This document shows, in pieces, positions 1 through 64,000 of a stretch of DNA of 64,000 nucleotides. The DNA lies in contig CACYPV010000003.1 in NCBI GenBank assembly GCA_902776375.1, positions 1 to 64,000 on the forward strand. Direction: 5' to 3'. A model generated the notes under the pieces. It was not told where the DNA came from. It saw only the letters and a program-made list of their open reading frames with translations, and searched no databases. The DNA comes from an uncultured Ruminococcus sp. Lineage in GTDB: Bacteria; Bacillota; Clostridia; Oscillospirales; Acutalibacteraceae. Each line of letters starts with the position of its first letter. The stretch's first letter is position 1. Both the position numbers and the translations under genes were made by a program.

Positions 1-25
1 TGTTTTGTATATTCTTTTCCAACAT
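1..25 (-). CDS. Start of an unidentified gene running off the left edge
   Basis: On the minus strand an ATG at 25 opens a reading frame (MLEKNIQ...) that leaves the window after about eight codons. It is preceded by a GGTGA ribosome binding site (31-35) and an extended -10 box (TGG-TATAAT, 42-50). The arrangement supports a real gene start, but too little protein is visible to say anything about function. Confidence 0.4.
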
Positions 26-60
26 TTCTATCACCAAGTCTATTATACCATATCTAAAGC

Positions 61-90
61 AAAAAGCCCAGCTTTCGCTGAACTTTTTCG
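61..90 (-). terminator. Probable terminator of the 152-868 gene
   Basis: An imperfect hairpin (CAGC-TTTC-GCTG inside AAAAAG/CTTTTT arms) is followed, reading leftwards, by a T-rich tract. It sits between the stop codon at 152 and the promoter of the next minus-strand gene. Confidence 0.5.
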
Positions 91-100
91 ACAGACTGAA

Positions 101-129
101 CGGAGCGGGATTTCCGCTCCGGTTTTTTT
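101..129 (+). terminator. Rho-independent terminator-like hairpin
   Basis: CGGAGCGG and CCGCTCCG form an 8-bp stem with a 5-nt loop, followed on the plus strand by seven T residues. No plus-strand gene is visible upstream, so it may limit antisense transcription or belong to something outside the window. Confidence 0.55.
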
Positions 130-151
130 ATACTGATTTTGGCTGCTGCCA

Positions 152-868
152 CTATATTTTGAAAAAGTTCAGGAAGCTAAAGCCTGTCGGCATAGGTATT
201 GAGATCATATATATCGTCGCGAACACCAGACTGGCTAACGCTATGCCGAGAACCATGATGCGCGACTGTAAATTTTTGAAAACGCCTATGATACCCAGCA
301 GGAAAAGCACAACGGAATAAATGACGTTTACAAGGTGATACGAATCGCCTTTGGTGTTGTCGCGCTTGCCTTCCTCAAGCAGCTCGCGGGAATCGTCGAA
401 TTCCTTTTTCGGATCTTCAAAATATTTTTCCAAAGCTCCCTTTACCTCAAAAGGGGACTTCATATTGTCGTCCATTTTTTCGATGAAATCCTTTAAATAA
501 TCGCTGGCGTTTTCTTTAATAAAAGTATCCATCATATCTCTGTAGATCTTCGCCTCGTCCTTGTCGCCCCTCATTTCAGCGACCTGAGCTTGCATCTTAT
601 AATCGTTTGCCGTGTTCCACGTCATCATGTCGGCAAGAAACATTTGGATAGACGTGTTGTACGACGCGGTGGCGCTTGAAGCGGTGTTGTTGCTTTTGGT
701 AAAGTTTATTGCCTGAATACCGCCGTGCAGCGAGCCTATCCAGGACGCCCACGCGTTGAGTACAGCCGTAATACCCAAAAAAACAACTACTATTATTTCA
801 ACCCGCTTTTCCGTAAGCAGCGGCTTTTTCCCTTGATTATTATCCAGCTTTTTAACTTCCGTCGACAT
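152..868 (-). CDS. DUF4337-like membrane protein of unknown function
   Basis: The 238-residue protein has one hydrophobic segment near the N-terminus (after a Lys-rich stretch), a long hydrophilic, charged middle and two hydrophobic segments at the C-terminus. This layout and the N-terminal SLHGG-like region resemble DUF4337 membrane proteins, whose role is unknown. An ATG 27 codons upstream is in frame, but the start at 868 has a GGAGG at 875-879 with good spacing and begins a normal N-terminus (MSTEVKK). The gene stands alone, back to back with the zinc operon. Family assignment is by resemblance only. Confidence 0.7.
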   Translation of the reverse strand: MSTEVKKLDNNQGKKPLLTEKRVEIIVVVFLGITAVLNAWASWIGSLHGGIQAINFTKSNNTASSATASYNTSIQMFLADMMTWNTANDYKMQAQVAEMRGDKDEAKIYRDMMDTFIKENASDYLKDFIEKMDDNMKSPFEVKGALEKYFEDPKKEFDDSRELLEEGKRDNTKGDSYHLVNVIYSVVLFLLGIIGVFKNLQSRIMVLGIALASLVFATIYMISIPMPTGFSFLNFFKI

Positions 869-1000
869 GCGTATCCTCCGTTCGAGTTTTGGTGTCTGGA
901 TTAAGTATAGCATATTCTTTTTATAATAACAATTGTTTTGTTTAAGCATTTTAAATATTCTTTTGCGCCAAAACTTTATTATAAAGCAAGTATATACCGC

Positions 1001-1029
1001 TTGACATTTCGGCGGGGGTTTGATATAAT
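1001..1029 (+). promoter_or_regulatory. Consensus sigma-A promoter of the zur-znu operon
   Basis: TTGACA (1001-1006), a 17-nt spacer and TATAAT (1024-1029) match the housekeeping consensus perfectly. Such a strong promoter implies that the operon is held off by a repressor, whose likely site follows immediately. Confidence 0.9.
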
Positions 1030-1052
1030 AATTTGCGAATGAATCGCAAATT
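1030..1052 (+). promoter_or_regulatory. Probable Zur operator
   Basis: A perfect inverted repeat, AATTTGCGA-N5-TCGCAAATT, begins directly after the -10 box and covers the expected transcription start. Length, symmetry and position fit a Fur/Zur-family box, and the first gene encodes such a regulator, so zinc-dependent autorepression is inferred. No other complete copy was noticed in the window. Confidence 0.8.
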
Positions 1053-1064
1053 GAGGTGATTATT

Positions 1065-1460
1065 TTGCCTAAGTATATGACAAAGCAGCGAAAGGCGCTG
1101 CTTAATTATCTTTCAATGCATGCTGACGAAAGGCTGTCGGCAAAGCAGCTTGAAGACGCGCTGAAAATTGAGGGCATAAGCATTAGCGCCGTTTACCGCA
1201 ACCTTTCCGAGCTGGAAAGAGAGGGCAAGGTGCGCCGCGTGAACAACAGCGGCAGCCGCGAGGTCTTTTATCAGTACACCGACGGTGCGCACTGCAAGGA
1301 TTGCCTGCATCTTTCCTGCGAAAAATGCGGAAAGACCTACCACATGAACAGCGCAGTTGCTCGGACGCTTATAGAAAATCTCGCTCAAAGCGACGAGTTT
1401 ACCATAGACAAGGCTAATACCGTGCTCTACGGAGTCTGCGGCGACTGCCGTGAAAAGTGA
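1065..1460 (+). CDS. zur: Fur-family zinc uptake repressor (Zur)
   Basis: The 131-residue protein has the Fur-family layout: an N-terminal winged helix with the SAVYRNLSELEREGKV recognition region and a C-terminal dimerisation domain carrying two CxxC pairs (CEKC and CGDC) that normally hold structural zinc. It lies first in an operon with zinc ABC transporter genes, so Zur fits better than Fur or PerR. The start is probably TTG at 1065, correctly spaced from GAGGTG (1053-1058). A GTG at 1056 lies inside that ribosome binding site, and the first ATG (1077) is too far away. It presumably represses its own operon through the palindrome at 1030-1052. Confidence 0.88.
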   Translation: MPKYMTKQRKALLNYLSMHADERLSAKQLEDALKIEGISISAVYRNLSELEREGKVRRVNNSGSREVFYQYTDGAHCKDCLHLSCEKCGKTYHMNSAVARTLIENLAQSDEFTIDKANTVLYGVCGDCREK

Positions 1461-1468
1461 GGAAGTAT

Positions 1469-2419
1469 ATGAAAAAAGTATTATCGATCATTATATGCGC
1501 AGCTCTTATGCTCGCCGTGTTCGCGGGCTGCGGAGCCAAAAAAACGTCAGGCGAAAAGCTTCATATCATCGCCACTATCTATCCTGAATACGAGTGGATA
1601 AAGCAAATAACCGAGGGCGCCGATAACGTAGAGGTCTCGCTGCTGCTTGACAGCGGCTCTGACCTGCATAATTTTCAACCTTCGGTTAAGGATATAACCG
1701 ATATTTCATCCTCCGACGTGTTCGTTTACAACGGCGGCGAGTCCGACGAATGGGTGGACAGCGTGCTGAGTAACGCCCAAAACAAGGACATGCTCGCGCT
1801 TGACCTAATGGAGCTGCTCGGCGATAAAGCCAAGGAAGAAACCGCGGTCGAGGGCATGGAGACCGAGGAGCATGAGGAGGAAGAGGACGAAAAGGAATAC
1901 GACGAGCACATCTGGCTCTCGCTGAAAAACGCGTCGTTCCTCTGTCAAAAAATCGCTGACAAGCTCTCCGAGAAGGATCCGAACAATAAGGATACCTACG
2001 CCAAAAACGCCAAAGCCTATATTGAAAAGCTCAACAAGCTCGACGGTGAATATGAGCAGACCTGCTCGTCTGCGAAGAATGACACGCTCATTTTTGCCGA
2101 CCGCTTCCCGTTCAGATATATGACAGACGACTACAAGCTTAATTACTACGCGGCTTTTTCGGGCTGTTCTGCTCAGAGCGACCCCAAGTTTGAAACTATC
2201 GTTTTCCTCGCCAACAAGCTTGACGAGTTGAAGCTTCATCATCTTATGATAATCGACGGCTCCGACGATAAGCTCGCTAAGTCAGTTATCGACGCCGCAA
2301 AAACAAAGGATGTAAAGATCCTCACGCTTCACAGCATGCAGTCCTCCGTCGGCGAAAACAGCACTTACCTTAGCATTATGGAAGACAATTTAAAGGCGCT
2401 TAAAGAAGCGCTGAATTGA
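1469..2419 (+). CDS. znuA: Zinc ABC transporter substrate-binding lipoprotein
   Basis: This extracytoplasmic zinc-binding protein delivers metal to ZnuB. The 316-residue product starts with a lipoprotein signal (VFAGC lipobox) and has the cluster 9 fold signatures LHNFQPS and DEHIWLS, which supply two ligand histidines, plus an acidic Glu/His loop between them. The third ligand region, usually HxAFGYF, reads ADRFPFRYM, so an Asp replaces the expected His. The start ATG at 1469 follows GAGGAAG, which overlaps the zur stop. An upstream in-frame GTG at 1457 is less likely. The gene is followed by the ATPase gene after 15 nt. Confidence 0.9.
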   Translation: MKKVLSIIICAALMLAVFAGCGAKKTSGEKLHIIATIYPEYEWIKQITEGADNVEVSLLLDSGSDLHNFQPSVKDITDISSSDVFVYNGGESDEWVDSVLSNAQNKDMLALDLMELLGDKAKEETAVEGMETEEHEEEEDEKEYDEHIWLSLKNASFLCQKIADKLSEKDPNNKDTYAKNAKAYIEKLNKLDGEYEQTCSSAKNDTLIFADRFPFRYMTDDYKLNYYAAFSGCSAQSDPKFETIVFLANKLDELKLHHLMIIDGSDDKLAKSVIDAAKTKDVKILTLHSMQSSVGENSTYLSIMEDNLKALKEALN

Positions 2420-2434
2420 TTTGGAGTTATATTT

Positions 2435-3139
2435 ATGTCACAACTCACCTGTACCTCCCTTAGCCTCGGATATGAGGGCAAGGAGATATTATCGAACCTG
2501 AGCTTTTCCGTTGAAGCAGGCGACTATGTTTGCATCCTCGGCGAAAACGGTTCGGGCAAAACAACGCTTATGAGGACTATCCTCGGGCTGCATAAGCCTA
2601 TGAAGGGCTCTATCAGCACGGGCGACGGGCTCAACCGCCGCGAGATAGGCTACCTGCCTCAGCAAAATTCCATCCAAAGGGATTTTCCCGCTACAGTGCG
2701 CGAGATCGTCATCTCAGGCTTTCAGGGGCAGTGCGGCTTTCGCCCGTTCTATACGCGCGAGCAGAAGCGCCGCGCCGATGAAAACATCGAGCTCATGGGC
2801 ATTTCACATCTTAAAAATCGCTGTTACCGCGAGCTTTCGGGCGGTCAGCAGCAGCGTGTGCTCTTGGCTCGCGCACTTTGCGCTACAAGAAAAATGCTGT
2901 TCCTTGATGAACCCGTCGCAGGGCTTGACCCGAAGGTAACTCAGGAAATGTACGCGCTTATCGAAAAGCTCAACAAGGAGCTGGGCATCACCATCATAAT
3001 GATCTCGCATGACATAAGGGCGGCAATTCAGTTTTCTAACAAGATACTGCATATCGGCAGTGAGATATTTTTCGGCTCGCGCGACGAATACATCAAACGC
3101 ACAGCGAGCGAATGGGAGGGCAATTATGGAAATCTTTGA
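2435..3139 (+). CDS. znuC: Zinc ABC transporter ATP-binding protein
   Basis: This 234-residue ABC ATPase powers zinc import. It shows Walker A (GENGSGKTT), the signature LSGGQQQR, Walker B followed by DEP (MLFLDEP) and the switch His in ISHD. Length and gene order (SBP, ATPase, permease) are standard for ZnuACB-type importers. The 3' end overlaps znuB by 14 nt, implying translational coupling. It acts on the cytoplasmic face of the membrane. Confidence 0.92.
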   Translation: MSQLTCTSLSLGYEGKEILSNLSFSVEAGDYVCILGENGSGKTTLMRTILGLHKPMKGSISTGDGLNRREIGYLPQQNSIQRDFPATVREIVISGFQGQCGFRPFYTREQKRRADENIELMGISHLKNRCYRELSGGQQQRVLLARALCATRKMLFLDEPVAGLDPKVTQEMYALIEKLNKELGITIIMISHDIRAAIQFSNKILHIGSEIFFGSRDEYIKRTASEWEGNYGNL

Positions 3140-4016
3140 TACCCTCGCTTATTATATGCAGTTCTCTCAGGTGCGCTACGCCCTGATCGTCGGCGTGCTG
3201 GTCGCGCTGTGCGCCTCGCTTTTGGGCGTTACGCTGGTGCTTAAGCGGTTTTCGTTCATCGGCGACGGGCTGTCGCACGTTGCTTTCGGCGCAATGGCGG
3301 TGTCGTCCATCACGGGCGCGCTGTTCAGCGGAATGAAGCCCCTGATCGACGGCACGGGCGACATGATAATCGTGATGCCCCTGACTGTAATCAGCGCCGT
3401 GCTGCTGCTGCGCACCGGCAAAAACGCAAAGGTCAAGGGCGACGCGGCTGTAGCCATGATCTCGGTCGGAGCTCTGGCTATCGGCTATCTGCTGATGAAT
3501 CTCGACGTTTTCCCGAAGTCCGCCAACATCTCGGGCGACGTTTGCTCCACGCTCTTCGGCTCGCTGTCCATACTCACGCTGACCCAAGGCGAGGTGAACT
3601 TCTGCATAGCGGTCTCGATAGCGGTCGTTATCGTGTTCATCCTGCTTTACAACAAGCTTTTCTCCGTCACCTTCGACGAGGATTTCGCCACAGCCACGGG
3701 CACAAAAGCCAGCGTTTACAACCTCATCATAGCTATCATCATCGCGGTCATTATCGTCATTTCGATGAACCTCGTCGGCTCGCTGCTTATCTCGGCGCTG
3801 ATAATTTTTCCGGCGCTGTCCGCAATGCGACTGCTCAAAAGCTTCAAGGCGGTCACGATCTGCTCGGCGTGTCTCAGCGTGTTCTGCGCTACTCTCGGCA
3901 TTCTTTTATCGATCCTGTTCAGCACGCCCGTCGGCTCAACTATTGTCGCGGTAGATATAGCAGCCTTCGGCGTTTTCTCGCTGATAGGAGCCGCTAAGGG
4001 AGGATTAAAAAAATGA
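3126..4016 (+). CDS. znuB: Zinc ABC transporter permease
   Basis: The 296-residue, highly hydrophobic protein has about eight predicted membrane segments and the FSFIGDGLSHVAFG motif typical of metal ABC-3 permeases. It forms the transmembrane channel of the zinc importer. The ATG at 3126 follows GGGAGGG at 3114-3120. Longer in-frame starts would place polar sequence from the znuC reading region ahead of the first helix and are unlikely. The gene overlaps znuC upstream and the lipoprotein gene downstream by 4 nt. Confidence 0.92.
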   Translation: MEIFDTLAYYMQFSQVRYALIVGVLVALCASLLGVTLVLKRFSFIGDGLSHVAFGAMAVSSITGALFSGMKPLIDGTGDMIIVMPLTVISAVLLLRTGKNAKVKGDAAVAMISVGALAIGYLLMNLDVFPKSANISGDVCSTLFGSLSILTLTQGEVNFCIAVSIAVVIVFILLYNKLFSVTFDEDFATATGTKASVYNLIIAIIIAVIIVISMNLVGSLLISALIIFPALSAMRLLKSFKAVTICSACLSVFCATLGILLSILFSTPVGSTIVAVDIAAFGVFSLIGAAKGGLKK

Positions 4017-4558
4017 AAAAGATCATTACTGTAATATCAAGCCTGATAGTGCTCTCAATGCTGCTTACAGGCTGCGGCGCTTCGTCGTCACAGCCCGAAA
4101 ACAAGGCGGCGCAGACAAGTAAAAAAACTATCAACGATATCCTCGCGGAGTCACGGGCAAATCAAACTACCGCGCCGCTCGTCGATGATACCGAATACCC
4201 CGAGCTTGATTACGACGCTGAGGTCGACCTTACAAAGCTCAACAGCAACATGGTTTATTCCACCGTGTACAGCATGGTCAACACATCTTCCGATTACATC
4301 GGAAAAACCGTAAAGGCGCACGGCACCTTTGATGTGTTCACCGACCCCGATACGGGAGCTATGTACTGCGCCTGCATTATCGCCGACGCCACGGCTTGCT
4401 GTTCTCAGGGGCTGGAATTTGAGTGGAAGGGCAATCACACCTATCCCGACGATTACCCAAAGGTCGGAACGCCGATCTCAGTCGGCGGAGTTTTCGAGAC
4501 CTATAAAGAGGGCAATGTGACCTACTGCCGCCTGAAGGACGCTGAATTCGCTTTTTGA
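4013..4558 (+). CDS. Lipoprotein of the znu operon, function unknown
   Basis: The 181-residue protein has a clear lipoprotein signal (LLTGC) and a low-complexity Ser/Gln/Lys linker. It then has a compact domain of about 100 residues beginning near 'YIGKTVKAHGTF', with a beta-rich, OB-fold-like pattern. Cysteines at YCACI and ACCSQG could bind metal, but this is not shown. The start overlaps the znuB stop (ATGA), with GGAGG ahead, so it is the last gene of the zinc operon. A role in periplasmic-side zinc handling is inferred from context only. Confidence 0.75.
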   Translation: MKKIITVISSLIVLSMLLTGCGASSSQPENKAAQTSKKTINDILAESRANQTTAPLVDDTEYPELDYDAEVDLTKLNSNMVYSTVYSMVNTSSDYIGKTVKAHGTFDVFTDPDTGAMYCACIIADATACCSQGLEFEWKGNHTYPDDYPKVGTPISVGGVFETYKEGNVTYCRLKDAEFAF

Positions 4559-4570
4559 TACCAAATGCTA

Positions 4571-4613
4571 AACCGGACAGACTGCTCACAGCTTATCTGC
4601 CCGGTTTTTTTAT
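4571..4613 (+). terminator. Terminator of the zur-znu operon
   Basis: AACCGGACAGA pairs imperfectly with TCTGCCCGGTT and is followed by a T-run on the plus strand. It overlaps the stop codon of the convergent regulator gene. Confidence 0.8.
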
Positions 4614-5974
4614 TTGTGTTCTGAAATGACCTTGCTAAGTATCCGCACGCCTTCTTCAAGCTTTTCCTGCGCAATGCCCGAAAAGCTCAGCGCGATGCGG
4701 TTTTTCTCCCTGTCGTACGGCATAAGACGGACTGATTCGCGCTCCAGCGCTTCTTCAATGATCTTCTTGTCTGCGCTCTCAGGCAGCGGCAGGGTGAGGT
4801 ACAGCGCGGTTTCGTTAAAGCCGTAATCGGTGTTTGGAAAATACCTTTCCACAGCGGCTATCAGCGTCTTGCTCTTTTCAAGGTAAACGCGCCTTGCCTT
4901 GCGCAGGTGGACGTCGATCTTGCCGTAATTTATATAGTTTGCAAGCGCGAGCTGCTCGGTCTTTGAGGCGGTCTGGTTCATCAGGTGCCGAACCTTGTTG
5001 AATCTGTTCATCAGCAGCTCAGGCAGCACCGTGTAGCTCAGCCGCACCGACGGCAGCAAGACCTTTGAAAACGAGCCTATGTATACCGTGTTGTCAACGT
5101 CGTAATGCTGAACGCAGGGGATAGGCAGCGTGCGGTAACGCAGCTCGCCGTTGTAGTCGTCCTCTAAGATAAGCGCATTGTTTTGCCGCGCCCATTTTAT
5201 TATTTCAAGCCTGCGGTTGACGGGCATGCTGTCGCCTCGGCTTCCCGAAAAGTTGGGGTTAATCAGGACTATCTCAGGTGATAATTCTTTTAAAGAATCA
5301 ATAGTCACCCCGTAAGCGTCCTGTTCAAAGTATTTTACGTCATAATCAAAGCTTCTGAAAACAGCCTCTGCCTGAACGAACGCCGCCTGCTCAACGGCTA
5401 TGGTTTTGCCGAAGCCGAACAGCGAGCACAGCAGATACAGCAGCGCCTGACTGCCCGCGCCCACAACGATATTCTGAGCGTTCGCGTTTACGCTTCGGGT
5501 GCCGAGGGCGTACTTGTGCAGAGCCTCGCGCAGCGCCTCCTCGCCCTGAACGTCGCCGTAAGAGGTCAGAAGATAGCTGCGGTTCACGATATCCTTTACG
5601 TTCTTTCTCCATTCCGCAAGGTCGATAATGCTCTCGTCAATGCTCTTTCCGCTGAAATCATAGGCATAGTAGCGGCTTTTCTTTTCGCCGTTTTCAGCCG
5701 TATCGGTCTTTTGTGGAAGCTTGCTTATCTCAGCCGCCACAAAGTAGCCGCGCTGGGGGCGGCTTTCGATATAGCCCTCAACGCAAAGCTGATCGTAAGC
5801 TCCCGTAACGGTCGTTTTCGATATTCCGCGATCATTGCTCAAGCCTCGGATAGAGGGCAGCTTGTCGCCTTTTTTCAGGCTGCCGTCCTCGATCGCCTGC
5901 CGTATAGACAGATATATCTGCTGATACATCGGCTTTTTCAGTTTTTTGTCCGTAATAATAAAATCGTATAACAT
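4610..5974 (-). CDS. MocR/PdxR-type GntR-aminotransferase transcription factor
   Basis: The 454-residue protein joins an N-terminal GntR winged helix (residues about 1-80, with PSIRGLSND and SKTTVTGAYDQL) to a class I aminotransferase-like domain. PLP-pocket signatures are visible: NPNFSGSRGD, EDDYNGELRY and the Schiff-base lysine in GSFSKVLLP. Proteins of this family sense PLP or amino compounds; PdxR and GabR are the best known. No vitamin B6 or GABA gene lies beside it, so its target is unknown. No Shine-Dalgarno precedes the ATG, and the promoter places transcription start at the start codon, suggesting a leaderless mRNA. Confidence 0.9.
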   Translation of the reverse strand: MLYDFIITDKKLKKPMYQQIYLSIRQAIEDGSLKKGDKLPSIRGLSNDRGISKTTVTGAYDQLCVEGYIESRPQRGYFVAAEISKLPQKTDTAENGEKKSRYYAYDFSGKSIDESIIDLAEWRKNVKDIVNRSYLLTSYGDVQGEEALREALHKYALGTRSVNANAQNIVVGAGSQALLYLLCSLFGFGKTIAVEQAAFVQAEAVFRSFDYDVKYFEQDAYGVTIDSLKELSPEIVLINPNFSGSRGDSMPVNRRLEIIKWARQNNALILEDDYNGELRYRTLPIPCVQHYDVDNTVYIGSFSKVLLPSVRLSYTVLPELLMNRFNKVRHLMNQTASKTEQLALANYINYGKIDVHLRKARRVYLEKSKTLIAAVERYFPNTDYGFNETALYLTLPLPESADKKIIEEALERESVRLMPYDREKNRIALSFSGIAQEKLEEGVRILSKVISEHK

Positions 5975-5980
5975 GATATC

Positions 5981-6009
5981 ATTCTATCATTTATCAAGAA
6001 ATATTGCAA
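5981..6009 (-). promoter_or_regulatory. Promoter of the MocR-type gene, giving a leaderless transcript
   Basis: On the minus strand TTGCAA (6009-6004), a 17-nt spacer and TAGAAT (5986-5981) lie six nt before the ATG. The predicted start site therefore falls on the first base of the coding sequence. Confidence 0.65.
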
Positions 6010-6014
6010 GGGTG

Positions 6015-6043
6015 TTGAAATTTCTTTTATTTGTATGTATAAT
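6015..6043 (+). promoter_or_regulatory. Promoter of murD
   Basis: TTGAAA (6015-6020), a 17-nt spacer and TATAAT (6038-6043) lie about 35 nt before murD. It is divergent from the regulator's promoter, and the two -35 boxes are only a few bases apart, so regulator binding could affect both. Confidence 0.8.
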
Positions 6044-6077
6044 ATTAAGATGAAAATATGTAATGTGAGGGATTACT

Positions 6078-7469
6078 ATGAATAACTCTGCAAAAGCTTT
6101 TTTTGATTCAGTAAAGGGAAAGACCGTAGCGTTCATCGGCATAGGTACCAGCAACCTGCCGCTTATTAAGCAGTTTGCCGATAAGGGCGCAAAGGTAGTT
6201 GCCTGCGACCGCAAGGATTTTGAATCTCTCGGTGAGAACGGCGTAAAGGCGAAGGAGTACGGCGCGGAGCTTTTACTCGGCGATGATTATTTGGATAACA
6301 TTAAGGCGGATATAGTTTTCCGCAGCCCCGGCACCCCGTTTTATAAAGAGGAGCTTGTGCGCCTCAGAGAGAACGGCGCGGTGCTTACCTCGGAGATGGA
6401 GGTGTTCTTCGACCTCTGCCCGTGCAACGCTATCGCAGTAACGGGCTCTGACGGCAAGACCACTACTACCACTATCATTTCCGAAATCCTGAAGGCGGCG
6501 GGCAAGACCGTTCACCTCGGCGGCAACATCGGTAAGCCGCTTCTGCCCGAGATCGAAAGCGTTCAGCCCGACGATTGGGCGGTGGTAGAGCTTTCAAGCT
6601 TCCAGCTCATCTCAATGCGCAAAAGCCCGGACATCGCCGTCGTTACAAATCTTGCGCCCAATCACCTCGATATCCACAAGGATATGCAGGAATACGTCGA
6701 TTCAAAAAAGAACATAGTTCTGCATCAAAACGCCTTTTCAAAGGCTGTGCTCAACCTCGATAACGATATAGCCAACGGTTTTTCCGAGGCGGTACGCGGC
6801 AGGCTTGCAAAGTTCTCGGTCAAGGAAAAGCTCTATAACGGCGCTTATCTCGACGGCGTCAAGCTCGTCTACAGCGACTACGGCAAAGTCACCGAGATAA
6901 TCGATTACCGCGATATCAAGATCCCCGGCATGCACAACGTCGAAAACTACCTTGCCGCCATCGCGGCGGTGTGGGGCATAGCTGACGTTGACGCAATTGT
7001 AAAGGTCGCCAAGACCTTCGGCGGCGTGGCTCACCGCGCCGAGTTCGTGCGCGAGTACCGCGGAGTCAAATACTACAACGACTCTATCGCGTCAAGCCCC
7101 ACAAGGACCGCGCTCGGCACACTGTCGCTTTATGACGAGAAGATCATTATCATCGCCGGCGGCTACGACAAGCACATCCCTTATGAGCCGCTGGGACCCG
7201 TGATAAACAACAAGGTAAAGACGCTCATTCTTCTGGGCGACACCGCGCCTAAGATAGAGGCGGCGGTCAAGGGCGCCGATAACTACAACGAGAGCGACAT
7301 CAATATCATCAACGTCACCAACATGGAAGAAGCGGTCGCGGCAGCTGTTGAGGCGGCAGTTGAGGGCGACATCGTTTCGCTTTCACCGGCGAGCGCAAGC
7401 TTTGGACTTTACAAAAACTTTGAGGAAAGAGGCAACCATTTCAAGAGCATTGTTATGGGGCTTAGATGA
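6078..7469 (+). CDS. murD: UDP-N-acetylmuramoyl-L-alanine:D-glutamate ligase
   Basis: MurD adds D-glutamate to UDP-MurNAc-L-Ala in cytoplasmic peptidoglycan precursor synthesis. The 463-residue protein has the N-terminal Rossmann-like nucleotide domain (FIGIGTSNLPL), the Mur-ligase ATP loop TGSDGKTTTT at about residues 122-131, NLAPNHLDIH in the central domain, and AHRAEFV with YYNDSIASSPT in the C-terminal part. The start ATG follows GTGAGGG. It is separate from any other division or wall gene here and is followed after 6 nt by a peptidase gene. Confidence 0.95.
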   Translation: MNNSAKAFFDSVKGKTVAFIGIGTSNLPLIKQFADKGAKVVACDRKDFESLGENGVKAKEYGAELLLGDDYLDNIKADIVFRSPGTPFYKEELVRLRENGAVLTSEMEVFFDLCPCNAIAVTGSDGKTTTTTIISEILKAAGKTVHLGGNIGKPLLPEIESVQPDDWAVVELSSFQLISMRKSPDIAVVTNLAPNHLDIHKDMQEYVDSKKNIVLHQNAFSKAVLNLDNDIANGFSEAVRGRLAKFSVKEKLYNGAYLDGVKLVYSDYGKVTEIIDYRDIKIPGMHNVENYLAAIAAVWGIADVDAIVKVAKTFGGVAHRAEFVREYRGVKYYNDSIASSPTRTALGTLSLYDEKIIIIAGGYDKHIPYEPLGPVINNKVKTLILLGDTAPKIEAAVKGADNYNESDINIINVTNMEEAVAAAVEAAVEGDIVSLSPASASFGLYKNFEERGNHFKSIVMGLR

Positions 7470-7475
7470 AAGCGG

Positions 7476-8501
7476 ATGAATAAAGTGGATCTGAAAAAAC
7501 TTATTTTTGAATTGTGCTCAGTGCAGGGCGTTTCCGGAAGTGAAGCGCCCGCGCTCTCTGTGGCGAGGAAATACTGCGAGTCCTTGGGCGAAACCGGCAC
7601 AGATCATAACGGGAATCTATATGTTACGCTCGGCGATCCCGAAGCGGACAGGACTATCATTCTCGACGCGCACCTTGACCGTATCGGCTTTATCGTTACT
7701 GGCATTGACGACAAGGGCTTTGTCAAGGTGGACAAGCTCGGCGGCGTTGATATCCGCACCCTGCAGGACGCTGTTTTGCAGACCGAAAGCGGCATAAAAG
7801 GCACGGTCTGCTGTCTGCCTCCGCACCTTTCCGACGGCAGCGAGGACAAGGCGACGCCCATAGACAAAACATGGGTCGATTTCGGAATGACTTATGATGA
7901 AATATCAAAGCGCCTGCATATCGGCGACACACTGACCTTTTACGCCGAGCCCCGTGAACTGCTCGGCGATAAGATAACCGCCCCCGCGCTTGACGACCGC
8001 TGCGGTATAGCCGCATTGATACGCGCCGCAGAACTGATAAATACCGATAAATACCGCGTTGTGCTGCTGTTCAGCGTGCAGGAGGAAACCTACGGCACGG
8101 GCGCAAAAACCGGCGCGTTCACGCTTGACGCCGACGAAGCCATAGCAGTCGATGTAAGCTTCGCTTCTCAGCCCGACATATCGGGGCAGTACGCAAAAAC
8201 AGAACTGGGCAAAGGCCCCATGATCTGCATATCGTCCGTCATGGATCGCGCCATGTCGCAAAAGCTCATATCTCTTGCCAAGGAGCAGGATATCCCGTAT
8301 CAGCTGGAGCCTATCGCGGGAGCCACCGGCACCAACGGCGACCATATCGCGGTGAGCCGCTGCGGCGTAAAAACCGCCGTGGTGTCGATACCTCAGCGCT
8401 ATATGCACACGCCCGTCGAGGTAATATCGCTCAGCGACGTGGAAAATACCGCGCGCCTTATAGCCGCCTATATTAACTGCGGAGGTGCTTTTGATGATTG
8501 A
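7476..8501 (+). CDS. M42 family metallopeptidase (first copy)
   Basis: This 341-residue protein is a co-catalytic zinc aminopeptidase of the M42/M20-like FrvX group. Expected metal and catalytic positions are visible: DAHLDRIG, ALDDRCG, the QEE motif, a DVS near the second metal site, and MHTP near the C-terminus. It probably trims peptides in the cytoplasm, though M42 members also act as glutamyl aminopeptidases or on glycans. Its 3' end overlaps the second M42 gene by 8 nt. The ribosome binding site is weak (GAAAGCGG), which suggests coupling to murD. Confidence 0.85.
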   Translation: MNKVDLKKLIFELCSVQGVSGSEAPALSVARKYCESLGETGTDHNGNLYVTLGDPEADRTIILDAHLDRIGFIVTGIDDKGFVKVDKLGGVDIRTLQDAVLQTESGIKGTVCCLPPHLSDGSEDKATPIDKTWVDFGMTYDEISKRLHIGDTLTFYAEPRELLGDKITAPALDDRCGIAALIRAAELINTDKYRVVLLFSVQEETYGTGAKTGAFTLDADEAIAVDVSFASQPDISGQYAKTELGKGPMICISSVMDRAMSQKLISLAKEQDIPYQLEPIAGATGTNGDHIAVSRCGVKTAVVSIPQRYMHTPVEVISLSDVENTARLIAAYINCGGAFDD

Positions 8502-9528
8502 TATCGCGCTGCTGAAAAAGCTTTGCCTCGCCGACGGTATATCGGGCGACGAGGGCAAGGTAAGAGATATTATTATTGAAGAGATCAAGGACTTCGCCGA
8601 GTATCACACCGATAACCTCGGCAACCTTATCGTGCATAAAAAGGGCAAAGCCCGCGCCAAGTCGCGCCTCATGCTTTCAGCGCACATGGACGAGGTCGGA
8701 CTTATGGTGACCGACGTCACGTCAAACGGCTATTTGAAATTTGACGAGGTGGGCGGCATCGACCGCCGCGTTATCGTCGGCAGGCAGGTGACAGTCGGCG
8801 AGAATAAGATCCGCGGCGTTATCGGCGTAAAGCCAATACACCTGTGCAAGGGCGACGATTCCAAGAACATCTCCGAGTACAGCGACATGTATATCGACAT
8901 CGGCGCGGACAGTTTGGAGGAAGCGCTTGCAGTTGTCAATTACGGCGACAGCGTTCATTTTGTAAGCGAGTTTATCGAGAACGGCAACACCGTGAATGTG
9001 AAGGCTATAGACGACCGCTTCGGCTGCTATGTGCTTATAGAGCTTATAAAAAGCGAGCTTGAGTACGACATGGATTTTGCCTTTGTCGTTCAGGAGGAGG
9101 TCGGCTTGCGCGGCTCAAAGACCGCGGCGTACACGCTCGACCCCGAATTCGCGCTGGTTATAGAAACCACCACTTCGGCGGAGATACCCGAGATCGACGC
9201 GCACAAGCAGGTCTGCACGATAGGCGGCGGCGCGGTCATTTCGGTGATGGACAGGCGCACTATTTACGACAAAGAGCTTGTAAACCTCGCGTTTGATATC
9301 GCCGGCAAAAACGGGATAAACGCGCAGTATAAGCGCGCCGTGGCGGGCGGCAACGACGCGGGAGCCATACATCAAAGCCGCGGCGGAGTGCGCACGCTGG
9401 CTATCTCGCTTGCCTGCCGCTACCTGCACGCGCCCAGCACAGTCGCCTCAAAAGCGGACTGCGAAAGCGTGCTTGCGCTAACGCGCGAAATGTGCAAGGT
9501 CATCGCGTCGGGAGCGCTAAGGCAATGA
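8494..9528 (+). CDS. M42 family metallopeptidase (second copy)
   Basis: A 344-residue paralogue of the preceding gene with AHMDEVG, AIDDRFGC, QEEVGLRG and LHAPS, the usual zinc and catalytic positions of M42 aminopeptidases. The ATG at 8494 is eight nt after GGAGG. A GTG at 8485 lies inside the ribosome binding site and was rejected. M42 enzymes assemble as tetrahedral dodecamers, and tandem paralogues may form mixed particles with different specificities; that is inference. The stop overlaps the next start (ATGA). Confidence 0.87.
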   Translation: MIDIALLKKLCLADGISGDEGKVRDIIIEEIKDFAEYHTDNLGNLIVHKKGKARAKSRLMLSAHMDEVGLMVTDVTSNGYLKFDEVGGIDRRVIVGRQVTVGENKIRGVIGVKPIHLCKGDDSKNISEYSDMYIDIGADSLEEALAVVNYGDSVHFVSEFIENGNTVNVKAIDDRFGCYVLIELIKSELEYDMDFAFVVQEEVGLRGSKTAAYTLDPEFALVIETTTSAEIPEIDAHKQVCTIGGGAVISVMDRRTIYDKELVNLAFDIAGKNGINAQYKRAVAGGNDAGAIHQSRGGVRTLAISLACRYLHAPSTVASKADCESVLALTREMCKVIASGALRQ

Positions 9529-10295
9529 TAATCTCCGCGAGTGGATCGCATGACTTTGCCGAGACCGTAAGAAGCCTTTCCGCGGACGACCCCTTTGCCT
9601 GCCGCGTTATCGCTCAGTATGAATGTTACCGTCCCGGGCTGTCCTTCGTCGACTATTGGCTGACGGCGGACGACGGGGGAAATGTCAGCGGCGCGATAGC
9701 AAGAAACGGCTCGAACTACGTTTTGTTCCTCACAGAAAAAAGCGACATAGGGGAGATATCCTCATTTTTGCGGATGTCGGGCTTTTCGTCTGTGCTTTGC
9801 GACGGCGGTTATTCGCTTGAGCTTAACGCGTGCGAATCGAGCGGCGTAATAATGAAAACCACCAAAAAATTAGCCGTAAACAAATCGGAAAGCATAATCG
9901 AACCCACTATCCGCGAGGCTTACGATCTGATAGCAAAATGTGCGGAGGAAGGCTTTATGCCGCCGCCTTTTGAGGACTTTTACGTCGACGTCAACCACAA
10001 GCTGCGCCACAACGCCATGCGGCTTATCGGCGTGCGCGACGGCGAAGCTTTAGCGGCGGTCGCCATGAGCATTGCGGAAACCGACGACCTCGCCGTGCTA
10101 GGCGCGGCGGCTTGTCACCCCGACTTTCGCGGAAAAGGCTACGGCGCGTACATTATCGCTCAAATCACCAACAGCCTTATAGACGAGGGCAAAACGGTTT
10201 ATCTGTACCGCGCTATGAACAAAAACGTTCGGTTTTTCAATAAGCTCGGTTTTATCGAGTGCGGAACATGGAAGGAATATGTAAATAATGGATGA
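9525..10295 (+). CDS. GNAT family N-acetyltransferase
   Basis: The 256-residue protein has a C-terminal GNAT fold (about residues 140-250) with an acetyl-CoA binding loop in HPDFRGKGYGAYI and the late strand NVRFFNKLGFIECG. The N-terminal 130 residues look like a second, degenerate GNAT-like half. The acyl acceptor is unknown. The gene is translationally coupled to the upstream peptidase (ATGA) and overlaps the next gene by 8 nt, so the four genes from murD's neighbour onward form one transcription unit. Confidence 0.82.
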   Translation: MIISASGSHDFAETVRSLSADDPFACRVIAQYECYRPGLSFVDYWLTADDGGNVSGAIARNGSNYVLFLTEKSDIGEISSFLRMSGFSSVLCDGGYSLELNACESSGVIMKTTKKLAVNKSESIIEPTIREAYDLIAKCAEEGFMPPPFEDFYVDVNHKLRHNAMRLIGVRDGEALAAVAMSIAETDDLAVLGAAACHPDFRGKGYGAYIIAQITNSLIDEGKTVYLYRAMNKNVRFFNKLGFIECGTWKEYVNNG

Positions 10296-11556
10296 TAAAA
10301 TGAAATTTTTTGATATAGACAAACGTGTGCTCGACGCGGCTGACCGCGCTATGGAGCTGTGCGCCGACAGACTGCGCGAGATCGACGAAATACAGGAATA
10401 CAACCAAATCAAAATGATAAAGGCGTTCCAAGAGGCAGGCGTGCGCGAAAGCTATTTCAGCGGCTCAACTGGCTACGGCTACGACGATTTCGGCCGTGAC
10501 GCGCTCGACAGGGTGTACGCCTACGCTTTTGACGCCGAGGACGCGCTGGTGCGCCACAACTTCGTAAGCGGCACGCACGCGCTCACGGTGGCGCTTTTCG
10601 GCGTTCTGCGCCCAAACGACACAATGCTCAGCGTTACGGGTATGCCTTACGACACTATCCGCTCCGCGATCGGCATCGAGGGCAGCTATCCCGGGTCGCT
10701 GAAGGATTTTGATATCACCTTTGAGAAAACCGACCTTTTGCCCGACGGCACTCTCGACTACGCGCAGATCGAGAAAGATATAACCGCTAAAAAGCCTAAA
10801 ATGGTTTATATACAGCGCTCGCGCGGCTACAGCACGCGCCCAACGCTTACATGGCGCGAAATCAAAAAGATATGCGATATCTCAAAAAAAGCCTCGCCAA
10901 AGTCCATCATCATGCTCGACAACTGCTACGGCGAGTTCGTCGAAAAGATTGAGCCGCTGACTATCGGCGTAGACCTTATGGCGGGTTCGCTGATAAAGAA
11001 CGCGGGCGGCGGCATAGCGCCCACGGGCGGCTATATCGCAGGCAGAAAAGACCTTGTTGAAATGTGCGCCTACCGCCTGACGACGCCCGGCACGGGCAAA
11101 GAGATCGGTGCGACCTTGGGCAATAACCGCGAGCTTTTTATGGGCGCTTACCACGCTCCGCACGTGACGGGCGAGGCGCTGAAAACCGCGGTGTTCGCCT
11201 CGGCGCTGTTCGAGCTGCTCGGCTTCGACACCGCGCCGAGGTATAGCGATCCGCGCGGCGACATCATCCAGCTCGTGATGCTCGGAGATGAAGAAAAGCT
11301 TTGCCGCTTCTGCGAGGGTATCCAGGCAGGCTCGGCGGTTGACAGCATCGTTTCACCCGTTCCGTCCGACATGCCCGGCTACGAAAGCAAGGTCATCATG
11401 GCGGCGGGAGCCTTTACGCTCGGCAGTTCGATAGAGCTTTCCGCCGACGCTCCATTAAGAGAGCCCTACGCCGTTTGGATGCAGGGCGGGCTAAACTTTC
11501 ACGGCGGCAAATTAGGCGTGATGCTTGCGGCAAATAAGGTAATTAAATCACTATAA
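10288..11556 (+). CDS. Methionine gamma-lyase family protein (aluminium resistance-type PLP enzyme)
   Basis: The 422-residue protein belongs to the PLP fold type I family often labelled 'aluminium resistance protein' or methionine gamma-lyase family. It shows HNFVSGTHAL at the cofactor phosphate site, MLDNCYGEF with the PLP-contacting Asp, and GSLIKNAGGGIAP with the likely Schiff-base Lys. Substrate is not established for most members; cleavage of a cysteine- or methionine-like C-S bond is the family expectation. It is the last gene of the operon and is followed by a strong hairpin. Confidence 0.87.
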   Translation: MDDKMKFFDIDKRVLDAADRAMELCADRLREIDEIQEYNQIKMIKAFQEAGVRESYFSGSTGYGYDDFGRDALDRVYAYAFDAEDALVRHNFVSGTHALTVALFGVLRPNDTMLSVTGMPYDTIRSAIGIEGSYPGSLKDFDITFEKTDLLPDGTLDYAQIEKDITAKKPKMVYIQRSRGYSTRPTLTWREIKKICDISKKASPKSIIMLDNCYGEFVEKIEPLTIGVDLMAGSLIKNAGGGIAPTGGYIAGRKDLVEMCAYRLTTPGTGKEIGATLGNNRELFMGAYHAPHVTGEALKTAVFASALFELLGFDTAPRYSDPRGDIIQLVMLGDEEKLCRFCEGIQAGSAVDSIVSPVPSDMPGYESKVIMAAGAFTLGSSIELSADAPLREPYAVWMQGGLNFHGGKLGVMLAANKVIKSL

Positions 11557-11557
11557 A

Positions 11558-11596
11558 AAACGCAGACAGCTTTCAAATCGAAAACTGTCTGCGTTT
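11558..11596. terminator. Bidirectional terminator between convergent operons
   Basis: AAACGCAGACAG and CTGTCTGCGTTT form a 12-bp perfect stem with a 15-nt loop. It lies between the PLP lyase (plus) and the V-ATPase operon (minus) and can serve both. Confidence 0.85.
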
Positions 11597-11599
11597 CCT

Positions 11600-12217
11600 T
11601 TAATTGAGTTTTGTCTTTTTGATGACCTTCAAGCGGCTGAATTCCTCACGATCCTTTTCTTCAAGCGCTTCGGAAATGGATTTCACCGTTTCCTCAAAGC
11701 GGGGGATCATTATGTTTTTCAGCGCGTTTGCTCGCTTTTGGGTCTTTTTTATAGCGTCCGCAAGGCGGTAAACGCTGTTTTCTATCTCGGCGAGCTCCAC
11801 TGTCAGGTACTTAACCTTTGTGAACAGCATGTACGCCTTATCGACCGCCGAGTTGGTCGCCATCATGCCGTAGTACATGTACTTTTGGCGCGGGTGTTCG
11901 TCGATAGTCAAAATAGGTATCTCAACGCCCATAACACTGCGCGAGTCCATGTGCAGACCGTTCTCAACAGGCACAGCCTTTGAGATGTCATCGCAAAAGC
12001 CGTTTGTCACGTTGGCGGTCTGCAAAGCCAGATACGCATCCTCGTACGCCTTATCTATCTTCTCTTGGATAGAGTTGACGTGTTCGATGAGGGTCATCAT
12101 CTCGCGTATCAGGATATTTCGCTTGCGGTCGAGCAGCTCGTAGCCGTTGCGGGCGAGCGCAAGCGATTTTTTCGCGTTCATCAAGTTGCCCTTGGTGGGC
12201 ACGACCTGAACAGCCAT
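11600..12217 (-). CDS. ntpD: V-type ATP synthase subunit D
   Basis: This 205-residue subunit D is the central rotor shaft linking the A3B3 head to the membrane ring. It is almost entirely helical, with the N-terminal PTKGNLMNAKKSLALARNGYELLDRKRNIL signature region of the family split across two helices and a long C-terminal coiled coil (AIKKTQKRANALKN). The length is normal. It is the last of nine V-ATPase genes, 2 nt after subunit B. Confidence 0.93.
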   Translation of the reverse strand: MAVQVVPTKGNLMNAKKSLALARNGYELLDRKRNILIREMMTLIEHVNSIQEKIDKAYEDAYLALQTANVTNGFCDDISKAVPVENGLHMDSRSVMGVEIPILTIDEHPRQKYMYYGMMATNSAVDKAYMLFTKVKYLTVELAEIENSVYRLADAIKKTQKRANALKNIMIPRFEETVKSISEALEEKDREEFSRLKVIKKTKLN

Positions 12218-12219
12218 GA

Positions 12220-13614
12220 CTACTGCACCTTCTCCTTGTTTTTGTCCTTGATATAGATATCGAGCACCGCGTCGTCAACACGGTCAAGCTCTGCCCTGGG
12301 CAGGGTGGAAAGCAGCTCCCAGCCCAAGTTGAGGCTTTGCTCGATGGTGCGGTTTTCGGTAAAGCTCTGATTGACGAACTTCGATTCAAACAGCCTGCCG
12401 AACTCAATATACTTTTTGTCGTTGGGCGAAAGCTCCTCCTCGCCGATTACCGAGGCGAGAGCGCGTGCGTCGATGACCTTTGCGTAAGAGGCGAAAAGCT
12501 GATTGGCGAGCGCCTGATGGTCGCCGCGGGTGTAGCCCTCGCCGATGCCGTCCTTCATAAGTCGTGAAAGACTCGGAAGCACGCTGACCGGAGGATAAAT
12601 GCCCTGACCCTGCAATGCGCGGTCGAGCACTATCTGACCCTCGGTGATGTAGCCCGTGAGGTCGGGTATCGGGTGGGTGATGTCGTCGTTGGGCATGGTG
12701 AGTATCGGTATCTGAGTGACCGAGCCCGAGTGCCCCTTTATCATTCCGGCGCGCTCGTAGATAGAAGCAAGGTCGGAATAAAGATATCCGGGGTAGCCCT
12801 TTCTGCCGGGTATCTCGCCCTTTGACGACGAGAATTCGCGCAGCGCCTCAGCGTATGAGGTCATGTCGGTCATGATGACCAGGATGTGCATGTCAAGCTC
12901 AAAAGCCAGATATTCCGCGACGGTAAGCGCGCAGCGGGGGGTAAGGGTACGCTCGATTATCGGGTCGTTGCTCAGATTGAGAAGCATAACGACACGCGAG
13001 AGCACGCCGCTTTCCTCAAAGCTTTTTCTGAAATATTCGGCGACGTCCTTCTGCACGCCCATAGCCGCGAATACAACGCCGAAGTTAGAGCTGTCCGCGC
13101 CGCTGATCTTCGCTTGGCGGACAATCTGAACTGCCAAATCGTTGTGCTTCATACCGGAGCCCGAGAATATCGGCAGCTTTTGACCGCGGATAAGGGTCAT
13201 AAGGGTGTCTATGCTCGATATACCGGTGTTGATGTAGTTTTTAGGATAAACGCGCGACACGGGGTTTATCGGCGTTCCGTTTATGTTCATGCGCTTTTGC
13301 GGAAAGATGTCTCCCAGTCCGTCTATAGGTCTGCCCGCGCCGTCCAGCACGCGTCCGATTATCTCGGGCGACAGCGGCATTTCCATCGGGTGACCCTTTA
13401 GCCTTGTGCGCGTGTTGGTAAGGCTTATCCCGCGCGTGCCTTCAAACACCTGCACGACGATCCTCTCGCCGTCGATCTGAACCACACGTCCCTGTCTTGA
13501 CGTTCCGTTTTCAAGGCGGATATCGACGATCTCCTCGTTGGAAACACCCTTAACGCCGTCGATGACTATCAGCGAGCCGTTTATCTCTTTTACGCCTACG
13601 TAATCAATTATCAC
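12220..13614 (-). CDS. ntpB: V-type ATP synthase subunit B
   Basis: The 464-residue non-catalytic B subunit alternates with A in the head. As expected, the Walker A loop is degenerate ([12 protein letters not shown] in place of GxxxxGKT), while nucleotide-binding domain features such as [13 protein letters not shown] are intact. The start is a GTG that overlaps the subunit A stop by 4 nt (GTGA), a classic coupling arrangement. Functionally it forms part of the nucleotide interface and may bind the cytoskeleton in eukaryotes, but here it is purely structural and regulatory. Confidence 0.94.
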
Positions 13615-15386
13615 AGAGCTGAGCCTCCTGTCCTGTCAACCACGGCAAGCTTTTCGTCGATCTCCTTGATGTAATCGTCGAACATCTCGGGCTTGCTGTT
13701 GGGGATATCGTATTTCATCTTTGTCAGCTTGTCAAAAAGACCGAGCGCCAGTATTTTGGAAAGCGGCACTTCCTGTGCAACTATCTCCTTCGACTTCTGA
13801 TGCAGATGAAGGATGGTTTTCATCATCAGCTTTTGCTTTTCGAGCGGCACAAAGGTGTCGTCGGGGTGGAAGGCGTTCTGCTGCAAAAAGCCGACTCTTA
13901 TTACTCTCGCCGTTTCGATTACAAGCTTTTGGTCGTCGGGCAGAACGTCCGATCCGATGAGCTTTACGATCTCCATGAGCGAGGCTTCCTCTTGAAGCAG
14001 CGCGCTTATGCGGTTGCGGTACTCGATAAAGTCCTCGCCGAGATTTTCTCTGAACCACGGGTCAAGGTCGTTGAAATACTCGCTGTAGCTTTGTATCCAG
14101 TTTATGGCGGGGTAGTGGCGCGCATAGGCTAAAGCCTTGTCAAGCGCCCAGAAGCAGCGTGTGAAGCGCTTGGTGTTCTGGGTCACAGGCTCCGAGAAGT
14201 CGCTGCCCTGAGGCGATACCGCGCCGATAAGGGTAACGCTGCCCTCGCCGCCCGACAGCACGTCAGCTCTGCCGCCGCGCTCGTAGAACTCCGCAAGACG
14301 GGACGGAAGGTAAGCCGGGAAGCCCTCTTCGGCTGGCATTTCTTCCAAACGGCCCGAGATCTCGCGCAGAGCCTCAGCCCATCGTGAGGTCGAGTCAGCC
14401 ATCATCGCCACATGATATCCCATGTCGCGGTAATATTCCGCAAGGGTGATGCCGGTGTAGATCGACGCCTCACGCGCCGCGACGGGCATGTTTGAGGTGT
14501 TTGCTATAAGCGTGGTGCGGTCGGTCATCGGACGCTGCGATTTGGGGTCGATAAGCTCCGAGAATTCCTCAAGCACCTGGCTCATCTCGTTGCCGCGCTC
14601 GCCGCAGCCGACGTAAATGATTATATCAGCGTCGCACCACTTTGCAAGCTGGTGCTGGTTCATGGTCTTGCCGGTGCCGAAGCCGCCGGGAATAGCCGCC
14701 GTGCCGCCCTTGGCAATGGGGAAAAGCGTGTCCATTATGCGCTGACCGGTGATAAGCGGGATGGACGGGGTCAGCCTGTCTTTGACTGGGCGCGAGGTGC
14801 GGATAGGCCACTTCTGGCAGAGGGTGAGCTCGTGCACGTTGCCCATGTCGTCCTCTAGCGTCGCGATGGTGTCGAGTATACTGTACTCGCCGTCGGGCTT
14901 TACGCTCTTGATAACGCCTGAAAGCTCGGGGTGCAGCATGACCCTGTGCTCGATTATCGGCGTTTCGGGCAGGGTGGCGTAGACCTCGCCGCCGTTCAGT
15001 CTGTCGCCGACCTTGACCTTCAGGGTAACGTTCCAATAGCGTTCGGTATCAAGAGGGGAGACCTTTGATCCGCGGCTGATGAACGCGCCGGACTGAGCCT
15101 CTATCTCTTTCAGCGGACGCTCTATTCCGTCAAATATATTGTCGAGTATGCCGGGGCCGAGCAGAACGTTCATCGGCGCGCCGGTGCCCTCAACAGGGTC
15201 GCCCGGTCGCAGTCCGGTGGTCTCCTCGTACACCTGAATGGTGGTAAAGCCGTCGGTTATGCCTATTACCTCGCCGACGAGCTTTTGGCTGCCGACGTAC
15301 ACCATCTCCATCATCTGAAAAACGTCGGCGTTTTTTACAGTCACAACGGGTCCGTTTATGCCGTAAATCACATTGTTATTATCCAT
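13611..15386 (-). CDS. ntpA: V-type ATP synthase catalytic subunit A
   Basis: The 591-residue catalytic subunit hydrolyses or makes ATP. It has the P-loop GGFGTGKT, the GERGNEM motif, the long non-homologous insertion typical of V/A-type A subunits (about residues 110-200) and [13 protein letters not shown]. The ATG at 15386 gives the usual N-terminus ([15 protein letters not shown]). A TTG ten codons upstream overlaps the subunit E gene and is less likely, although the spacing to GAGTG is only fair. It assembles with B into the hexameric head. Confidence 0.95.
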
Positions 15387-15408
15387 ATCGTTCACTCTTA
15401 TCCTACTA

Positions 15409-16002
15409 TCATACAACGCGCAGGTCGGCGTTTTCTATAAACCATTCTCTCTGCTGTGCAAGCTTGCTGTCAAGGGTGTCGTCAGCTATTATATTCTTAG
15501 CCTTGCAGTAGCCCTTTATGCCGCCTATCTCAATGGTTTTGTCCGCCTTTATCTCGGCGTTGCCGCCGAAGAATCCCGAAATGCCGTAAGCCTGCGACAT
15601 GTCGCGCTCGTTTATATAGATCACGCAGCTTTCATTGCCGAACATCTGAGCGATGCGGTGAGCGCTGTCGAGCAACTTTTGGCGGTAATCGGCGGTGTCG
15701 GCGTAATTTCTCAGCCTTTCGGCTGCAAGCTCGAACACCTCGTCGGTCATCCTTACGCGTTCAAGAAACAGCTCGCGCTGACCCTGCTGGGCGCGCTTTG
15801 CAAGCAAGGTGGTCTGCTCGCTGCGCTTTTTGGCAAGGCTTTCTTTTATCAGCTTTTCGCTGTCGCGCTTGCCCTGCTGCGAGATCAGCCGTTTTTTCTG
15901 CTGTTTTAGCTGCTTGATCTCGTTTTGCATAAGGCTTTTTTGCGCGTTGGTATATTTTTTTATCGCTTTGAGAAAGTTATCGGTTTTTGCTGTATTTCCC
16001 AT
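15409..16002 (-). CDS. ntpE: V-type ATP synthase subunit E
   Basis: This 197-residue peripheral stalk subunit has a long N-terminal amphipathic helix rich in Lys, Gln and Glu (about residues 1-95) that pairs with the G/H subunit, and a globular C-terminal domain ending GYCKAKNIIAD near the head. Length and position before subunit A are typical. The start ATG follows GAGGTAG. It acts as a stator connecting head and membrane part. Confidence 0.88.
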   Translation of the reverse strand: MGNTAKTDNFLKAIKKYTNAQKSLMQNEIKQLKQQKKRLISQQGKRDSEKLIKESLAKKRSEQTTLLAKRAQQGQRELFLERVRMTDEVFELAAERLRNYADTADYRQKLLDSAHRIAQMFGNESCVIYINERDMSQAYGISGFFGGNAEIKADKTIEIGGIKGYCKAKNIIADDTLDSKLAQQREWFIENADLRVV

Positions 16003-16015
16003 AATGCTACCTCAT

Positions 16016-16324
16016 TTAAAGCTTAACGCCTATGGCGTCCTGAACATACTTGGTTATGCTGTCCTTGGTCCTGCCGTTGCCGTGTCTGTCGGGTATCTCG
16101 GCTATGAGCGGACGCTTGCGGTTCAGCTTAAGATCGTATATCAGATCGGGGCAGAGCTTAACAAGCTGCTCGGTCATAAGTATGACAGCTATGTCCTCGC
16201 GCTCCATCGCCTTTTCAAGCTCGCGGCGCACTTCGTCCTCCTCGTGCACCACAACGCCCTCTATGCCGGCAAAGCGCATACCCATTTTGGTGTCGACGTT
16301 ATCGCTTATCAAAAAGAATTTCAT
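16016..16324 (-). CDS. ntpG: V-type ATP synthase subunit F
   Basis: The 102-residue subunit F binds the central shaft next to D. The Rossmann-like small fold is recognisable: an initial beta strand with DNVDTKMGMRFAGIEG, a helix, the strand AVILMTEQL and a closing KDSITKYVQDAIGVKL. The start ATG follows AAAGGACG. The size is normal for bacterial V-type F subunits (named NtpG in Enterococcus). Confidence 0.88.
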   Translation of the reverse strand: MKFFLISDNVDTKMGMRFAGIEGVVVHEEDEVRRELEKAMEREDIAVILMTEQLVKLCPDLIYDLKLNRKRPLIAEIPDRHGNGRTKDSITKYVQDAIGVKL

Positions 16325-16335
16325 ATTCTCGTCCT

Positions 16336-16779
16336 TTAGCCGATGTTCGAAATGATCATGATCGAAATAAGCATGCCGTAAAGAGCGATACCTTCGCCCA
16401 GAGCAACGAAGATGATAGCCTTACCGAAGGCTTTGGGGTCTTCGCTGGTCGCGCCGATAGCCGCCGGAGCCGCCTTGCCTACCGCGATACCGCCGCCGAT
16501 GCAGGAAATGCCGGTAGCAAGCGCCGCTGCAAGGTATGCGATGCCGTTTGAGTTAGCCTGTGCCGCCGCTACAGTTTCGCTGGTGTCAGCCAAGCCTGCA
16601 GCTCCTGCCGCGATGGGGCAGATAAGGCAGACCGCGAACACCGCCGCGAAGGACGCCAATTGCATAAGAATAGATCTTTTTCTGCTTTTGCCGTGCTCAA
16701 CGGCTTTTACTACGATAGCTACGGAAGCTACCAGGAAGATAACGGGTACCGCCATTAAAATAAAACTGAAAACTGACAT
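16336..16779 (-). CDS. ntpK: V-type ATP synthase proteolipid subunit K
   Basis: The 147-residue rotor ring subunit has four membrane segments in two hairpins. The second hairpin carries the glycine-rich helix (GISCIGGGIAVG) and the ion-binding glutamate in FVALGEGIALYG. The first hairpin lacks a carboxylate, as in other duplicated K subunits. The glutamine that helps bind Na+ in Enterococcus NtpK (SGIAQGK) is Val here, so proton coupling is possible, though this is inference. The start at 16779 has GGAGG eight nt upstream. An in-frame ATG at 16794 would sit across that site. Confidence 0.92.
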   Translation of the reverse strand: MSVFSFILMAVPVIFLVASVAIVVKAVEHGKSRKRSILMQLASFAAVFAVCLICPIAAGAAGLADTSETVAAAQANSNGIAYLAAALATGISCIGGGIAVGKAAPAAIGATSEDPKAFGKAIIFVALGEGIALYGMLISIMIISNIG

Positions 16780-16797
16780 TATAATTTCCTCCATAAA

Positions 16798-18732
16798 TCA
16801 ATTTTTTGTACTTAGTTTTACAGGTTCGAACGCCCTGCCTTCGCCTGAGTAGAAGCGGCTGAACATCTCGTAATATTCAAGCCTCAGCACCTGTATGGCG
16901 ACAAGCAGCGCCTCCAGCGCCATTACAAGACCGTTGCCAACTATGACAACTATCGTGTAGCCCACGCCGCCTACGGTCTCGGCAAGCACGAATACGACGA
17001 GCATCATGCCCGCGTGAACAAGCACGAACGCGCCCACGCGCAAAAAGCTCATGGTGTTGGTGACATAGCTCAAAATGACTTCGATCGACTCGAACAGCTT
17101 TTCAACGATGTAGCCGCCCCAGCTTTCGGGCTTCCAATTCTCCTCGCGGTTTACAAGTCCCGTCAGTGGCTCGTCAAAGTAGATGAGTATAAACGGCAGG
17201 ACGATAAGTCCGAGGATATAGGGAAGGGTCATCACGTGAAGCCCCAGAAAGAGCTCGCCCGCCAAGCCGAACACCAGCGCGCTGTAGAATACTATTCCGG
17301 CTATGCCGCTTTGGCTGAACAGCGCGCGCCCATAGTTGTGCTGCCGGAAGGATGTGTAGACGTTGAGCATCATCGCGATTATTAGCAGCACAACGCCTAT
17401 CGCTATGGCGCTCAGTATTATCTCGTTGGTTCGGTGCATGACCTCTATCGGCTTTTCGTCAAGCCCCGCCATTTGGTAAACGGAGTCGAGCAGGTGTTCA
17501 TAGCCGAACACGCTTCCGAATATCGTGCCGAATATCGCCGAGGATATTCCGCAGGGGAAGAGTATCTTGCCGATCTTCATCTTTTTTAGCTTCCACATCA
17601 ATATGCCGACGATAGAAAGGACTATGCCCTGACCCAAGTCGGCGAACATTATGCCGAAGATGATGATATATGTTATGGCAACAAAGAGCGACGGGTCGAT
17701 CTCGTTGTATTTTGGCACGCCGTACATTTCGGTGTAAAACTCGAACGGCTTTGCCAAGAAGCAGTTTTTAAGCTTTGCGGGCGGACGTTTTTCCATTTCG
17801 TTCTTTGCGTCGGAAAAATCCATCTCTATGCTTCGTATGCTCTTTAGCCGGAGGCTTATCTCATCTTTGTTCGCTGTAGGTATCCAGCCGACGATGATAA
17901 AGCTGTTGTTGTACTGCATCGCCTTTGTGCGGATGCCGGCGAAAAGATAGAGCTCTTCAAGCTTTGAAAGGCAGAGCGTTATCTGCTCGCGGTTAGCGCC
18001 CAGGTAATCCTCAAGGGCGCGCTTTGCGTCGCGGACGTCCTTTTCAAGCTCGGGCAAAAGCGTGTTGTATTTTTCGATACGCTCGCTGGGGGTTTCGTTG
18101 TCGTAAACGATATTGACCCGCTCAAAGTACAGACCGTCGAATATCCTGTCTATCTGCTCGCTTAATTCTTTAGGAGCAAAATAAACGCCCCATACATTGT
18201 TGTTGCCCTCTGTGCACACCGCGAAGTCAACGTATTTATCGTCGCGATACATGCTGAGCTTTTGCAAACTGTCCTTCGGCAGCTTGCCAAAGCGCGCGTC
18301 GATATATTTCATCTTCAGCGCCTGCTCAAGCTCCTTGTCAAGCCCCTTGAAGTGGCTTGCCGTGATGTAGTCTTTCTTTGCCTCGTCAAGTCGTTTTTCG
18401 CAGAGCTTCACATTGTCTGTCAGAGCGTCGATATCCCGCGCCACACTTTCCGAATACGCCGTAAGCTCATTGACGCCAGGGGAGTATTCGCGCGTGTCGC
18501 AAAGCTCCAAGTCGAGCTTCGCGCGGCTAAGGGAAGCGCGCAGATCTGTAAGCGGCTCAGCGAATATGTTATTGGCCTGCAAATGTGTAAAATCTCTGGT
18601 GTCCACGTAAAAGTCCGACACCTCGTCAGGATGGAAAACGCCCGACTCGCCCAGAACCATAATGACCTCGTCTATATGATCCATAAAGCCGATGATGTTT
18701 ACCGCCTGCATTGAAGCAACAGCCAAATCCAT
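16798..18732 (-). CDS. ntpI: V-type ATP synthase subunit I (membrane subunit a)
   Basis: The 644-residue protein is the membrane stator subunit. It has an N-terminal cytoplasmic half (about residues 1-330) with two alpha/beta parts and coiled coil, then a membrane half of about eight segments, including GIMFADLGQGI and MSFLRVGAFVLVHAGM, which provides the conserved Arg of the ion channel. Two starts are possible. The ATG at 18732 lies only one base after GAGGTG, whereas a TTG at 18726 is ideally spaced and gives the family-like N-terminus MAVASMQAVNIIG. Confidence 0.93.
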   Translation of the reverse strand: MDLAVASMQAVNIIGFMDHIDEVIMVLGESGVFHPDEVSDFYVDTRDFTHLQANNIFAEPLTDLRASLSRAKLDLELCDTREYSPGVNELTAYSESVARDIDALTDNVKLCEKRLDEAKKDYITASHFKGLDKELEQALKMKYIDARFGKLPKDSLQKLSMYRDDKYVDFAVCTEGNNNVWGVYFAPKELSEQIDRIFDGLYFERVNIVYDNETPSERIEKYNTLLPELEKDVRDAKRALEDYLGANREQITLCLSKLEELYLFAGIRTKAMQYNNSFIIVGWIPTANKDEISLRLKSIRSIEMDFSDAKNEMEKRPPAKLKNCFLAKPFEFYTEMYGVPKYNEIDPSLFVAITYIIIFGIMFADLGQGIVLSIVGILMWKLKKMKIGKILFPCGISSAIFGTIFGSVFGYEHLLDSVYQMAGLDEKPIEVMHRTNEIILSAIAIGVVLLIIAMMLNVYTSFRQHNYGRALFSQSGIAGIVFYSALVFGLAGELFLGLHVMTLPYILGLIVLPFILIYFDEPLTGLVNREENWKPESWGGYIVEKLFESIEVILSYVTNTMSFLRVGAFVLVHAGMMLVVFVLAETVGGVGYTIVVIVGNGLVMALEALLVAIQVLRLEYYEMFSRFYSGEGRAFEPVKLSTKN

Positions 18733-18752
18733 TCACCTCTTTGTTATTGGTA

Positions 18753-19787
18753 TTAATATATCAACAGCGACTTTATCGCTGCTTTATCAAGCTTGTATCT
18801 TACGCCTTCGATAAGGCTTATAACGTTCATCAGCTCGGTCTCGCCGGCAAACAGGAACGATATCATCACGACCGAGGGGTTGGTCGAAAAGTGCAGATTG
18901 TGCTTAGCCAGCTTGTATTTGACCCTTGGCGTGATGTCGCCCGCGTAGTTGTAGCCGATGGTTTTTATCATTCTGCCCGATCTCGCGCGCTGCATCACCT
19001 TAAACACCTCGGCGGAGCTTTCCGCTTTGCACATCTCATCGAGCAGCTTGGGATTGATGCTGCTGTACTCCGTGAACAGGTTGCGCCTGATGTCCTCAGG
19101 CGACAGGTCGTAGTATTTTTTCATGCGGAGTATGCGCGAAAAGATCATGTAGTCGTTGATGGTGAAGAACAGCGACTGAAGCTCGTCGCGCTCCTGACCC
19201 TTCGTGTTCCTCAGCGCCGAGCCCATAAGCTCCTTGTAGACTATGCCGTAAAGCGCCATCTCGATCTCCGATACCGGCAGCTTGCCGAAAGAGTCGGGCT
19301 CAAAACGCTTCAGAGCATCGTAGTACGGGGTGTTTTTAAGAGCTTTAAGAAATTCTCCGTAATCGTCGGCGGTTGCCAGCTTCATAAAGTCGATCTCCGT
19401 GTGCTTCGCAAAGAACGACGGGAACTGGAAAATGAACTTTTCGGTGGAGTTCGAGCTCATCAGGATCAGGAACCTGAGTATCTGCTCGGCCTCGATACGA
19501 GCTATGACATAGCGCGAAAAGCCCGTGCTCACGTCGGAATCGTAGCGGCAGAGCGAGTCGAACTCGTTGAAATTCTGCTGACGCAGAAGCATTTCGAGTC
19601 TGCCGCGGTGCACGTCGCGCTCGTTCACGTCGGACAAAACCTTGGCAAAATGCGTGTGCGACTTAAGATAGACCATGACCTCGGGAACGCTCTGGCATGC
19701 AAGCAGATTGCTGTAGTCGCGCTCTTTAAGCTGTTTGCCAAACTTGGCGCGCGCCTTTGTCAGCACGGCAAGTGATGTTGACGACAT
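18753..19787 (-). CDS. ntpC: V-type ATP synthase subunit C
   Basis: This 344-residue helical subunit caps the K ring and couples it to the D/F shaft (equivalent to eukaryotic subunit d). It shows repeated helical motifs such as FSRYVIARIEAEQILRFL and ENPRFDVI-like sequence replaced by EMALYGIVYKELMG, and it has the family length. A GGAGG lies ahead of the ATG. Its place before I and K, rather than between E and F, departs from the usual I-K-E-C-F-A-B-D order. Confidence 0.85.
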   Translation of the reverse strand: MSSTSLAVLTKARAKFGKQLKERDYSNLLACQSVPEVMVYLKSHTHFAKVLSDVNERDVHRGRLEMLLRQQNFNEFDSLCRYDSDVSTGFSRYVIARIEAEQILRFLILMSSNSTEKFIFQFPSFFAKHTEIDFMKLATADDYGEFLKALKNTPYYDALKRFEPDSFGKLPVSEIEMALYGIVYKELMGSALRNTKGQERDELQSLFFTINDYMIFSRILRMKKYYDLSPEDIRRNLFTEYSSINPKLLDEMCKAESSAEVFKVMQRARSGRMIKTIGYNYAGDITPRVKYKLAKHNLHFSTNPSVVMISFLFAGETELMNVISLIEGVRYKLDKAAIKSLLIY

Positions 19788-19796
19788 AACTGCCTC

Positions 19797-20111
19797 CTAT
19801 GCGCTCTCGATAACGCGGCTGACGATCTCGTCCACCCAGCGGTCGCGGTTGTTTTCAAAGTCCGCTTTCAGCTTTATCATAGCCGAGTTCTGCTTTGCGG
19901 ATATTTCCTGCCACGCCTTTTCGGTCTTTTGCTCTTCGAGCGCGTCGTTTTTCTTAACGGTTTCCATAGCGGCGGAAATATAGTTGTCGTACATTTCCTT
20001 CGCCTGTTTTTCTATCTCTTCCTTTTGGGCTTCGGCTTTGCGGCGGTTCTCAGCCTCCAGCACCTTAGCCTCGTTATCAGCGTCAATAATGCGCTGTATC
20101 ATGTTTTGCAT
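19797..20111 (-). CDS. V-type ATP synthase subunit G/H (peripheral stalk)
   Basis: A 104-residue, highly charged protein predicted to be one long coiled coil (Lys/Glu/Ala-rich, with EAENRRKAEAQKEEIEKQ in the first half). Size, composition and first position among the V-ATPase genes fit the G/H subunit, which pairs with E in the peripheral stalk. GGAGGTG lies 5 nt before the ATG at 20111. A GTG two codons earlier lies inside that region. Confidence 0.75.
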   Translation of the reverse strand: MQNMIQRIIDADNEAKVLEAENRRKAEAQKEEIEKQAKEMYDNYISAAMETVKKNDALEEQKTEKAWQEISAKQNSAMIKLKADFENNRDRWVDEIVSRVIESA

Positions 20112-20144
20112 AAACACACCTCCGTGTGCGTTGTTTGTGTATCG

Positions 20145-21506
20145 TTAGTTTTTCAAAGCCTGCAGCGGCGCGGGGATCCTGCCGCCGCGGTTTATGAACA
20201 CTGCGGGAGAGCCCGCCCTGACCGGCATAACGGGACCCGAACCGAGCAGTCCGCCGAACTCGAGCATGTCGCCCGCCTGTCTTCCCACGGCGGGGATGAG
20301 TCGCACGGCGGTGGTTTTGGTGTTCACCATGCCTATAGCCGCCTCGTCGGCGATAATGGCGGAGATGGTTTCCGCGGTGATGTCTCCGGGTACGACTATC
20401 ATATCCAAGCCGACCGAGCAAACTGCGGTCATGCTTTCAAGCTTTGTTATATCGAGGTGTCCGCTCTTTGCGGCGGCTATCATGCCGGCGTCCTCCGAAA
20501 CGGGGATGAACGCTCCGCTCAGTCCTCCGACATGGCTCGACGCCATTACGCCGCCCTTTTTGACCGCGTCGTTGAGCAGCGCGAGCGCGGCGGTGGTGCC
20601 GTGGCAGCCGCAGACTTCCAAGCCCATTTCCTCCAAGATGTGCGCCACGCTGTCGCCGACGGCGGGAGTTGGGGCGAGGGAGAGGTCGACTATACCGAAG
20701 GGCACGCAGAGACGCTTGCTTGCTTCCTTAGCCACAAGCTGACCCATTCTGGTTATTTTGAAGGCGGTCTTTTTTACCATGTCGGCGATCTCGGTAATGT
20801 CCTTGCCCGCTCCGTTTTTGGCAAGTGCCGCGCGCACTACGCCCGGACCCGAAACTCCCACGTTGATCACCGTATCGGCTTCGCCGACACCGTGGAACGC
20901 ACCCGCCATAAAGGGGTTGTCCTCGGGAGCGTTGCAGAAAACTACGAGCTTTGCCGCGCCGATGCAGTTGCGGTCGGCGGTGATCTCGGCGGTCTGCTTA
21001 ACGATCTTGCCCATCATCTTAACGGCGTCCATGTTGATGCCGGCTTTTGTGGAGCCGATGTTCACCGACGAGCAGACAAAGTCGGTCTCGCTGAGCGCCT
21101 GCGGAATGCTTTCGATAAGCGCGTAATCGCCGCTTGCAAAGCCCTTTTGCACCAGCGCGGAGTAGCCGCCGATGAAGTTCACGCCAAGCTCCTTAGCCGC
21201 CTTGTCAAGTGTGTAGGCAAAGCGCACCACTTTTTTGCTCTGGCAGGGCGCCGAGACCATAGCGATGGGGGTGACTGAAATGCGCTTGTTGATGATCGGT
21301 ATGCCGTACTCGCGCTCGATGTCCTCGCCGGTCTTTACCAGATCCTTCGCGCTGCGCATTATTTTGTCGTAGACCTTGACGCAGGCTTTGTCTATGTCCT
21401 CGTCAAGGCAGTCGAGCAGCGAAATACCCATAGTGATAGTCCTCACGTCAAGGTTTTCGTTGTCGATCATATTTATGGTTTCAAGAATATCTTTTGTTTC
21501 AAGCAT
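20145..21506 (-). CDS. UPF0210/DUF711 family protein
   Basis: The 453-residue protein matches the UPF0210 family (PFL-like fold, 'DUF711'), recognisable from the N-terminal [12 protein letters not shown], the central [15 protein letters not shown] and the glycine-rich C-terminal [10 protein letters not shown]. The biochemical role is unknown. In many Firmicutes it is paired with a small ACT-domain protein exactly as here, 24 nt downstream of it, which suggests amino-acid-responsive control. It lies 33 nt ahead of the V-ATPase genes with no intervening terminator, so it may be co-transcribed with them. Confidence 0.88.
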
Positions 21507-21530
21507 AAATCGATTCCTTTCAGTCGGCGC

Positions 21531-21800
21531 TCATATCTTGTGCATGCTGTTGAAGATGTCCTCGTGCATGATGTGGATCTTAGTGTTGGTGTCCTCGCCG
21601 ACCTTGTTCAGGCTTTCGCGCAGCTCGTCAAAGCCCACAGACGCCTTGTCGATCTCGACCAGCATTATCATTGCGAACATATCCTGCAAGACGCTCTGGG
21701 TGACCTCCACGATGTTGACGTTTGCAGATGAACACGCGCCTGAGACCTTAGCCAGAATACCTACGGTGTCCTTGCCGATAACAGTAATAATCGCTTTCAT
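21531..21800 (-). CDS. ACT domain protein, UPF0237 family
   Basis: This 89-residue protein consists of one ACT domain (MKAIITVIGKDTVGILAKVS...). ACT domains bind amino acids and regulate a partner, and this family is regularly encoded next to UPF0210 proteins. It has a good ribosome binding site (CGGAGG) and its own promoter at 21837-21865, making it the first gene of a run that continues through the V-ATPase. Confidence 0.9.
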   Translation of the reverse strand: MKAIITVIGKDTVGILAKVSGACSSANVNIVEVTQSVLQDMFAMIMLVEIDKASVGFDELRESLNKVGEDTNTKIHIMHEDIFNSMHKI

Positions 21801-21836
21801 GTTTACCTCCGTTGTTATACTAATATATATACAGTA

Positions 21837-21865
21837 ATTATAGTCTTTTTTTACGGTAAAGTAAA
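21837..21865 (-). promoter_or_regulatory. Promoter of the ACT-UPF0210-V-ATPase run
   Basis: On the minus strand TTTACT, a 17-nt spacer and TATAAT lie about 40 nt ahead of the ACT gene. The -10 box is perfect and the -35 box matches 4 of 6 positions. Confidence 0.65.
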
Positions 21866-21873
21866 GTTAAATC

Positions 21874-21902
21874 TTGCATAAATTTGTTACTTATGCTATT
21901 AT
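21874..21902 (+). promoter_or_regulatory. Promoter of the PHP phosphatase gene
   Basis: TTGCAT (21874-21879), a 17-nt spacer and TATTAT (21897-21902) precede the gene. The expected start site is only a few bases before AGGAGG (21909-21914), so the leader is very short. Confidence 0.65.
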
Positions 21903-21924
21903 TTTTTTAGGAGGTATATGTTTT

Positions 21925-22743
21925 ATGAAAATTTGTGACATGCATACCCATTCGGATAATTCATTTGACGCAAAAAGCAGCGTTGACGAGATGTGCCTTG
22001 CAGCTATTGAAAGGGGCTTGTATGCGCTCGCGATAACCGACCACTGCGAGGCGCCGTTCATCCGCTTTGGTCACGACTGCGAGTTCGGCTGCTTTGATGA
22101 GCTCATCCCCAAGTCCTTCGCCGACGCCACCGCCGCGCGCGAAAAGTACAGAGGCAAATTAAAAGTCCTGCGCGGATTGGAGCTGGGCGAGCCCCTGCAC
22201 GACCCTGAGCAGACCGAAAAAGCGCTTGCCTACGCCGATTTTGACTTTATCCTCGCCTCTATCCACAACCTGAAAAACATGCAGGATTTTTACTATATGA
22301 ACTACTCCGGCGTGGACGTCGACGCACTGCTTGACAAATACTTCGGCGAGCTTATCGACACCGCCGGATTCCCGCATTTCGATAGCCTTTCGCATTTGAC
22401 ATATCCCTTGCGCTACATCGTAGCCGGCACCGGCAAAATGCCCGACCTGTCGCTTCATGCGCAGAAGATAGACGAGATATTTAATGTTCTTATAAAGAAT
22501 AATAAAGCTCTTGAAATCAATGTTTCGGGGCTGTTCAAAGAAATGCGCTGCACCCTGCCCGACCTGCCGCTCGTTAAAAGATACAAAGAACTCGGCGGCA
22601 AGCTTATAACGATAGGCACCGACGCCCACTCCGCCGACATGGTCGGCAAGGGCATTGAGCAGGGAATAGAGGTCGCAAAAGCCGCGGGCTTCACGCAATA
22701 CGCTATCTACGAAAACCATCAGCCGATAATGATTGATTTTTGA
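21925..22743 (+). CDS. Histidinol-phosphatase-type PHP hydrolase
   Basis: The 272-residue PHP-domain metal hydrolase has all four family motifs: CDMHTHSDNS, ITDHCE, the ASIHN motif and GTDAHSADMVGKG. Similarity is greatest to HisK/HisJ-type histidinol phosphatases, which remove phosphate in histidine synthesis. No other his gene is nearby, so another small phosphoester substrate is possible. The start is the ATG at 21925 with AGGAGG upstream. An in-frame longer start would add a hydrophobic leader that lies over the promoter. Confidence 0.85.
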   Translation: MKICDMHTHSDNSFDAKSSVDEMCLAAIERGLYALAITDHCEAPFIRFGHDCEFGCFDELIPKSFADATAAREKYRGKLKVLRGLELGEPLHDPEQTEKALAYADFDFILASIHNLKNMQDFYYMNYSGVDVDALLDKYFGELIDTAGFPHFDSLSHLTYPLRYIVAGTGKMPDLSLHAQKIDEIFNVLIKNNKALEINVSGLFKEMRCTLPDLPLVKRYKELGGKLITIGTDAHSADMVGKGIEQGIEVAKAAGFTQYAIYENHQPIMIDF

Positions 22744-22751
22744 TAAAAACA

Positions 22752-22796
22752 AAAGGTTTGGTTTATCTGTAACAAAACAGAAAAAACCAAACCTTT
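22752..22796. terminator. Bidirectional terminator between PHP and ilvE genes
   Basis: AAAGGTTTGGTTT (22752-22764) is exactly complementary to AAACCAAACCTTT (22784-22796). It lies between convergent genes and can terminate both. Confidence 0.8.
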
Positions 22797-22808
22797 ATCT
22801 TTAATAAT

Positions 22809-22843
22809 CTAGCTTCTAGCCTCTAGCCTCTAGCTTCTAGCAG
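22809..22843. repeat. Heptanucleotide tandem array, five units (CTAGCTT/CTAGCCT)
   Basis: Five consecutive 7-bp units CTAGCYT (last unit CTAGCAG). The ilvE stop codon (22837-22839 on the minus strand) lies inside the last unit, so the array begins exactly at the end of the coding sequence. Confidence 0.9.
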
Positions 22844-23862
22844 ATCTCTCTGATCCAACCCTCGGGAGCTTCGATCCTGCCCATCTGGATACCGGTGAGA
22901 GTGTCGTAGAGCTTCTTGGTGATCGGACCCATTTCCTCCATGCCAGCGGGGAAGCAGATCTCCTTGCCGTGATCGACGATCTTGCCGACGGGGCTGATAA
23001 CTGCCGCTGTGCCGCAAAGGCCGCACTCTGCAAAGTCCTTTACCTCGTCAAAGTAAACCTCGCGCTGCTCGACTTCAAGACCGAGATACTTCTCGGCAAC
23101 GTACATCAGCGAACGTCTGGTGATAGAGGGCAGGATGCTGTTCGACTTCGGGGTGACTACCTTGCCGTCCTTGGTGATGAACAGGAAGTTCGCGCCGCCT
23201 GTTTCCTCGACCTTGGTGCGGGTAGCCGCGTCGAGATACATGTTCTCGTCAAAGCCCTCGTTGTGAGCGGTAACGATAGCGTGCAGGCTCATGGCGTAGT
23301 TCAGACCCGCCTTGATGTTGCCTGTGCCGTGCGGAGCCGCGCGGTCAAAGTCCGAGACCTTGATGGTGATAGGCTTAGCGCCGCCCTTGAAGTAGGGACC
23401 AACGGGAGTTGCGAACAGACGGAACTGATACTCGTCGGCGGGCTTTACGCCGATAACCGCGTTCTGTCCGAAGATGAACGGACGGAGATAAAGCGTTGCG
23501 CCCGTGCCGTAGGGAGGCACGTAGTCGGCGTTAGCCTTAACTACCTTTTCAACAGCCTCAATGAACCTGTCCTCGGGGAAGGGCGGGATCTCAAGGCGCT
23601 TAGCGCTGTCAACAAGACGCGAAGCGTTGAGGTCGGGGCGGAATACAACGATCTTGCCGTCGACGGTGGTGTAAGCTTTCAGACCCTCAAAAACAGTCTG
23701 AGCATACTGCAATACGCCCGCGCACTCGCTCATGGTGATGGTGGCGTCGGTCGTCATCTCGCCGTCATCCCACTTGCCGTCCTTAAAATAGGATACGTAG
23801 CGCTCGCCTGTGGGGATGTAGCCGAAGCTCAAATTTGCCCAATCAATGTTTTGTTTAGCCAT
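22837..23862 (-). CDS. ilvE: Branched-chain amino acid aminotransferase
   Basis: The 341-residue class IV PLP aminotransferase makes valine, leucine and isoleucine from their keto acids. It has YAQTVFEGLKAY near the N-terminus, the PLP lysine region TRTKVEETGGANFLF and the GTAAVISPVG motif of the long (about 340 residue) subtype. GGAG precedes the ATG. The C-terminus ends in the first unit of a heptanucleotide array. I saw no T-box in the 129 bases upstream. Confidence 0.95.
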   Translation of the reverse strand: MAKQNIDWANLSFGYIPTGERYVSYFKDGKWDDGEMTTDATITMSECAGVLQYAQTVFEGLKAYTTVDGKIVVFRPDLNASRLVDSAKRLEIPPFPEDRFIEAVEKVVKANADYVPPYGTGATLYLRPFIFGQNAVIGVKPADEYQFRLFATPVGPYFKGGAKPITIKVSDFDRAAPHGTGNIKAGLNYAMSLHAIVTAHNEGFDENMYLDAATRTKVEETGGANFLFITKDGKVVTPKSNSILPSITRRSLMYVAEKYLGLEVEQREVYFDEVKDFAECGLCGTAAVISPVGKIVDHGKEICFPAGMEEMGPITKKLYDTLTGIQMGRIEAPEGWIREIC

Positions 23863-23991
23863 ATATAAGACTCCTTTGTGAGAAATTAAAATCTACCAAA
23901 CTGTATTTTAGCACTTTAATTTGTTAATATTATTCTAAATTGGAAATATAATCATATATTTGAATTATATAATTAACTTAGGTGATCATTT

Positions 23992-25095
23992 ATGACTGAA
24001 ATTACAAAGATAGTACTCACGGGAGGCCCCTGCGGCGGCAAGACCTCGGCGATGTCAGTGCTCAAAGAGCGCCTGGCTGTACACGATGTTGAGGTGCTTG
24101 AGGTGCGCGAGCAGGCGACCGCCCTCATACAATGCGGCAAAACGCCCGAAAACATGGGCAGCTACGCCTTCCACAGTCTGCTGTTTTCAAATCAGCTCGC
24201 AGAGGAAGCGGAGGCAGTAAAGCTCGCCGAAAAGTCCGAAAAAAGAAAGGCGCTCATAATCTGCGACAGAGGTCTGCTCGACAGCCGCGCCTATGTCAGC
24301 GCCGAGGATTTCGCGCGCTATTCCTCAGCTCACGGGCTGAACGAAGCGAAGATTCGCAACCGCTACGACGCTGTTATGCACCTGACTACCGCGGCGGACG
24401 GGGCGCAGGAGCACTATACCCTGAAAAACAATAACGCCCGCAGCGAGGATCTGCTGCAGGCAAAAAAGCTTGATGAAGAGATATTATCGCTGTGGGTCGG
24501 CACCGAGCATTTGCGGGTTATCGGAAACAGCGGAAGCTTTATCGACAAGCTCGACCGCCTCACCGAGGAAGTTTTGGCAGTGCTCGGCATACCCGAGCCG
24601 CTCGAGATCGAGCGCAAGTTTCTTATCGAATACCCCGATCTTGAATACCTGAACAGCCTGAAAACCTGCCGCAGGATACCTATAACGCAGGCTTACCTCA
24701 CCACGCCCGAGGAGGGCAGGTTCCGCGTGCGCAAGAGGGGAGAAGGCGATGACGCGCTCTACATCAAGACCGTTAAGTACAAGATCAACGACATGAAGCG
24801 CATTGAGGTGGAGGATTATATTTCTGAAGAAGAATATAAAAACTATCTGCAAATGAGCGGCTGCGTTCAGGGCGTCATCTCAAAGGACAGATACTGCCTA
24901 GCGTGGCAGGGTAAGTATTTCGAGCTGGACGTTTACCCGTTCTGGCGCGACAAGGCGACCCTTGAGCTTGAGCTGTTAAGCGAGGATCAGGAGTTTGAGC
25001 TTCCGGATTTCGTGACGCTTATCCGCGACGTGACGACCGAAAAGGAGTACCGCAACAAGCGCCTAGCCGTCACCTACGCAAAATTCTTTAAATAG
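23992..25095 (+). CDS. P-loop ATPase (AAA_28/Ttd14-like) fused to a CYTH domain
   Basis: The 367-residue protein has two halves. Residues 1-195 form a NadR/Ttd14-like P-loop domain with GGPCGGKTS and the Walker B-like LIICDRG. Residues 200-367 form a CYTH (triphosphate tunnel) domain opening with EIERKFLI, with the alternating RxRxR and ELE strands of a tunnel metalloenzyme (RFRVRKRG, TLELELL). The same fusion is known from the eukaryotic TRPL translocation defect 14 protein, which binds phosphoinositides or nucleotides. A nucleotide or polyphosphate substrate is likely, but the function is not established. Its 3' end overlaps the convergent gene by 8 nt. Confidence 0.85.
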   Translation: MTEITKIVLTGGPCGGKTSAMSVLKERLAVHDVEVLEVREQATALIQCGKTPENMGSYAFHSLLFSNQLAEEAEAVKLAEKSEKRKALIICDRGLLDSRAYVSAEDFARYSSAHGLNEAKIRNRYDAVMHLTTAADGAQEHYTLKNNNARSEDLLQAKKLDEEILSLWVGTEHLRVIGNSGSFIDKLDRLTEEVLAVLGIPEPLEIERKFLIEYPDLEYLNSLKTCRRIPITQAYLTTPEEGRFRVRKRGEGDDALYIKTVKYKINDMKRIEVEDYISEEEYKNYLQMSGCVQGVISKDRYCLAWQGKYFELDVYPFWRDKATLELELLSEDQEFELPDFVTLIRDVTTEKEYRNKRLAVTYAKFFK

Positions 25096-25486
25096 CGCCG
25101 TTTAAAAATCCGTTGAGCCCGTCGGTGAACTCCCTGTAGCGCTTCGGAAAATTCTGCGAACCCTCAGCCCTTATTACTTTTCCGTCGTTTACAACAGCGG
25201 TAAGGCTGAACATTATGCCGTCCTTGACCCAGCGCGGGTGCGCGCCGCTAAAGCCGTCCCACGACATCACTTTGCATTCGTTGAGCAGCTTCAATGCAGC
25301 TTCCCTGCTTATTAAGCTGCGCTTTATCAGGATACGCTCGTCCCTGTGTTGGGTGTATCTTATCTCATATCGCGATACCTCAACATCGTTTTCACGCATT
25401 TTCAACTCATGCTCCGACGTAAAGCGCATACCGCTTTCGCGGAGGGTGAGTTTTTCAATTGATTCAATATTACTAAACCTTTTCAT
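25088..25486 (-). CDS. Small conserved-looking protein of unknown function
   Basis: I do not recognise this 132-residue protein. It lacks a signal peptide or membrane segment and is rich in charged residues, with a central MSWDGFSGAHPRWVKDG stretch followed by beta-type sequence (MFSLTAVVNDGKVIRAEGS). It overlaps the upstream transporter gene by 14 nt in the same direction, so the two are co-translated, and it overlaps the convergent CYTH fusion gene at the other end. Codon use matches its neighbours, supporting a real gene. Confidence 0.65.
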   Translation of the reverse strand: MKRFSNIESIEKLTLRESGMRFTSEHELKMRENDVEVSRYEIRYTQHRDERILIKRSLISREAALKLLNECKVMSWDGFSGAHPRWVKDGIMFSLTAVVNDGKVIRAEGSQNFPKRYREFTDGLNGFLNGAI

Positions 25487-26417
25487 TTTTCCATCTTCTG
25501 TATATGCCCGAAAGTATCGCTCCGGAAAAGTTGTGCCAAACTGAGAATATCACTCCGGGAACGGTCGCCATTGGCAGGGCGGAAAACGTTGTTTTCGCAA
25601 GGCTTGTGGCAAGACCGGAGTTTTGCATACCTATCTCGATCGACAGCGCCTTGACTTTTGCGGGGGGCAATCTGAGCAACTTACCCAATCCGAAGCCGGA
25701 CGCATAACCCAGCAGATTATGAAGGATAACAACGCAAAGCACCAATGCTCCGCTTGTGTAGATTTGTTCGGCGCTGTGTGAAACAACTGAAGCTATGATC
25801 ATACATATCGCTGCAGTTGAAACCATCGGCAGCACGCCGACCGCCTTTTCGGTTATTTTTCCAAAGAAATGATTGATAATGAAGCCGAGCGCGATCGGAA
25901 TGATTATCACCTGTATGATGTTCCAAAACATCGACCAAACGTCAACGTCGACCGTCGTTTGCAGCAGCAGATATGTTATAGCGGGCGTGAGGATCGGCGC
26001 GAGCAGGGTGTTTACGCTCGTCATACTCACGGACAGCGCGACGTCGCCCTTTGACAGGTACGTTATAACGTTGCTCGCCGTGCCGCCCGGGCAGGTGCCT
26101 ACGAGCACCACTCCCGCGGTAAGCGCGGGGTCAAGTCCGAACAGCCGGCTAAGGCCGAAGGCGAGCGCAGGCATGATGATGAACTGCGCCGCGCAGCCGA
26201 TTATTATATCCTTAGGTCTTTTGAAGATAAGCGCAAAATCCTTGGGCTTCATGGTGAGTCCCATGCCGAACATCACTATCATCAAAAGGTAGTTTACCCA
26301 AGAGGTCTGTATCCACAGCGACGACTGCGGCACGAACAGCGCCAGCGCCGCAACCGCCAAAACGATCAGCGCCATGAATTTTCCGATATATTCGCTTATT
26401 ATTCTAACTGTTTTCAT
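25473..26417 (-). CDS. Bile acid:sodium symporter family transporter
   Basis: The 314-residue protein has about nine to ten membrane segments and BASS-family signatures: LMIVMFGMGLTMKP, the central VLVGTCPGGTASNVITYLSKGDVALSVSMTSVNTLL region (split over two helices) and EIGMQNSGLA, the crossed-helix sodium and substrate site. Family members import organic anions with sodium, such as bile acids, pantoate or pyruvate; the substrate cannot be read here. The gene has its own promoter and precedes a small unknown gene. Confidence 0.9.
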   Translation of the reverse strand: MKTVRIISEYIGKFMALIVLAVAALALFVPQSSLWIQTSWVNYLLMIVMFGMGLTMKPKDFALIFKRPKDIIIGCAAQFIIMPALAFGLSRLFGLDPALTAGVVLVGTCPGGTASNVITYLSKGDVALSVSMTSVNTLLAPILTPAITYLLLQTTVDVDVWSMFWNIIQVIIIPIALGFIINHFFGKITEKAVGVLPMVSTAAICMIIASVVSHSAEQIYTSGALVLCVVILHNLLGYASGFGLGKLLRLPPAKVKALSIEIGMQNSGLATSLAKTTFSALPMATVPGVIFSVWHNFSGAILSGIYRRWKNEKV

Positions 26418-26491
26418 AAGTCACCATTATTTTGAAGTTTCATGTCATTTATAAATGCTTTTTATCAACTAATGATAATTTCATTATTGTT

Positions 26492-26520
26492 ATGATATGT
26501 TAAGTCATATCAAAAGTCAA
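26492..26520 (-). promoter_or_regulatory. Promoter of the BASS transporter gene
   Basis: On the minus strand TTGACT, a 17-nt spacer and TATCAT give a leader of about 70 nt before the ATG at 26417. Confidence 0.65.
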
Positions 26521-26565
26521 GAGCAAAACGAAATCTCCCCGGACAAAATGCTCGGCACGGTCGCT

Positions 26566-26649
26566 TTCGAATCCCGCCGTCCTTTCTCATCCAAAAGAAA
26601 AAGCACCGCAAGGGTGCTTTTTCTTTTGGCTGGGCCGGCGGGATTCGAA
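26566..26649. repeat. Inverted copy of the tRNA-Gln T-arm flanking the operon terminator
   Basis: Fourteen bases, TTCGAATCCCGCCG (26566-26579), are the exact reverse complement of 26636-26649, which is the T-arm of the tRNA-Gln gene. The terminator hairpin sits between the two arms. It may be a fragment of a duplicated tRNA. Confidence 0.7.
26591..26629 (-). terminator. Terminator of the tRNA operon
   Basis: A perfect 17-bp inverted repeat (26591-26607 with 26613-26629, 5-nt loop) containing A- and T-runs lies directly after the tRNA-Gln CCA end, with which it shares the last bases. Confidence 0.85.
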
Positions 26650-26701
26650 CCCACGGATGACGGAGTCAAAGTCCGTTGCCTTACCGCTTGGCGACGGCCC
26701 A
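26627..26701 (-). tRNA. tRNA-Gln (anticodon TTG)
   Basis: A complete cloverleaf reads on the minus strand, with 5' TGGGCC paired to GGCCCA, anticodon stem ACGGA/TCCGT with loop CTTTGAC, T-arm GGGTTCGAATCCC and encoded CCA. It is the last gene of the tRNA operon. Confidence 0.95.
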
Positions 26702-26711
26702 ATATTTAAAC

Positions 26712-26741
26712 AGCCGCACAGAAGCTTTTATCTGTGCGGCT
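26712..26741. other. Hairpin in the tRNA-Lys/tRNA-Gln spacer
   Basis: AGCCGCACAGA and TCTGTGCGGCT form an 11-bp perfect stem with an 8-nt loop. It could be a processing signal or a partial terminator that lowers tRNA-Gln output. Confidence 0.7.
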
Positions 26742-26743
26742 TT

Positions 26744-26819
26744 TGGTGACCCATCGGAGATTCGAACTCCGGACACCTTGATTAAAAGTCAAGTGCTCTG
26801 CCAACTGAGCTAATGAGTC
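26744..26819 (-). tRNA. tRNA-Lys (anticodon TTT)
   Basis: The cloverleaf has GACTCAT/ATGGGTC acceptor arms, D-arm AGCTCAGTTGGCAGAGC, anticodon loop CTTTTAA, T-arm GGAGTTCGAATCTCC and encoded CCA. Only one base separates its 5' end from the CCA of the tRNA-His gene. Confidence 0.95.
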
Positions 26820-26820
26820 A

Positions 26821-26898
26821 TGGGGTGGGATATCGGATTCGAACCGATGATCTCCAGTGCCACAAACTGGCGCGTTAACCAACTACGCCAATCCCACC
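26821..26898 (-). tRNA. tRNA-His (anticodon GTG)
   Basis: The anticodon stem CCAGT/ACTGG carries loop TTGTGGC. The extra 5' G(-1) needed by histidyl-tRNA synthetase is encoded opposite C73, and CCA is encoded. Confidence 0.95.
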
Positions 26899-26903
26899 AT
26901 ATG

Positions 26904-26980
26904 TGGCGCGCCAAAAGGGACTCGAACCCCTGACCTACTGCTTAGAAGGCAGTTGCTCTATCCAGCTGAGCTATTGGCGC
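26904..26980 (-). tRNA. tRNA-Arg (anticodon TCT)
   Basis: Acceptor arms GCGCCAA/TTGGCGC, anticodon stem CTGC/GCAG with loop CTTCTAA, T-arm AGGGGTTCGAGTCCCTT and encoded CCA. It is the first gene of the four-tRNA operon. Confidence 0.95.
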
Positions 26981-27004
26981 ATTTCTGAACAAGTCAGCCT
27001 TTAT

Positions 27005-27033
27005 ATTATATCCGCAACAAGCGGTATTGTCAA
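27005..27033 (-). promoter_or_regulatory. Consensus promoter of the tRNA operon
   Basis: On the minus strand TTGACA, a 17-nt spacer and TATAAT match the consensus exactly, as expected for stable RNA genes. It lies 24 nt before tRNA-Arg. Confidence 0.92.
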
Positions 27034-27131
27034 TAGTTTTTTGAAAAATAATCTTTTTTGCACATTTCGTCTAATTTCGACGTTGTTGTTGATTTGCACA
27101 ATCAACTAATTGCCGATTTGTGCAGGTATAC

Positions 27132-27164
27132 AAAAATCAAAATATAAAGAAAATTTTGATTTTT
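27132..27164. other. AT-rich perfect hairpin upstream of the ybjQ-like gene
   Basis: AAAAATCAAAAT and ATTTTGATTTTT form a 12-bp stem with a 9-nt loop between the divergent tRNA operon and the ybjQ-like gene. It resembles a weak terminator, but no gene obviously ends here. Confidence 0.45.
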
Positions 27165-27234
27165 TATTGTGCTTTTGCAGGGAAAATGTGATATATTTAG
27201 TATAAATAAAAATACTTTTTAAAGGAGAATTAAA

Positions 27235-27546
27235 ATGCTTATTGTAAACACACCTACTATTGAAGGCAAAAACCTTGAGGTTCTCGGAATGGTTTCGGGC
27301 AACACCGTACAGTCCAAAAACGCGTTCAAGGACATCGGCGCAGGCTTCCGCAACCTTGTCGGCGGCGAGGTGGGCGCCTACACCAAGATGCTCGCCGAGG
27401 CTCGTGACCAAGCTATCCAGCGCATGGTAGATCAGGCTAAGTCCATGGGCGCCGACGCCGTAGTTAACGTTCATTTTTCGAGCGCTTCCATCATGAGCGG
27501 AGCCGCCGAGATCTTAGCGTGGGGAACAGCAGTTAAGTATATTTGA
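27235..27546 (+). CDS. YbjQ/UPF0145 family protein
   Basis: The 103-residue protein matches the YbjQ (UPF0145, DUF74) family from end to end: TIEGKNLEVLGMVSGNTV at the start, the GGEVGAYTKMLAEAR helix and MGADAVVNVHF near the end. Members form pentameric or decameric rings, and their biochemical role is not known. AAAGGAG precedes the ATG. The next gene starts 20 nt after the stop, so they are probably co-transcribed. Confidence 0.92.
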   Translation: MLIVNTPTIEGKNLEVLGMVSGNTVQSKNAFKDIGAGFRNLVGGEVGAYTKMLAEARDQAIQRMVDQAKSMGADAVVNVHFSSASIMSGAAEILAWGTAVKYI

Positions 27547-27566
27547 TATTTGGAAAGGAGTTCAAC

Positions 27567-28376
27567 GTGAAAAGCATCAAAGTATTAAAAAAGATTACAG
27601 CATTATTAGCGGCAGCAGCTATCATATCCGCGGCTTTTGCCGGTTGTTCGTCCGGCGGTTCTTCGTCAGCGGATGGTAAATCCTCCGACGGTTCGTCCGA
27701 CTCAAAGTGCCTGGAAGCTGCTTTCGGCTACGCCGAGAAGAAGGTCAACGATTACCTTTCGTCTGAAAACCTGCTAAACGCGAAATTTGCTTCCAATTCG
27801 TTCAACAAAGCCGAGGCGGTCTCGATGATGGTTAACGACAAGACCACAGCCGAGGATTATGAGAATATCGCCAAGTATATGGGCGTCGACTGTATTTACA
27901 TAGCGGACGGCAGCGGCGCAGTCACCGCAAGCTACCCCGAGAGCGGCAGCAAGGGCAAGGCGATAAAGGATATAAAGGAAATCGCTACATTCAACCGTCT
28001 TGTAAAGGGCGTAGTTTTCAAGATGATGTCCGACCCGCAGCCCATAGAGGGCACAAACGAACATTCGCTTTATGCGGGCGTCAGCCGTCCCGACGGCGCC
28101 GGATTCGTGATAGTCGGCTACACTACCGATGAATACAGCGATGTGCTCGGCACCAACCTCGCCGAAAAGTGCGGCGTTAATACCATCATATTGCGCGAGG
28201 GTTCCATCATCAGCTCAACAGTCGATACTGTCAAGGCGGGCAGTGAGCTCGATGTTCTCGATATAAGCGAGGATGATCTTAACAGCAACTTCACGACGAC
28301 CATAGACGGCAAAAAATACGATTGCAAGTCTGAGAAGCTCGATACGCTGGTATTGATCAGCGCAGTTCCCGCGTGA
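27567..28376 (+). CDS. Lipoprotein with a possible Cache-like sensor domain
   Basis: The 269-residue protein starts with GTG at 27567 behind AAAGGAG and has a lipoprotein signal (AFAGC) followed by a Ser/Gly-rich linker. The rest, about residues 45-265, has a pattern of a long helix followed by beta strands with VDCIYIADGSGAVTASYPE and SLYAGVSRPDGAGFVIVGY, which resembles extracellular Cache or PAS sensor domains. This is inference from pattern, not a recognised family. No kinase or receptor gene is adjacent. It is followed by a terminator. Confidence 0.7.
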   Translation: MKSIKVLKKITALLAAAAIISAAFAGCSSGGSSSADGKSSDGSSDSKCLEAAFGYAEKKVNDYLSSENLLNAKFASNSFNKAEAVSMMVNDKTTAEDYENIAKYMGVDCIYIADGSGAVTASYPESGSKGKAIKDIKEIATFNRLVKGVVFKMMSDPQPIEGTNEHSLYAGVSRPDGAGFVIVGYTTDEYSDVLGTNLAEKCGVNTIILREGSIISSTVDTVKAGSELDVLDISEDDLNSNFTTTIDGKKYDCKSEKLDTLVLISAVPA

Positions 28377-28399
28377 TGATATAATAAGATAAGTGCATG

Positions 28400-28424
28400 C
28401 AGGCGGAGATTTTTCCGCCTGTTT
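28400..28424 (+). terminator. Terminator after the lipoprotein gene
   Basis: CAGGCGGA and TCCGCCTG form an 8-bp stem with a short loop, followed by a T-rich tract. Confidence 0.75.
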
Positions 28425-28465
28425 ATGCTTATTGTAAAGTTTTTTGCAAAAAATCAAAAAAACTC

Positions 28466-28494
28466 TTGCATTTTGCGAATGAATGTAGTATAAT
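28466..28494 (+). promoter_or_regulatory. Promoter of rpmE with a Zur-box-like half in the spacer
   Basis: TTGCAT (28466-28471), a 17-nt spacer and TATAAT (28489-28494). Bases 28472-28484, TTTGCGAATGAAT, are identical to 13 contiguous bases of the zur-znu operator. The second operator arm is not conserved. Confidence 0.8.
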
Positions 28495-28531
28495 GGACAC
28501 GTTAATTGCGTAAAGATAGTAGGTGAGAAGA

Positions 28532-28735
28532 ATGAAAGAAAAGATCCATCCTAAGTATGAGCAGACCACGATCACTTGTGCTTGCGGTAATGTTATCGAA
28601 ACAGGTTCAACAAGAAAAGATATCCGCGTTGAAATTTGTTCCAAGTGTCATCCTTTCTACACAGGAAAGCAGAAGCTGGTTGATACAGGCGGACGTGTTG
28701 ACAGATTTAAAAAGCGTTTCAACATCACAAAATAA
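28532..28735 (+). CDS. rpmE: 50S ribosomal protein L31 (zinc-binding type)
   Basis: The 67-residue protein is L31 with the KEKIHPKY start and [13 protein letters not shown] core. Cys16, Cys18, Cys36 and Cys39 form the C4 zinc site, so this is the zinc-containing (C+) type. It binds the large subunit near the intersubunit bridge. The start is the ATG after TAGGTGAG; a GTG three codons earlier is inside the ribosome binding region. It is a monocistronic gene with its own promoter and terminator. Confidence 0.96.
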
Positions 28736-28749
28736 TCTTTGTAAATCAG

Positions 28750-28773
28750 GGCAGCACGGTGTGCTGCCTTTTT
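28750..28773 (+). terminator. Terminator of rpmE
   Basis: GGCAGCAC and GTGCTGCC form an 8-bp stem with a 3-nt loop, followed by five T residues. Confidence 0.88.
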
Positions 28774-28792
28774 ACGTTTAACTTATAACTCA

Positions 28793-28855
28793 CTAGCATC
28801 CAGCATCTAGCTTCTAGCCCTAACACCTAATACCTGATACCTAGTACCTAACCAC
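28793..28855. repeat. Heptanucleotide array, nine units, two motif families joined
   Basis: Four units of the CTAGCNT family (28793-28820) run directly into five units of the TAATACC family (28821-28855). The array fills most of the rpmE-yigZ spacer and ends just before the yigZ ribosome binding site. Confidence 0.88.
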
Positions 28856-28869
28856 ACAGGAGTAAAAAT

Positions 28870-29505
28870 ATGTCCCTCGATTACAAAACCGTCAGGAATG
28901 AAGCCTGCGATGAATTCACCGAAAAGCGATCTCGTTTCATCGGGTACTGCAAGCCCGTTACCACCGAGCAGGAGGCGACTGACTTTATAAATGAAAAGCG
29001 CTCAAAGCACTGGGACGCGCGGCACAACGTCTACGCCTACTCACTGCGCGAGGGCAACATAAAGCGTTACAGCGACGACGGCGAGCCCTCAGGCACGGCG
29101 GGGATGCCCGTGCTGGACGTCATACTTAAGAACGAGGTTTACGACGTCTGCATTGTCGTCACGCGCTATTTCGGCGGCGTGCTGCTCGGCACCGGCGGCT
29201 TGGTGCGCGCTTACTCTCAGGCGGCAAAGCTTGCGCTGGAGGCAGGCGGCGTAGTCGTTATGGAGAACTGCGCGGTCTGCTCGCTGGAATGTACCTACAA
29301 TCAGTACGGCAAGGTGTCCTCGCTGGTGCAGGAGCTGTCAAGCGGCTTGGACGGCACCGAGTACGGCTCGGGCGTTGTCCTCAAATTCCACATAAAGCCC
29401 GATATGCTGCCTGCACTGCAAAAGAAGCTTGCGGACGCGACAGCCGGAGAGGTGCAGATACAGACGGAAAACGAGGATTATTTTCCCTCTGCGGTGATAG
29501 AATAA
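28870..29505 (+). CDS. YigZ/IMPACT family protein
   Basis: The 211-residue protein belongs to the UPF0029/YigZ family. It has an N-terminal IMPACT-type domain with KRSRFIGYCKP, WDARHNVYAY and SDDGEPSGTAGMPVL, and a ferredoxin-like C-terminal domain. Eukaryotic relatives regulate the Gcn2 kinase; bacterial members may bind RNA or the ribosome, but their role is unsettled. The ATG follows AGGAG directly after a heptanucleotide array. It is separated from dnaG by 80 nt. Confidence 0.9.
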   Translation: MSLDYKTVRNEACDEFTEKRSRFIGYCKPVTTEQEATDFINEKRSKHWDARHNVYAYSLREGNIKRYSDDGEPSGTAGMPVLDVILKNEVYDVCIVVTRYFGGVLLGTGGLVRAYSQAAKLALEAGGVVVMENCAVCSLECTYNQYGKVSSLVQELSSGLDGTEYGSGVVLKFHIKPDMLPALQKKLADATAGEVQIQTENEDYFPSAVIE

Positions 29506-29585
29506 AACTTTTTTTGAATAAAAAAGAGGGTTTTTAGGTTTTTCCTGCGAATATATAATACAGAAACATTTAAAAGGAGCGTAGC

Positions 29586-31352
29586 ATGGCATTTCCCGAA
29601 GGCTTTTTACAGGAATTAAAAATGCGCAACAGCCTCACCGAGGTCGCGGCGCCATATGTGAACCTGAAGCGGCGGGGAAGGAACATGGTCGGCTTGTGTC
29701 CGTTTCACGGCGAAAAGACCCCCTCGTTCAACATCTACACCGAGAGCGAGTCTTTTTACTGCTTCGGCTGCGGCGCGGGCGGCGACGTCATTTCCTTTAT
29801 AATGCGCATCGAAAACCTCGATTACATCGACGCGGTAAAGTACCTGGCTCAGCGCGCGGGCATGGAAATGCCCGAAAACAGCTACGACGACAGCATGTCC
29901 AAGCTGCGCAAGCGCATATTCGAAGCCAACCGCGAGGCGGCGCGTTTCTATTATAAGTCGCTCTATCTGCCAGTGGGCAGGGAAGGGCTTGATTATCTTC
30001 ACGGCAGGGCGCTTACAGACCGCACTATACGTCACTTCGGCCTCGGCTTCGCGGACGACGACTGGACTTCTCTGACGACGCACCTCAAATCGCTCGGCTT
30101 TTCCGAGCACGAGCTTGTTGCCGCCAATCTCGCGGTGCAGCGGCGCAGCGGCAACGGCGTTTACGACCGCTTCACCAACCGCGTTATGTTCCCGATAATC
30201 GACCTGCGCGGCAACGTGATCGCCTTCGGCGGCAGGATAATGACCGACCAAAAGCCAAAATACCTCAACACCTCGGACACCCCCGTGTTCAAAAAGAGCG
30301 AGAACCTCTTTTCGCTGAATAACGCGAAAAACGCCGGCAGCCGCACGCTGATGCTGTGCGAGGGCTACATGGACGTCATCGCCGTAAATCAGGCTGGCTT
30401 TCAAAACGCCGTAGCCACCTTAGGAACGGCGCTGACTACCGAGCAGGCAATGCTTATCAAGCGCTACGCCGACGAGGTCATCATCTGCTACGACGCTGAC
30501 GAGGCTGGGCAGAAGGCAACGGCGCGTGCCATCCCCATTTTGAGGAACGCCGGACTGCTCGTCAGGGTGCTGACTATCCCGAACGGCAAGGACCCCGACG
30601 AGTTCATACGCTCGCAGGGCGCAGACGGTCCCGCGGCTTTCAAGGCTGTTATTGAAAAAAGCGGCAACGACGTTGAATACCGTCTGCAAAAGCTGCGCGC
30701 CGAGCATAATTTGGAGACCACCGACGGCAGGGTGACTTACCTTGAAGCCGCCGCGCGCGTTATAGCGTCGGTGCACAGCCCCATCGAGCAGGACGTTTAC
30801 ACCTCAAAGCTCTGCAAGGAATTCGGCGTCGACAAAAACTCCTTCAAGGCGCAGGTCGCTAAGCTCAACAAGCGCATGTCGCGCGAGGAATACCGACGGC
30901 AGCAGCAAAAGATACGCAACGATCTCAGCGGCAGGGCGGACAAGGTCGACAAGGACAAGGCAAAGGCGCTGCGCAGCACCACCGCGGAGGAAGCGCTGAC
31001 GGCATATCTCATCAAAAACCCCGACGCGGAAAAAGCCATCTCGCGCGAGGTATCGCCCGAGCAGTTCCAAAACCCGCTGATGCGCCGATTTTTTGAGTAT
31101 TTTACGGCGCGCATACGCGACGGCAAAGACCCGCTCAACAATATTTCAGCCGATTTTTCATCGGAGGAATCCAACAAAATATTTCAAATAATACACAAAC
31201 ACTCCGGCGTCGCGCAGACAAAGCAGTCGCTTGAGGAATACATAAAGGTGATACGTGAGGAAAGCGCGAAGCTAAAGCCTGCCGATATCGGCGGCATGTC
31301 GGGCGACGACCTCAACGCCTACCTCGAAAAGGTAAGGAATACCAAGAAGTGA
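29586..31352 (+). CDS. dnaG: DNA primase
   Basis: DnaG makes RNA primers for replication. The 588-residue protein has the N-terminal zinc finger ([11 protein letters not shown] and CFGCGAGG, ligands Cys-His-Cys-Cys), the RNA polymerase domain with [15 protein letters not shown], the TOPRIM domain with [10 protein letters not shown] and [11 protein letters not shown], and a C-terminal helicase-interaction domain of lower similarity from about residue 430. Together with rpoD, 13 nt downstream, it forms the Firmicute part of the macromolecular synthesis operon; rpsU is not present. A TATAAT lies about 25 nt upstream. Confidence 0.95.
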
Positions 31353-31365
31353 AAGGAAAGGTACT

Positions 31366-32463
31366 ATGGCACAGCAGGAAAAAAGATCACTCGCAAAGGA
31401 ACTTATAGAGCTCGGTAAACAAAAGGGTCAGCTCACCAACCAAGACATTTTGGATGCTCTCGGCGAGCAGGATCTCGACCCCGAAAAGCTTGAAAAGCTG
31501 TATGAAACTATAGAGCAGAACGGCATAGAGATAGTAGAGGACTTTGACGATCTCAAGATCGAAGACCTGGACATTACCGTCGATGACAACAAGGACGAGG
31601 ACAATCCTACTCCCTCAGGCGAGCAGCCCGTTACCATCGACGACCCCGTCAAGGTCTATCTTAAGGAGATAGGCAGGGTGCCGCTGCTCACCAGCGAAGA
31701 GGAGATCGACCTGGCTATCCGCATTTCAAACGGCGACGTAGCCGCCAAGCAGCGCCTGAGCGAAGCCAACCTGCGCCTTGTCGTCAGCATAGCCAAGCGC
31801 TACCTGGGCAGAGGCATGCAGTTCCTCGACCTTATACAGGAGGGTAACCTGGGTCTTATCAAGGCGGTCGAAAAGTTTGACTACACCAAGGGCTTCAAGT
31901 TCTCGACCTACGCCACATGGTGGATCCGCCAGGCGATAACCCGCGCTATCGCCGATCAGGCAAGAACTATCCGCATACCCGTGCATATGGTAGAGACCAT
32001 CAACAAGGTCAAGAAGGTGCAGAGCCAGCTGCTTCACCAGAACGGTCACGAGCCCTCGCCGGACGAGATAGCCGAGGAGATCGACATGCCCGTAGATAAG
32101 GTTCGCGAGATCATGCGCGTCGCTCAGGAGCCCGTTTCGCTCGAGACCCCGATAGGCGAGGAGGAGGACAGCCACCTCGGCGACTTCATCCCCGATAACG
32201 ACGCTCCCGCGCCTGCCGACGCCGCGTCGCACACCATGCTTCGCGAGCAGCTCGCCGACGTGCTCTCGACGCTTACCCCAAGAGAGGCGAAGGTGCTGAA
32301 GCTCCGCTTCGGTCTTGAGGACGGCAGAAGCCGCACACTTGAAGAGGTAGGCAAGGAGTTCAACGTCACCCGTGAGCGTATCCGTCAGATCGAGGCAAAG
32401 GCGCTCAGAAAGCTCCGCCACCCCAGCCGTTCACGCAAGCTCAAGGATTATCTTGATTACTGA
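31366..32463 (+). CDS. rpoD: Primary RNA polymerase sigma factor (sigma A)
   Basis: The 365-residue housekeeping sigma factor has a short region 1.1 (residues 1-60), an acidic linker, region 1.2 ([15 protein letters not shown]), region 2 with [22 protein letters not shown] and [13 protein letters not shown] for -10 recognition and melting, region 3, and region 4.2 ([20 protein letters not shown]) for -35 recognition. The many TTGACA-17-TATAAT promoters in the window fit this factor. The stop is three bases before a heptanucleotide array. Confidence 0.96.
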
Positions 32464-32466
32464 TTA

Positions 32467-32522
32467 TAGGTACTGGGTACTAGGTATCAGGTACCGGTTA
32501 TTAGGAATTGGGTATAAGGATA
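32467..32522. repeat. Heptanucleotide array, eight units (TAGGTAC type)
   Basis: Eight 7-bp units from TAGGTAC to AAGGATA occupy almost the whole rpoD to zincin spacer. The last unit supplies the AAGGA that serves as ribosome binding site for the next gene. Confidence 0.85.
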
Positions 32523-32528
32523 TAAACT

Positions 32529-32897
32529 ATGATCACCTTTGAAGAATGTGCGTCCATGCTCGACGAGATCGCCGACGCCATGCCATACGAGCTCTATCGC
32601 GAGCTCAACGGCGGCATTTCGATAGTGCCGCAGATCAAGTACCACCCCGTCGCGCGCAACAACGACCTCTACATTCTGGGCGAGTACAAGCGCGATCTGA
32701 TAGGCAGGTCAATCGTCTTTTACTACGGCTCTATCGCGCGCGTCTACGGCAATCTGCCGCGCGACGAGTTCTACAAAAAGATGGAGCATATCCTCCACCA
32801 CGAGGTGCGCCATCACAACGAATACTTGGCAGGAACCGACGATCTGGAGCTCTGGGACGACGTACAAATACTAAAATATCTTGAAAAGAATAGATAA
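32529..32897 (+). CDS. Small zincin-like metallopeptidase family protein
   Basis: The 122-residue protein is a minimal gluzincin-like domain with the zinc motif HHEVRHHNEYLAGTDDLE, which contains HExxH followed by a downstream acidic residue. The preceding VFYYGSIARVYG strand is typical of the 'metallopeptidase family' (zincin_1) group. Substrates are unknown, and members act in the cytoplasm. Its ribosome binding site is made by the last unit of the preceding heptanucleotide array. It is probably co-transcribed with rpoD. Confidence 0.85.
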   Translation: MITFEECASMLDEIADAMPYELYRELNGGISIVPQIKYHPVARNNDLYILGEYKRDLIGRSIVFYYGSIARVYGNLPRDEFYKKMEHILHHEVRHHNEYLAGTDDLELWDDVQILKYLEKNR

Positions 32898-32903
32898 ACA
32901 AAA

Positions 32904-32936
32904 AGGGTTAGCTCATCGAACTGCTAACCCTGATTT
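32904..32936. terminator. Bidirectional terminator
   Basis: AGGGTTAGC and GCTAACCCT form a 9-bp stem with a 10-nt loop, with a T-rich tract on the plus strand. It lies between convergent genes. Confidence 0.85.
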
Positions 32937-33422
32937 TTATTTTGTTATTTCTTCATCATAATCGGCAACGAGATCGTCGGTGTCAAGTCTGAAAATATAA
33001 TTGTTGCTCAATACAACTTCGCAGACGATCGGCTTTCCGGCAACCTGAACGATAGATTTTGCCACAGCGTCTAAAACAGTTCGAGAACACAAATCCCACT
33101 GACTGTACCTCATGGCGCGAACCGAATCCGTGTAGTTTCTGTCCTTCACCTGAGGCGCATAGCATATCTCTATCATGGTGTTGTTTACTGTATAAGTCAC
33201 GGTTACAAAACAGAAAAACAATCCGCGTTCTATTATGGAAATAACACGGTTTTCGCCGCCTACTCCCTGCCATAAACCTGCACCGTTTGCTAAACTGAAA
33301 TTGACGACGACCCCGCTTTGCTGCAGCTTCTCTCCGATCGCGTTGTAAAGCGTCGTAATGTCTACTTGTTTAGAAGGATAAATAAATGAATAAGTGTTTG
33401 AATCGTATGCTTTAAAGCTCAT
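32937..33422 (-). CDS. Protein of unknown function
   Basis: I do not recognise this 161-residue protein. It has no signal peptide. The pattern is alpha/beta, with a hydrophobic central stretch (ERGLFFCFVTVTYTVNN) likely to be buried beta strands, and an acidic C-terminus (DDLVADYDEEITK). It has a strong AAAGGAG ribosome binding site and its own promoter, so it is probably expressed. It stands alone between terminators. Confidence 0.7.
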   Translation of the reverse strand: MSFKAYDSNTYSFIYPSKQVDITTLYNAIGEKLQQSGVVVNFSLANGAGLWQGVGGENRVISIIERGLFFCFVTVTYTVNNTMIEICYAPQVKDRNYTDSVRAMRYSQWDLCSRTVLDAVAKSIVQVAGKPIVCEVVLSNNYIFRLDTDDLVADYDEEITK

Positions 33423-33513
33423 GTGTTTCTCCTTTCACAGATAACAAAGTGTTTTGATTTACCCGAAGCTTCATATTATTGCTAAGAAAAGAAGCCTCAT
33501 TTCTATATATAAA

Positions 33514-33542
33514 AATCTATCATAATTATACCTTTTTGTCAA
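33514..33542 (-). promoter_or_regulatory. Promoter of the unknown gene at 32937-33422
   Basis: TTGACA, a 17-nt spacer and TAGATT read on the minus strand, leaving an AT-rich leader of about 85 nt. The remaining spacer up to 33640 is AT-rich and shows nothing I recognise. Confidence 0.65.
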
Positions 33543-33640
33543 TAGATTTAGTAACATTGAGCAAAAATAACAAGTTAAAGCAGAATAATGGATTTTAAGG
33601 TCGGCTCTGTGCTGAAAATTTTTTCTGCATCTTAAACACT

Positions 33641-33678
33641 AAAAAATAATGCCCGCAAGCAAAAAGCTTGGGGCATTT
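33641..33678 (-). terminator. Terminator of the flavodoxin gene
   Basis: On the minus strand AATGCCC-CAAGC pairs with GCTTG-GGGCATT around a five-base loop, followed by six T residues. Confidence 0.8.
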
Positions 33679-33688
33679 TACGTTTGGG

Positions 33689-34102
33689 TTATTTTGACAT
33701 CTCTTTGGCAAAGTCACAGGCTCTTTTAAAGTCATCCTCAGAGGGGAGACCTTTGTTGATAAAGATCCACGACGCGGCGCAGTGAAATTCCTTGTTGCTG
33801 ACCTTGATACCGCATTTGTCGGCGGCAGCCTTAACGGTTTTTAAAGTTGATTTGCCCGAAGCGGAGGTGTTGAAATTCACGATCTCACCGATCTTGCCGC
33901 TATTGCGCTCCAAAAACCGCTTGACCTCGTTGTCGATGTTAGCGGCGTACATGGCGTTCACCAAAAACAGACGGTCGACCTTTTCGCTCAGGTCATTTGA
34001 CACGTCAAGCGCCTCGTCGCCCAGCGCTTCCGATATCCTTTGAGCAAGCTTTTCAGTGTTGCCCTTTTTGGACTTTGTAAAGTAACGAATTGCGATTTTC
34101 AT
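33689..34102 (-). CDS. Flavodoxin-like protein
   Basis: The 137-residue protein has a flavodoxin fold pattern: an initial strand followed by TKSKKGNTEKLAQRI (the FMN phosphate loop, although TKSKKGNT is atypical) and alternating strands and helices. The loops that clasp the isoalloxazine ring contain NAMYAANIDN and NTSASGKST. It is likely an FMN electron carrier or a flavodoxin-family relative. The ATG at 34102 follows AGGAGG. A longer frame upstream runs through the promoter. Confidence 0.8.
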   Translation of the reverse strand: MKIAIRYFTKSKKGNTEKLAQRISEALGDEALDVSNDLSEKVDRLFLVNAMYAANIDNEVKRFLERNSGKIGEIVNFNTSASGKSTLKTVKAAADKCGIKVSNKEFHCAASWIFINKGLPSEDDFKRACDFAKEMSK

Positions 34103-34145
34103 ATTTTCAGCCTCCTGATTTATTGTAAAAAACGATCTAAATTCA

Positions 34146-34174
34146 ATTATATAGACTTTATAAAAGATTGTCAA
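34146..34174 (-). promoter_or_regulatory. Consensus promoter of the flavodoxin gene
   Basis: TTGACA, a 17-nt spacer and TATAAT read on the minus strand, a perfect consensus match. Confidence 0.88.
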
Positions 34175-34390
34175 TGTACAACAGGTCCTTTGTGCGGTTT
34201 TTTGTGTATGTGCAGATTAACTAAAACTTTATGGGAAATTTTGGGTTGCAAAACGACTGATATTATGGTACTATAAATACAACAAATAATCACCTTATTT
34301 TTCTATTTTTCTATCAATGATTAATAGAATGATAAACGCATTTTGGCACATGTTTTCTGTGCTGTAACTTTTTTTTTAAGGAGGATAAAA

Positions 34391-36763
34391 ATGAAGAAAA
34401 CAAAAAGAATGTTGTCTGTTTTGCTGGTTTTACTGCTTGTATTCAGCATAATGACAACGGCAATGGTTTCGGCGGGAGCTTTGTCAAAGCCCAACCTGAC
34501 CGTCTCTAACAAATCAAACGGTATCCGCGCCGAGTGGAACAAAATCTCGGACGCCGTAAAGTATCGCGTTTATTACAAGAGCGAGCTTGACTACGGCTGG
34601 TCTTACGTGGATACAACCAACAACTATTATCCGCTGCTGGGTACGGTGCAGGGAAGAAAGTATGCCTTCCAGATCCAACCTATCGGCAGAAACAACGCTA
34701 TGGGTCCCTATTCGGCGGTAAAGAACATTGTTTTCTACCCGCCGGCAAACACCGTTAAGCCCAACCTCACGCTCTCTAACAAATCAAACGGTATCCGTGC
34801 CGAGTGGGGAAAGATCAACGGTGTGACAAATTACATCGTTTATTACCGCAAATCAACCGTAAAAACATGGTCGTCGGTCACTACTACCAACAACTATTAT
34901 CCTTATCTGAGCGCAACCGAGGGAACAACATATTGTTTCCAGGTGCTCCCGATGATAGGCAGCACAAAGGGTAAATACTCCAGTGTGGTAAGCATCACCT
35001 TTATCAAGCTTTCGACCGCAAAGCCGATCGTTACGCTCTCGAATAAGACAAACGGTATCCGCGTTGAGTGGAATCAGGTAGGTCATGCTAACTCTTACAG
35101 AGTATTTTACAGGGATTACTTTGATTATGATTGGAACCATGTTGATACCAATAAAACATACTTTGCGTTTCTTGACGCAGAATTCGGCAATGAGTATTCC
35201 TTCCAGGTGCTTCCGCTATTCGGCGGCACAAAGGGCAGCTATTCAAAGGTCAACAGGATAGAATTCATCCCCGAGGTCACATACGGAATAGATACGGTTG
35301 AGTTTTTGGATTATGAAACGAATCCCGATGGTCTTTACGTTTATTGGGATGACATTTACGATGCAGACGGTTATGCAGTGACCATGCGTGACGACGCCGG
35401 TTGGTGTTACAACTATGATAACGGATTATTAAATTCCGCTTTCTGTCCGTTCTATGATGACAACATTCCGTATTATTTAAGCGTCAGAACCATGAAGTAC
35501 AAAAACGGCAGCTATAGATACGGTCCCCCGTCTGAAGAGTACCGCATAGGTACCATTGAAGAATACGATATCCAATTAATTGACGATGACGGTTTTGTTG
35601 ATGAGTCGTATTTAACCGAAAATGACGATATTGATTTGACAGTATGGGTCCCTGACAGAGCCGTGTCCCTTACAAGACAGCAGGTCAACAGGTTTAAGCA
35701 GCATTATCCGGATAAAGATTTCTCAATTAATGTAGTTGCGATGGGTGAAAGTGACGCCGCAATAACGGCGTTAAACGATCCTGGTAGCGCCGCAGACGTA
35801 TTTGGATTCCCGAGCGACATGATGGACCGCTTACAGGGCGCAGGCGTCCTTTCATACGTTCCGATCGCATTAAATGATACAGTTGCGAATGAAAATGTCG
35901 AAAATACCGTTAACGCCGCTTCAGAGTACAGCTTGCTGTCCGCATATCCCGAAACTGCCGATAACGGCTACTACCTTGTATATAACAAGTCGGTCGTATC
36001 TGATAATGCCGCAAAAACGCTTGAAGGTATTCTGGCAGCTTGCAAGGCAAAGAATAAGCAGTTCGTTCTTGACAGCGGCAACGGCTTCTACTCTTGCATG
36101 TTTGCATTCACCGGCGGAGTGCTTATCGACGGCTTTGAAGATGACGGCTATACTCAAAAGTTTGTTGATTACGACGAGGATGAAGCTGTCGATACCTTGA
36201 TGGCTTTTGCTAAGCTGATGAAGGATTACAAGAATACCTACAGCTCACAGGACGCCGCCAATATCAGCACAGGCTTTAAAAACGGCAGAATCGGTGCAGG
36301 CGTAGACGGTTCGTGGAACTATCAGGCGGATAAGAGCGCTCTCGGCAGCAATTTTGGCGCCGCCAAGCTGCCCACCATCAAAGTTAACGGCACCGACAAG
36401 CAGATAATCTCTCTTCTCGGTTATAAGTACCTCGGCGTCAATTCATATTCTTATCACCAGCGCGCGGCACATATGCTCGCCTATTATCTGTCAAGCGAAG
36501 CATGTCAGCTCGAGCGCGCTCAGCAGCTCGGCTGGGGACCCTCGAATCTAAACGCGCAAGAGGCAGTATCCGATGATCCCGTTATGAAGGCTTTGGCTGA
36601 TCAATCGCATTATTCGGTGCCTCAGGTGAATGTTTCAGGAACATTCTGGACTCCTATGGGAACTCTCGGAAGCGAGATGTACAAGGACTCATGGGATCCT
36701 GCCAACAGAAGCAAAACAACTACCCTGTTGCGCAGAGTGGTAGAAAATATCAAGGATTATTGA
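34391..36763 (+). CDS. Secreted Fn3-like repeat protein fused to an ABC-type solute-binding domain
   Basis: The 790-residue protein has a Sec signal (ending near VSAGALS) without a lipobox. Three close repeats of about 90 residues follow (each with SNKSNGIRAEW, then YY or FY, then SxVxxIxF), and a fourth, more divergent one (YVYWDDIYDADGYAV); all look like fibronectin type III folds. Residues about 425-790 resemble an extracellular solute-binding protein of the maltose/family 1 type (DIDLTVWVPD, NVVAMGESDAA, GWGPSNLNAQEA). No transporter gene is adjacent. Its place before two starch-debranching enzymes suggests binding of alpha-glucan or malto-oligosaccharide outside the cell, which is inference. 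AGGAGG precedes the ATG. Confidence 0.8.
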   Translation: MKKTKRMLSVLLVLLLVFSIMTTAMVSAGALSKPNLTVSNKSNGIRAEWNKISDAVKYRVYYKSELDYGWSYVDTTNNYYPLLGTVQGRKYAFQIQPIGRNNAMGPYSAVKNIVFYPPANTVKPNLTLSNKSNGIRAEWGKINGVTNYIVYYRKSTVKTWSSVTTTNNYYPYLSATEGTTYCFQVLPMIGSTKGKYSSVVSITFIKLSTAKPIVTLSNKTNGIRVEWNQVGHANSYRVFYRDYFDYDWNHVDTNKTYFAFLDAEFGNEYSFQVLPLFGGTKGSYSKVNRIEFIPEVTYGIDTVEFLDYETNPDGLYVYWDDIYDADGYAVTMRDDAGWCYNYDNGLLNSAFCPFYDDNIPYYLSVRTMKYKNGSYRYGPPSEEYRIGTIEEYDIQLIDDDGFVDESYLTENDDIDLTVWVPDRAVSLTRQQVNRFKQHYPDKDFSINVVAMGESDAAITALNDPGSAADVFGFPSDMMDRLQGAGVLSYVPIALNDTVANENVENTVNAASEYSLLSAYPETADNGYYLVYNKSVVSDNAAKTLEGILAACKAKNKQFVLDSGNGFYSCMFAFTGGVLIDGFEDDGYTQKFVDYDEDEAVDTLMAFAKLMKDYKNTYSSQDAANISTGFKNGRIGAGVDGSWNYQADKSALGSNFGAAKLPTIKVNGTDKQIISLLGYKYLGVNSYSYHQRAAHMLAYYLSSEACQLERAQQLGWGPSNLNAQEAVSDDPVMKALADQSHYSVPQVNVSGTFWTPMGTLGSEMYKDSWDPANRSKTTTLLRRVVENIKDY

Positions 36764-36792
36764 TATACAAATTTATAATCTAAAGTGATACA

Positions 36793-36833
36793 CACCCCGA
36801 GGGACAAATTGTTCTTCGGGGTGAATTTGTGCA
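36793..36833 (+). terminator. Terminator after the Fn3/solute-binding gene
   Basis: CACCCCGA and TCGGGGTG form an 8-bp stem with a long loop. The T-run is weak, and an alternative pairing of ACAAATT with AATTTGT is possible. The remaining 150 bases to the next gene are AT-rich and contain a TATAAT-like sequence near 36940. Confidence 0.6.
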
Positions 36834-36981
36834 AAATATATAAAATACAAAAATAATTTTCTACAAAATAAATAGTAAATAATCAACTAATATTCTGATA
36901 TAGAATTAAAACTACTTCTGTAATATGATAAAATATTATAATAAAATAGGTGCGCGTATGCGTGCTTAAGGGGGCGCTGGT

Positions 36982-39831
36982 TTGCGTTTTCAAAAATTAA
37001 TAACAGGAGTATTGGCATTGATTATGGCTACAGGTACAATGGCTCAGTCCGTTTGCGCGGCGGGCGATAAAAAAACCGACTATCAGGCATATGCTAAGGA
37101 GCTGGACAAGCACGCCTACAGCGGCGACGATCTGGGCGCGGTTTACACAGAAAAATCCACGACCTTCAAGGTGTGGTCGCCAAAGGCGTCGGCTGTTTCG
37201 GTCGACATCTACGATCAGGGCGATCCCTCAAAAAAGGACAAGCCCATCCGTACTACGGGCATGACCCTGGACAGCAAGACGGGCGTTTGGAGCACCACCG
37301 TCAGCGGCAATCTGGCGGGCAAATACTACGACTACGCTGTTACCATCGGCAAAAAGACCAACCGTACGGCTGACATTTACGCGCGCGCTTGCGGCGTGAA
37401 CGGGCAGCGCAGCATGGTGGTAGACCTTAGCAAGACCGATCCCGAAAACTGGAAGAACGACACTCACGTCATGGTGAAGAACTCCACCTCGGCAAGCGTT
37501 TGGGAGATGTCGGTCGCAGACTTTTCCTCGTCCCCGAGCAGCGGAGTGAGGGAGGAGCACCGCGGAAAATACCTTGCTTTCACCGAGAGCGGCACCACTG
37601 TGGACGGTATTCAGGACAGCCCGGCGACCTGCGTCGATTACCTTAAAAAGCTCGGCGTTAAGTACGTGCAGATCATGCCGATGTACGACTTCGGCTCCGT
37701 CGACGAGAGCAAGGACATCATGAAGCAGTACAACTGGGGCTACGACCCGGTGAACTACAACGTCCCCGAGGGCTCTTACTCGACCGACCCGTACAACGGC
37801 GCGGTGCGCATCAAAGAGTGCAAGCAGATGATACAGGCGCTGCACAATGCGGGCATCGGCGTTATAATGGACGTTGTGTACAACCACACCTTCTCGACCG
37901 ATTCATGGTTCCAGCGCACGGTTCCCAACTACTACTACCGCATGAACGACGACGGCACTTTCTCAAACGGCTCCGCCTGCTCAAACGACACCGCCAGCGA
38001 GCACCTCATGTTCAGAAAATACATGATCGACTCCGTGACCTACTGGGCAAAGGAGTACCATATAGACGGCTTCCGCTTTGACCTTATGGGTCTGCACGAC
38101 GTCACCACGATGAACGATATCCGCGACGCGCTTGACGGCCTTTACGAGGACGGCAGCGGCAAGAATATCATAATGTACGGCGAGGCCTGGAACCTGAAGA
38201 CAAAAGCCGACGACGGCACCGAGCTCGCGACCCAGCAGAACGTAAACAAGCTCAACGACCGCATAGGCGCGTTCGACGACACCATCCGCGACGCCATCAA
38301 GGGCAGCGTGATGATGCCCAAGGACGTGGGCTTTGTGCAGAACGGCAGCAAGCGCGGCGACTTAAAGACCGGCTTCCTCGGTCAGTCCGTGCTCGGCTGG
38401 GCAAACGTGCCCTCACAGTGCGTGTCCTACGCCTCCTGCCACGACAACCTCGCACTCTACGACAAGCTGGTCGACACCGTGACCGAGGATGATAAGTACC
38501 GTGAGCGCAACGAAAAAATAGTTTCGATGAACAAGCTGACCGCCGCGATAGTTATGACCTCGCAGGGCATACCGTTCTTCCTCGGCGGCGAGGAATTCGG
38601 GCGCAGCAAGGACGGCGACGAGAACTCCTTCGCTTCCTCGCGCGAGGAAAACCAAGTGGACTGGGAGAATCTTGTCAAGTACGGCGATATCGTCGAATAT
38701 TACCGCGGTCTGATGAAGATACGCGACTCCTTCGCGGCTTTCACCGACTGCACCGCAATGACTGCTAACAATATTTCATCGATCGAAAACCTGCCCAAGG
38801 GCGTTTCGGGCTTTTACATCCCCAACACCGAGCAGGGCAAATGGAGCCGCGTCTGCGTGGTGTTCAACGGCACCGACGACGAGCAGAACGTCAAGGTCGA
38901 CGGCGAGTGGATAAGGATAGCCGACGAGCACGTGGCTGGTCTGAACAACCTGGGCGCCTGTTCCTCAAGCGTTAACGTAAAGCCCCACTCCGCGGCGATA
39001 CTTGTCGACAAGGAAAGCTATGAGACCGCCGGTATATCCGACTACGAGGGCGCGGTGGTCATAGAATATTTCGATAACGACTCTAAAGAGAAGATAGGCG
39101 AGCAGGTCGTGACCGACTCCTACGGCAGCACCTTCAACGTCAACAAGCTTGCCGCAAAGCGTTACTACGACGTCAAGGAGATCAAGGGCGACGACAGCGG
39201 ACTGTTCGAGGAAAAGGTGAATTACATCACCGCCTACGTCAAGCCGTTCGAGGGCAAGATGGTCAACGTCGTCATCAAGTTCGTCGACGACATAAACGGC
39301 TCCGAGCTTGCCGATTCATACGTCATCCGCAACAGGGCGGGGCAGAACTACCGCACTCCCGAGCTGCCGTCCATCGAGAATTACAACCTGCTTTTGAACG
39401 CGCTGCCCGAAAACGGCGCGGGCGAGCTGCCGGATCACGACGTCACCGTTACCTACAAGTACACGCGCGTGACCGACGACGCCGATAAAAGCATTTGCAG
39501 GGTCAACGCCGTCTACATGGACGACGCGGGCAAGGTCATCGATACCGTGACCCTCACCGGCAAGGAGGGCGACCCCTACGACGTTGAGCAGAAGGAGTAC
39601 GAGGAAAAGACCCTCGTCGAGGTTCCCGAGAACGTCTCGGGTCAGTTCAAAAGCGGCGAGGTAAACGTCATCCTAAACTACCTCAACAAGCCCGACCCCA
39701 ACAAGACGCTGCTGAAATTCGTCCTGATAGGCGTCGGCGTGATAGCAGCCCTCTGCGTAGCGTCGGTGATAGTTTCTTTCGTTAAAAGAAAAAAGACCCT
39801 AAAGGCGAATATGGATATCAAGGAAGAATAG
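36982..39831 (+). CDS. Cell-surface type I pullulanase-like GH13 enzyme with MucBP repeats and membrane anchor
   Basis: The 949-residue protein hydrolyses alpha-1,6 branches in starch or pullulan by family expectation. Order: signal peptide (1-27), CBM48-like domain (about 45-150), GH13 barrel with the type I pullulanase motif YNWGYDPVNYN, nucleophile Asp367 (DGFRFDLMG), acid/base Glu401 (YGEAWN) and Asp488 (SCHDN). Three MucBP-like repeats (about 690-905), a membrane helix (about 912-935) and a KRKK tail follow. It is therefore tethered to the outer face of the membrane. The only possible start is TTG at 36982 after AAGGGGG, because an in-frame stop lies five codons upstream. The stop codon is the first triplet of a heptanucleotide array. 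Confidence 0.92.
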   Translation: MRFQKLITGVLALIMATGTMAQSVCAAGDKKTDYQAYAKELDKHAYSGDDLGAVYTEKSTTFKVWSPKASAVSVDIYDQGDPSKKDKPIRTTGMTLDSKTGVWSTTVSGNLAGKYYDYAVTIGKKTNRTADIYARACGVNGQRSMVVDLSKTDPENWKNDTHVMVKNSTSASVWEMSVADFSSSPSSGVREEHRGKYLAFTESGTTVDGIQDSPATCVDYLKKLGVKYVQIMPMYDFGSVDESKDIMKQYNWGYDPVNYNVPEGSYSTDPYNGAVRIKECKQMIQALHNAGIGVIMDVVYNHTFSTDSWFQRTVPNYYYRMNDDGTFSNGSACSNDTASEHLMFRKYMIDSVTYWAKEYHIDGFRFDLMGLHDVTTMNDIRDALDGLYEDGSGKNIIMYGEAWNLKTKADDGTELATQQNVNKLNDRIGAFDDTIRDAIKGSVMMPKDVGFVQNGSKRGDLKTGFLGQSVLGWANVPSQCVSYASCHDNLALYDKLVDTVTEDDKYRERNEKIVSMNKLTAAIVMTSQGIPFFLGGEEFGRSKDGDENSFASSREENQVDWENLVKYGDIVEYYRGLMKIRDSFAAFTDCTAMTANNISSIENLPKGVSGFYIPNTEQGKWSRVCVVFNGTDDEQNVKVDGEWIRIADEHVAGLNNLGACSSSVNVKPHSAAILVDKESYETAGISDYEGAVVIEYFDNDSKEKIGEQVVTDSYGSTFNVNKLAAKRYYDVKEIKGDDSGLFEEKVNYITAYVKPFEGKMVNVVIKFVDDINGSELADSYVIRNRAGQNYRTPELPSIENYNLLLNALPENGAGELPDHDVTVTYKYTRVTDDADKSICRVNAVYMDDAGKVIDTVTLTGKEGDPYDVEQKEYEEKTLVEVPENVSGQFKSGEVNVILNYLNKPDPNKTLLKFVLIGVGVIAALCVASVIVSFVKRKKTLKANMDIKEE

Positions 39832-39863
39832 GTATTAGTGGCTAGTGGCTAGTGACTAGTGGT
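39829..39863. repeat. Heptanucleotide array, five units (TAGTGGC type)
   Basis: TAGGTAT, TAGTGGC twice, TAGTGAC and TAGTGGT. The first TAG is the stop codon of the pullulanase gene. Confidence 0.88.
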
Positions 39864-39866
39864 GTG

Positions 39867-39936
39867 GGGGCGGACCCGTGTGTCCGCCCGAAAACGCCGC
39901 AATATTCCGCGGGCGCACACATGGGTGCGCCCCTAC
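39867..39936. repeat. Dispersed double-palindrome repeat (B type), copy 1
   Basis: Two hairpins, GGGCGGAC/GTCCGCCC and GGGCGCAC/GTGCGCCC, are joined by about 20 bases containing CCGAAAACG. Near-identical copies are at 44031-44106 (inverted) and 45618-45692. It follows a heptanucleotide array. Confidence 0.9.
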
Positions 39937-40046
39937 GGCGAAGAACAAACATTTCCGCTAAATATATTCCGCATTACGCATTAATCAATATATAATTCCC
40001 AAAAGGAATTAAATAAATATGTACACTTTATCAAGGAGGAATTTCC

Positions 40047-43000
40047 ATGAGAACATCTATGAAACTTGTTTCTTCTGTTCTTGCTGTGTGTATGCTTGCT
40101 TCGTCAAGCGTGCTCGCGGGCTTTGCAGCCAAGACTGACGATGCTGTCGGCGCCACCGTTGACAGAAACGTTGCGGCTATGGAAGCCATCGACGCCGAGT
40201 ACACCTACGACGGCAACGACCTCGGCGCGACCTACTCACCCGAGCAGACCGTATTCAAGGTTTGGTCGCCCACAGCTACAGAAGTAACGCTCAACCGCTA
40301 TGCCACCGGCTCTGACAGCGAAGAGGGTCACGAAAATCTCGGCTCCGTCGCTATGCAGCCGCTGATGGACGGCGAAAAAAGGACAGGCGTTTGGACAGCG
40401 ACCGTTGAGGGCGATCTTGTCAACACCTTCTACACCTACACCATCACATCCACACACCCCTACGGCGGCGAAGTCCAGACAGCCGAAACGCAGGATCCCT
40501 ATTCAATAGCGACCGGCGTTAACGGCAAGCGCTCGATGATCGTCGACCTCAAAAACACCAACCCCGAGGGCTGGGAGAGCGACACACACGTGCTGCTTGA
40601 CAAGCAGAGCGAATCCACCGTTTGGGAAGTCCACGTAAAGGACATGTCCTGGGATCAGGCGTCCGGCGTAAGTGATGCAAACCGCGGCAAATATCTCGCG
40701 TTCACCGAGACCGGCACCCTCAACGGCGAGGGCGAATACCCCACGATGGTCGATTACCTCAAGGATCTGGGCGTAACCACCGTTCAGATCAACCCGTTCT
40801 ACGATTTCGGTTCCGTTGACGAGGCGGGCGCCGCAGATCAGTTCAACTGGGGCTACGACCCCGTAAACTACAACGTTCCCGAGGGCTCCTACTCCTCGAA
40901 CCCCTACGACGGCAACGTGCGCATCAAAGAGTGCAAGCAGATGATCCAGGCGCTCCACAATGCGGGCATCTCCGTTGTAATGGACGTAGTTTACAACCAC
41001 ACCTACTCAAACCACAAGGACTACTCACCCTTCCAGGGCACAGTACCCGACTACTATTTCAGAAAATACTATGATGCAGCGCAGAATCAGGATTACTTCT
41101 CCAACGGCTCCGGCTGCGGCAACGACGTTGCTACCGAGCGCGCGATGGTTCACAAGTATATCGTTCAGTCCTGCATGTACTGGGTAAATGAATATCACGT
41201 AGACGGCTTCCGCTTTGACCTTATGGGTCTTATGGACTCGGCTGTTATGAACGATATCCGCGCTCAGATGGACACCGTAGATCCCCGCCTCTATATCTGG
41301 GGCGAGGGCTGGGACCTTTCCACCCGCAACGCTAACTACGACTACACAGGCGCCAGAGTTTATCTGGCTACCCAGAAGAACGCCTCCAAAGTCGACAGCA
41401 GAGTCGGCTTCTTCAACGACGCGGTGCGCGACGGAATGAAGGGCTCTGTTTTCCACGCTGACGAAACAGGTTATATCTCCGGCAATTATTCCCTCGACTG
41501 CATCAAGGCGGTCAAGGCTGCCGTTTACGGCAACAGCTACACCTCCTACAAAGCGGGCTGGACATCCCGCGCACCCGAGCAGTGCGTCAACTACGCCGCC
41601 TGCCACGATAACCACACCCTTTATGACCGCCTTGCGAATTCTCTGACCCATGTCGGCATTAAATCCGGCGATCCGCTCTATGCGGAGAGAAACGAGGAGG
41701 CGCTCAGGGCTAACCGTTTTGCTGCCGGTATCATCTACACCGCGCAGGGTATCCCGTTCATTCTCGCGGGCGAGGAATTCGCGCGCACCAAGTACGGCAA
41801 CGAGAATAGCTACAACGCTCCCGCCGACCTCAACAAGCTCGACTGGAGCAGGGTCGTTGAGTACAGCGATCTGGTATCCTACTACAAGGGCATGATGGAC
41901 ATCAGAAGGAACTTCTCTCCTCTGACTGCATCTACAAAGGACTATCAGAGCAAGATCAAGTTTAACAACACCTTCTCCACACAGAACACCACCATCACTT
42001 ACTGCATCACCAACGATCAGGAGAACGAGTGGAACAAGATGCTGGTGATCCACAACGGCTCAGCAAGACAGCAAACCGTCACCCTCACATCCAGCTTCGA
42101 CACCGCGATCACCGATTCCTATGAGTGGGTCATCCTCGCTAAGGGCGATCAGGCGGGACTTAAGTCGCTCGGCACCGTTACCGGCAGAAAGTTCACCGTT
42201 CCCACGTATTCCACCCTTGTTGTGGTTGACAAAGCCGGCTACGACGCAGTTGGCCTGACAGGCGACGACACGGGCGTTGTCGAGGTCAAGTCCGTTGACA
42301 TGAGCGGCAAGGCTATCGCAGGCGTTGAGACCATCCACCTCACCGGCAAGATCGGCACAGCCTACACCGCTGTTGAGAATGCCGCGGTTTCCAACGCTTA
42401 CATTCTCGACCACATTGACGGCAACGAAAAGGGCACCTATTCCGCAAACACCCAGACCGTTAAGTTCGTATACCGCGACGCTGCTAAGGTCACCGTTAAG
42501 TATCAGCACGAGAACGGCACCGAGCTCGCTCCCTCCGTGACCCTTTACGGCATCGACGGACAGTCCTATTCCGCTCCTGAGAGCACCGAGATCCCCGAGA
42601 AGTACATCTTCAAAGAGATGAGCGGCGAGAAGGACGGTACCTTCAGCGAAGCTGAGGAAAAGACCGTTACTTTCATCTACAAGGACGCTATGGAAGTTGT
42701 CGTCAAGTACCAGTACACCGACGGCACCGAGCTCGCTCCTTCCGTGACCCTCTACGGCGAGCCCGATGAAGATTACTCCGCTCCCGAGTCCGATAAGATC
42801 CCCGAGATCTACATGCTTAAAGAGATCGAAGGCGACAAGGACGGTAAGTTCGGCACCGAGACCAAGACTGTTACCTTCGTCTACACCAACTACGTTCCCG
42901 AATCCATCCGTCTGTACGGCGATATCAACAACGACGGAAAAATCAACGTCGACGATGTTACCGCTCTTCAGCGCATCTTTGCCGAGTTCGAAGAGGTCAC

Positions 43001-43709
43001 TCCCGAGCGCATGGCTCAGTTTGACTTCAACTACGACGGCAAGGTCAATATTGCCGACGCCACCATGCTGCAGAGATATCTCGCCGAGATGAACCTCTCG
43101 CAGGGCACCGTGACTGTAAACTACTACATCAACGACGGCGCAGGCACACTCATCGACTCCGTGACCTTTAAGGACAGAGTAGGCGACGACCTCGTTGCTC
43201 CCGCGGTATCCGTATTCGATTACGTCCTCGATGAGACCAAGCTTCCCAACATCGCCGGCAAGAAGGTCTCCTTCGGCTCTGCTACCGTTGTAGATTACTA
43301 CTACGTTGAAGGTCAGGACGCTAACTGCACCATCCATATCAAGCACAGCGATCCCACCCAGTTCTGGGGTCCCGACAACTCCGATATGAAGATGTGGATC
43401 TGGAACAGCGAAAACTACGCAGGCGGCTCATGGCCGGGTGTTGCAGGTACTTATAATCCCACTACCGGTTGGTACGATTACAGCTTCGAGTACAACTACG
43501 CTAAGGAGAAGACCGCGCTCTTCAACTACATCGTTTCCAACGCCGGCAACCCGCAGACCAAGGACCTTAACAACATCAAGAACAGAGAGATCTGGGTCGT
43601 TGTCAACGACGATATCATCGAGAATCAGACCAACTTCCTCACCATCTACACCGCAAATCCCGATCTGATCTCGAACCCCGAGCTCTATCTCTGCAACTAT
43701 AACGGCTGA
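40047..43709 (+). CDS. Dockerin-bearing type I pullulanase-like GH13 enzyme with MucBP and CBM26-like modules
   Basis: The 1220-residue secreted enzyme has a signal peptide (1-28), a CBM48-like domain (about 50-150) and a GH13 barrel with FNWGYDPVNYN, Asp391 (DGFRFDLMG), Glu420 (WGEGWD) and Asp521 (ACHDN). Three MucBP-like repeats (about 745-955) precede a type I dockerin (about 957-1016, two calcium loops: GDINNDGKINVDD and DFNYDGKVNIADA). A fourth MucBP-like unit and a CBM26-like starch-binding module (about 1092-1190, MWIWNSENYAGGSWPG) follow. The dockerin should plug the enzyme into a cohesin scaffold, as in the amylosomes of Ruminococcus bromii. It is a close paralogue of the upstream anchored enzyme, with AGGAGG before the ATG. 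Confidence 0.93.
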   Translation: MRTSMKLVSSVLAVCMLASSSVLAGFAAKTDDAVGATVDRNVAAMEAIDAEYTYDGNDLGATYSPEQTVFKVWSPTATEVTLNRYATGSDSEEGHENLGSVAMQPLMDGEKRTGVWTATVEGDLVNTFYTYTITSTHPYGGEVQTAETQDPYSIATGVNGKRSMIVDLKNTNPEGWESDTHVLLDKQSESTVWEVHVKDMSWDQASGVSDANRGKYLAFTETGTLNGEGEYPTMVDYLKDLGVTTVQINPFYDFGSVDEAGAADQFNWGYDPVNYNVPEGSYSSNPYDGNVRIKECKQMIQALHNAGISVVMDVVYNHTYSNHKDYSPFQGTVPDYYFRKYYDAAQNQDYFSNGSGCGNDVATERAMVHKYIVQSCMYWVNEYHVDGFRFDLMGLMDSAVMNDIRAQMDTVDPRLYIWGEGWDLSTRNANYDYTGARVYLATQKNASKVDSRVGFFNDAVRDGMKGSVFHADETGYISGNYSLDCIKAVKAAVYGNSYTSYKAGWTSRAPEQCVNYAACHDNHTLYDRLANSLTHVGIKSGDPLYAERNEEALRANRFAAGIIYTAQGIPFILAGEEFARTKYGNENSYNAPADLNKLDWSRVVEYSDLVSYYKGMMDIRRNFSPLTASTKDYQSKIKFNNTFSTQNTTITYCITNDQENEWNKMLVIHNGSARQQTVTLTSSFDTAITDSYEWVILAKGDQAGLKSLGTVTGRKFTVPTYSTLVVVDKAGYDAVGLTGDDTGVVEVKSVDMSGKAIAGVETIHLTGKIGTAYTAVENAAVSNAYILDHIDGNEKGTYSANTQTVKFVYRDAAKVTVKYQHENGTELAPSVTLYGIDGQSYSAPESTEIPEKYIFKEMSGEKDGTFSEAEEKTVTFIYKDAMEVVVKYQYTDGTELAPSVTLYGEPDEDYSAPESDKIPEIYMLKEIEGDKDGKFGTETKTVTFVYTNYVPESIRLYGDINNDGKINVDDVTALQRIFAEFEEVTPERMAQFDFNYDGKVNIADATMLQRYLAEMNLSQGTVTVNYYINDGAGTLIDSVTFKDRVGDDLVAPAVSVFDYVLDETKLPNIAGKKVSFGSATVVDYYYVEGQDANCTIHIKHSDPTQFWGPDNSDMKMWIWNSENYAGGSWPGVAGTYNPTTGWYDYSFEYNYAKEKTALFNYIVSNAGNPQTKDLNNIKNREIWVVVNDDIIENQTNFLTIYTANPDLISNPELYLCNYNG

Positions 43710-43747
43710 TCTGTCCGTTTAGCTATGCAGTAAAATAGCATGATTTC

Positions 43748-43783
43748 AAAGCGCTCCGTTTGTAAAAGACGGGGCGCTTTTTT
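43748..43783 (+). terminator. Terminator of the dockerin pullulanase gene
   Basis: AAAGCGC-CCGT pairs with ACGG-GCGCTTT and is followed by a T-run. A heptanucleotide array begins immediately at the end of that run. Confidence 0.88.
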
Positions 43784-43873
43784 AGATGCTAGAGGCTAGA
43801 AGCTAGAGGCTAGATAGTTGAGGGTAGAGAGTTGAGAGTTGTTTCAAATCTACAATTAACAATCTACAATCTA
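43783..43873. repeat. Heptanucleotide array, thirteen units, several motifs in one register
   Basis: TAGATGC, TAGAGGC, TAGAAGC, TAGAGGC and TAGATAG are followed in the same 7-nt phase by TTGAGGG, TAGAGAG, TTGAGAG, TTGTTTC, AAATCTA, CAATTAA and two CAATCTA. It opens a 505-base gene-free spacer (43710-44214) that consists almost entirely of repeats and two terminators. Confidence 0.85.
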
Positions 43874-43923
43874 CAGTGAAGGGTCGCTTCGCTCCGATTT
43901 GTGTTGCTGCGTGCTTAGCAGAT

Positions 43924-44021
43924 ACGTTTGTGCATTGCCGTTGCCGCCTGCTGTCATCCTGAGCGAAGTGGAGCGCAGCGGAACGAAGTCGAAGGATCCC
44001 CCAATGTGGGGCAGATACGTT
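43924..44021. repeat. Dispersed 'CHPERS' repeat (A type), copy 1
   Basis: This element starts ACGTTTGTGC, contains TGTCATCCTGAGCGAAG and GAACGAAGTCGAAGGATC, and ends CCAATGTGGGGCAGATACG. A nearly identical copy lies at 53483-53580 and a shorter inverted one at 47729-47809. Its translation gives the well-known spurious peptide CHPERS. Confidence 0.9.
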
Positions 44022-44030
44022 GATTCTATA

Positions 44031-44106
44031 CGTAGGGGCGCACCCATGTGTGCGCCCGCATAGAAATGCGCGACGTTTTCGGGCGGACACACGGGTCCGC
44101 CCCTAC
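44031..44106. repeat. Dispersed double-palindrome repeat (B type), copy 2, inverted
   Basis: The reverse complement of the element at 39867, with both hairpins intact and a slightly different linker. It joins the A-type repeat on the left to a heptanucleotide array on the right. Confidence 0.9.
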
Positions 44107-44149
44107 ACCTACCCTAATACCTGATACCTAATAACTAGTACCTAAAAAA
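44104..44149. repeat. Heptanucleotide array (TAATACC type)
   Basis: TACACC and TACCC are followed by TAATACC, TGATACC, TAATAAC, TAGTACC and TAAAAAA. The last unit doubles as the T-run of the following minus-strand terminator. Confidence 0.85.
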
Positions 44150-44182
44150 AAGACCGGCGTTTCATAATGAAAACGTCAGTCT
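44142..44182 (-). terminator. Terminator of the COG0523 GTPase operon
   Basis: On the minus strand AAGAC-GACGTTTT pairs imperfectly with AAACG-CGGTCTT and is followed by eight T residues. Confidence 0.8.
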
Positions 44183-44214
44183 TAATTGATTTATTTGATA
44201 AAGCGCGCAGCCGC

Positions 44215-45549
44215 TTACTTTTCGATGCACTCGTCAAGCGCGCTGATGATAGCCGCCTTGTCCATTTTTCTGCCGATAAAGACAAGCTTATTTACCCTGT
44301 CGCCGTAAACGGGGTGCCATGCGGCGGCGATATCGGGGTTCATCGCGAGTATCTCCTTGCGGTCTTCCTCGGGGAACGCGGCAATCCAGTCGCCGTCGTC
44401 GGTGGCGTACTTCTGTCTGCCGCTCTGCTCAAAGATGTAGGCGGTGTTGGGAGCCTCCGACACCCAGAACAGACCCTTTGCGCGAATGACCTCCTTAGGC
44501 CAGCTCTCGAAGATGAATTTCTCGAACTTGTCCTTGTTGAAGGGTTTTACGTTCTGATACACGAAGGTGCCGATGCCGTACTCCTCAGCCTCACCCTCCT
44601 CGTGGTGGTGATGGTGGTGATGGTGATGATGTCCGTGTTCCTCGTGTTCGTCGTGGTCGTGATGGTCGTGATGGTCGTGATGGTCGTGCTCGTCATGGTC
44701 GTGCTCGTCATGGTCGTGATGTTCGTGTTCATCATGCTCGTCGTGGTCATGGTGCTCATGCTCGTCGTGAGCGTCATCATCATGCATGTTCTCGGAATTT
44801 TCTCCCTCAAGCTCCATAGCCTTTACCCAGCCTGCGCTCTGCATGATCTTGCGCATGTCGAAGTTGCGCGTGCCGAGGATCTCGCCGACCTCGACCTTGC
44901 CGTAGTTGGTCTCGATTATCTTAGCCTCGGGCTGCAGCGCCTTTATGACCTCAAGCACAGCCTTCTTTTCCTCGGGGGTCACTAGGTCGACCTTGTTGAG
45001 GATGATAGTGGTGCAGTACTCGATTTGCTGAATGAGCAGGTTTTCGATGTCCTCCTCGTCGAGATCGTCGTTGAGCAGCGCCTTGCCCGCGCCGAACTCG
45101 TCCGCCATGCGCTTGGCGTCGACGATGGTCGTAATGCTGTCGAGGTAAGCGACCGCCGGCAGGTTAGCCTGCTTCTGCGTGCCGTCGAGCATACAGATAG
45201 AGCCCGCGATGGGACCCGGCTCGCAGATTCCCGAAGCCTCGATAAGGATGTAGTCGAAGCGCTTTGAACGCGCGAGCTCGATTATCTGCTTCATCAGATC
45301 GACCTTAAGCGTGCAGCAAATGCAGCCGTTTTGAAGGGGAACGAGGTTCTCGTCCTTCTGAGTGACCGCGCCGCCCTTGGCTATCAGCGATGCGTCGATG
45401 TTGACCTCGCCGATGTCGTTAACGATAACGGCTACCTTGTAGCCCTCCTGATTTGCAAGTACGTGGTTGAGCACGGTGGTCTTGCCCGCGCCCAGATAGC
45501 CCGTCAAAAGCGATACGGGCACAAGCTTGCTTTGCTTTTTCTTAAACAT
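44215..45549 (-). CDS. COG0523 (CobW/ZNG1-like) GTPase metallochaperone with a long His-rich region
   Basis: The 444-residue protein has a SIMIBI GTPase domain with Walker A GYLGAGKTT (residues 17-25), the metal motif CICC (Cys76, Cys78, Cys79), ILIEASGICEPGP and the guanine motif NKVD. A His/Asp/Glu-only stretch at about residues 253-318 follows, ending in a run of ten His, and then the CobW_C domain. COG0523 proteins insert or buffer zinc, cobalt or nickel. With zinc genes elsewhere in the window, zinc is the likeliest metal, but this is inference. The ATG follows AGGAGG, directly downstream of a heptanucleotide array. Confidence 0.92.
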   Translation of the reverse strand: MFKKKQSKLVPVSLLTGYLGAGKTTVLNHVLANQEGYKVAVIVNDIGEVNIDASLIAKGGAVTQKDENLVPLQNGCICCTLKVDLMKQIIELARSKRFDYILIEASGICEPGPIAGSICMLDGTQKQANLPAVAYLDSITTIVDAKRMADEFGAGKALLNDDLDEEDIENLLIQQIEYCTTIILNKVDLVTPEEKKAVLEVIKALQPEAKIIETNYGKVEVGEILGTRNFDMRKIMQSAGWVKAMELEGENSENMHDDDAHDEHEHHDHDEHDEHEHHDHDEHDHDEHDHHDHHDHHDHDEHEEHGHHHHHHHHHHEEGEAEEYGIGTFVYQNVKPFNKDKFEKFIFESWPKEVIRAKGLFWVSEAPNTAYIFEQSGRQKYATDDGDWIAAFPEEDRKEILAMNPDIAAAWHPVYGDRVNKLVFIGRKMDKAAIISALDECIEK

Positions 45550-45565
45550 ATATATTCCTCCTGTA

Positions 45566-45614
45566 TAGGTATTAGGTGTTAGGTATTAGGTACTAGGTAT
45601 CAGGTACTAGGTTC
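45566..45614. repeat. Heptanucleotide array, seven units (TAGGTAT type)
   Basis: TAGGTAT, TAGGTGT, TAGGTAT, TAGGTAC, TAGGTAT, CAGGTAC and TAGGTTC lie just upstream of the GTPase gene's ribosome binding site and beside a B-type repeat. Confidence 0.9.
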
Positions 45615-45617
45615 GGT

Positions 45618-45692
45618 GTAGGGGCGGACCCGTGTGTCCGCCCGAAAACGTCGCATTATTCCGCGGGCGCACACATGGGTGCGCCCCTACGT
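45618..45692. repeat. Dispersed double-palindrome repeat (B type), copy 3
   Basis: Both palindromes and the CCGAAAACG linker match copy 1 in the same orientation. The flank AAGAACAAACGTTTCCG is also shared with copy 1 in slightly changed form. Confidence 0.92.
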
Positions 45693-45720
45693 CAAAGAAC
45701 AAACGTTTCCGTCGATTCAA

Positions 45721-45755
45721 TTACGCATTACGAATTACGAATTACGCATTATCCC
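45721..45755. repeat. Heptanucleotide array, five units (TTACGAA type)
   Basis: TTACGCA, TTACGAA twice, TTACGCA and TTATCCC. The stop and the last codons of tadA (minus strand) are made of these units. Confidence 0.9.
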
Positions 45756-46194
45756 TCAGTTTTTTAAAAAACTCTTTCAAAAGCCCCGCGCAATCTTCCT
45801 CTAAAATCCCGCCCTCGTATTCCGGCTTGAAGTTGTAGGGCATTTCAAAAAGGTTGGTTATTGTGCCGCAGGAGCCGTTTTTGAAGTCGTAGGCTCCAAA
45901 GTACACCTTCGGGATATGCGCGTTTATTATCGCGCCGGCGCACATCGGGCAGGGCTCAAGCGTGACGTATATCTCGCAGTTCCACAGCCGCCAGCCGCCC
46001 AGCTTGTTGCACGCGTTGTTAATTGCGTCTATCTCGGCGTGCAGCAGGGCGTTTTTGGCTTTTTCGCGGCGGTTCCTGCCGGTGGCGATGATCTCGCCGT
46101 CCCTGACTATGACCGCGCCTACGGGCACCTCTCCGTCGTCGAACGCCTCGCGCGCCATGCTCAGCGCCGCCGCCATGTAATCATTCTTGTTCAT
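45742..46194 (-). CDS. tadA: tRNA-specific adenosine deaminase
   Basis: TadA converts A34 to inosine in tRNA-Arg(ACG), allowing wobble reading. The 150-residue protein has the catalytic HAE motif (LLHAEIDA) and the zinc motif PCPMCAGA. It has the usual length. The start overlaps the stop of the upstream protease gene by 4 nt. The C-terminal codons and the TAA stop lie within a CGTAATT heptanucleotide array, so the end of the protein has been shaped by the repeat. Confidence 0.94.
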   Translation of the reverse strand: MNKNDYMAAALSMAREAFDDGEVPVGAVIVRDGEIIATGRNRREKAKNALLHAEIDAINNACNKLGGWRLWNCEIYVTLEPCPMCAGAIINAHIPKVYFGAYDFKNGSCGTITNLFEMPYNFKPEYEGGILEEDCAGLLKEFFKKLRDNA

Positions 46195-47288
46195 CTTTGC
46201 AATCCGTTCAAAAGCGTCTGCTGCACGCTTTCGGGAATCAGGTTGAGTATCATCTCAGCCGCGAATACCGACAGCGATATGATAACTCCTGCCGTGGTAA
46301 AGCCCGCCGTGAGCTTTTCTTTGAGCGTAAGCTCGCTCACTGGAGCAATTCCGTTTGGTTCGCCTTCGCGCAAGCTGAAAAAGCCCTTGTACCTGCACGC
46401 GAGGTAGATGTACGACAGCAAGCCCGCAAGGCAGATAATAATGATTATGCCTAACTGTATTATAGTGACCGTCACGTCGTCAAAGCCTGAGTTTGACGAG
46501 AGGATACCGGTTGCCACGGCGTAGAAGTTGTTGGCGAAGTGGATAAGTATAGACGGGATGATGGAGTTGGTTTTGCAGTCGACGTACGCGAAGATGAGTC
46601 CCAGAACGAACGCGAAGATTATCTGCGTGGTGTTGCCGTGCATCGCGCCGAACAGCACCGAGGATATCAAAATCGCGGTAGTATCGCCGTATTTGCGCAG
46701 TGAGCCCATCAAAATACCGCGAAAGGCGAATTCCTCGGCAAATGCGGGAACTATCGCCGTGGACACGATATAAAGGATTATCTCAAAGGTAGACCGCGTG
46801 CTCGGCGAACCGTTCGCGGTGTTTTCAAGGCTGAATATCGAGATGTTGGTGTCAAACAGCAGCGCCAGTTGGTTGGCGATCATCGCAACGCCCAGACCCA
46901 AAAGTACAATTGGTATCAAAAGCTCAGCCCTGACGCGTTCTTTCGGTATGCAGTCACCCAGCCGCTGCCTAGAAATGAGCTTGTAGAACAGCGCCGCAGC
47001 AAGCACCGAGGCGACGCTTGCCGTGATCTGCAACAGGAAGTTGTAGACCATGAGATTCTCTCTTGAGTAAACATTCATGTTAGAGAGCAGTTGGTTGAGC
47101 ATGGTGAAAACCTGCGTCATCACAACAAAGTAGATAAGCACAAAAAGCCCCAGCTTGTTTGCCGTCTTGCGCAAAAGCTTACGTTCGTACTGCTTGGGCG
47201 TCAGCACAGGCGGCGAGGGCTTAGGCGGATATTGAGGCGCCTGCGGATAGTAATTAGGCGCGTTGTTTTGATAATAATATTCCTGCAT
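46191..47288 (-). CDS. CPBP family intramembrane metalloprotease
   Basis: The 365-residue protein starts with a Tyr/Asn/Pro/Gln-rich cytoplasmic tail (about 45 residues) and has around eight membrane segments. It carries the three CPBP/Abi motifs: EEFAFRG (residue pair EE with Arg), FGAMHGN and HFANN. Family members process prenylated-type or signal peptides, or confer self-immunity to bacteriocins; the substrate here is unknown. The start at 47288 follows TTGGAG. An in-frame start 16 codons upstream lies in the promoter. Confidence 0.88.
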   Translation of the reverse strand: MQEYYYQNNAPNYYPQAPQYPPKPSPPVLTPKQYERKLLRKTANKLGLFVLIYFVVMTQVFTMLNQLLSNMNVYSRENLMVYNFLLQITASVASVLAAALFYKLISRQRLGDCIPKERVRAELLIPIVLLGLGVAMIANQLALLFDTNISIFSLENTANGSPSTRSTFEIILYIVSTAIVPAFAEEFAFRGILMGSLRKYGDTTAILISSVLFGAMHGNTTQIIFAFVLGLIFAYVDCKTNSIIPSILIHFANNFYAVATGILSSNSGFDDVTVTIIQLGIIIIICLAGLLSYIYLACRYKGFFSLREGEPNGIAPVSELTLKEKLTAGFTTAGVIISLSVFAAEMILNLIPESVQQTLLNGLQR

Positions 47289-47307
47289 ATATATCACTCC
47301 AAATATC

Positions 47308-47336
47308 ATTGTAACACAAACGCTGCGATATTTCAA
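47308..47336 (-). promoter_or_regulatory. Promoter of the CPBP protease-tadA unit
   Basis: TTGAAA, a 17-nt spacer and TACAAT read on the minus strand, about 20 nt from the start codon. A heptanucleotide array begins six bases upstream of the -35 box. Confidence 0.78.
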
Positions 47337-47341
47337 GTGGC

Positions 47342-47404
47342 TAGGTTGTAGGTATTAGGTGTTAGGTATCAGGTATCAGGTATTAGGTATCAGGTATCAG
47401 GGAC
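47342..47404. repeat. Heptanucleotide array, nine units (TAGGTAT/CAGGTAT)
   Basis: Nine units from TAGGTTG to CAGGGAC in a single register. It is the left edge of the 658-base gene-poor region between the protease and epimerase genes. Confidence 0.92.
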
Positions 47405-47417
47405 GTAGAGGAAATCT

Positions 47418-47495
47418 ATGGGCTGTTATAAATACTTACTACCTATGGATTTATCTAAACTACAATGGAAAACCAGTGAATTTAATGTTGGCTAA
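47418..47495 (+). CDS. Candidate micro-ORF 1 (25 residues)
   Basis: An ATG spaced six nt after GAGG opens a 25-codon frame (MGCYKYLLPMDLSK...) in an AT-rich island bounded by heptanucleotide arrays. The motif GCxYLLP recurs in the overlapping second frame. I do not recognise the peptide, and coding status is uncertain. Confidence 0.3.
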   Translation: MGCYKYLLPMDLSKLQWKTSEFNVG

Positions 47496-47556
47496 ACAAT
47501 ATTATGGAAGTTATGCAGGTTGTAACTATTTACTTCCATATCCATTTACCGCATAA
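47485..47556 (+). CDS. Candidate micro-ORF 2 (23 residues)
   Basis: This 23-codon frame (MLAKQYYGSYAGCNYLLPYP...) overlaps the first by 11 nt and repeats its GCxYLLP motif. There is no clear ribosome binding site, so it would depend on coupling. From 47557 to 47672 the DNA is AT-rich with TATGGAAG repeats and no other feature that I recognise. Confidence 0.25.
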   Translation: MLAKQYYGSYAGCNYLLPYPFTA

Positions 47557-47672
47557 CTAAGCCATTATTTAAGACTATGGAAGCTATGGAAGTTTTTTAT
47601 AGGACTTTTACAAAACTGAAAAAAATATATAAAAGTATGTAATTTTTTTAAGTATATAGGAGGTTTGCGGTT

Positions 47673-47707
47673 TAGAGGCTAGAAGCTAGAGGCTAGAGGC
47701 TAGAGGT
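47673..47707. repeat. Heptanucleotide array, five units (TAGAGGC type)
   Basis: TAGAGGC, TAGAAGC, TAGAGGC twice and TAGAGGT. It runs into a 14-base remnant of the B-type repeat (47705-47718). Confidence 0.9.
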
Positions 47708-47728
47708 GCGCCCCTACGTATAGAATCA

Positions 47729-47809
47729 ACGTATCTGCCCCGCATCGGGGGATTCTTCGACTTCGCTCAGAATGACAGCAGGAGGCAACGGCTATACACC
47801 GACGTTTCC
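47729..47809. repeat. Dispersed 'CHPERS' repeat (A type), copy 2, inverted short form
   Basis: The reverse complement reads TGTCATTCTGAGCGAAGTCGAAGAATC and lacks the roughly 20-base internal block found in the other two copies. It is flanked by heptanucleotide arrays. Confidence 0.85.
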
Positions 47810-47819
47810 TCTACGCACC

Positions 47820-47854
47820 TAATACCTAATACCTAGTACCTAGTACCTAACCAT
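47820..47854. repeat. Heptanucleotide array, five units (TAATACC type)
   Basis: TAATACC twice, TAGTACC twice and TAACCAT. It ends shortly before the epimerase promoter. Confidence 0.9.
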
Positions 47855-47876
47855 CCTCGTATTACAAGACTGTAAA

Positions 47877-47905
47877 TTGACAAAGCGGCGTTTTGGTGGT
47901 ACATT
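47877..47905 (+). promoter_or_regulatory. Promoter of the SDR/epimerase gene
   Basis: TTGACA (47877-47882), a 17-nt spacer and TACATT (47900-47905), about 40 nt before the start codon. Confidence 0.65.
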
Positions 47906-47946
47906 AAGATAAGATAATTCTGTGTTTTTATAGGAAGTAACGCTTT

Positions 47947-48984
47947 ATGGATAATATTGTAAAAAGCTGCGTCAGCGGCACAGTATATTCCGATCTGCTT
48001 GAAGTCGTTTCTGCCGTCCCCGAAAACATCAAGGACTGCGCCTTTCTCATAACGGGAGCCGACAGCCTTACGGGCTTTTACATGGCGGCGGCTCTGCTGC
48101 TGCGCAACGATATGTATGATTCCGGCTGCACCGTGACCGCACTGGTCAGCGATTGGGAGCAGGCTCAGGGCTATTACGGAAGCTTGCTCAGACGTGATGA
48201 TATCAAGCTTTTTGTTTGGGACGCTATGACGCCGATACAGGCTCCCCGCGCCGATTATATCATACACACCGCAGGGCTTGACGTCAGCGTCGACATGAAT
48301 CTGAGCGGCACGGTAAACACCCTCGACTTTGCTGCAGCGGGCAAAAGCAAGGCTGCGCTGATAGTATCCTCAGCCGACGTTTACGGTATCATTTATAAGA
48401 ATAAGGACAAAATATCCGAGGAGGACAGCGGCTACATCGACTTTAACTCGCCCTCCGGCTTTTCGGACATGAGCAAAAGAGCGGGCGAGACCATCGGCGC
48501 GGCGTATTGCAAAGACCGCGATATGAACGTGAAGCTCGCGCGCGTGGGCAGGGTCTACGGCGGAGACGTGCATGTTGACGGCGACCCGTACCTGCGCATT
48601 TTGATAGACGCGGCGGCAGGCAGAGATATCACGCTCGACTTCGACGGCGCGCAAAGGCGCTCGTTCTGCTACGCTTCCGACGTTGCCTCGGCGCTGTTCA
48701 CCGTGCTTTTCAAGGGCGAAAACGCCTTTCCTTATAATATAGCCGGCAAGTCGTCCGACGTGTCGATAAGGGACTTCGCAAAAAGAGTCTGCAAGGTCAA
48801 AGGGAATGTCAAGCTCAGCTTCTCGAACCCCGACCACGCGCAGGAGCCGGCGGAGCTCAAAACGCCCCTGCACCAAGTCCCCGAAGTTCTCGACAACACA
48901 AGGCTGAGCAATCTCGGATTCGAGCCCAAGGTCGATCCGGACGAGGGGATAAAACGGGCGTTAATGATAATTCGTAATTCGTAA
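47947..48984 (+). CDS. Extended SDR (NAD-dependent epimerase/dehydratase family)
   Basis: The 345-residue protein has a Rossmann fold with the modified glycine motif ITGADSLTGFYM, DYIIHTAG and the late AGRDITLDFDGAQRRSFCYASDVA region split by sheets, typical of sugar-nucleotide epimerases. The catalytic YxxxK position reads SDMSK, so the usual tyrosine is absent. The nearby PSGF might substitute, or the enzyme may be inactive or of altered mechanism. It precedes a CDP-ribitol cluster, suggesting a role in wall polymer precursor synthesis. The last codons and stop lie in a CGTAATT array. Confidence 0.82.
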   Translation: MDNIVKSCVSGTVYSDLLEVVSAVPENIKDCAFLITGADSLTGFYMAAALLLRNDMYDSGCTVTALVSDWEQAQGYYGSLLRRDDIKLFVWDAMTPIQAPRADYIIHTAGLDVSVDMNLSGTVNTLDFAAAGKSKAALIVSSADVYGIIYKNKDKISEEDSGYIDFNSPSGFSDMSKRAGETIGAAYCKDRDMNVKLARVGRVYGGDVHVDGDPYLRILIDAAAGRDITLDFDGAQRRSFCYASDVASALFTVLFKGENAFPYNIAGKSSDVSIRDFAKRVCKVKGNVKLSFSNPDHAQEPAELKTPLHQVPEVLDNTRLSNLGFEPKVDPDEGIKRALMIIRNS

Positions 48985-49112
48985 TTCGTAATGCGTAATT
49001 TGAATTACAAGTTACAAATGACAAATGACAAGTTGATTTAAAACTTGCAATTTGTAATTTGTAATTTTCAACTACCTAATACCTAATCACGCTAATACCT
49101 AATACCTAGTAC
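48966..49112. repeat. Long heptanucleotide array, 21 units in one register, four motif families
   Basis: Starting inside the epimerase gene: GATAATT, CGTAATT type (5 units), CAAATGA type, ATTTGTA type and then CTAATAC type. All are in phase over 147 bases. The epimerase stop (48982-48984) lies in the second CGTAATT transition. The CAAGTT/ACTTG portions are mutually complementary and could form a hairpin. Confidence 0.88.
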
Positions 49113-49136
49113 CTGCCCCAAAAAAATCCGCAAAAG

Positions 49137-49164
49137 TTGACAACATACACACAAATGTGATATT
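49137..49164 (+). promoter_or_regulatory. Possible promoter of the tarIJ cluster
   Basis: TTGACA (49137-49142), a 16-nt spacer and GATATT, with further TATATT sequences just downstream. It lies about 40 nt before the ATG at 49202. Confidence 0.55.
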
Positions 49165-49201
49165 ATATTATGTAACCCTATTTGCAAAGGAGCGCTATAG
49201 T

Positions 49202-49897
49202 ATGAATACCGCCGTTATCCTCGCGGGCGGCACAGGCACCCGCATGGGTCTTGACTGCCCCAAGCAGTTTTTGCTTGTACAGGACAAGCCAATCATTTCA
49301 TATTGTCTGGACGTTTTTCAGAACCACGCCGAGATCGACAACATCGTTATCGTCGTCAGCGAGCAGTGGCAGGACTATGTAAAGGAAAACATCGATAAAT
49401 ACAGCTTCGACAAGTTCCGCGGCTTTGCTCCCGCGGGCAGATCGCGCCAGCACTCCATTTACAACGGGCTGAAAGCCGTTGACGCCAACTGCCCCGACAC
49501 TGATATCGTCATAGTGCACGACGCGGCGCGTCCGCTCGTTTCAGACGAAATCATCTCGAGCTGCATACAGGGCGCGAAGGATTTTGACGGCGCGATGCCC
49601 GTCATCACCGTTAAGGACACGCTGTATCAGAGCAAGGACGGCGAGAACATCGACCAACTGCTCAAGCGCAGCGAGCTCTTCGCGGGACAGGCTCCCGAAA
49701 GCTTCAGATTCAAAAGATACTTTGAGATACATAACGAGGTCACCGACGAGGAGATCGAGAACACCGCCGGCAGCAGTGAGATCGCCTACCGTCACGGAAT
49801 GGACATCCGCATGGTGAAGGGCAGCGAACGCAACCTGAAAATAACCACCATCGAGGATCTTGAGACCTTTGAAACGATTTTGAAAGGCGGCGTCTGA
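49202..49897 (+). CDS. tarI: Ribitol-5-phosphate cytidylyltransferase (TarI/IspD family)
   Basis: The 231-residue nucleotidyltransferase has the CTP-binding loop LAGGTGTRMG and the motifs VIVHDAARPLV and TVKDTLY, shared by IspD and TarI. The following reductase, epimerase and polyol-phosphate polymerase genes indicate CDP-ribitol synthesis (TarI) rather than the isoprenoid enzyme IspD, but the two cannot be separated by motif alone. AAAGGAG precedes the ATG. The next gene begins after 1 nt. Confidence 0.82.
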   Translation: MNTAVILAGGTGTRMGLDCPKQFLLVQDKPIISYCLDVFQNHAEIDNIVIVVSEQWQDYVKENIDKYSFDKFRGFAPAGRSRQHSIYNGLKAVDANCPDTDIVIVHDAARPLVSDEIISSCIQGAKDFDGAMPVITVKDTLYQSKDGENIDQLLKRSELFAGQAPESFRFKRYFEIHNEVTDEEIENTAGSSEIAYRHGMDIRMVKGSERNLKITTIEDLETFETILKGGV

Positions 49898-49898
49898 T

Positions 49899-50945
49899 AT
49901 GGACACAATGAAAGCCAGAGTTTTAAGAGAAGTCGGCAATTTGGAATACTGCGACTATCCCATGCCCGAGGTAAAGCCCGACGAGGTGCTGTTCAGGGTT
50001 AGGGCCTGCGGTATCTGCGGTTCCGACATCCCGCGCATTTTTGTAAACGGCACCTACCATTTCCCGACTATCCCCGGCCATGAATTTTCCGGTGAGGTCG
50101 TCGGCGTGGGCGACGATAAGAACAAAGACCTGATCGGCATGAGAGCGACCGTTTTTCCGCTTATCCCGTGCAAGAAGTGCGAGAACTGCAATAACGGCGA
50201 CTACGAGATGTGCAAGAGCTACGATTACCTCGGCTCGCGCAGCGACGGCGCTTACGCCGAGTACGTGCGCGTGCCCGTGTGGAACCTCGTGCCCATCCCC
50301 GAGAACGTCAGCTTTGAGGTCGCCGCTATGACCGAGCCCTGCGCCGTCGCGCTGCACGCGCTCAGACGCGCTCAGATCGAGGTGGGGGACAACGTTGTTA
50401 TCTTCGGACCCGGCACCATCGGCATGCTTATAGCGCAGTGGGCGAGAGCCTGGGGCGCAAGAGTGCTGCTCGTCGGCACCGACGTCAATAACTGGGATTT
50501 CATCGAGAGCCTCGGTTTCACCGAATACTGCAATTCCTCGCGTGAGAACGCCATTGAGTGGGTCAAGAACATGACCGGCGGCGTCGGCGCGGATATCGCC
50601 ATAGAGGCTGTGGGCATTCCGCTCACCGCGTGCAACTGCCTTGAGGCTGCGGCTTCGGGCGGCAAGGTAATCTTCGTGGGCAACCCTCACGGCGACTTCA
50701 CCTTCCCGCAGAACACCTACTGGCAGATACTCAGGAAGCAGCTTTCCATCTTCGGCACATGGAACTCCGCCTACAGCGACACCCACAAAAGCGACTGGAA
50801 CATGGTCGTCAATGCGCTGTCAAACGGTTCCATCAACGCGGAAAAGCTAATCACGCACCGCTTTACCCTCGAGGATATGGACAAGGGTCTTGAGATAATG
50901 AAGAACAATTCCGAGTTTTTCGCAAAGGTAATGGTACTTATTTGA
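49899..50945 (+). CDS. tarJ: Zinc-dependent alcohol dehydrogenase, probable ribulose-5-phosphate reductase (TarJ)
   Basis: This 348-residue MDR-family enzyme has the catalytic zinc region CGICGSDIPR and GHEFSGEVVG, a complete four-cysteine structural zinc lobe (CKKCENCNNGDYEMC) and the cofactor loop FGPGTIG. In the tarIJ arrangement this enzyme reduces D-ribulose 5-phosphate to D-ribitol 5-phosphate with NADPH, which TarI activates with CTP. The ATG at 49899 is 9 nt after AGGCGG. A second ATG three codons later is possible. Confidence 0.82.
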   Translation: MDTMKARVLREVGNLEYCDYPMPEVKPDEVLFRVRACGICGSDIPRIFVNGTYHFPTIPGHEFSGEVVGVGDDKNKDLIGMRATVFPLIPCKKCENCNNGDYEMCKSYDYLGSRSDGAYAEYVRVPVWNLVPIPENVSFEVAAMTEPCAVALHALRRAQIEVGDNVVIFGPGTIGMLIAQWARAWGARVLLVGTDVNNWDFIESLGFTEYCNSSRENAIEWVKNMTGGVGADIAIEAVGIPLTACNCLEAAASGGKVIFVGNPHGDFTFPQNTYWQILRKQLSIFGTWNSAYSDTHKSDWNMVVNALSNGSINAEKLITHRFTLEDMDKGLEIMKNNSEFFAKVMVLI

Positions 50946-50970
50946 TACCTCTTAATGATAAGGAGTAATT

Positions 50971-51639
50971 ATGAGTGGAAAACTTTCGCCGTCTTTGATG
51001 TGCGCCGACGTTCTTAATTTAGAGCGCGAGCTGACGGCACTTGACGATCTGGGCGTGGATTACATCCACCTCGATTTCATGGACAATCATTTCGTCCCCA
51101 ACATCACGCTCGACACGGGCATAGTCAAGGCGACAAAATCCGTGCTGAAGCACATGAAAAGGGACATTCACATAATGGCTTTCAAGCCGCAGCAATACTT
51201 TGACCGCATGGAGATAGGCGCGGGGGACATAGTAGCCGTACACTATGAGGCGTGTCCCGACGATCTCGGCGACGTTTTAGCCGATATACGCGCTCGCGGA
51301 GCCTCGCCGTTTTTGGCGATCAGCCCCGACACTCCCGTCGACGTCCTGCCCGATTGGTTCGACAGCATCGACGGCGTGCTCGTCATGACCGTGTACCCGG
51401 GCTTTGCGGGTCGTCCGATAGTTCCGGGCAGCCTTGAAAAGCTCAAAGCCGCGCGCCGTTTGATAGACGAGAGCGGCAAAGACCTCCTGCTTGAGGTCGA
51501 CGGTCACGTAAGCTGGGAGCTTTGCGGCAAAATGCGCGAAGCCGGCGCGGATATATTCGTAGCCGGTTCGTCCTCGCTCTACCAAAAGGGGCTTGATCTG
51601 GGCGAGGCTGTTGCAAGAATGACCGAATTGGTCAAATAA
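50971..51639 (+). CDS. Ribulose-phosphate 3-epimerase-like TIM barrel protein
   Basis: The 222-residue protein follows the Rpe pattern: LSPSLMCAD, YIHLDFMDNHFVPN, DIHIMAF, a VHYEA strand, and MTVYPGFAGRPIV then LEVDGHVSW. The metal-binding His and Asp residues are kept, but two usually strict loops differ (NPGFGGQ is YPGFAGR; VDGGI is VDGHV). It may supply ribulose 5-phosphate for TarJ from xylulose 5-phosphate or act on a related sugar phosphate. It lies inside the cluster with short spacers, supporting a dedicated role. Confidence 0.8.
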   Translation: MSGKLSPSLMCADVLNLERELTALDDLGVDYIHLDFMDNHFVPNITLDTGIVKATKSVLKHMKRDIHIMAFKPQQYFDRMEIGAGDIVAVHYEACPDDLGDVLADIRARGASPFLAISPDTPVDVLPDWFDSIDGVLVMTVYPGFAGRPIVPGSLEKLKAARRLIDESGKDLLLEVDGHVSWELCGKMREAGADIFVAGSSSLYQKGLDLGEAVARMTELVK

Positions 51640-51657
51640 ATCATTTGGGGTGTTTTT

Positions 51658-53430
51658 GTGGAATACCATATAGAAATAAAGGAGCTGTTGATCGAGGATG
51701 ACAAGCTGACCCTCACCGTTATGGGCACTGTCACCGACGACATCATCAACTCACACTTTGTTTCAAAACCAAAGCTTATTTTGCATTTCATAAATGAGGA
51801 GGAGGACAGGCGCATACCGTTTGTGCTTTCCAACGTTATTCCCACAAACGGAAAGTGCTACTTCTCGGGACGCTATGTCTACAGGCTCGACCTGCTGTTC
51901 TGGAAAACGCGCAACAAGTATCTGCCGTTCGACATGTATTTCAATTTCGGCTTCGTCGACTATTACGAGGAAAAAATCGATATCGACGTAACGCCCGAGA
52001 ACTGCATGGTCGACAACAAGCAGTTCAGGTTCAAGCTGCGCGGCAACCACTATTCGTTCAAGCCTGACAGGCTCGCCATCCTGCGCACGCCCGTAAAGCG
52101 CTTTTTCGTAAAGTTTTTCCACGCCATAGTCAGCGTGATCGAGTACCTTTTCGCCATCGTAATGATGCCGGTATTTCTGATAGAAACGCTGCTGCATGTT
52201 TCCGGAGTTCTTAAAATGCCCGCCCGCTTCAACGACGAGAGCGCCTCAAAGCGCTTCGCCGCTTACCTGATGTGGCGGTTCTCAAGCGTGTCCAACTGCA
52301 AGGTTTCGCTGTGGACTTTCAAGCGCTGGATATTCAAGCGCAGCTACGGCTTTTTTAAGCTGTTCAAGATCAAGAACAATAAAATCACCTTTATTTCGCT
52401 CAGGCGCAACGATATCTCGGGCAATTTCGCCTTTGTGTACGATAAGCTCAAGGACGACAAAAACCTTGATATCCACTTTATCCTCAACGAGCACACCATC
52501 GCCGCCATGACTTTGGGCGAGATATTCGACTTCACCAAGTCCTGCGCCACCAGCAAGATCGTCGTGCTGGATGAGTTCACCCCGATGATACATTACATCG
52601 ACCTAAGAAAGAATACCAAGCTCGTGCAGCTCTGGCACGCCTGCGGCGCGTTCAAGACCTTCGGCTTTACCCGTCTTTCAAAGCCCAAGGGTTCACCGCA
52701 GCCCACCAGGAACCACAGGAGCTACGACTACGTGACCGTAAGCTCCACCTACTGCAAGAAGTGTCATTCCGAGGGCTTCGGCATTGCCACCGACAACATC
52801 GTAGCCACCGGCATACCGCGCACCGACGTGTTCTTTGACGAAAGCTACAAGGCAAAGGCGAGAGCCAAGTTCTATAAGGAGCACCCGAATTTCAAGGGCA
52901 AGAAGATAATCCTCTTTGCCCCGACGTTCAGGGGCATGGTCAAGGAGACCGCGTTCTATCCCACCGAGCTCTTTGACGTCGCAAAAATCTGCGCGGGTAT
53001 TCCCGACGACTACTGCATTATCGTCAAGCACCATCCCTTCGTCACCGATGTTCAGCCCATTCCGGATGAGCTCAAAGACAGGGTCATAGACCTTTCCTGC
53101 GACCCCGAGCTCAACGACCTGCTGTTTATCACAGACGTCATAATCACCGACTACTCCTCGCTCGTGTTCGAGGCTTCGCTGCTCGATATCCCGATGATAT
53201 TCTACGCCTTCGACCTCGAAAAATACATCAACGAGCGCGACTTCTACTTTGACTTCAAGGAGTTCGTTCCCGGCAAGATCGCCTACTGCATGGACGATAT
53301 AATCGCCGCTATCAACAACGGCGACTTCTGCACCGAGCGCATCGCGCCCTTCGCCGAAATGTTCTTTGACAACCGCGACGGCAAGGCGACAGAGCGTGTG
53401 GTCAAGCTGTTGTATGATAATTTAGGCTAG
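51658..53430 (+). CDS. CDP-glycerol/CDP-ribitol:polyol phosphate transferase (TagF/TarL family)
   Basis: The 590-residue protein polymerises or primes a polyol-phosphate chain, as in wall teichoic acid. The N-terminal 140 residues are beta-rich and unlike the rest. A hydrophobic segment (about 147-180) may bind the membrane. The transferase domain has LVQLWHACGAFKTFG, GIPRTDVF, ILFAPTFRG, KHHPF and TDYSSLVFEASLL, all typical of the glyphos_transf family, with His and Asp residues used in catalysis. The start is GTG at 51658. Ribitol rather than glycerol is inferred from the tarIJ neighbours. The stop is the first triplet of a heptanucleotide array. Confidence 0.88.
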   Translation: MEYHIEIKELLIEDDKLTLTVMGTVTDDIINSHFVSKPKLILHFINEEEDRRIPFVLSNVIPTNGKCYFSGRYVYRLDLLFWKTRNKYLPFDMYFNFGFVDYYEEKIDIDVTPENCMVDNKQFRFKLRGNHYSFKPDRLAILRTPVKRFFVKFFHAIVSVIEYLFAIVMMPVFLIETLLHVSGVLKMPARFNDESASKRFAAYLMWRFSSVSNCKVSLWTFKRWIFKRSYGFFKLFKIKNNKITFISLRRNDISGNFAFVYDKLKDDKNLDIHFILNEHTIAAMTLGEIFDFTKSCATSKIVVLDEFTPMIHYIDLRKNTKLVQLWHACGAFKTFGFTRLSKPKGSPQPTRNHRSYDYVTVSSTYCKKCHSEGFGIATDNIVATGIPRTDVFFDESYKAKARAKFYKEHPNFKGKKIILFAPTFRGMVKETAFYPTELFDVAKICAGIPDDYCIIVKHHPFVTDVQPIPDELKDRVIDLSCDPELNDLLFITDVIITDYSSLVFEASLLDIPMIFYAFDLEKYINERDFYFDFKEFVPGKIAYCMDDIIAAINNGDFCTERIAPFAEMFFDNRDGKATERVVKLLYDNLG

Positions 53431-53474
53431 TGGTTAGAAGCTAGATTAGGTATTAGGTATCAGGTATTAGGGGT
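53428..53474. repeat. Heptanucleotide array, mixed TAGTGGT/TAGGTAT units
   Basis: TAGTGGT (its TAG is the preceding gene's stop), TAGAAGC, a five-base TAGAT, then TAGGTAT, TAGGTAT or CAGGTAT units. It opens a 484-base spacer before infC that is filled by repeats, a promoter and a leader. Confidence 0.85.
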
Positions 53475-53482
53475 GTAGTGGA

Positions 53483-53580
53483 AACGTTTGTGCTTTGCCG
53501 TTGCCTCCCGCTGTCATCCTGAGCGAAGTGGAGCGCAGCGGAACGAAGTCGAAGGATCCCCCAATGTGGGGCAGAAACAT
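53483..53580. repeat. Dispersed 'CHPERS' repeat (A type), copy 3
   Basis: Almost identical to 43924-44021 in the same orientation over about 95 bases, including the internal block missing from the inverted copy. From 53581 to 53697 I recognise nothing further. Confidence 0.9.
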
Positions 53581-53697
53581 TTCTGTCTGCGCATGGTACC
53601 TTTGCGGCTTTCTGTTCATCAGCATAGCCGCCGGTTTGGATCAACGCCGAGTCATAACGCGTGCCGCGAGGTCGTTTTTAACACAAACTTAAGGAGC

Positions 53698-53739
53698 GCG
53701 AAATAAAATACGCGAAGTAAAATACGCGAAATAAAATAC
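53698..53739 (+). repeat. Three tandem 14-bp repeats abutting the infC promoter
   Basis: GCGAAATAAAATAC, GCGAAGTAAAATAC and GCGAAATAAAATAC follow each other without gaps, and the next six bases are the TTGACA of the infC promoter. They could act as an UP-element-like or regulator binding region. Confidence 0.92.
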
Positions 53740-53768
53740 TTGACAAATATAGAAAACTGTATTATAAT
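53740..53768 (+). promoter_or_regulatory. Consensus promoter of infC-rpmI-rplT
   Basis: TTGACA (53740-53745), a 17-nt spacer and TATAAT (53763-53768), an exact consensus match, giving a leader of about 140 nt. Confidence 0.92.
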
Positions 53769-53821
53769 AACTAGGTAAAATAAAGCAAAGCAGGAATGCT
53801 TTCACCTGTGGGGTGTCGTCT

Positions 53822-53890
53822 GCACGGGTCAATACAGCTGATTTAGTGTATTGGTGCGGATGGAGTATTTCTGTCCGCATTGTTTTTTCA
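53822..53890 (+). promoter_or_regulatory. infC leader attenuator (probable L20-type leader)
   Basis: A terminator (TGCGGA 53855-53860, TCCGCA 53874-53879, then TTGTTTTTT) lies just before the ribosome binding site. A competing stem pairs GCAC and CAATACA (53822-53836) with TGTATTG and GTGC (53847-53857), so both stems need GTGC. This fits the transcription attenuation by L20 known for Firmicute infC operons; direct homology to that leader is inferred. Confidence 0.75.
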
Positions 53891-53914
53891 TTAAGTCTTT
53901 GGAGGTGCTCAGTC

Positions 53915-54439
53915 ATCGGCAAGAAAGAAATTAACACTCAGATCAACGAGGAAATTCGTGACAAGGAGCTGAGAGTAATCGGCTCTGACGGACAACAGCT
54001 TGGTATTATGTCGGCAAGGGATGCTTTGAATCTTGCGGAGCAGAAGAACCTTGACTTGGTCAAGATCGCTCCTCAGGCAAATCCGCCTGTGTGCAAGATC
54101 ATGGACTACGGCAAGTACCGCTTTGAACAGGCTAAGAGAGAAAAGGAAGCTAAAAAGAACCAGCACACAGTTGAGATCAAGGAAGTAAGGCTCAGCCTTA
54201 ACATCGATACCCACGATTTTAACACCAAGCTCAACAATGCTCTCAAATTCATCAAGCACGGCGACAAGGTAAAGGTGTCTATCCGTTTCCGCGGACGTGA
54301 AATGGGACATCCCGAGATCGGCTACGATACCATGAAGCGCTTTGCAGAAGCTTGTTCCGAGGTTGCGTCGGTCGAAAAACCCGCAAAGCTTGAAGGCCGC
54401 AACATGTTAATGTTTCTTGCGCCAAAGCCCAACAAGTAA
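53915..54439 (+). CDS. infC: Translation initiation factor IF-3 (ATC start)
   Basis: The 174-residue protein is complete IF-3: the N-terminal domain with INEEIRDKELRVIG, the linker helix (KYRFEQAKREKEAKKNQ) and the C-terminal domain with VKVSIRFRGREMGHPE. It blocks subunit joining and rejects wrong start codons. No ATG, GTG or TTG lies in a usable position. An ATC exactly 7 nt after GGAGGTG is in frame and gives the normal N-terminus. A rare start codon allows IF-3 to repress its own synthesis, as with AUU in E. coli infC. Confidence 0.92.
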   Translation: MGKKEINTQINEEIRDKELRVIGSDGQQLGIMSARDALNLAEQKNLDLVKIAPQANPPVCKIMDYGKYRFEQAKREKEAKKNQHTVEIKEVRLSLNIDTHDFNTKLNNALKFIKHGDKVKVSIRFRGREMGHPEIGYDTMKRFAEACSEVASVEKPAKLEGRNMLMFLAPKPNK

Positions 54440-54460
54440 TTAATTAAGGAGGATATAAAA

Positions 54461-54658
54461 ATGCCTAAGATCAAAACTCACAGCGGCGCCAAAAAGCGTT
54501 TTAAACTTACAAAGAACGGTAAGGTTATCCGCGCCCATGCTAACAAAAGCCACATCCTGAACAAGAAGACAAGAAAGCGTAAAAGAGGTCTTCGTCAGAC
54601 TACTGTTGCTGACGTAACGAACACCGCTCAGATCAAGCGCCTTATCCCTTACAAATAA
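54461..54658 (+). CDS. rpmI: 50S ribosomal protein L35
   Basis: The 65-residue, very basic protein has the L35 pattern (PKIKTHSGAKKRFKLT at the start and KTRKRKRGLRQ in the middle). It lies 21 nt after infC, with AAGGAGG before the ATG, in the universal infC-rpmI-rplT order, and is controlled with them by the infC leader. Confidence 0.97.
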   Translation: MPKIKTHSGAKKRFKLTKNGKVIRAHANKSHILNKKTRKRKRGLRQTTVADVTNTAQIKRLIPYK

Positions 54659-54703
54659 TCAACGCTTGAACGCTACATTAAGATTTAACGGAGGTAACAT
54701 ATA

Positions 54704-55048
54704 ATGGCACGAGTAAAAGGTGCGATGATGACTCGCAAAAGAAGAAAAAAGATTTTAAAGCTTGCCAAGGGTTATTGGGGTGCAAAATCCAAGCACTTCA
54801 AGATGGCGAAGCAGGCTGTTATGAAGAGCGGCAACTACGCATATGCAGGACGTAAGCAGAGAAAGAGAGATTTCCGCCGCCTTTGGATCACCCGTATTTC
54901 CGCAGCTTGCAAGGCTAACGGCACCAACTATTCCACATTCATGAACGGTCTTAAGAAAGAGGGCATCGTGCTCAACCGCAAAATGCTTTCCGAGATCGCT
55001 ATTTCCGATCCCGCGGCTTTCACCGCTCTGGTCGAGAAGGTAAAATAA
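54704..55048 (+). CDS. rplT: 50S ribosomal protein L20
   Basis: The 114-residue L20 has a basic N-terminal extension ([18 protein letters not shown]) needed for 50S assembly and the globular RNA-binding part ([18 protein letters not shown]). In Firmicutes it is the likely feedback regulator that binds the infC leader. A terminator follows within 15 nt. Confidence 0.97.
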
Positions 55049-55060
55049 TATAAATGTAAC

Positions 55061-55085
55061 AGCGTTTGGTTTTCCAAACGCTTTT
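55061..55085 (+). terminator. Terminator of the infC operon
   Basis: AGCGTTTGG and CCAAACGCT form a 9-bp perfect stem with a TTTT loop, followed by TTT. It lies just before the ribosome binding site of the next gene. Confidence 0.85.
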
Positions 55086-55104
55086 GCTCTATTTGGAGAT
55101 TTCT

Positions 55105-55887
55105 ATGATAACGCTCACAAGCAGGGACAATCCGCATATAAAAAACACCGTAAAGTTAAAAAAGAGCGCCAAGTTCAGGCGTGAGTCGGGGCTGTTTATC
55201 GCCGAGGGTCTGCGCGTTTGTATGGACGCAGCGCTCAGCTCAGCCGCGATAGATATGCTTTTCGTCACCGAGCAGGCTGTTCAAAAAAACGCCGACGCTT
55301 TTGAAAAGCTCAGCGCCGCCGCCGCAAAAACATTTTTGGTGCCGCCCGAGCTTTTCGCCCTGATAAGCGACACGCAAACGCCGCAGGGCTTCCTCTGCAC
55401 AATAAAAACACTTGACAAAAGCGCGTATTTTGATACAATAAACAATGGCGGAAAATTTCTTGCTCTGGACAATGTACAGGATCCGAACAATCTCGGCGCG
55501 ATCTTAAGGTCAGCCGAGGCGTTCGGCGTTAGCGGCGTTATAATGTCAGACGACTGCTGCGACGTGTTCAATCCCAAGGTCGTGCGGGGCAGCATGGGCG
55601 CCGTGTTCCGTCTGCCCGTGCTTATCACAGACAGCCTCGGCGCTTGGTTTTCCGCTCATCCGCAAATCAACACATACGCCGCCGTCGTTGACGATAACGC
55701 GCAAAGGGTCACGGATATCTCCTTTAACGCCCCCTGCGCCGTTGTGGTCGGCAACGAGGGCAACGGCATACGTCCGGAAACTCTCGGCGCGTGCAAAAGC
55801 AAGATAACTATTCCGATGAACGGCAAGGCGGAGTCGCTCAACGCGTCGGTCGCCGCAGCTATCCTGATTTGGGAAATGGTAAGGTAA
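55105..55887 (+). CDS. TrmH/SpoU family RNA 2'-O-methyltransferase
   Basis: The 260-residue SPOUT methyltransferase has an N-terminal L30-like substrate-binding domain and a C-terminal knotted domain. The three SpoU motifs are present: NVQDPNNLGAILRSAEAFG, VVGNEGNGI and PMNGKAESLNASVAAAI. It probably methylates a ribose in rRNA (RlmB-like) or tRNA. The ATG at 55105 follows TTTGGAG. It ends at the base before the dprA start. Confidence 0.92.
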   Translation: MITLTSRDNPHIKNTVKLKKSAKFRRESGLFIAEGLRVCMDAALSSAAIDMLFVTEQAVQKNADAFEKLSAAAAKTFLVPPELFALISDTQTPQGFLCTIKTLDKSAYFDTINNGGKFLALDNVQDPNNLGAILRSAEAFGVSGVIMSDDCCDVFNPKVVRGSMGAVFRLPVLITDSLGAWFSAHPQINTYAAVVDDNAQRVTDISFNAPCAVVVGNEGNGIRPETLGACKSKITIPMNGKAESLNASVAAAILIWEMVR

Positions 55888-57153
55888 ATGATTTCGATTC
55901 ACGCAAAATACTGGATAATGATCACTCAGGCTATTGGCTGCAATTCGCCTAAGGCAAAAGCTCTCGCCAGATCCTACGACTTTATTGAAAGTTTTTTCAG
56001 GCTTGGAGAAAGCGAGTGGCGCCGCTGCGGCTTTTTAAGCCCGAAAGAGGTAGACCGTCTTATCGACGCCAAGGAAGAGGACGCGCTGAGGATCATCGAT
56101 CGCTGCGAACAGCTGGGTTACTCAGTGCTCACTATCAACGACGCCGAGTATCCGCAAAACCTGTACTCCATTTCTTCGCCGCCCGCGGTGCTTTATATCA
56201 GCGGCAAGCTTCCGGATTTTGACGAACACTTATCTATTGGCGTAGTCGGCACCAGAAAAGCTTCGCGCTACGGTGTTGAAAATTCATACAAGATAGCCTA
56301 CGCGCTGGCTAAGTACGATACGGTCATAGTCAGCGGCGGCGCATTGGGCGTGGACTGCGCTTCCCACAGGGGCGCGCTGGCAGCTAACGGAATAACCGTA
56401 TGCGTGCGCGGCTGCGGCATCAACAGCCGCTATCTGCGCGACAACATCGATATGCGCAACGCTATCACCTCAAAGGGCGCGGTCATTTCGGAGTACCCGC
56501 CCGACACCGAGCCCCGCAACTTTTATTTTCCCGCGAGGAACAGGATAATCGCTGGCCTTTCAAAAGGCATGCTCATCATCGAGGCGGGGGAAAAGAGCGG
56601 CTCGCTCATTACCGCCAACGACGCGCTGAAAATGGGCAGGAACGTTTTTGCGCTCATGGGCAATAACTTTCCCGAAAACGAGGGCTCTAATCAGCTTATA
56701 AAAACAGGCAAAGCGGTACCAATCACGGATTTTGCGGATATCCTTTCGTTTTACGACCGCAAACGCAGCAAGCGCGAGCCATTCCCCGGTATCGACAACC
56801 TTTCGCTCATGGACATAGACGCCGTTCCCGTAAAGGGGAAAAAGTGCGTTTCGGATAACGCAAAGCCCGCACAAAAAGCGGCAAAGCCCAAAGCGAAGAA
56901 AGTCAAGGCAGAGCCCAAAGCAAAGAAAGTCGAGGCGGAGCCTCAGCCCGCCGCGCCTGTGCACAGAACAGACATTGATCTGGACGGCGACTCCAAAAGG
57001 ATATACGAGTTCCTTTCCGCCGAGCCGGTTCATATAGATACTATCGCGGTCAGTCTTGACCTGCCCGTGAACAGGGCGCTCGGCGCCCTTACCTTGCTTG
57101 AAGTAAAGGGCTTAGTGCGCGCGCTTCAGGGAAGACACTATGTAATTGTTTAG
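55888..57153 (+). CDS. dprA: DNA processing protein DprA
   Basis: The 421-residue protein loads RecA on incoming single-stranded DNA in transformation. It has an N-terminal SAM/HhH-like part, the Rossmann-like DprA domain with GVVGTRKASRYG, VSGGALGVDCASHRGAL and ARNRIIAGLSKG, a Lys/Ala/Pro-rich linker with two near repeats (about residues 325-365), and a C-terminal winged helix (DTIAVSLDLPVNRALGALT). It directly abuts the methyltransferase gene and precedes topA, an order common in Firmicutes. Confidence 0.94.
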   Translation: MISIHAKYWIMITQAIGCNSPKAKALARSYDFIESFFRLGESEWRRCGFLSPKEVDRLIDAKEEDALRIIDRCEQLGYSVLTINDAEYPQNLYSISSPPAVLYISGKLPDFDEHLSIGVVGTRKASRYGVENSYKIAYALAKYDTVIVSGGALGVDCASHRGALAANGITVCVRGCGINSRYLRDNIDMRNAITSKGAVISEYPPDTEPRNFYFPARNRIIAGLSKGMLIIEAGEKSGSLITANDALKMGRNVFALMGNNFPENEGSNQLIKTGKAVPITDFADILSFYDRKRSKREPFPGIDNLSLMDIDAVPVKGKKCVSDNAKPAQKAAKPKAKKVKAEPKAKKVEAEPQPAAPVHRTDIDLDGDSKRIYEFLSAEPVHIDTIAVSLDLPVNRALGALTLLEVKGLVRALQGRHYVIV

Positions 57154-57162
57154 GAGGAAACC

Positions 57163-59253
57163 ATGTCAGATTTGGTTATTGTGGAGTCACCCGCCAAAGC
57201 AAAAACCATCAAAAAGTATTTGGGCAAGGATTATGAGGTAGTTGCCTCTATGGGTCATGTTCGCGACCTGCCCAAGGCGAGGCTCAGCGTCGATATCAAA
57301 AACGACTTTGCCCCGAAATACGATATAATAAAAGGAAAAGAAAAGCTTGTCAAAGAGCTCAAAGGTCTTGCCGAAAACAGCGACAATGTTTGGCTCGCGA
57401 CCGACCCCGACCGCGAGGGCGAGGCTATCTCGTGGCATTTGGCGTACATTCTCGGTCTGCCCGAGGATTACAGCCACCGCGTTGAGTTTAACGAGATAAC
57501 CAAAACAGGTGTGCAAAACGGTATGGCGCATCCCAGAGCCATCAACGAGGATCTTGTCAACGCCCAGCAGGCGCGCCGCGTGCTCGACCGCCTTGTGGGC
57601 TACAAGCTCAGCCCCTTCATCTCACAGAAGATCCGCAGGGGTCTTTCCGCGGGCAGGGTGCAGTCTGTCGCGCTGCGAATCATCGTCGACCGCGAGAACG
57701 AGATAAGAAAGTTCAAGCCTGAGGAATACTGGTCTATCGACGCTAAGTTCATTCCCAAGGGCAGCAGAAGATCCTTTGCCGCAAGCCTTTACGGCGACAA
57801 AAACGGCAAGCTCAAAATCACAAATCAGCAGCAGGCGGACAAGATAGAAGCCGACCTTCAGGACGCGGATTACGTCGTCACCAAGGTCAAAAACGGCACG
57901 CGCAAAAAATCTCCCGCACCGCCGTTCATCACCTCTACCTTGCAGCAGGAGGCTTCGCGCAAGCTCGGCTTCCAGTCCCGCCGCACCATGCGCGTGGCTC
58001 AGGAGCTTTACGAGGGCGTCGACATCCAAGGCATGGGCGCGACCGGTCTTATCACCTACATGCGTACCGACTCTCTCAGGATCTCGAATTACGCTATAGA
58101 CGAAGTAACAAAATACATCAGGGGCGAGTACGGCGATGATTACCTGCCGCCTAAGCCGCGCTTCTTCAAGTCGCGCAGCAACGCGCAGGACGGTCACGAG
58201 GCTATCCGCCCGTCAATGCCGTCGCTCACTCCCGACAGCATAAAGAGCAGTCTTACCGCCGACCAATACAAGCTGTACAAGCTCATTTGGAGTCGCTTCA
58301 CCGCTTCCCAGATGGCTGACTGCGTTCAAAAAACCACTCAGGCTGATATCGAGGCAAACGGCTATGTCTTTAAGGCTTCGGGCTATTATGTGACATTCCC
58401 GGGCTTTACCGCCCTGTATGTTGAGGGTAAGGACGAGGCTGAGGAAAAGTCCACCCAGCTTCCCGAGCTGCAAAACGGCATGCCCGTAAAGTGCAAAGAG
58501 CTCAAAAAGAACCAGCACTTCACGCAGCCGCCCGCAAGGTACACCGAGGCTTCGCTTATAAAGACCTTGGAGGAATACGGCATAGGCAGACCTTCCACGT
58601 ACGCCGCCACCATAACCACGCTCACGAGCCGCGAGTACGTCAAGCGCGAGGCAAAGAGCCTTGTGCCCACCGAGCTGGGCGAGGTCATCACTAAGCTCAT
58701 GAAGGAGCGCTTCCCCGAGATAGTCGACGTCAAGTTCACCGCCCAGATGGAGGACAGCCTTGACAAGGTGGAGAACGGCGACGAGCAGTGGGTAGAGCTT
58801 TTAAAGGAGTTCTACGACGGCTTTGAAAAAACGCTCAAGGACGCTAAAGCCGAAATGGAGGGCGTAAAGCTCAAGCTCAAAGAGGACGAGACCGACATCA
58901 TCTGCGACAAATGCGGCAGACAGATGGTCGTCAAGGTGGGCAGATACGGCAAGTTCATCGCCTGCCCGGGCTATCCCGAGTGCAAGAACATCCTTAAATA
59001 TCAGGAAAAAACCGGCGTTTCCTGCCCGAAATGCGGCGGCGACGTCATCGTGAAGCAGTCAAAGTCAAAGCGCGTTTTCTACGGCTGTTCCAATTATCCC
59101 AAGTGCGATTTCGTCAGCTGGAACGAGCCCGTGAACGAAATGTGTCCGCAGTGCGGTCAGATCCTTTATAAAAAGAAGGGCAAAAAGCCGACAGTGTTCT
59201 GCGCTAACTCCGACTGCGGCTACACCAGAACAGGAAAAACGGAAGAAAAGTAA
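57163..59253 (+). CDS. topA: DNA topoisomerase I
   Basis: The 696-residue type IA topoisomerase relaxes negative supercoils. It has an N-terminal TOPRIM domain (VESPAKAKTIKKYL, ATDPDREGEAISW), the catalytic tyrosine Tyr299 in GLITYMRTDS, GIGRPSTYA, and three C-terminal C4 zinc ribbons (CDKCGRQM, CPKCGGD and CPQCGQ). AGGAGG precedes the ATG. Its TAA stop shares a base with the trmFO start. Confidence 0.96.
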   Translation: MSDLVIVESPAKAKTIKKYLGKDYEVVASMGHVRDLPKARLSVDIKNDFAPKYDIIKGKEKLVKELKGLAENSDNVWLATDPDREGEAISWHLAYILGLPEDYSHRVEFNEITKTGVQNGMAHPRAINEDLVNAQQARRVLDRLVGYKLSPFISQKIRRGLSAGRVQSVALRIIVDRENEIRKFKPEEYWSIDAKFIPKGSRRSFAASLYGDKNGKLKITNQQQADKIEADLQDADYVVTKVKNGTRKKSPAPPFITSTLQQEASRKLGFQSRRTMRVAQELYEGVDIQGMGATGLITYMRTDSLRISNYAIDEVTKYIRGEYGDDYLPPKPRFFKSRSNAQDGHEAIRPSMPSLTPDSIKSSLTADQYKLYKLIWSRFTASQMADCVQKTTQADIEANGYVFKASGYYVTFPGFTALYVEGKDEAEEKSTQLPELQNGMPVKCKELKKNQHFTQPPARYTEASLIKTLEEYGIGRPSTYAATITTLTSREYVKREAKSLVPTELGEVITKLMKERFPEIVDVKFTAQMEDSLDKVENGDEQWVELLKEFYDGFEKTLKDAKAEMEGVKLKLKEDETDIICDKCGRQMVVKVGRYGKFIACPGYPECKNILKYQEKTGVSCPKCGGDVIVKQSKSKRVFYGCSNYPKCDFVSWNEPVNEMCPQCGQILYKKKGKKPTVFCANSDCGYTRTGKTEEK

Positions 59254-60569
59254 TGTATATAAATGTAATAGGCGCAGGACTTGCGGGCTGCGAGGCTGCG
59301 ATGCAGATCGCCAAACGCGGCATTAACGTGCATCTATACGAGATGAAGCCGCAAAAGCGCACCCCGGCGCACAAATCAGACCTGTTCGGCGAGCTGGTCT
59401 GCTCCAATTCGCTCAAAGCCATGCGCGTCGAGAGCGCCGCGGGACTTCTTAAAGAGGAAATGCGCAGGCTCGACTCCTTCCTGATGAAGTGCGCCGACAA
59501 ATGTCAGGTGCCCGCCGGCGGAGCATTGGCCGTCGACCGCGAGATATTCGCGCGGCTTGTGACCGAGGGTATCGAAAGCCACCCGAACATCACCGTGATA
59601 CACGAGGAGATCACCGAGCTTCCCGACGACGCGATAACCGTTATCGCTACGGGTCCGCTGACCTCCGACAGCCTGGCTAAAGCTATCGAGGAGCGTTTCG
59701 GCGATTCGCTCTCGTTCTTTGACGCGGCGGCTCCTATCGTGACCGCCGAGAGCGTCGACATGGACTTTGCCTTTACCGCCTCGCGGTACGACAGGGGCGG
59801 CGACGACGATTACATCAATTGCCCCATGAACAAGGCGGAGTACGAGGTTTTCTACAACGCCCTTGTCAATGCAGAGCGTGCGCCGCTGCACGACTTCGAC
59901 GCGAACGATCCGAAGGTGTACGAGGGCTGTATGCCCGTTGAGGTGCTCGCGCAGCGCGGCGAAGGAACGCTCAGGTTCGGTCCCATGAAGCCCGTCGGGC
60001 TCACCGATCCGCGCACCGGTCACAGACCGTGGGCGCTGCTGCAACTTCGCAAGGAGAACGCCGCAGGCACGATGTACAACCTTGTCGGCTTCCAGACAAA
60101 TCTTAAATTCCCCGAGCAAAAGCGCGTCTTTTCGCTCATCCCCGCGCTTCACAGGGCGGATTTCGTCCGCTACGGCGTAATGCACCGCAACACATTTTTG
60201 TGCTCGCCGAAGGTGCTTGACTCTGATTTTTCTGTTAAAGAAAATAAAACCCTTTTCTTTGCGGGTCAGATCACCGGAGTAGAGGGCTACATGGAAAGCG
60301 CCGCCTCGGGTATAATGGCGGGCATAAACGCCGCGCGTTTGCTTGAGGGCAAAGAGACTCTCACGCTGCCGCGCACCACTATGATCGGCGCGCTGTCAAT
60401 GTATATCGCCGACCCGACCGTTAAAAAATTCCAGCCCATGGGCGCTAATCTCGGCGTATTGCCGGAGCTTGAAAACAGACCCAGAGATAAAAAGGAACGT
60501 GCGGGCGCGTACGCAAAGCGTGCGCTCGACGACTTAAATAATTTTCTAATTAAGAATAATGGTGAGTAA
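59253..60569 (+). CDS. trmFO: Methylenetetrahydrofolate-tRNA-(uracil-5-)-methyltransferase
   Basis: TrmFO makes ribothymidine at position 54 of tRNA using methylene-THF and FAD. The 438-residue protein has an FAD dinucleotide motif (VIGAGLAGCEAA), the SDLFGELVCSNSLKA region containing a catalytic cysteine, VPAGGALAVDR and the C-terminal GVEGYMESAASG. Its ATG overlaps the topA stop (TAATG), indicating coupling. Confidence 0.95.
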   Translation: MYINVIGAGLAGCEAAMQIAKRGINVHLYEMKPQKRTPAHKSDLFGELVCSNSLKAMRVESAAGLLKEEMRRLDSFLMKCADKCQVPAGGALAVDREIFARLVTEGIESHPNITVIHEEITELPDDAITVIATGPLTSDSLAKAIEERFGDSLSFFDAAAPIVTAESVDMDFAFTASRYDRGGDDDYINCPMNKAEYEVFYNALVNAERAPLHDFDANDPKVYEGCMPVEVLAQRGEGTLRFGPMKPVGLTDPRTGHRPWALLQLRKENAAGTMYNLVGFQTNLKFPEQKRVFSLIPALHRADFVRYGVMHRNTFLCSPKVLDSDFSVKENKTLFFAGQITGVEGYMESAASGIMAGINAARLLEGKETLTLPRTTMIGALSMYIADPTVKKFQPMGANLGVLPELENRPRDKKERAGAYAKRALDDLNNFLIKNNGE

Positions 60570-60570
60570 T

Positions 60571-61554
60571 ATGAAGATAATCGTAGACGCGTTCGGCGGC
60601 GACAATGCCCCGCTCGAAATCATCAAAGGCTCTGCCGAGGCTGTACAGGAGCACGGCGTAGATATCCTCCTTACCGGCAAGGAGAGCACTATCCGCGAGG
60701 TCGCGGCTCAAAACAACATCTCGCTCGATCACATCGAAATCGAGGACTGCGACGAAGTGATTACCATGCACGACGCAGCCGACAGCGTTATAAAAACCAA
60801 GAAGAACAGCTCGATGGCTGTAGGTCTGCGACTGCTCAGCGAGGGCAGGGGAGACGCGTTCATCAGCGCCGGCAACAGCGGCGCACTCTGCGTGGGCGCC
60901 ACTTTGGGCGTCAAGCGCATCAAGGGCATCAAGCGCCCCGCGTTCGCTCCCGTCATCCCGTCCGAAACCGGCTGTCTTATGCTTATCGACGGCGGCGCAA
61001 ACGTTGACTGCCGCCCCGAAATGCTGCGTCAGTTCGCCGTTATGGGTTCGGTTTACATGGAAAAGGTAATGAAGATCGCCAACCCGCGCGTCGGACTTGC
61101 CAACGTTGGCAGCGAGGATCACAAGGGCACCGAGCTTTACCGCGAGACCTACGCTATCCTCAAAGACAGCGGCCTTAACTTCATCGGCAATGTCGAGGGC
61201 AGAGACATCCCCAAGGGCGTCTGCGACGTAGTTGTCTGCGACGGCTTCACCGGAAACATGATACTCAAAACCTACGAGGGCGTTGCTTCCGTGCTTATGA
61301 AGCAGATCAAGAACATGTTTACCGGCAGCGTCAAGGGCAAGCTTGCGGCAGGGCTCATCATGAAGGACTTAAAGGGTATGAAGACTCGCTTTGACTACAA
61401 CACCTACGGCGGCGCGCCGATTCTCGGCTCGTCCAAGCCCGTATTCAAGGCGCACGGCGATTCCAAAGCCCGCACCATCAAGAACGCCATCGGTCTGTGC
61501 AAGGAATATGTAGAGGCTAAGGCTATTGACGAGATCAGTTCCTCAATAAAATAA
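60571..61554 (+). CDS. plsX: Phosphate acyltransferase PlsX
   Basis: PlsX converts acyl-ACP to acyl-phosphate for phospholipid synthesis. The 327-residue protein has the N-terminal IIVDAFGGDNAP, SAGNSGALCVGA and, near the end, YNTYGGAPILG. The start at 60571 follows GGTGAG. An ATG four codons upstream overlaps it. It begins one base after trmFO and is followed by rnc after 12 nt; the acyl carrier protein gene often found between them is missing. Confidence 0.95.
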   Translation: MKIIVDAFGGDNAPLEIIKGSAEAVQEHGVDILLTGKESTIREVAAQNNISLDHIEIEDCDEVITMHDAADSVIKTKKNSSMAVGLRLLSEGRGDAFISAGNSGALCVGATLGVKRIKGIKRPAFAPVIPSETGCLMLIDGGANVDCRPEMLRQFAVMGSVYMEKVMKIANPRVGLANVGSEDHKGTELYRETYAILKDSGLNFIGNVEGRDIPKGVCDVVVCDGFTGNMILKTYEGVASVLMKQIKNMFTGSVKGKLAAGLIMKDLKGMKTRFDYNTYGGAPILGSSKPVFKAHGDSKARTIKNAIGLCKEYVEAKAIDEISSSIK

Positions 61555-61566
61555 CGGAGTAACACA

Positions 61567-62241
61567 ATGGAACTTGAAGATAAGATAGGTTATCATTTCA
61601 AAAACAAAGAATTGCTGAACACTGCGCTCACTCATTCGTCCTACGCGAAGGAGCGCAAAAGCCAGCATATCAAATACAACGAGCGGCTCGAATTTTTGGG
61701 CGACGCGGTGCTTAGCGTGATAGTCAGCGACTACATTTTTCTGCACTGCCCCGACCTGCCCGAGGGCGAGCTGACCAAGCTCAGGGCATCGCTGGTATGC
61801 GAAAAGTCGCTGTTTGAGTTCGCCAAGAAGATCGACCTCGGCAGCTTTCTCGTACTCAGCAAGGGTGAGCGCAAGAACGGCGGAGCCGAGCGCCCGTCGA
61901 TAGTTTCCGACGCGTTTGAGGCGCTTATCGCCGCGGTGTATCTCGACGGCGGCATCGAGCCCGCCACCAAGCACGTGCTCAACTTTATAATTCCCGCCAT
62001 CAAAAGCTCAAAAAAGCCGCAGATGAAGGACTACAAAACTACCCTGCAAGAGATCATCCAGAAGAATCCCGGCGAGCGGCTCGAATACGTCCCGGTGTCC
62101 GAAAGCGGCCCCGACCACAACAAGCATTTTGTTTTTGAGGTACACCTCAACAGCAACGTCATCGGCAGGGGCGGCGGCAAAAGCAAAAAGGAAGCGGAAC
62201 AGCAGGCGGCGAGAGAAGCATTGGAGCTGATGGGCTATTAA
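61567..62241 (+). CDS. rnc: Ribonuclease III
   Basis: RNase III cuts double-stranded RNA in rRNA maturation and antisense regulation. The 224-residue protein has the catalytic signature NERLEFLGDAVL with acidic metal ligands, a second acidic cluster (DAFEALIAAVYLDGG) and a C-terminal dsRNA-binding domain with GRGGGKSKKEAEQQAA. Its TAA stop overlaps the proposed ATT start of the next gene (ATTAA). Confidence 0.96.
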   Translation: MELEDKIGYHFKNKELLNTALTHSSYAKERKSQHIKYNERLEFLGDAVLSVIVSDYIFLHCPDLPEGELTKLRASLVCEKSLFEFAKKIDLGSFLVLSKGERKNGGAERPSIVSDAFEALIAAVYLDGGIEPATKHVLNFIIPAIKSSKKPQMKDYKTTLQEIIQKNPGERLEYVPVSESGPDHNKHFVFEVHLNSNVIGRGGGKSKKEAEQQAAREALELMGY

Positions 62242-63241
62242 GTACGGAAACGTCTCGATTTTTATCCCGCACAACGGCTGCCCGCATCAGTGCAGCTTTT
62301 GCAATCAAAAGAATATAACAGGTCAGGCTTATCAGCCCGCGCCGCGCGATATCGCGGAAACGCTGAAAAAGGCTTTGGCTGATCTGGGTGAAAAAGCCGC
62401 TATGACCGAGATCGCGTTTTTTGGCGGCAGCTTCACGGCTATCGACAAGGACTATATGATATCCCTGCTCGAGGCGGCAAAGCCGTTTTTGAAAGACTTT
62501 TACGGCATCAGGATATCAACTCGCCCCGACTGTATCGACGATGAAGTCCTCGCCTTGCTTAATGGCTACGGAGTGACCGCGATCGAGCTGGGCGCGCAGA
62601 CAATGGATAATTCTGTATTAGAACTAAACAGGCGCGGTCATACGGCTGAGGACGTTGAATCCGCCTGCAAGCTGATAAAGTCCTGCGGCTTTTCGTTGGG
62701 GCTGCAAATGATGACGGGGCTCTACGGTTCAACACCGGACTCCGACTACGCCACAGCCCTGCGCTTTGTCGCGCTGAAGCCCGACACGGTGCGCGTTTAT
62801 CCCACCGTCATAATGAAAAATACCGAGCTCGCGGAGCTTTACACAAGCGGGGCGTTCGTCCCGTATCCGCTTGAAACCTCGGTAGAGCTTTGCGCCGCGC
62901 TGATTCTTTTGTTTGCAAAAGCCGACATTCCTATTATCAGGCTGGGACTGCATTATTCCGACAGTCTGGCGGCAAACTCCCTCGGCGGCGGTTACCACCC
63001 CGCGTTCAGGGAGCTGTGCGAGAACAAGATCTTTTACGACGCGTTTTTAGATAAGGCAAAGGATTATTCTGATAAAGAATTAAAAGTAACGATAAACCCA
63101 AAATCCCTTTCAAAGTTTTTGGGGCAGAAAAAGTCAAACATCAGCAGGCTTGAACAAATGGGGTACAGGCTGAAAATCGGGTTTGACAGATCATTAGACA
63201 AGTATGAGCTGAGGGTATGCAATGCGATTGAAATCACTTGA
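62237..63241 (+). CDS. Elp3-like radical SAM protein with a proposed ATT start
   Basis: The 334-residue radical SAM enzyme carries the iron-sulfur motif CPHQCSFC (CxxxCxxC) close to its N-terminus, the GGSFTAID motif, TRPDCID and the C-terminal domain usual for the Elp3-like family found between rnc and smc. The frame is open from 62231 (TGA at 62228-62230) and contains no ATG, GTG, TTG or CTG before the cysteine codons. The first TTG, at 62375, would delete the cluster. ATT at 62237 gives the expected N-terminus (MKYGNVSIFIPHNGC) and overlaps the rnc stop, with GGAG 10 nt upstream. Function is not known in detail. Confidence 0.85.
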   Translation: MKYGNVSIFIPHNGCPHQCSFCNQKNITGQAYQPAPRDIAETLKKALADLGEKAAMTEIAFFGGSFTAIDKDYMISLLEAAKPFLKDFYGIRISTRPDCIDDEVLALLNGYGVTAIELGAQTMDNSVLELNRRGHTAEDVESACKLIKSCGFSLGLQMMTGLYGSTPDSDYATALRFVALKPDTVRVYPTVIMKNTELAELYTSGAFVPYPLETSVELCAALILLFAKADIPIIRLGLHYSDSLAANSLGGGYHPAFRELCENKIFYDAFLDKAKDYSDKELKVTINPKSLSKFLGQKKSNISRLEQMGYRLKIGFDRSLDKYELRVCNAIEIT

Positions 63242-64000
63242 AGTACACGGCTTCAAAACATTTCCCGATAAAACAAAACTGAGCTTTGAGAGCGGCATCA
63301 CCTCCGTCGTGGGACCCAACGGGTCGGGCAAGAGCAACATAAGCGACGCCATTCGCTGGGTGCTTGGCGAGCAGGCTCCCAAAAGTCTGCGCTGCTCGCG
63401 CATGGAGGACGTTGTTTTCAACGGCACCGACAACAGAAAAAAGACAGGCTACGCCGAAGTCACCTTGAACATTGATAACTCCGACCGCTTTCTCGACTTC
63501 AACGGCGACGAGATCGCCGTCACACGCCGCTATTACCGCAGCGGCGAAAGCGAGTACCTTATAAACAAAGCCGCCGTCAGGCTGAAGGACATCAACGAAC
63601 TGTTTATGGATACGGGTCTTGGACGCGACGGCTACTCGATGATCGGTCAGGGCAAGATCGACAGCATAGTTTCCTCAAAAAGTGAGGACAGGCGCGAGAT
63701 TTTCGAAGAAGCCGCGGGCATTTCAAAGTACCGCTACCGCAAGATAGAAGCGGAGCGCAAGCTGAAAAACACCGAGGACAACCTGCTCCGCCTGCGCGAT
63801 ATCGTGACAGAGCTTCAGGAGCGCGTTGGTCCGCTGAAAAAGCAGAGCGAAAAGGCGCAGCAGTTCTTGACCTACTCAGAGGAAAAGCGCGGGCTTGAAA
63901 TAGCCTTGTGGCTTTTGACCCTCGATAAATCACAGGACAGCCTTAAAAAGCAGGACGAAAAAATACTTATAGCGCAGACGCAGTACGACGAAGCCGGTCA
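63222..64000 (+). CDS. smc: Chromosome segregation protein SMC, N-terminal part
   Basis: The first 259 codons of SMC, cut by the window edge. It starts MRLKSLEVHGFKTFPD, with Walker A GPNGSGKSN, the Q-loop (MIGQGKID) and the start of the coiled coil from about residue 165 (FEEAAGISKYRYRKIEAE). SMC forms the bacterial condensin with ScpA and ScpB. The ATG at 63222 follows GAGGG and overlaps the upstream gene by 20 nt. Confidence 0.96.
   Translation, partial: MRLKSLEVHGFKTFPDKTKLSFESGITSVVGPNGSGKSNISDAIRWVLGEQAPKSLRCSRMEDVVFNGTDNRKKTGYAEVTLNIDNSDRFLDFNGDEIAVTRRYYRSGESEYLINKAAVRLKDINELFMDTGLGRDGYSMIGQGKIDSIVSSKSEDRREIFEEAAGISKYRYRKIEAERKLKNTEDNLLRLRDIVTELQERVGPLKKQSEKAQQFLTYSEEKRGLEIALWLLTLDKSQDSLKKQDEKILIAQTQYDEAG

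What the first reader, a model, noticed from the sequence alone, without database searches (positions are those of the whole stretch)
48966..49112. Heptanucleotide arrays that keep a 7-nt register while changing motif
This spacer is 147 bases, exactly 21 units of 7. It passes from CGTAATT to CAAATGA, ATTTGTA and CTAATAC units without loss of phase. The array at 43783-43873 behaves the same way over 13 units with other motifs. At least thirteen arrays occur between 22.8 and 53.5 kb, all between genes. Tandem heptanucleotide repeats (STRR) are known from heterocystous cyanobacteria; a multi-family set in a Firmicute-like genome suggests one process that enforces the 7-nt period independently of sequence.
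Basis: partly seen in the sequence, partly recalled or inferred. Interest (0 to 1): 0.7.

Follow-up and report, generated by a model that had tools for sequence, protein, structure and literature searches.

The report
Seven-letter repeats arming intergenic hairpin elements
Many gaps between genes in this bacterium begin and end with short tandem 7-letter repeats that face each other like the two arms of a hairpin, and a similar layout turns up in unrelated bacteria, which makes the old question of why bacterial repeats favour a unit of seven easier to test.

Summary
The heptanucleotide arrays are real, genome-wide and specific to period 7. The unbroken 21-unit register at 48966-49112 is only partly right: one step is 9 nt, and neighbouring units match 0 of 7 at two places. 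The spacer is a composite: a CGTAATT array holding the upstream ORF's stop codon, a copy of a dispersed hairpin whose arms have a 7-nt period (31-mer at 5 genome sites exactly, focal one included; 17 within 3 mismatches; control 0), and a TAGGTAT array on the other strand. CAAATGA and ATTTGTA are the two arms of that hairpin.

Arrays sit at gene borders and point inward. Within 30 nt of a gene the G-rich strand runs away from the gene in 89 of 97 arrays of six congeneric genomes and 58 of 68 in other phyla, where only 3' ends clearly exceed background. Two-array spacers are convergent in 33 of 35 and 23 of 31. Orthologues show whole-unit changes and swapped cores.

Best reading: arrays are arms of hairpin-forming intergenic elements copied between spacers. 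Convergent GGGAATC pairs are already known in Xanthomonas. Why seven stays open.

The parts
48966..49000 (+). CGTAATT array; overlaps the 3' end of ORF 47947-48984 and holds its stop codon TAA (48982-48984)
49001..49074 (.). copy of a dispersed hairpin element with heptamer-periodic arms (left arm about 49003-49035, right arm about 49042-49074; loop shorter than in most other copies that have both arms)
   Evidence: 48966-49112 folds with z -4.7 as RNA, -4.1 as DNA; 31-mer 49044-49074(-) exact at 5 genome sites, this one included, 17 within 3 mismatches, control 0; copies laid side by side
49072..49112 (-). TAGGTAT-family array (reads CTAATAC on +), with one 9-nt step between 49083 and 49092
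43779..43841 (+). TAGAGGC array passing into TTGAGAG units, left part of its spacer (69 nt from the gene)
43846..43880 (+). CAATCTA units; same composite at L062:4398-4432
44112..44145 (-). TAGGTAT-family array, right arm of the same spacer
45563..45614 (+). TAGGTAT array, left border
45615..45694 (.). palindromic core (GTAGGGGCGGACCC type) between two arrays; similar stretches in several other array spacers
   Evidence: 45615-45759, right array included, folds with z -5.3; spacer comparison
45716..45758 (-). CGTAATT-family array, right border, overlapping a gene end
47340..47406 (+). TAGGTAT array, left border
47669..47712 (+). TAGAGGC array inside the spacer
47813..47853 (-). TAGGTAT-family array, right side
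22803..22846 (-). TAGAGGC-family array
28791..28852 (-). TAGAAGC and TAGGTAT composite array
32466..32497 (+). TAGGTAC array in a 65-nt spacer; the spacer of kin G013 is far shorter and has no array
39827..39866 (+). TAGTGGC array at a gene 3' end
53442..53475 (+). TAGGTAT array, left border

Best explanation
The arrays are the arms of modular, hairpin-forming intergenic elements. An element is laid out as [heptamer array, G-rich strand inward] - palindromic or unrelated core - [a second array, inverted]. It fills the spacer up to the gene borders. Shown: convergent polarity at gene borders; arms of one element more alike than arms of different elements in part of the genomes; near-identical family junctions dispersed over the genome; arm changes of one or two whole units between species at some sites; arms kept while the core is swapped at some sites. 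Inferred: arms lengthen and shorten by replication slippage in 7-nt steps; arms are kept matched because each can template the other in a hairpin; elements and cores move between spacers by copying (ectopic conversion or template switching) with arrays as homology. The focal spacer is two arrays around a shortened copy of one such hairpin. Why the unit is seven is not explained by this.
For: Polarity by G minus C, arrays within 30 nt of a gene: genus 89 of 97 (3' ends 64/67, 5' ends 25/30); other phyla 58 of 68 (39/43, 19/25). Spacer edges without arrays, inward:outward: genus 109:117 (3') and 82:197 (5'); other phyla 65:45 (3') and 80:61 (5'). Arrays exceed that background in the genus at both ends (p 5e-14 and 1e-8) and in other phyla at 3' ends (p 1e-4). 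Over six settings of array and gene calling the share near genes runs from 69/84 to 77/82 in the genus without G012 and from 51/65 to 58/68 in other phyla. Two-array spacers convergent 33/35 and 23/31. Arms more alike than shuffled within genome: genus 37 pairs p=0.003, other phyla 24 pairs p=0.03. Five Chitinophaga elements fold as long hairpins, z -13.8 to -22.2, and read by eye each has its own inner tag shared by both arms, four perfectly and one with one mismatch. Joints: 34 sites (8 exact) against 0 control and 17 (5 exact) against 0. Orthologous spacers G012/G017: arm changes of 14 nt, unit turnover, core swaps. Kin G013/G006 have neither arrays nor core at the sites compared by eye.
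Against: In other phyla the 5' share (19/25) is not clearly above background (80/141; p=0.08). Single arrays near 5' ends show no clear polarity (4 of 8 genus, 7 of 10 others, within 30 nt). Arms match significantly in G017 and G012 (p=0.017 each, 5 pairs each) but not in G000 (p=0.11, 20 pairs) or G042 (p=0.97, 6 pairs). CGTAATT arrays pooled over 117 loci show no orientation (49 of 94 inward), and the same unit faces opposite ways in G000 and Chitinophaga. Arrays more than 60 nt from genes show no rule (14 of 31 genus, 20 of 32 others). Two of six folded spacer pieces are weak (L072 z -0.4, a piece without its right arm; L309 z -2.1). One compared arm edge differs by about 3 nt, not 7 (case 3), and the arm lengths at L071/L075 were not resolved. 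No target-site duplication or clean empty site was seen, so movement as a unit is not shown.
Confidence: 0.5

Rival explanations
1. Ordinary simple sequence repeats (STRR-like): chance seeds in spacers grow by polymerase slippage, with a preferred unit of 7 nt; no element, no function.
For: Period-7 excess whatever the unit; arm changes of 14 nt and compensated single-unit turnover between G012 and G017; match decays equally at both ends of arrays, i.e. no growth direction seen. PMC4692102 reports the published idea that polymerase footprint favours such repeats (passages).
Against: Does not predict convergent polarity anchored on gene borders, near-identical joints between families at dozens of dispersed sites, or matching inner tags of both arms.
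Confidence: 0.2
2. Selected gene-end signals: arrays are kept because the sense strand after a gene carries stop codons in all frames, or because the paired arms act as RNA hairpins or terminators.
For: Polarity is strongest at 3' ends and holds for single arrays there (33/36 and 17/18 within 30 nt). In the genus 133 of 140 arrays have a unit with a stop codon on the G-rich strand against 102 expected from permuted letters. The focal array holds a stop codon. Strong predicted hairpins at some spacers.
Against: In other phyla stops are not enriched (64 of 114 against 72.3 expected) although 3' polarity holds. Paired arrays at 5' ends also obey it (21/21 genus, 12/15 others, within 30 nt). Kin G013/G006 have no arrays at the compared gene ends. 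Arms in G000 and G042 are not generally alike.
Confidence: 0.15
3. Scars of break repair: both 3' ends of a broken spacer are extended by a reiterative 7-nt synthesis rich in G, then joined through copied filler, giving telomere-like polarity.
For: G-rich strand runs 5'->3' away from the gene on both sides in the genus; at the compared sites the kin spacer sequence is not recognisable in G000 up to the gene borders; patchwork cores; G042 units such as TTAGGGA and TTAGGTT.
Against: No gradient of unit age along arrays. Single 5' arrays do not follow the rule. No reverse transcriptase by PF00078 in array-rich G042, G052 and G065. No enzyme identified.
Confidence: 0.07
4. Classical MITEs: array-armed elements are moved by a transposase that reads the terminal repeats.
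For: Inverted arms, high copy number, palindromic cores.
Against: Arm sequence differs between species and between elements of one genome; no target-site duplication noticed in the G012/G017 comparisons; no Y1 transposase match in G000, G042, G052, G065, G073, though G012 and G017 have two each. Other transposase families were not searched.
Confidence: 0.08

Closest known systems
GGGAATC / GGGGA(C/T)T heptamer repeats of Xanthomonas and Nostoc (PMC4692102; passages and sections 10-11 read)
   Same: Tandem heptamers, mostly intergenic; convergent neighbouring sites in 70 and 75 cases in two Xanthomonas genomes; repeats lie on average 28 nt from the 5' neighbouring ORF against 160 nt downstream, which agrees with the polarity found here
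   Different: The sections read treat one G-rich unit type per genome; here many units, most of them without a run of three G, occur within one genome and over several phyla; the paper saw few pairs in Nostoc
TAACTGA direct repeats of Beggiatoaceae, Cyanobacteria, Bacteroidetes (PMC4679880; abstract and sections 8 and 10 read)
   Same: Dispersed intergenic heptamers, patchy across phyla, differences between two Cyanothece strains mostly in 7-nt steps, mixed with other heptamers in some genomes
   Different: One unit, mostly just upstream of start codons in BOGUAY, with one indirect repeat only; no arms or hairpin elements in the sections read
STRR of heterocystous cyanobacteria (named in listings; heptanucleotides of Calothrix in a passage; otherwise recalled)
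   Same: Multicopy tandem heptanucleotides
   Different: Known to me as simple tandem repeats, not as paired arms; recalled, primary papers not read
REP/BIME and MITE elements (PMC3733652, listing only; PMC4596501 BrickBuilt, passages)
   Same: Short dispersed palindromic elements; a MITE holding tandem repeats exists
   Different: BrickBuilt has a 23-nt tandem repeat between small inverted ends; here the inverted arms themselves are the tandem repeats and their sequence varies

Membership tests
Intergenic heptanucleotide SSR (STRR-like) | Tandem 7-nt units, multicopy, mainly between genes | tested here: met
Intergenic heptanucleotide SSR (STRR-like) | Length variation by whole units between close relatives | tested here: met
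   14-nt changes at two of ten compared G012/G017 sites (one of them with a further left-arm change of 13) and single-unit turnover at a third; one edge differs by about 3 nt; tested in kin, not in G000
GGGAATC-type G4 heptamer repeats | Unit with a run of three or more G | tested here: not met
   TAGGTAT, TAGAGGC, CGTAATT and TTGAGAG units have at most two G in a row
GGGAATC-type G4 heptamer repeats | Convergent pairs, 5' side of the G strand close to a gene | tested here: met
TAACTGA repeats | Unit TAACTGA, mostly forward upstream of start codons | not tested
   TAACTGA was not searched in G000
MITE | Terminal inverted repeats | tested here: met
   convergent arms, but their sequence is not fixed and in G000 the two arms often differ
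MITE | Target-site duplication / clean empty site | tested here: inconclusive
   no clean empty site among the compared spacers; spacer sequence looks replaced, not simply interrupted
MITE | Partner transposase with the same ends | not tested
   only Y1_Tnp was searched
REP/RAYT | Y1-type (RAYT) transposase in the genome | tested here: not met
   PF01797 gives no match in G000, G042, G052, G065, G073; two each in G012 and G017
RT-made tandem repeats | Reverse transcriptase in array-rich genomes | tested here: not met
   PF00078: two fragments at contig ends in G000, matches in G012, G017 and G073, none in G042, G052, G065; these last three drafts are 78, 98 and 87% complete

The most novel reading that the evidence does not exclude
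Heptamer-armed intergenic elements in many bacterial phyla are products of one conserved DNA-synthesis process that reiterates a 7-nt step independently of sequence, with the G-rich strand growing away from genes into the spacer on both sides, as in healing of broken ends.
Probability: 0.1. Interest if true: 0.85.

Novelty: new variant of a known kind. Interest (0 to 1): 0.55.

Why it matters
Over-representation of heptamers in bacteria is in print, with only a short hypothesis on mechanism in the passages read. A polarity and pairing rule that holds for many unrelated units, in one genus at both gene ends and in other phyla at least at 3' ends, gives a concrete constraint: a mechanism must explain arms that face each other across a spacer. 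It also reads patchwork spacers as swappable cores between arms, which matters for interpreting UTRs, terminators and draft assemblies in such genomes.

Tried and rejected
Reverse transcriptase as the maker of repeats: no link with array-rich genomes. RAYT transposase: absent from five array-bearing genomes, present in two. Universal stop-codon selection: stops enriched in the genus but not in other phyla. Orientation rule for CGTAATT itself across phyla: none, 49 of 94. Growth gradient along arrays: none. A/T skew as orientation marker: no rule (51 of 88 within 30 nt). Arms always sharing a dialect: not so in G000 and G042. Other-period repeats as polarity control: few, inward at lags 5, 6, 8, 9, 10, 11, 13 in 2/2, 1/2, 14/21, 10/19, 4/12, 8/9, 0/2, so a weaker polarity of other repeats is not excluded. 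An earlier cross-phylum test on the arrays of the 117 loci other than CGTAATT gave 48 of 70 inward.

Rows dropped before counts: arrays more than 60% inside a predicted gene, arrays without a called gene on both sides, arrays with fewer than three different letters (from then on, except) and, in the G/C counts, arrays with equal G and C. In the other-phylum set L327, L328, L343, L344 (G081) and L355 (G093) were left out as too short. Counts of the genus differ slightly between because the gene caller was retrained. G012 is orthologous to G017 in part; one search repeats the genus count without it. My gene caller misses small genes (a ribosomal-protein-L31-like ORF near 28.6 kb, seen by eye).

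Sampling: the 19 other-phylum genomes came from loci holding (CGTAATT)3. Their stretches were mostly contig starts or round coordinates; those of G086 and G091 lie on contigs that appeared in the hit list. G042, G052, G073 and part of G017 were taken around pattern hits. About 18% of G000 was read.

Full report
What is there. The focal stretch 48966-49112 holds real 7-nt tandem repeats. The window has 12 lag-7 stretches at a 75% match, 7 at the harmonic 14, and at most 2 at any other lag up to 13. Across 398,744 nt of the same genome, lag 7 gives 53 arrays and the other lags from 4 to 13 give 0-7. The whole-genome count of TAGGTAT x3 (up to 3 mismatches) is 205 against 1 for the reversed control.

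Limits of the observation. The 147 bases are not 21 unbroken units. One step between CTAA words is 9 nt, one between AATT words is 6, and adjacent heptamers share 0 of 7 letters at the hairpin centre and at 49085/49092. The array begins inside the upstream ORF and holds its stop codon.

What the focal spacer is. Its middle is a copy of a dispersed hairpin: the 31-mer at 49044-49074 (minus strand) is exact at 5 genome places, itself included, and within 3 mismatches at 17, with 0 in the reversed control. Fourteen fetched copies, the focal copy and S27 (L062) laid side by side show a second arm in roughly ten of the sixteen, usually across a longer loop; L358, L359, L365 and L366 lack it, judged by eye. 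The stretch 48966-49112 folds with z -4.7 as RNA. CAAATGA and ATTTGTA are therefore the two arms of one inverted repeat. Another joint between unit families (GGCTAGTGAGTWATAAGTWATAAG) occurs 34 times within 3 mismatches, 8 times exactly, against 0 in control. I read such joints as copied, not made anew.

The rule. In 463 kb of the genome (window plus L050-L069) there are 75 arrays, 2 of them inside genes; of 69 placed in spacers with a gene called on both sides, 59 have the purine-rich strand pointing inward from the nearer border. Many abut genes. Pooled with five congeneric genomes, arrays within 30 nt of a gene have the G-rich strand running away from the gene in 89 of 97 cases, at 3' ends 64 of 67 and at 5' ends 25 of 30; A/T skew shows nothing. 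Spacer edges without arrays show 109 inward to 117 outward at 3' ends and 82 to 197 at 5' ends; the difference has p 5e-14 and 1e-8. Two-array spacers are convergent in 33 of 35.

Beyond the genus. Their titles include Cyanobacteria, Bacteroidota, Ignavibacteria, Anaerolineae, Acidobacteria, Planctomycetota, Akkermansia, Treponema, Clostridia, Desulfobia, Gammaproteobacteria and candidate phyla. In 19 of these genomes, chosen because they hold the unit, there are 7 to 2073 matches (up to 2 mismatches), with 0 control matches in 18 and 2 in one. In stretches of 13 of them lag 7 gives 158 arrays against 1-29 at the other lags from 4 to 13. Polarity appears there too: 88 of 114 overall and 58 of 68 near genes; two-array spacers are convergent in 23 of 31. 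Their array-free edges lean inward as well (65:45 and 80:61), so only the 3' ends clearly exceed background (39/43, p 1e-4), the 5' ends not (19/25, p 0.08). Against this also, CGTAATT arrays pooled over the 117 loci show no orientation (49 of 94), and single arrays at 5' ends are not clearly oriented (4 of 8 and 7 of 10 within 30 nt).

Anatomy of elements. In Chitinophaga solisilvae five elements of 131-165 nt have AATTACG arms, a palindromic inner stem and different inner tags shared by the two arms (four perfectly, one with one mismatch, read by eye). They fold with z -13.8 to -22.2. In G000 some spacers are array-to-array hairpins (L061:5185-5290 z -5.5, L064:9336-9450 z -7.2), while two kin pieces fold weakly (L072 z -0.4, without its right arm; L309 z -2.1). 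Arm similarity exceeds shuffling over all (p=0.003, 37 pairs; other phyla p=0.03, 24 pairs), in G017 and G012 (p=0.017 each), but not in G000 alone (p=0.11) or G042 (p=0.97).

Change over time. Kin G013 and G006 lack arrays and cores at the spacers compared by eye. Within 60 genomes of the genus, TAGGTAT x3 (up to 3 mismatches) occurs in 10, in large number only in G000 (205, control 1) and G042 (68, control 16); most other listed hits are TAGGAAT, and G063 has 12 control matches and no true ones. G012 and G017 share 90.6-93.4% nucleotide identity in aligned stretches. Ten orthologous array sites were aligned. One keeps the core while the right arm differs by 14 nt (45 against 31) and the left by 13 (37 against 50). 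One has a left arm shorter by exactly 14 (36 against 22). One shows a unit gained and another lost at equal length. Four keep arms of the same or a similar kind but have a different core. One has both arms in another dialect. Two have arrays in G012 only. One is unchanged. One site falls into two of these classes. One arm edge differs by about 3 nt.

Mechanism. I favour arms of hairpin elements that change by whole units through slippage, are kept alike through hairpin templating, and spread by copying; cores are swapped between arms. Slippage, templating and the copying route are inferred. Reverse transcriptase and Y1 transposase do not track the arrays. Stop-codon selection may add to polarity at 3' ends in this genus (133 of 140 against 102 expected), but not elsewhere (64 of 114 against 72.3). 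The telomere-like polarity makes end-extension conceivable, but there is no age gradient along arrays and no enzyme.

Known work. Convergent heptamer pairs and closeness to the 5' gene are in print for GGGAATC in Xanthomonas (PMC4692102, sections 10 and 11 read). Steps of 7 nt between two Cyanothece strains are in print for TAACTGA (PMC4679880, section 10 read). Over-representation of heptamers and the polymerase-footprint idea are cited in PMC4692102 as its reference 33, which I take to be Mrazek and colleagues 2007 from memory and did not read. My paper searches listed no work that, by title or abstract start, states the polarity or paired-arm rule for several units or phyla; most subscription papers are outside that library.

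Noticed in passing
window 53697-53739: A 14-nt tandem repeat (CGCGAAATAAAATA, 3.1 copies) just upstream of a promoter-like AT-rich stretch (by eye), unlike the other heptamer arrays.
   Followed up: no
window 44597-44785: Region of nested 9/15/24/42/48-nt repeats inside the ORF 44215-45549 on the minus strand; by eye it encodes a His/Asp-rich stretch, perhaps metal-binding.
   Followed up: no
L071:17213-17426 and L073:10111-10258 (G017): Elements with TTAAGTTAAGG / CCTTAACTTAA-like ends present in G017 and absent in G012 at the same spacers; their core resembles cores found between heptamer arms.
   Followed up: partly
G000:C55:2-394 and G000:C25:2-148: Two fragments of a reverse transcriptase gene at contig ends, perhaps one copy split by the assembly.
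   Followed up: no
L314:19195-19448 (G017): A 254-nt array of about 36 units of the ACCACTG/ATCACTA kind, the longest in the genus sample.
   Followed up: no
L237-L276: Exact (CGTAATT)3 also occurs in 40 stretches of uncultivated-virus contigs; not examined for whether they are host flanks.
   Followed up: no
L322, L339, L340 (Chitinophaga solisilvae): Long, nearly perfect predicted hairpins (roughly 45-65 bp) whose inner stems differ between elements but match within each.
   Followed up: partly
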